Of a DNA stretch of 8,269 nucleotides, positions 1 to 8,269 are shown piece after piece. Location: the NCBI GenBank assembly GCA_028696755.1, contig JAQVGK010000134.1, forward strand, positions 1-8,269. Reading direction: 5' to 3'. Every line of letters starts with the position of its first letter. Position 1 is the first letter of the stretch. Source of the DNA: Bacteroidales bacterium (GTDB taxonomy: Bacteria > Bacteroidota > Bacteroidia > Bacteroidales > ML635J-15). The notes beneath the pieces are model-generated. The model did no database searches and was not told where the DNA came from. It saw only the letters and a list, made by a program, of their open reading frames with translations. The position numbers and the translations under genes were made by a program.

Positions 1-156
1 GTTGTCGAGGTCGCCATCTGCTTTTTTTAATAATTGATATTCATCTGGAATAACAAGCTCTGTAAGATCAGATTTTTTTTCAGTTTCCTTTTTGTCATTC
101 CCGCCACAAGCAGCGAGAAGCATAAGTGGGATTATGTAAATTATTATTCTTTTCAT
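1..156 (-). CDS. Lipoprotein of unknown function, N-terminal 52 residues only (3' end beyond window)
   Basis: The reading frame starts at the ATG at 154-156 and is still open at base 1, so only the first 52 residues are visible. It begins with a short basic stretch (MKR), a hydrophobic core of about 10 residues and a lipobox LLAAC with the lipidated cysteine at residue 17. A Lys/Glu/Asp-rich linker follows, then the start of a folded part. This is a typical type II signal peptide, so the product should be anchored to a membrane on the periplasmic side. No acidic run directly follows the cysteine of the kind linked to surface export in Bacteroidota. It lies 21 nt after the yjbQ-family gene on the same strand and is probably cotranscribed with it. 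The visible part is too short to assign a family. The lipoprotein call is well supported; the function is unknown. Confidence 0.8.
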   Translation of the reverse strand, partial: MKRIIIYIIPLMLLAACGGNDKKETEKKSDLTELVIPDEYQLLKKADGDLDN

Positions 157-177
157 GGTGGTTTACATTTGTGTTTG

Positions 178-594
178 TTATTCGCCAATTATTTTAACCA
201 TTACTTTTTTTCTGCGTTTACCATCAAACTCGCCATAGAAAATTTGTTCCCACGGGCCAAAATCGAGTTTTCCTCCAGTAATTGCAACAACAACTTCGCG
301 ACCCATGATGGTTCGTTTTAAATGAGCATCTCCATTATCTTCGTATGTGTTATGGCGATACCTGTCGTGTGGTTTCTCGGGTGCAAGTTCTTCGAGCCAC
401 TCTTCAAAATCCTGATGTAAACCAGGCTCATCATCGTTAATAAAAACGCTGGCTGTAATATGCATAGCATTTACAAGGCAAAGCCCTTCCTGAATTCCGC
501 TTTCGCGTAAGCATTCGATTACATCAGGAGTAATATTTACAAACTGTCTGCGCTGTGGTATGTCGAACCATAATATTTTTCTGAATGATTTCAT
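178..594 (-). CDS. yjbQ: YjbQ/UPF0047 family protein (secondary thiamine-phosphate synthase-like)
   Basis: A complete 138-residue protein, the usual length for this small single-domain cytoplasmic family. The family pattern is visible in order: a [13 protein letters not shown] strand with His45, an IND..P.L..D segment (residues 52-62), YRHN with His81, NGDAHL with His91, an [21 protein letters not shown] strand pair (residues 96-118), and a closing E.DG.RRKKV strand. The three histidines match the conserved, presumably metal- or phosphate-binding positions. Members such as E. coli YjbQ have weak thiamine-phosphate synthase activity, but the physiological role of the family is not settled, so the enzyme name should be read loosely. 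The start is supported by a consensus promoter about 20 nt upstream (615-645). The partial lipoprotein gene follows on the same strand after 21 nt. Family assignment is confident; the reaction is uncertain. Confidence 0.9.
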
Positions 595-614
595 AATTTC
601 AAATGTTTAGATTA

Positions 615-645
615 CAAAAGTAATAACATAATAACGAAAATCAAA
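615..645 (-). promoter_or_regulatory. Bacteroidota-type promoter for the yjbQ operon
   Basis: Read on the minus strand there is TTTG (642-645), a 19-nt spacer, and TACTTTTG (615-622). This matches the Bacteroidota primary-sigma consensus (TTTG near -33, TAnnTTTG near -7) exactly. Transcription would begin near 608, giving a leader of only about 15 nt before the ATG at 594. The motif match is read directly; activity is inferred. Confidence 0.65.
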
Positions 646-748
646 TTCAATAGTAGATAGTTGTATGAGATTTGTGTTTTTTTAATCTGATTGAAGGCGA
701 AAACATTTAAAGCCAAATTCTGGACACATAGAGACAACTCAAAATTTG

Positions 749-775
749 TTTGAGGTCGCAGATTGCGACCTCAAA
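749..775. repeat. Perfect 12-bp inverted repeat with 3-nt loop (REP-like palindrome)
   Basis: TTTGAGGTCGCA (749-760) and TGCGACCTCAAA (764-775) are exact reverse complements separated by GAT. An outer pair, GAGAC (731-735) and GTCTC (776-780), is also complementary, and a second copy of CTCAAA (738-743) could pair alternatively with 749-754. No T-run follows on either strand, so it is not a classical terminator. Read on the minus strand it encodes LRSQSATS within a 61-codon open frame, which resembles the LRSQ.ATS segment I associate with ORF6N-domain proteins of Bacteroidota. It may therefore be a mobile palindrome or a remnant of such a gene. Confidence 0.7.
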
Positions 776-935
776 GTCTCAAATTCCTGATTGTTTAAAA
801 GAGTATCTAATATCAGTTGGTCCTTTGTCTTGTAGCATATAGATAGTTTTTTGATATTACGAGTCCCTACCCAAAAAACTTTTAGGCACAATGCGAAGAA
901 GACAGGTAGTACTATGTAAAACAAAGTTAACTTGT

Positions 936-1197
936 CGCTAGCTTACTTCGGCTTCATTTCGACGCCGCTCAATGCATCGCGCTCAGCACAAGTCGCTCGC
1001 TCAAAGTTTTTTTTAACGCGAATTAACGAATTTTTACGAATCAAAGCTCATCGAGATGAAGTGCGATGTGTTGAGCTGAGGTTGGTGAGATCTGCGAACC
1101 ATCGAAATAAGCATGGCCGAACTGAAGCTAGATTATGATTAAAAATCATCAGCGTTGATTTTTAACCCGTTCGTGTAAATTCGTAAATTCGCGTTCA
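936..1197. repeat. Composite of imperfect inverted repeats, likely a decayed intergenic mobile or REP-type element
   Basis: Two layers of inverted repetition are visible. First, the AACGCGAATT-type arm at 1015-1040 matches the reverse complement of about 1169-1194 at 23 of 26 positions. Second, the segment from GCTAGCTT (936) to CTCAAAG (about 1007) is loosely mirrored by about 1042-1131. The mirrored parts share blocks such as TAGCTT, TTCGGC, ATTTCGA, GCTCAA, CATCGC and CAAAG, but with insertions of up to 20 nt. The patch is visibly richer in G+C than its surroundings. No transposase frame and no clear target duplication are seen. It is most simply a degenerate non-autonomous element or nested intergenic repeats. 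Confidence 0.5.
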
Positions 1198-1348
1198 GTT
1201 TTAATAGGCGTCAGCAAAAATGCAAAAGCAAATATAGCTATGCAAATACAACATTTATTGGGTAGAAATTGTAATTTGTTAAATCATTGATAGGCAGTTA
1301 GTTATGAAATTACCTTCGGTGCGCCGCACTTAGCTGGGTCGAATTGAA

Positions 1349-1384
1349 GGCTAAAGCCGTTCTGTTATTGGTTGGCTAAAACCG
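1349..1384. repeat. GGCTAAA[A/G]CCG direct repeat, possible REP-like remnant
   Basis: GGCTAAAGCCG (1349-1359) recurs as GGCTAAAACCG (1374-1384), with starts 25 bp apart. The first copy contains the near-palindrome GGCTAAAGCC. It lies in noncoding DNA about 90 bp upstream of the MATE promoter. The repeat is real but short, and no transposase is linked to it here. Confidence 0.4.
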
Positions 1385-1454
1385 CTGTCCTTTAATGATT
1401 AAAAAGAAATCAATTTCCAAACGTTAAAAAATGTTAAAATTTTAATATAAAAAT

Positions 1455-1483
1455 TTTGTTTTGCAATCAAAATATTACTTTTG
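1455..1483 (+). promoter_or_regulatory. Bacteroidota-type promoter for the MATE gene
   Basis: TACTTTTG at 1476-1483 is a perfect TAnnTTTG -7 element. The best -33 candidate is TTTG at 1455-1458, with a 17-nt spacer, slightly shorter than the ideal 19-21. A very AT-rich tract precedes it (about 1425-1455). Transcription would begin near 1490 and leave a leader of about 130 nt. Confidence 0.55.
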
Positions 1484-1618
1484 CAGCCGTTAGAGATTAC
1501 TACAATGAAGTTATAATTTATTCCCACGGTTTACAGGGGTCTTTATAAAGACAAATACAGTGAGTGTGATATAATCCAACAATTGGATTGTGTGTGTTAA
1601 TTATTTATTTCAACAAAA
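1484..1618 (+). promoter_or_regulatory. Structured 5' leader of the MATE gene with two inverted repeats
   Basis: The predicted untranslated leader is unusually long. It holds a perfect 14-bp palindrome, GTCTTTATAAAGAC (1539-1552), and a 7-bp stem, AATCCAA/TTGGATT, with a CAA loop (1573-1589). The second lies about 30 nt before the start codon. Either could be a regulator-binding site or an RNA hairpin that controls translation. I do not recognise a known riboswitch class in it. Confidence 0.35.
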
Positions 1619-3001
1619 ATGAGTTTTATTAAATCATATTTTTCAGGTTATAATAAGCCCGGAGGAATCAAAGAATTGCTAATTTTAGCTTTACCAATGG
1701 TAATATCTACCGCTGCTGATGGCGTTATGACATTTACCGACAGATTTTTTATGGCACAGCTTGGTCCTGAACAGATGAATGCTGTAATGGGAGGTGGAAT
1801 AGGAGTGCAGGTGCTAATATTTTTCTTTATCGGATTGCTTGGTTATTCTACAGCATTGGTTGCTCAATATTTTGGAGCAGGCGAAAAGAGCAACGCATCA
1901 AAAACATTATCTCAGGCAACAATTGTGGCATTACTTGCATGGCCTGTTATCCTTTTATTAAAACCACTTTCGGTTCAGTTTTTCGAGTTTATGAAAATCC
2001 CAGAGGTGCAACTTGGTTATCAGATTGAGTATTTTAATGTTTTGGTTTGGGGATCTGTTCTTGCACTACTTCGTCATACTCTTAGCTGCTACTTTTCGGG
2101 AATCGGAAAAACTGGAATTGTAATGAGAGCGACCATTGCAGCAATGATAATCAACGTTGTATTGGATTATATTTTAATCTTTGGGCATTTTGGAATAGAA
2201 CCAATGGGAATACGAGGCGCTGCAATTGCAAGTATTGCCGGATCGGCTGGTGCCGTTATAATGCTATTGATTGCTTATTTCAAAAAATCTAATTTAAAAG
2301 AGTTTGAGGTAGCATCATCATTCAAATTTGAGCCTGCCATAATGAAAAAGCTTTTTAAGTTTGGATATCCTGCTGGCATAGAATTATTTTTAAACTTCTT
2401 TGCATTTTTTATAATGATATCATTATTCCATGCACAAGGAGATATTGCAGCAACAGCCTCAACAATAATGTTTAACTGGGATTTGGTGTCGTTTATTCCT
2501 TTACTTGGAATAGAAATAGCAGTTACCAGCCTGGTTGGTAGATATATGGGGGCCGAACGGCCTCAGGTTGCACATCGAGCAGCAATAAGTGGCGTGAAAA
2601 CTGGGATTTTCTATTCGATTATAATTTTAATCCTCTTTGTTTTTATTCCCGAAATTCTCGTTAGAGTTTTTGCTCCCGAAGGATTTTCTTCAACTTTCGA
2701 AGCCGCAGTTCCAGTTGCATCGAATATGATTAGAATAGCGTCACTGTATGTTCTTGCCGAGGCTGTTATGGTTGCTTTGGTTGGAGCACTTAGAGGTGCA
2801 GGCGATACATTTTTTACAATGATGGCTTCTGTTTTGGCTCACTGGCTTTTTGTGCCAATTCTTTACATCTCTTTAAATGTTTTTAACCTTTCGGTTGAAT
2901 GGAGTTGGTTTTTGCTTGTTGTATTTTTCCTCTCATTCTGCTCTGTTCTTTATTTTAGATTCAAGAGTGGGAAATGGAAGAATATTAAGGTGATTGGGTG
3001 A
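1619..3001 (+). CDS. MATE family multidrug/cation antiporter
   Basis: A complete 460-residue inner-membrane protein, the normal length for the family, with about 12 hydrophobic helices in two halves. Visible family features include LPMVISTAADGVMTFTDRFF in helix 1 with Asp41, NVVLDYILIFG at 179-189 at the end of helix 5, and GALRGAGDT at 389-397. The internal pseudo-symmetry of MATE transporters can be read directly: LVAQYFGAGE (80-89) is echoed by LVGRYMGAER (305-314). Proteins of this type export cationic drugs, dyes or metabolites in exchange for Na+ or H+; the substrate cannot be read from sequence. The ATG at 1619 has an A-rich upstream region, as is common in Bacteroidota, and the protein starts at the expected distance from helix 1. 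The gene is transcribed alone and converges on the sulfur cluster, with only 21 bp between stop codons. There is no sign that it functions with that cluster. Confidence 0.93.
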   Translation: MSFIKSYFSGYNKPGGIKELLILALPMVISTAADGVMTFTDRFFMAQLGPEQMNAVMGGGIGVQVLIFFFIGLLGYSTALVAQYFGAGEKSNASKTLSQATIVALLAWPVILLLKPLSVQFFEFMKIPEVQLGYQIEYFNVLVWGSVLALLRHTLSCYFSGIGKTGIVMRATIAAMIINVVLDYILIFGHFGIEPMGIRGAAIASIAGSAGAVIMLLIAYFKKSNLKEFEVASSFKFEPAIMKKLFKFGYPAGIELFLNFFAFFIMISLFHAQGDIAATASTIMFNWDLVSFIPLLGIEIAVTSLVGRYMGAERPQVAHRAAISGVKTGIFYSIIILILFVFIPEILVRVFAPEGFSSTFEAAVPVASNMIRIASLYVLAEAVMVALVGALRGAGDTFFTMMASVLAHWLFVPILYISLNVFNLSVEWSWFLLVVFFLSFCSVLYFRFKSGKWKNIKVIG

Positions 3002-3022
3002 GATTTTAATCGTTTATATTTA

Positions 3023-3607
3023 TTAACATCCACCTTTTGCTCTGTTCATCATCGGTTTTACATCTGTCGCAGGTGCAGCTTCATCTTGTTTGATGAGATT
3101 TCTGTAGTTCCATCTCATTTTTTCCTCATTAAAATAATTTAAAGCTGGATCTTTAGTCTCTGACCATTGAAGATACATTTCAGGATTTCCTGCTAAAACT
3201 TTTACATTTTCAATTCCCATTGAGCTGTACATCATTAGGTATAAAGATGCATCTGATTGAGACTCGGCACAGATTATAATTTGTTTTTCGCTGTTTCGCA
3301 ACTCTTTTAAAACATTTTTTTCGAAAGCAGATTCCGCCGGGTGATTTATCGCATTTTTAATATGAGCCTTTTTAAAGTTTTCAGCAGATCTTAAATCAAC
3401 AATTAAAACATTATCTCCTTGCGATTTAAGCAATTTGTTGAAGTCGTAAAATTCAATCACAAAATCTTCCGAGTTAATCTTAGCTTGGACTTCTGAATTT
3501 GAAACCTTCCATGATTTGGTTTTATTAGTAATAAATCCAAGCGTTAACGCTCCGATTATCAACAGAAAAAATATTAGTGAGCCGTTGAATAACTGATTAT
3601 TTCTCAT
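3023..3607 (-). CDS. Membrane-anchored rhodanese-like protein with C-terminal KGGC tail
   Basis: A 194-residue protein with one N-terminal hydrophobic segment (residues 9-26), either an uncleaved anchor or a signal peptide, which places the rest outside the cytoplasm. Residues 50-150 form one rhodanese domain: VLIVDLRSAENF (67-78), AHIKNAINHP (81-90) and the active-site loop IIICAESQSDA with Cys113 as the expected persulfide carrier. The loop lacks the usual glycine after the cysteine, so substrate preference may differ from classical thiosulfate sulfurtransferases. A charged, Ala/Pro-containing linker (about 170-190) leads to the final four residues, Lys-Gly-Gly-Cys, with Cys194 last. The same ending occurs on two other proteins of this cluster. 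The gene is the last of the minus-strand series, 138 nt after the transporter fusion, and the gap contains a hairpin/heptad element. It may therefore be expressed at a different level. Rhodanese assignment is strong; the partner and the sulfur donor are unknown. Confidence 0.88.
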   Translation of the reverse strand: MRNNQLFNGSLIFFLLIIGALTLGFITNKTKSWKVSNSEVQAKINSEDFVIEFYDFNKLLKSQGDNVLIVDLRSAENFKKAHIKNAINHPAESAFEKNVLKELRNSEKQIIICAESQSDASLYLMMYSSMGIENVKVLAGNPEMYLQWSETKDPALNYFNEEKMRWNYRNLIKQDEAAPATDVKPMMNRAKGGC

Positions 3608-3644
3608 TTTGATATTTTTATATTATTTTTAATCTTTACCATCG

Positions 3645-3716
3645 TAATTGATTTTGCATAAATTAGCTCCTTGCTCCATGCCCCATGCCCCATGCCGTTA
3701 TGCAAAACTTCAATTA
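3645..3716. repeat. Heptanucleotide tandem repeat framed by a 17-bp inverted repeat
   Basis: TAATTGATTTTGCATAA (3645-3661) pairs with 3698-3716, interrupted only by a 2-nt bulge; the inner ten bases TTTTGCATAA/TTATGCAAAA are a perfect match. The enclosed 36 nt consist of about 4.5 heptads: AGCTCCT, TGCTCCA, TGCCCCA, TGCCCCA, then TGCC. On the minus strand, which is the transcript of the flanking rhodanese genes, the loop is G-rich with GG, GGGG, GGGG, GG and GG runs spaced by 3-5 nt. It could form a hairpin or a two-layer G-quadruplex. It fills the 138-nt gap between two cluster genes, and no T-run follows to make it a simple terminator. Confidence 0.75.
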
Positions 3717-3745
3717 TATTCATTTTTTTCTATCTATAGAGTCAT

Positions 3746-4963
3746 TTAGCATCCGCCTTTAACTGGCTTTACTGTGTTACCACTATCGGTGGGAACCTCT
3801 CCGCCACTATGCTTACGTTTGTTTACTTCACCATCCTTAAAAAACTTACGTGCAAATTCGATAAAACGAACATCGCTCATTAGTCTTATGTCTTTAGTTT
3901 CACTTTCCTGTAAATCGCCGAATATTACGTCGAAGAAATTATTCAAACCTCCTTCAAGAACAAAATAATCGCCCATACCAGCACGTGTGGTTAAAAACCA
4001 AGCGATTTCTGCCTCTTGCGCTCCATTTGAATAGAAAAGTGTTCTATTTTTATCAGTTTTTAACATTTCGGCACTTGTTTTTGATAGTATTTGCTCGGCA
4101 GGAATATTAATTGCTCCCGGTAAATGAAACTCTGCGTATTCTTCAGCAGTTCTTACATCAACGAGCAGAAAATCATCTGTATCATGAATGATAGCATAAG
4201 CAACTTGTTGAGGCTTAATCAATCTTGATTCATCCTGTATTTTCGTAGTCATATCCGATTTTGACAATTCATGAAGATATGTTTTTTTCTGTGCTGGTAA
4301 AGCAACTGCAATAATTGCTAAAGTAAACAAGAAGAAAAGCGAATATTTAACATTTAGCTGCTGTGTATTTAATAAATCTTTAAACCGTTTCGATTTGTTT
4401 TCGATATGCTGAGTGAAAATAAAAGCTCCAACCGCCATGCAAATCAATGCAAAAAGAAACCATTTTTGCGACATTCCGAGACTATCAAAAACGAAAACAT
4501 TACCAAGGTTTTTAGCATTGTAAAGTGGCTCGAAAACGTCGAAGAAATATCCAAAAATAAAAACGCCAATAAAAATTCCCGCTACGAAAACAATTGCATC
4601 GATTTTTCCAATTACGGCAGCAGCAATACTTGTTCCGGGGCAAAATCCACCTAGAATGAATCCGAATCCCATAATAACACCACCAATTATTGCCGACCAA
4701 AGGTAAAGAGGATTTACATAAACAAAACTCATGTCGATCCAGCCAAAATAGCTAAAAAAGAAAACGCCAATTGCAGCGGTAATACCTGCTGTGAAAAACA
4801 CTTTAAGAACAACAAAGTCGTATCCATAAAAAACTCCTGCTAGTTTGCGAGAGGAAGAAAATCCAGCCTGTTCCAGAATAAAACCAAAGCCTATTCCGAT
4901 CAGGAAAGCGAAGAAAAAGTTTAGATCTCCGCTAATAATATTTTGAGGTAATAATGGTCCCAT
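3746..4963 (-). CDS. YeeE/YedE sulfur transporter half fused to a periplasmic rhodanese domain, KGGC tail
   Basis: A 405-residue fusion. Residues 1-225 hold about six membrane helices with the YeeE/YedE (sulphur transport) signature GGFCPGT at 106-111 and Cys108. This resembles the cysteine sites used for thiosulfate passage in TsuA/YeeE. The Lys/Arg-rich loop at 189-198 should be cytoplasmic, so the last helix (205-223) sends the C-terminal half to the periplasm. Residues 245-345 are a rhodanese domain: FLLVDVRTAEEYAEFHLPGAINIP is classical. The active-site loop, however, reads LFYSNGAQEAE, with Ser312 where the catalytic cysteine belongs. The protein ends in a hydrophilic linker and Lys-Gly-Gly-Cys, making Cys405 the only cysteine outside the membrane part. 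It is encoded 12 nt after the other YeeE/YedE half, so the two probably form one channel. The domain may now bind or position a partner rather than catalyse transfer. The substrate (thiosulfate, sulfide, persulfide or a selenium compound) is not determined. Confidence 0.9.
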   Translation of the reverse strand: MGPLLPQNIISGDLNFFFAFLIGIGFGFILEQAGFSSSRKLAGVFYGYDFVVLKVFFTAGITAAIGVFFFSYFGWIDMSFVYVNPLYLWSAIIGGVIMGFGFILGGFCPGTSIAAAVIGKIDAIVFVAGIFIGVFIFGYFFDVFEPLYNAKNLGNVFVFDSLGMSQKWFLFALICMAVGAFIFTQHIENKSKRFKDLLNTQQLNVKYSLFFLFTLAIIAVALPAQKKTYLHELSKSDMTTKIQDESRLIKPQQVAYAIIHDTDDFLLVDVRTAEEYAEFHLPGAINIPAEQILSKTSAEMLKTDKNRTLFYSNGAQEAEIAWFLTTRAGMGDYFVLEGGLNNFFDVIFGDLQESETKDIRLMSDVRFIEFARKFFKDGEVNKRKHSGGEVPTDSGNTVKPVKGGC

Positions 4964-4975
4964 AGTTTTAATCTT

Positions 4976-5494
4976 TTAAATCCATAATTTTCTAAAGAAA
5001 TACGCAATCACATAGCCAGTTCCGAAGATTGCCATCATTGTGAGAAAGCCTCCTGCCGAGAAAACAGCCATCCCGCTCAAAGCAGCTCCAGATGTACACC
5101 CTCGCCCAAACTGAGAACCAAGTCCAAAGAACAATCCACCTGTTAAAGCCAAAATTAATCTAGTAATATTTTTTATGCGTGGCCCTTTGTCTATTTTCCA
5201 AGTCAATCTATTTGATAAAAACCCAGACAAAAAAGCGCCAACCATTAAGCCTATCACCTCAAAAAATAACCATGATTTTATTGGATTTCCTTCGGTTTTA
5301 AAGAATGCCGAAATGTTTTGGGCATCTTTGCTTACTGTATGAGTTGCTGCGATGACTGTGCTTTTTACTGCTCCACTGGCACCTAGGCCACGTCCGGTTA
5401 TTAAAATTGTGGTAAGAAGTAATAACCCAAGCAAAAATCCAGCTAAATATGGATTCATGTATGGTTTTTGAACTTTGCTACTTTCGGTACTCAT
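4976..5494 (-). CDS. YeeE/YedE family sulfur transporter, short 4-helix half
   Basis: A 172-residue integral membrane protein with about four hydrophobic helices (16-34, 74-95, 110-128 and 143-167). The family motif GRGCTSGAALSG is at 130-141 with Cys133, and a related glycine-rich turn, GRGLGASGA, lies at 34-42. Long YeeE proteins such as TsuA carry both cysteine motifs on one chain. Here this half and the downstream 6-helix half each supply one, which is the split arrangement common in this family. The region between helices 1 and 2 (45-72) is longer and more polar and could form a cap. The gene sits 28 nt after the tandem rhodanese lipoprotein gene and 12 nt before the other half, so co-expression and complex formation are likely. 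It probably moves a small sulfur species across the inner membrane; the direction and substrate are inferred only. Confidence 0.87.
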   Translation of the reverse strand: MSTESSKVQKPYMNPYLAGFLLGLLLLTTILITGRGLGASGAVKSTVIAATHTVSKDAQNISAFFKTEGNPIKSWLFFEVIGLMVGAFLSGFLSNRLTWKIDKGPRIKNITRLILALTGGLFFGLGSQFGRGCTSGAALSGMAVFSAGGFLTMMAIFGTGYVIAYFFRKLWI

Positions 5495-5522
5495 TTTATA
5501 TCGTTTTTTATTAGACTTTTAA

Positions 5523-6572
5523 TTAACAACCACCTTTTGGAGCAGGCTTCTTAGGAGCGTCGCCAGTTGCTGCAGCCTGTTGTCCCGATTTTACCAATGG
5601 GAAATTGTAAATATCATCTTTTTTAAAGAATCTGCCAGGCATTCCTTGCTCACTAATAATGCTATACATGTACGCATTTGCACCACCAATAATATTTTTT
5701 GCATCGTAACCAAGCAATCTAAGGTACATGATCACGAAACTCGAATGGTTACCACCATAACAGTCAACAATAATAGTTTTGTCTGTTGGCAAGGTGTTTA
5801 GGAATTCGGATTTTTTAAGCGATTTCTTAGGTTCATAATTTACTGCGCCAGGAATATGTCCGTTTTTATAAATGTCTTCGGGCCAGTAAGATATTATATA
5901 ATATGAACTAGGATTATTTATTACTTCGTCGATTGTGACAAAGTTTTCACCAATTTTTTCGGATAAAACTATTTCGAGCCTGTATTTAAGAATGTCGTAA
6001 GGTTCCGAAAACTCAGTCATAAGCACTGGGAATTTGCCAGCTGGATTTTTTGCAGTATTTGTTGTGTCTAATTTATCAATAAGCAAATCAGAAATGTTCT
6101 TGAGTCGATAATTTAATGCAATTACAGAATCCCAAGCACTTAATCCATATTTCATTGGAAAAACATTATCGTAACCTAAATATCTTATTCCAGTTGCACA
6201 AAATGCAGAAGCATGTCCCGAATTACACACAATTACAATAGTGTCGAAAGATTTTGCATTGATAGAATTCGTAAAATACTTAACCAAACTATCAGGTCGA
6301 ACATTTACCGAGTTAGCGATATGTCCCGAGTCGAAATCTGGAGTCATTCTAATGTCGATTACAAGATAGTTCTTGGTTAAGCCATTGTATACTTCTGGTG
6401 CAGAAACAAAAAACGGGAAATCTTTACTGTTGACAAGATCACCGTTTGTTTCCATATATTCAATGAGCTTGTCAAAGCCATCAGATTTTTCTACTTGAGA
6501 CTTTTTTTCATTACCGCAACTCGCAAAAAATATTGCAAGAATAAATAATAATATGGTGTATTGTTTTTTCAT
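5523..6572 (-). CDS. Tandem rhodanese-domain lipoprotein with C-terminal KGGC tail
   Basis: I start this gene at the ATG at 6570-6572, giving 349 residues. A longer in-frame start at 6650 would add 26 mostly Lys/Arg residues that overlap the preceding gene and would bury the signal peptide. From the chosen start, MKKQYTILLFILAIFFASC is a type II signal sequence with lipidated Cys19. Domain 1 (about 57-155) has the loop IVIVCNSGHASA with Cys116. Domain 2 (about 195-305) has GHIPGAVNYEP (238-248) and the loop IIVDCYGGNHSS with Cys271. Both catalytic cysteines are therefore present, unlike classical two-domain rhodaneses, in which only the second is active. A low-complexity Ala/Pro/Lys linker (about 328-345) ends in Lys-Gly-Gly-Cys (Cys349). 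The start lies 7 nt after the cytochrome b stop. The protein should face the periplasm and carry or transfer sulfane sulfur near the cytochromes and the YeeE/YedE channel. Donor and acceptor are not known. Confidence 0.9.
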   Translation of the reverse strand: MKKQYTILLFILAIFFASCGNEKKSQVEKSDGFDKLIEYMETNGDLVNSKDFPFFVSAPEVYNGLTKNYLVIDIRMTPDFDSGHIANSVNVRPDSLVKYFTNSINAKSFDTIVIVCNSGHASAFCATGIRYLGYDNVFPMKYGLSAWDSVIALNYRLKNISDLLIDKLDTTNTAKNPAGKFPVLMTEFSEPYDILKYRLEIVLSEKIGENFVTIDEVINNPSSYYIISYWPEDIYKNGHIPGAVNYEPKKSLKKSEFLNTLPTDKTIIVDCYGGNHSSFVIMYLRLLGYDAKNIIGGANAYMYSIISEQGMPGRFFKKDDIYNFPLVKSGQQAAATGDAPKKPAPKGGC

Positions 6573-6579
6573 GGAGCTA

Positions 6580-7245
6580 TTATTTTTCTTCTGTGTCGGT
6601 TTTTGTTTCAGTTTTTTTCTCATCTTTCTTTTCTTCTTCATCTTCTTCAAGGTCTTCCCAACCAGTAATCATTGCTTTGATGTTAGAAGTAGGAGTATGG
6701 CCTGTTGTTGTAAGATAAATATGTGCAACAATAAAAGCAATAAGCAAAAACGCTCCGATTGTGTGAAGCAAAGCAACTGGTTCAACAGAGCCAAAATTTA
6801 GTGAATAGATTTCTCCTCCCATTGGGTAGCGGTAAAACATGTATAAAATACCAGTAAGAACCATTAATGGAATTAAAACTATCTTTAATCCAAGATATGT
6901 GAGACGCTGTAATGGGTTTAGTTTTGTTAAGATTGTTTTTCGCGTAGGGTGAGGAGCATTTTTGAAAATCCCAGTAATATAATATGCTGCCTGCGCTTTT
7001 AGATTTTTTACTGTAGGAATGTATTGCCTCCATTCGCCTGTAGTAAAATGCCAGAAAATTGCAAAAACAACAAGAATAATGAGTGAAATCGCAGAAAAAT
7101 TGTGCACATTAACTGCTGTTTCGTAACCAAAAATCTCGTATGCTCCGTTTACCTCAAAACCTGTTAGAGCCAAGGTGAAAATAAGTAATGATTGAGTCCA
7201 GTGCCAAAATCTTTCAAAACCTTTATAAATATATGCTTTTTTCAT
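6580..7245 (-). CDS. Cytochrome b561-type membrane subunit (di-heme quinone-linked)
   Basis: A 221-residue inner-membrane protein of the cytochrome b561 / Ni-Fe hydrogenase cytochrome b type. It has four main hydrophobic helices (about 16-34, 50-68, 117-137 and 158-180). Candidate heme-ligand histidines lie in the right places: His15 (RFWHWTQ) in helix 1, His48 or His66 (NVHNF, FWHF) around helix 2, and His161 (LLHTIGA) and His175 (VAHIYL) in helix 4. Such subunits usually exchange electrons between the quinone pool and a periplasmic partner. The partner here is almost certainly the multiheme cytochrome c encoded 12 nt upstream. The C-terminus (about 197-221) is an unusual tail made almost only of Glu, Asp, Lys and Thr, which could dock a cytosolic factor or be a neutral low-complexity extension. 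The next gene begins 7 nt after its stop. The exact heme ligands are inferred from the family pattern. Confidence 0.88.
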   Translation of the reverse strand: MKKAYIYKGFERFWHWTQSLLIFTLALTGFEVNGAYEIFGYETAVNVHNFSAISLIILVVFAIFWHFTTGEWRQYIPTVKNLKAQAAYYITGIFKNAPHPTRKTILTKLNPLQRLTYLGLKIVLIPLMVLTGILYMFYRYPMGGEIYSLNFGSVEPVALLHTIGAFLLIAFIVAHIYLTTTGHTPTSNIKAMITGWEDLEEDEEEKKDEKKTETKTDTEEK

Positions 7246-7257
7246 AATCCGAATTTC

Positions 7258-8269
7258 TTAGTTTGATTTTTTACTTTTTCTATTTCTGCGAAAGCCAGCT
7301 AAAACTCTTAAAGATGCATGTCCGAAAACCCCACCTAATGAAAGTAGCACGAAAAGAATGCCGACTGTGTTTAATGTTTTGTTATAAGTAGTTCCTGGAA
7401 CATAAACCCCTGGTATATTTTTCATTCTCGAATTTTCTCTGTTATGACAATCTGTACAGGTTAGTGCTTGTTCCGATTTTGAAACCATGTGACTAACTGG
7501 TAGATACATTCTTGTTGGAATAAATCCATATTCACCACTATAAGGCATCCCAACATATGCCATCCCTTTTCCGAGTGCAATATCCCAATCCAGATCTTTC
7601 CATAATGCGCCTTGACCAACAGTATCAGCCCAAAGTTTTGCCTGAAGCAGATTTTTATACTTCAAATCATAAGGTTGTTTACCTCTATGGACTTTAACCG
7701 GAACAATTTTGGAATGAGGATCATCGTATGAACCAAATAAAGTGTTGATATTAACAGTGTCGGTAGTGATTTTATCGGTTATTAAATGGTGATCTGCAGT
7801 TCCATTAAACCATACATACTCTGGTTCTACATTTGTAGCCCAACGAAAATCTCCTTTTTCCGAAAGATAAATGTCATTTCCAGCCGAATCTTTAATCGTA
7901 TAAGGCATACCATCTTGGCGACGGCCAGCAGTTGACCAGTCCCAATACATTTTCGTAGGATTTACTTTGGCATAATGTGGTATGTGACAGGTGCGACAAT
8001 CAACTTTTACAGTATGCTCATTCAACTTGCTCTCTTTATGAGGATATTTGTCATGGCAATCGGTACATGATGCGCGATTTGTATTTGTTGAAGAAACTGC
8101 ATAATATTTTCCCTTCATTACATGATTTTCGGCGGTATGGCAATCAACACATTCCATATTCAATCCATCCTTTGCCATGTGCACGTCAACATTTTTGTCG
8201 CAATCGAGCAAAGCCATTTCTAAATCTCCATGCTTGATATTATTTCCACCTGCACTCATAAAATGGCAA
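7258..8269 (-). CDS. Multiheme c-type cytochrome, octaheme tetrathionate reductase family, C-terminal part
   Basis: The frame is open through the right edge. The ATG at 8257-8259 is internal, because the codons before it read Cys-His-Phe and the Cys-His is the end of another heme-binding CxxCH motif. Counting from that Met, four complete CxxCH motifs are visible at residues 37-41, 65-69, 88-92 and 268-272, giving at least five hemes with the cut one. The spacing and blocks such as CHIPHYAKVNPTKMYWDWST (91-110) and LNEHTVKVDC (79-88) fit the octaheme tetrathionate reductase-like family, so about three more hemes should lie upstream. Shewanella OTR reduces tetrathionate, nitrite and hydroxylamine in vitro; its physiological substrate is unsettled. 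Residues 296-318 form a membrane helix followed by the basic tail RRNRKSKKSN. This would anchor the enzyme to the inner membrane, facing the periplasm, next to the cytochrome b encoded 12 nt downstream. The substrate here could be a sulfur or a nitrogen compound; the neighbours favour sulfur. Confidence 0.87.
   Translation of the reverse strand, partial: CHFMSAGGNNIKHGDLEMALLDCDKNVDVHMAKDGLNMECVDCHTAENHVMKGKYYAVSSTNTNRASCTDCHDKYPHKESKLNEHTVKVDCRTCHIPHYAKVNPTKMYWDWSTAGRRQDGMPYTIKDSAGNDIYLSEKGDFRWATNVEPEYVWFNGTADHHLITDKITTDTVNINTLFGSYDDPHSKIVPVKVHRGKQPYDLKYKNLLQAKLWADTVGQGALWKDLDWDIALGKGMAYVGMPYSGEYGFIPTRMYLPVSHMVSKSEQALTCTDCHNRENSRMKNIPGVYVPGTTYNKTLNTVGILFVLLSLGGVFGHASLRVLAGFRRNRKSKKSN

Follow-up and report, generated by a model that had tools for sequence, protein, structure and literature searches.

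Rhodaneses of a sulfur-reductase operon share a terminal Gly-Cys that may be a relocated sulfur-carrier thiol

Genes at the locus

The window, which is the whole 8,269 nucleotide stretch of contig JAQVGK010000134.1 from the Bacteroidales assembly GCA_028696755.1, carries three rhodaneses on its minus strand, together with a YeeE/YedE transporter in two halves and the subunits of a likely reductase. The features are as follows.

3023..3607, minus strand: TM-anchored rhodanese, 194 aa, tail NRAKGGC, assigned by Pfam and by Foldseek of its AF2 model to rhodaneses
3023..3034, minus strand: codons of the terminal G-G-C and stop of the 194-aa protein
3746..4963, minus strand: YeeE1-TM-rhodanese fusion, 405 aa, tail VKPVKGGC, YeeE1 being the N-terminal half of YeeE/YedE
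3746..3757, minus strand: codons of the terminal G-G-C and stop of the 405-aa protein
4976..5494, minus strand: YeeE2, the C-terminal half of YeeE/YedE, 172 aa, ending RKLWI, without a tail
5523..6572, minus strand: lipoprotein-like double rhodanese, 349 aa, tail PAPKGGC
5523..5534, minus strand: codons of the terminal G-G-C and stop of the 349-aa protein
6580..7245, minus strand: membrane subunit of the cytochrome b561 type; its nearest NCBIfam model, thiosulfate reductase cytochrome B subunit, scores below the cut-off
7258..8268, minus strand: octaheme c-type cytochrome, tetrathionate reductase family (TIGR04315), truncated at its N terminus where the window ends

The three rhodaneses have PF00581 scores of 43.7, 52.4 and 93.9 bits against a gathering threshold of 22.2, and Foldseek pairs the AF2 model of the 194-aa protein with rhodaneses of solved structure. 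The two YeeE halves score 58.3 and 70.1 bits with Sulf_transp (PF04143, gathering threshold 27), while the NCBIfam TsuA equivalog model falls far under its cut-off. The octaheme cytochrome, a partial copy, scores 361.5 bits with TIGR04315 against a cut-off of 375, and a longer relative in locus L001 reaches 560.5 bits. The 349 residues of the double rhodanese are counted from an ATG, a longer form being possible from a TTG 26 codons upstream. That all three rhodaneses end in KGGC was the starting observation of the initial annotation, as was the difference in their layouts, and both hold: one is a TM segment plus rhodanese, one half a YeeE plus rhodanese, and one has two rhodanese stretches behind an N terminus that looks by eye like a lipobox.

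The conserved terminus

Among the matches listed for the YeeE1-rhodanese, 117 of 120 homologues end in GGC, with one VGC, one AGC and one that differs (P0074), but a K precedes the GGC in only 29 of the 120. KGGC has therefore been dropped as the motif in favour of G-G-C or, more widely, G-C followed by at most one residue. Judged from these alignments the conserved element is a Gly-Cys at the very end, sometimes with one further residue, and the Lys and KP step that were originally read as part of it are not conserved. Counted from the C end and computed without P0074, the final three positions have entropies of 0, 0 and 0.14 bits, and the 22 ahead of them 2.1-3.6 bits. A tally of 202 ends whose final or penultimate residue is Cys, a definition that leaves Cys followed by GG outside, gives GGC 176, GGCS 8, EGC 6, GGCA 4 and others 8, with MGC and GLCS also among the minority ends. 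Of the tail peptide on which the initial annotation proposed selection, the GGC is near-invariant on varying linkers, and the K and KP parts are not.

Between them, the 142 genes that end in GGC in 79 related loci draw on every Gly codon, on both codons for Cys and on each of the three stops (TAA 91, TGA 37, TAG 14); with the stops so mixed, selenocysteine or stop readthrough was rejected.

The linkers ahead of the GGC diverge quickly across homologues whilst the GGC stays, and by eye the arm is roughly 20-45 residues long. It is predicted to be disordered, with pLDDT under 50 across residues 385-405 of the 405-aa AF2 model and block means of 52-59 across residues 171-194 in that of the 194-aa protein, and in neither model is the tail placed confidently in any pocket.

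It is apparent that the terminus is specific to this operon. In the 79 related loci, which belong to locus sets retrieved with tailed queries, 142 of 1017 complete ORFs of at least 80 aa end in GGC, all 142 of them rhodaneses of the operon type and within the rhodanese/YeeE1 cluster, with no GGC end among the 827 other complete ORFs. Whole genomes give a similar picture. In G001 (6 of 6 GGC-stop sites checked) the one GGC protein is the operon YeeE1-rhodanese and in G003 (17 of 17) there are three, all within the operon. In G002 (41 of 42) the operon rhodanese and a 439-aa ORF end in GGC, as do two short ORFs of 82 and 73 aa that longer ORFs overlap. These genome-wide checks, with the 142 out of 142 in the rhodanese/YeeE1 cluster, mean the shared end is not chance. 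Just 1 of 15 other rhodanese ORFs in the three genomes has a Cys at the last or penultimate position, a count that excludes the fetched region L204, which gave no match.

A tag for C-terminal sorting or lipid anchoring might also be common to three envelope-looking proteins and place a Cys at the end. This is very improbable, as every protein is already anchored, by TM segments or by the lipobox, and the tail is restricted to the rhodaneses of one operon in the loci examined. Nor is there a hydrophobic segment near the C end of the three window rhodaneses, and the sorting tag was rejected when no sorting-signal model appeared among the NCBIfam matches of the window proteins.

Processing of a ubiquitin-like kind is scarcely credible. 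In ThiS and MoaD a Gly-Gly end is converted to a thiocarboxylate, and here too a Gly-Gly stands ahead of the last residue, which would have to be clipped, and MoeB-type NCBIfam models match the window rhodanese domains. Against this, the Cys varies no more than the Gly, ends such as EGC, GLCS and GGCA exist, and an exported lipoprotein would have no ATP for activation.

Loss of the catalytic cysteine

An active rhodanese has a Cys first in its active-site loop. The 349-aa protein does, retaining Cys116 and Cys271, whereas the 405-aa protein has Ser312 at this position and the 194-aa protein Ala114, with Cys113 one residue earlier. In the alignment behind these positions the locus members of the TM and lipoprotein types were chosen by their tail. 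The catalytic Cys is found in 0 of the 120 YeeE1-rhodanese homologues among the matches listed. In two locus sets, with types assigned by HMM scores and 5 duplicates removed, YeeE1-rhodaneses have the catalytic Cys in 0/81 and the terminal Cys in 79/81, and TM-rhodaneses have 1/89 and 89/89, counts that are not independent since in these types a single old event may lie behind the tail gain, and another behind the catalytic-Cys loss. The lipoprotein type keeps its catalytic Cys in 31/32. The second locus set comprised 50 loci, of which L160 and L189, where no rhodanese ORF was called, are uncounted, and 20 added loci were hand-picked from profile matches that had no locus yet.

The only family-conserved Cys outside YeeE in the YeeE1-fused and TM-anchored rhodaneses is the terminal one, the invariant cysteines of the 405-aa type being C108 (in CPGT) and C405. 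Loss of the loop Cys in two of the three types, with the same end on several rhodaneses, suggests that the reactive, sulfur-carrying Cys has moved to the flexible tail, where it would serve a shared sulfur reductase.

Catalytic-Cys loss in the YeeE1-fused and TM-anchored rhodaneses is an observation that the initial annotation did not contain.

A metal, heme or redox site, in which the terminal thiol would gate transport by serving as ligand or as disulfide partner to, for example, YeeE Cys108, is decidedly unlikely. Cys108 is as invariant as the tail (120/120 among the matches listed) and the tail proteins are encoded beside cytochromes, but the TM-rhodaneses and lipoproteins have the same tail without a YeeE part and a Gly-Cys on a long disordered arm would probably make a poor fixed ligand.

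Gene context and the lipoprotein type

The sister operons have a PhsA/PsrA-like gene with FeS and NrfD genes in place of the octaheme cytochrome and cytochrome b. Where there is at least 5 kb upstream of the anchor (50 loci), the octaheme cytochrome (OTR) is found in 25, a PhsA-like gene in 23, both in 1 and neither in 1, so that a cytochrome of the octaheme tetrathionate-reductase family or a PhsA/PsrA-like molybdoenzyme is present in 49 of the 50 testable loci. The one member scored, from L021, reaches 465.5 bits with the NCBIfam PhsA equivalog against a cut-off of 694, and the enzyme is therefore termed PhsA/PsrA-like and not PhsA. The clustering of such tails with YeeE/YedE and octaheme cytochrome genes, as initially envisaged, is borne out in that every GGC-ended ORF of the 79 related loci lies in the operon, but the octaheme cytochrome is one of two alternative reductases.

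The double rhodanese allows the tail to be compared across contexts. With L018 dropped as a duplicate and L187 below the score limit, the tail is present in 30 of 35 lipoprotein types with YeeE in the locus against 1 of 21 without (Fisher p 1e-9). The remaining 5 of the 35 lack it beside YeeE, as does the weaker homologue L187 (308 aa, also beside YeeE). In an unselected set of lipoprotein homologues longer than 300 aa (P0121-P0222), 41 of 98 carry a Cys at one of the two final positions. Homologues that keep their domains and lack the tail, to which the initial annotation had looked for counter-evidence, do occur; they are lipoprotein types, mostly outside the operon, and the two near-identical YeeE1-rhodaneses L017 and L018 (371/373 residues identical).

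The tails of paralogues within a locus also resemble each other. Over the 6 residues beside the GGC, in 32 non-redundant loci, there are 1.67 versus 0.95 identities (z 6.7), whilst windows further up give z 1.2-2.0, two of them reaching 1.9-2.0, so lineage effects partly remain. Where the residues match, the codon is the same in 134 of 248 and different in 114, a count made with type labels that were partly wrong. On the second figure, the idea that the tails owe their likeness entirely to recent copying was rejected.

Related rhodaneses of one operon could inherit or convert each other's tails, and the shared codons would fit ancestry or chance without function. This is exceedingly unlikely given that linkers randomise and the GGC stays, that many matching residues use other codons, and that the lipoprotein tree shows 8 changes of the tail, 5 or more of them on starred branches.

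Both the co-variation next to the GGC and the way the lipoprotein tail tracks the operon could also reflect an assembly or docking tag, whereby the terminal peptide would fit a pocket in the reductase or in YeeE and keep the rhodaneses in one complex, with the Cys used for binding, for example as a disulfide, and not for sulfur transfer. This is unlikely, as only the GGC is near-invariant where a docking peptide might be expected to conserve more, and it leaves unexplained why the catalytic Cys is lost exactly in those types in which the tail is near-obligatory.

Comparison with known sulfur carriers

The GGCGG arm of SoxY, in the SoxYZ complex of the Sox pathway, carries sulfur, as is proposed here for the terminal Gly-Gly-Cys arm. 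SoxY differs in fold, with no SoxY family among the window Pfam matches at E 0.001; its arm does not place the Cys at the very end, and its gene neighbourhood is one of sulfur oxidation whereas here it is one of sulfur reductases. DsrC/TusE likewise carries sulfur on a reactive Cys close to the tip of a flexible C-terminal arm. It is cytoplasmic, with a penultimate Cys and a second arm Cys, and whilst the arm is alike the fold is unrelated to the window rhodaneses.

Sud of Wolinella succinogenes supplies sulfur to polysulfide reductase, using its catalytic-loop Cys, and is not known to have a Gly-Cys tail. It is, as here, a rhodanese coupled to a periplasmic sulfur reductase, and the TM-rhodanese profile matches it (PDB 1qxn, E 5.6e-7). 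The combination of a Psr-like neighbour with a loop Cys is not what is found here: a PhsA/PsrA-like gene is present in 26 of the 79 related loci and, unlike in Sud, the YeeE1 and TM types have lost the loop Cys and are membrane-anchored or fused to YeeE.

YeeE-YeeD/TsuA thiosulfate uptake, as outlined in PMC11073785, has a sulfur-handling Cys protein that works with or is fused to YeeE, and the Sulf_transp family is common to it and the window operon. The difference is that YeeE is split in two and its partner is a Cys-tailed rhodanese without a loop Cys, not a TusA-like YeeD. A TusA/YeeD partner in the operon was rejected, the TusA-like motif being absent from the short ORFs of the 130 sequences searched.

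Rhodaneses and YeeE/YedE have been tied to sulfur reduction or disproportionation in the Psr operon of Desulfurivibrio dismutans, with its three-rhodanese sulfur-transferase, and in YTD clusters (PMC12142623, PMC12998232). The passages on these systems mention neither a terminal Gly-Cys nor catalytic-Cys loss, and the titles and abstract openings of the literature searched gave no description of a terminal Cys tail on rhodaneses.

A possible sulfur-carrier arm

The operon would be a membrane-bound, probably periplasm-facing module for sulfane-sulfur reduction. Its reductase, presumably quinol-linked, would here be the octaheme cytochrome with cytochrome b and in sister operons the PhsA/PsrA-like enzyme with FeS and NrfD, with the split YeeE and one to three rhodaneses completing the module. 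The reading we prefer, at a probability of roughly 0.65, is that the sulfur-carrier thiol has been relocated to the terminal Cys, from where a flexible arm would bring it to a partner common to these rhodaneses; the arm would act as that of SoxY does, without the protein being a SoxY. The terminal thiol would take over from the lost loop Cys. Its sulfane sulfur, bound as a persulfide or thiosulfonate, would come from the lipoprotein rhodanese, which is catalytically intact, from the pocket of the fold itself or from YeeE. The arm may then deliver the sulfur to the reductase that they share, entering its active site as the SoxY arm does in the Sox system. The first suggestion of a swinging arm or docking tag for a membrane sulfur relay is compatible with the conservation, disorder, gene association, Cys loss and co-variation, its K/KP part apart.

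We lean slightly towards the further view that protein-bound sulfur carriers of a new class are present here, with rhodanese folds in which a C-terminal Gly-Cys arm has replaced the catalytic Cys. Several paralogues of one operon would bear such arms in parallel, two unrelated reductases (the octaheme cytochrome or the molybdopterin enzyme) would share them, and the arms would co-evolve to fit a common partner. If so, an enzyme family would have given up a catalytic thiol in a fixed loop for one on a mobile arm, an extreme C-terminal Gly-Cys on a rhodanese could be used as a sequence tag for finding modules of sulfane-sulfur respiration, and there would be a route to testing how sulfane sulfur reaches membrane-bound reductases.

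Topology and distribution

The positive-inside rule favours no clear side for the TM-rhodaneses (38/73). A plasmid search returned three weak partial matches. The YeeE1-rhodanese profile has matches in 65 of 395 sampled genomes of Bacteroidota, the phylum of Sunxiuqinia indica, an isolate whose locus L079 has the PhsA-like version, some of them spanning only the YeeE half, and the module is thus widespread in that phylum.

The Gly-Gly-Cys end and its conservation

The operon lies on the minus strand with 7-28 bases between genes, the exception being 138 bases ahead of the final, 194-aa gene, and in order it encodes:

Minus strand: octaheme c cytochrome of the tetrathionate reductase family (OTR), cut by the window edge
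Minus strand: cytochrome b561-type subunit
Minus strand: double rhodanese, lipoprotein-like, 349 aa, ends KGGC
Minus strand: YeeE2, 172 aa, without a KGGC end
Minus strand: YeeE1-rhodanese fusion, 405 aa, ends KGGC
Minus strand: TM-anchored rhodanese, 194 aa, ends KGGC

The KGGC end that the initial annotation ascribed to three different rhodaneses is borne out (3/3 in the window). Past the 3' end of the operon lie a MATE efflux transporter (window 1619-3001, plus strand) and a YjbQ/UPF0047 protein (178-594, minus strand), neither with an apparent tie to it.

Homologues were listed with the window copies counted in, giving 120 of 2747 for the 405-aa protein, 120 of 161 for the 349-aa protein and 11 relatives of the 194-aa protein. 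Among those listed, YeeE1-rhodaneses end in GGC in 117/120, VGC and AGC occur once each and P0074 deviates, with the entropy, P0074 left out, being 0, 0 and 0.14 bits at the last three positions and 2.1-3.6 bits at the preceding 22. The lysine, claimed as part of the motif, is not conserved, being found in 29 of the 120 listed. The 11 relatives listed for the 194-aa protein all end in GGC, and 41 of the 98 listed lipoprotein-type homologues longer than 300 aa have a Cys within the last two residues.

Two surveys were made, set 1 comprising 79 loci from a search of genome contigs (best 80 of 557) and set 2 comprising 50 loci from 395 sampled genomes of the same phylum, 65 of which had a match. 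In set 1 (best 80 of 557) 142 of the 1017 complete ORFs of at least 80 aa end in GGC, all of them within the rhodanese/YeeE1 cluster (190 complete ORFs) and none among the other 827. Tail forms (n=202 before de-duplication) are GGC 176, GGCS 8, EGC 6, GGCA 4, GGCG 2 and GLCS 2, with GAC, VGC, GGCT and MGC once each. YeeE2 and YeeE1 halves not fused to a rhodanese have no tail.

GGC-ended proteins outside the operon are rare in the three genomes checked. GGC-stop sites yielded none in two of them; the third, the genome of L079, gave a 439-aa ORF plus two short ones that longer ORFs overlap. Two of these non-rhodaneses look like possible genes, the 439-aa ORF (L111, 1462-2781) and a small membrane-type protein of 82 aa that ends KGGC and is overlapped by a longer ORF (L106, 1483-1731).

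Loss of the catalytic cysteine

With both sets pooled and duplicates removed, a Cys lies in the last two residues of 79/81 YeeE1-rhodaneses, 89/89 TM-rhodaneses and 30/32 lipoprotein-type proteins, and the loop Cys is held by 0/81, 1/89 and 31/32 respectively. Among the 120 listed matches of the 405-aa family the loop position is Ser in 86, Gly in 31, Ala in 3 and Cys in none, and Cys is near-invariant in just two columns, C108 (120/120), which is that of the YeeE CPGT motif, and C405 (119/120). Of the 87 aligned TM-rhodaneses, whose locus members were picked for their tail, 85 have Ser, Ala or Gly at the loop position, one has Cys and one Tyr, and the terminal column is the sole Cys column filled in more than 30% of rows. 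HMM alignments to solved rhodaneses place the loop Cys of 6mxv at the lost position. The 349-aa family, its locus members likewise picked for the tail, retains the loop Cys (domain 1 113/128, domain 2 120/128).

Among 15 other rhodanese ORFs of the three genomes, one has a Cys in its last two residues; this 153-aa protein (L193, G003:C69:4000-6300), encoded outside the operon in the genome of L002, combines a loop Cys with an end rich in Cys (GCGCGC...SCC). The loop could be aligned in 12; one or more loop Cys are present in 11 of them and L194 has Ala, with L196 and L198 additionally holding one domain without it. Such loss is thus seen among ordinary rhodaneses too, but is not the norm there.

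Association with reductases and YeeE

That GGC-ended proteins cluster with sulfur genes holds for YeeE1/rhodanese (142/142, set 1, best 80 of 557) and in part for the octaheme cytochrome, since OTR-type genes are in 33/79 set-1 loci, PhsA-like molybdoenzyme genes in 26/79 and both in L021. Two modules stand side by side in L021 (about 0.1-12 kb), one of PhsA-like/NrfD/YeeE/TM-rhodanese with a GGCS tail and one of OTR/cytb/lipoprotein/YeeE1-rhodanese/TM-rhodanese with GGC tails. YeeE1 and rhodanese are fused in 32/32 OTR-only loci against 0/25 PhsA-only loci (set 1, best 80 of 557), the set-2 exception being a fused ORF in one PhsA locus, L176; the Cys tail follows the rhodanese part whether YeeE1 is fused or split off.

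Among the 50 anchors that had 5 kb or more of upstream sequence, OTR was found in 25, PhsA-like in 23, both in 1 and neither in L017, whose YeeE1-rhodanese (10001-11122) also lacks the tail. It is near-identical (371/373 residues) to the other tail-less fusion, in L018 (4603-5724), and the pair is a possible natural tail loss tying the tail to the reductase.

A sample of the lipoprotein type independent of YeeE was taken (30/395 genomes with a match; 20 loci, 24 ORFs), in which a terminal Cys in the last two residues is found in 1 of 21 ORFs in loci without YeeE and 0/3 with it. Over both sets and this sample, the tail is present in 30/35 beside YeeE against 1/21 elsewhere (Fisher p 1e-9), elsewhere meaning no YeeE inside the few kilobases taken per locus. 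The tree of the lipoprotein type, in which 69 of 129 rows are tailed, shows 8 tail changes, at least 5 on starred branches. An ORF of ~450 aa often adjoins the tail-less proteins (L210-L229), and in the two loci given a Pfam scan, L212 and L216, the adjoining ORF is a multiheme cytochrome, making another rhodanese-cytochrome pairing by gene neighbourhood; a further, small ORF in L212 matches TPR weakly.

Co-variation of tails within loci

Across 32 non-redundant loci, each holding 2-3 tailed paralogues that differ in type (72 pairs in all), the six residues before GG match at 1.67 positions within a locus versus 0.95 when the tails are reassigned across loci (z 6.7, p at most 3.3e-4), and three windows further upstream give z of 1.9, 1.2 and 2.0. 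Tail copying alone is an insufficient cause because 114 of 248 matching residues within a locus have different codons, counted over all 45 loci with redundant loci and tandem TM copies included. A shared partner would account for the co-variation, with lineage effects remaining in part.

Possible mechanism

AF2 models the 194-aa protein as a rhodanese (mean pLDDT 86; best Foldseek match BH2092, E 7e-6), in which the blocks covering residues 171-194 average 52-59. In the model of the 405-aa protein, whose mean is 77, residues 385-405 fall below 50; a flexible arm fits these models. The module probably faces the periplasm, judging by the lipobox, the extra TM ahead of the fused rhodanese and the cytochromes; charge rules by themselves do not tell the side.

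SoxY has a C-terminal GGCGG arm, according to PMC6067878. The parallel drawn with it for the putative carrier arm stands as a likeness in action, but by membership tests the operon rhodaneses are not SoxY members. Sud and Psr are a pairing of rhodanese and reductase. The profile of the TM-rhodaneses matches PDB 1qxn (Sud), and the pairing is alike, although membership tests do not make these proteins Sud members. Rhodanese sulfur delivery and swinging-arm carriers are already known, and the proposed shift of the catalytic thiol to the tail is potentially a new trick; full-text searches, with most subscription journals outside their coverage, gave no description of Gly-Cys tails on rhodaneses.

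The lipoprotein type holds what a sulfurtransferase needs, and the YeeE1-fused and TM types combine a mobile thiol with a rhodanese fold that lacks the loop Cys. Read most simply, this is a relay, which would start at the catalytic rhodanese (lipoprotein type), continue via the Gly-Cys arms and have the reductase, or YeeE, as recipient. Alternatively the arm may fold back into its own Cys-less pocket, where it would be a carrier no less; the data fit this and delivery in trans alike. As to the start of the relay, in OTR loci such as that of an Ignavibacteria chromosome (L058) the YeeE1-rhodanese was the one rhodanese detected alongside OTR, cytochrome b and YeeE2, and therefore the arm may load without the lipoprotein as well.
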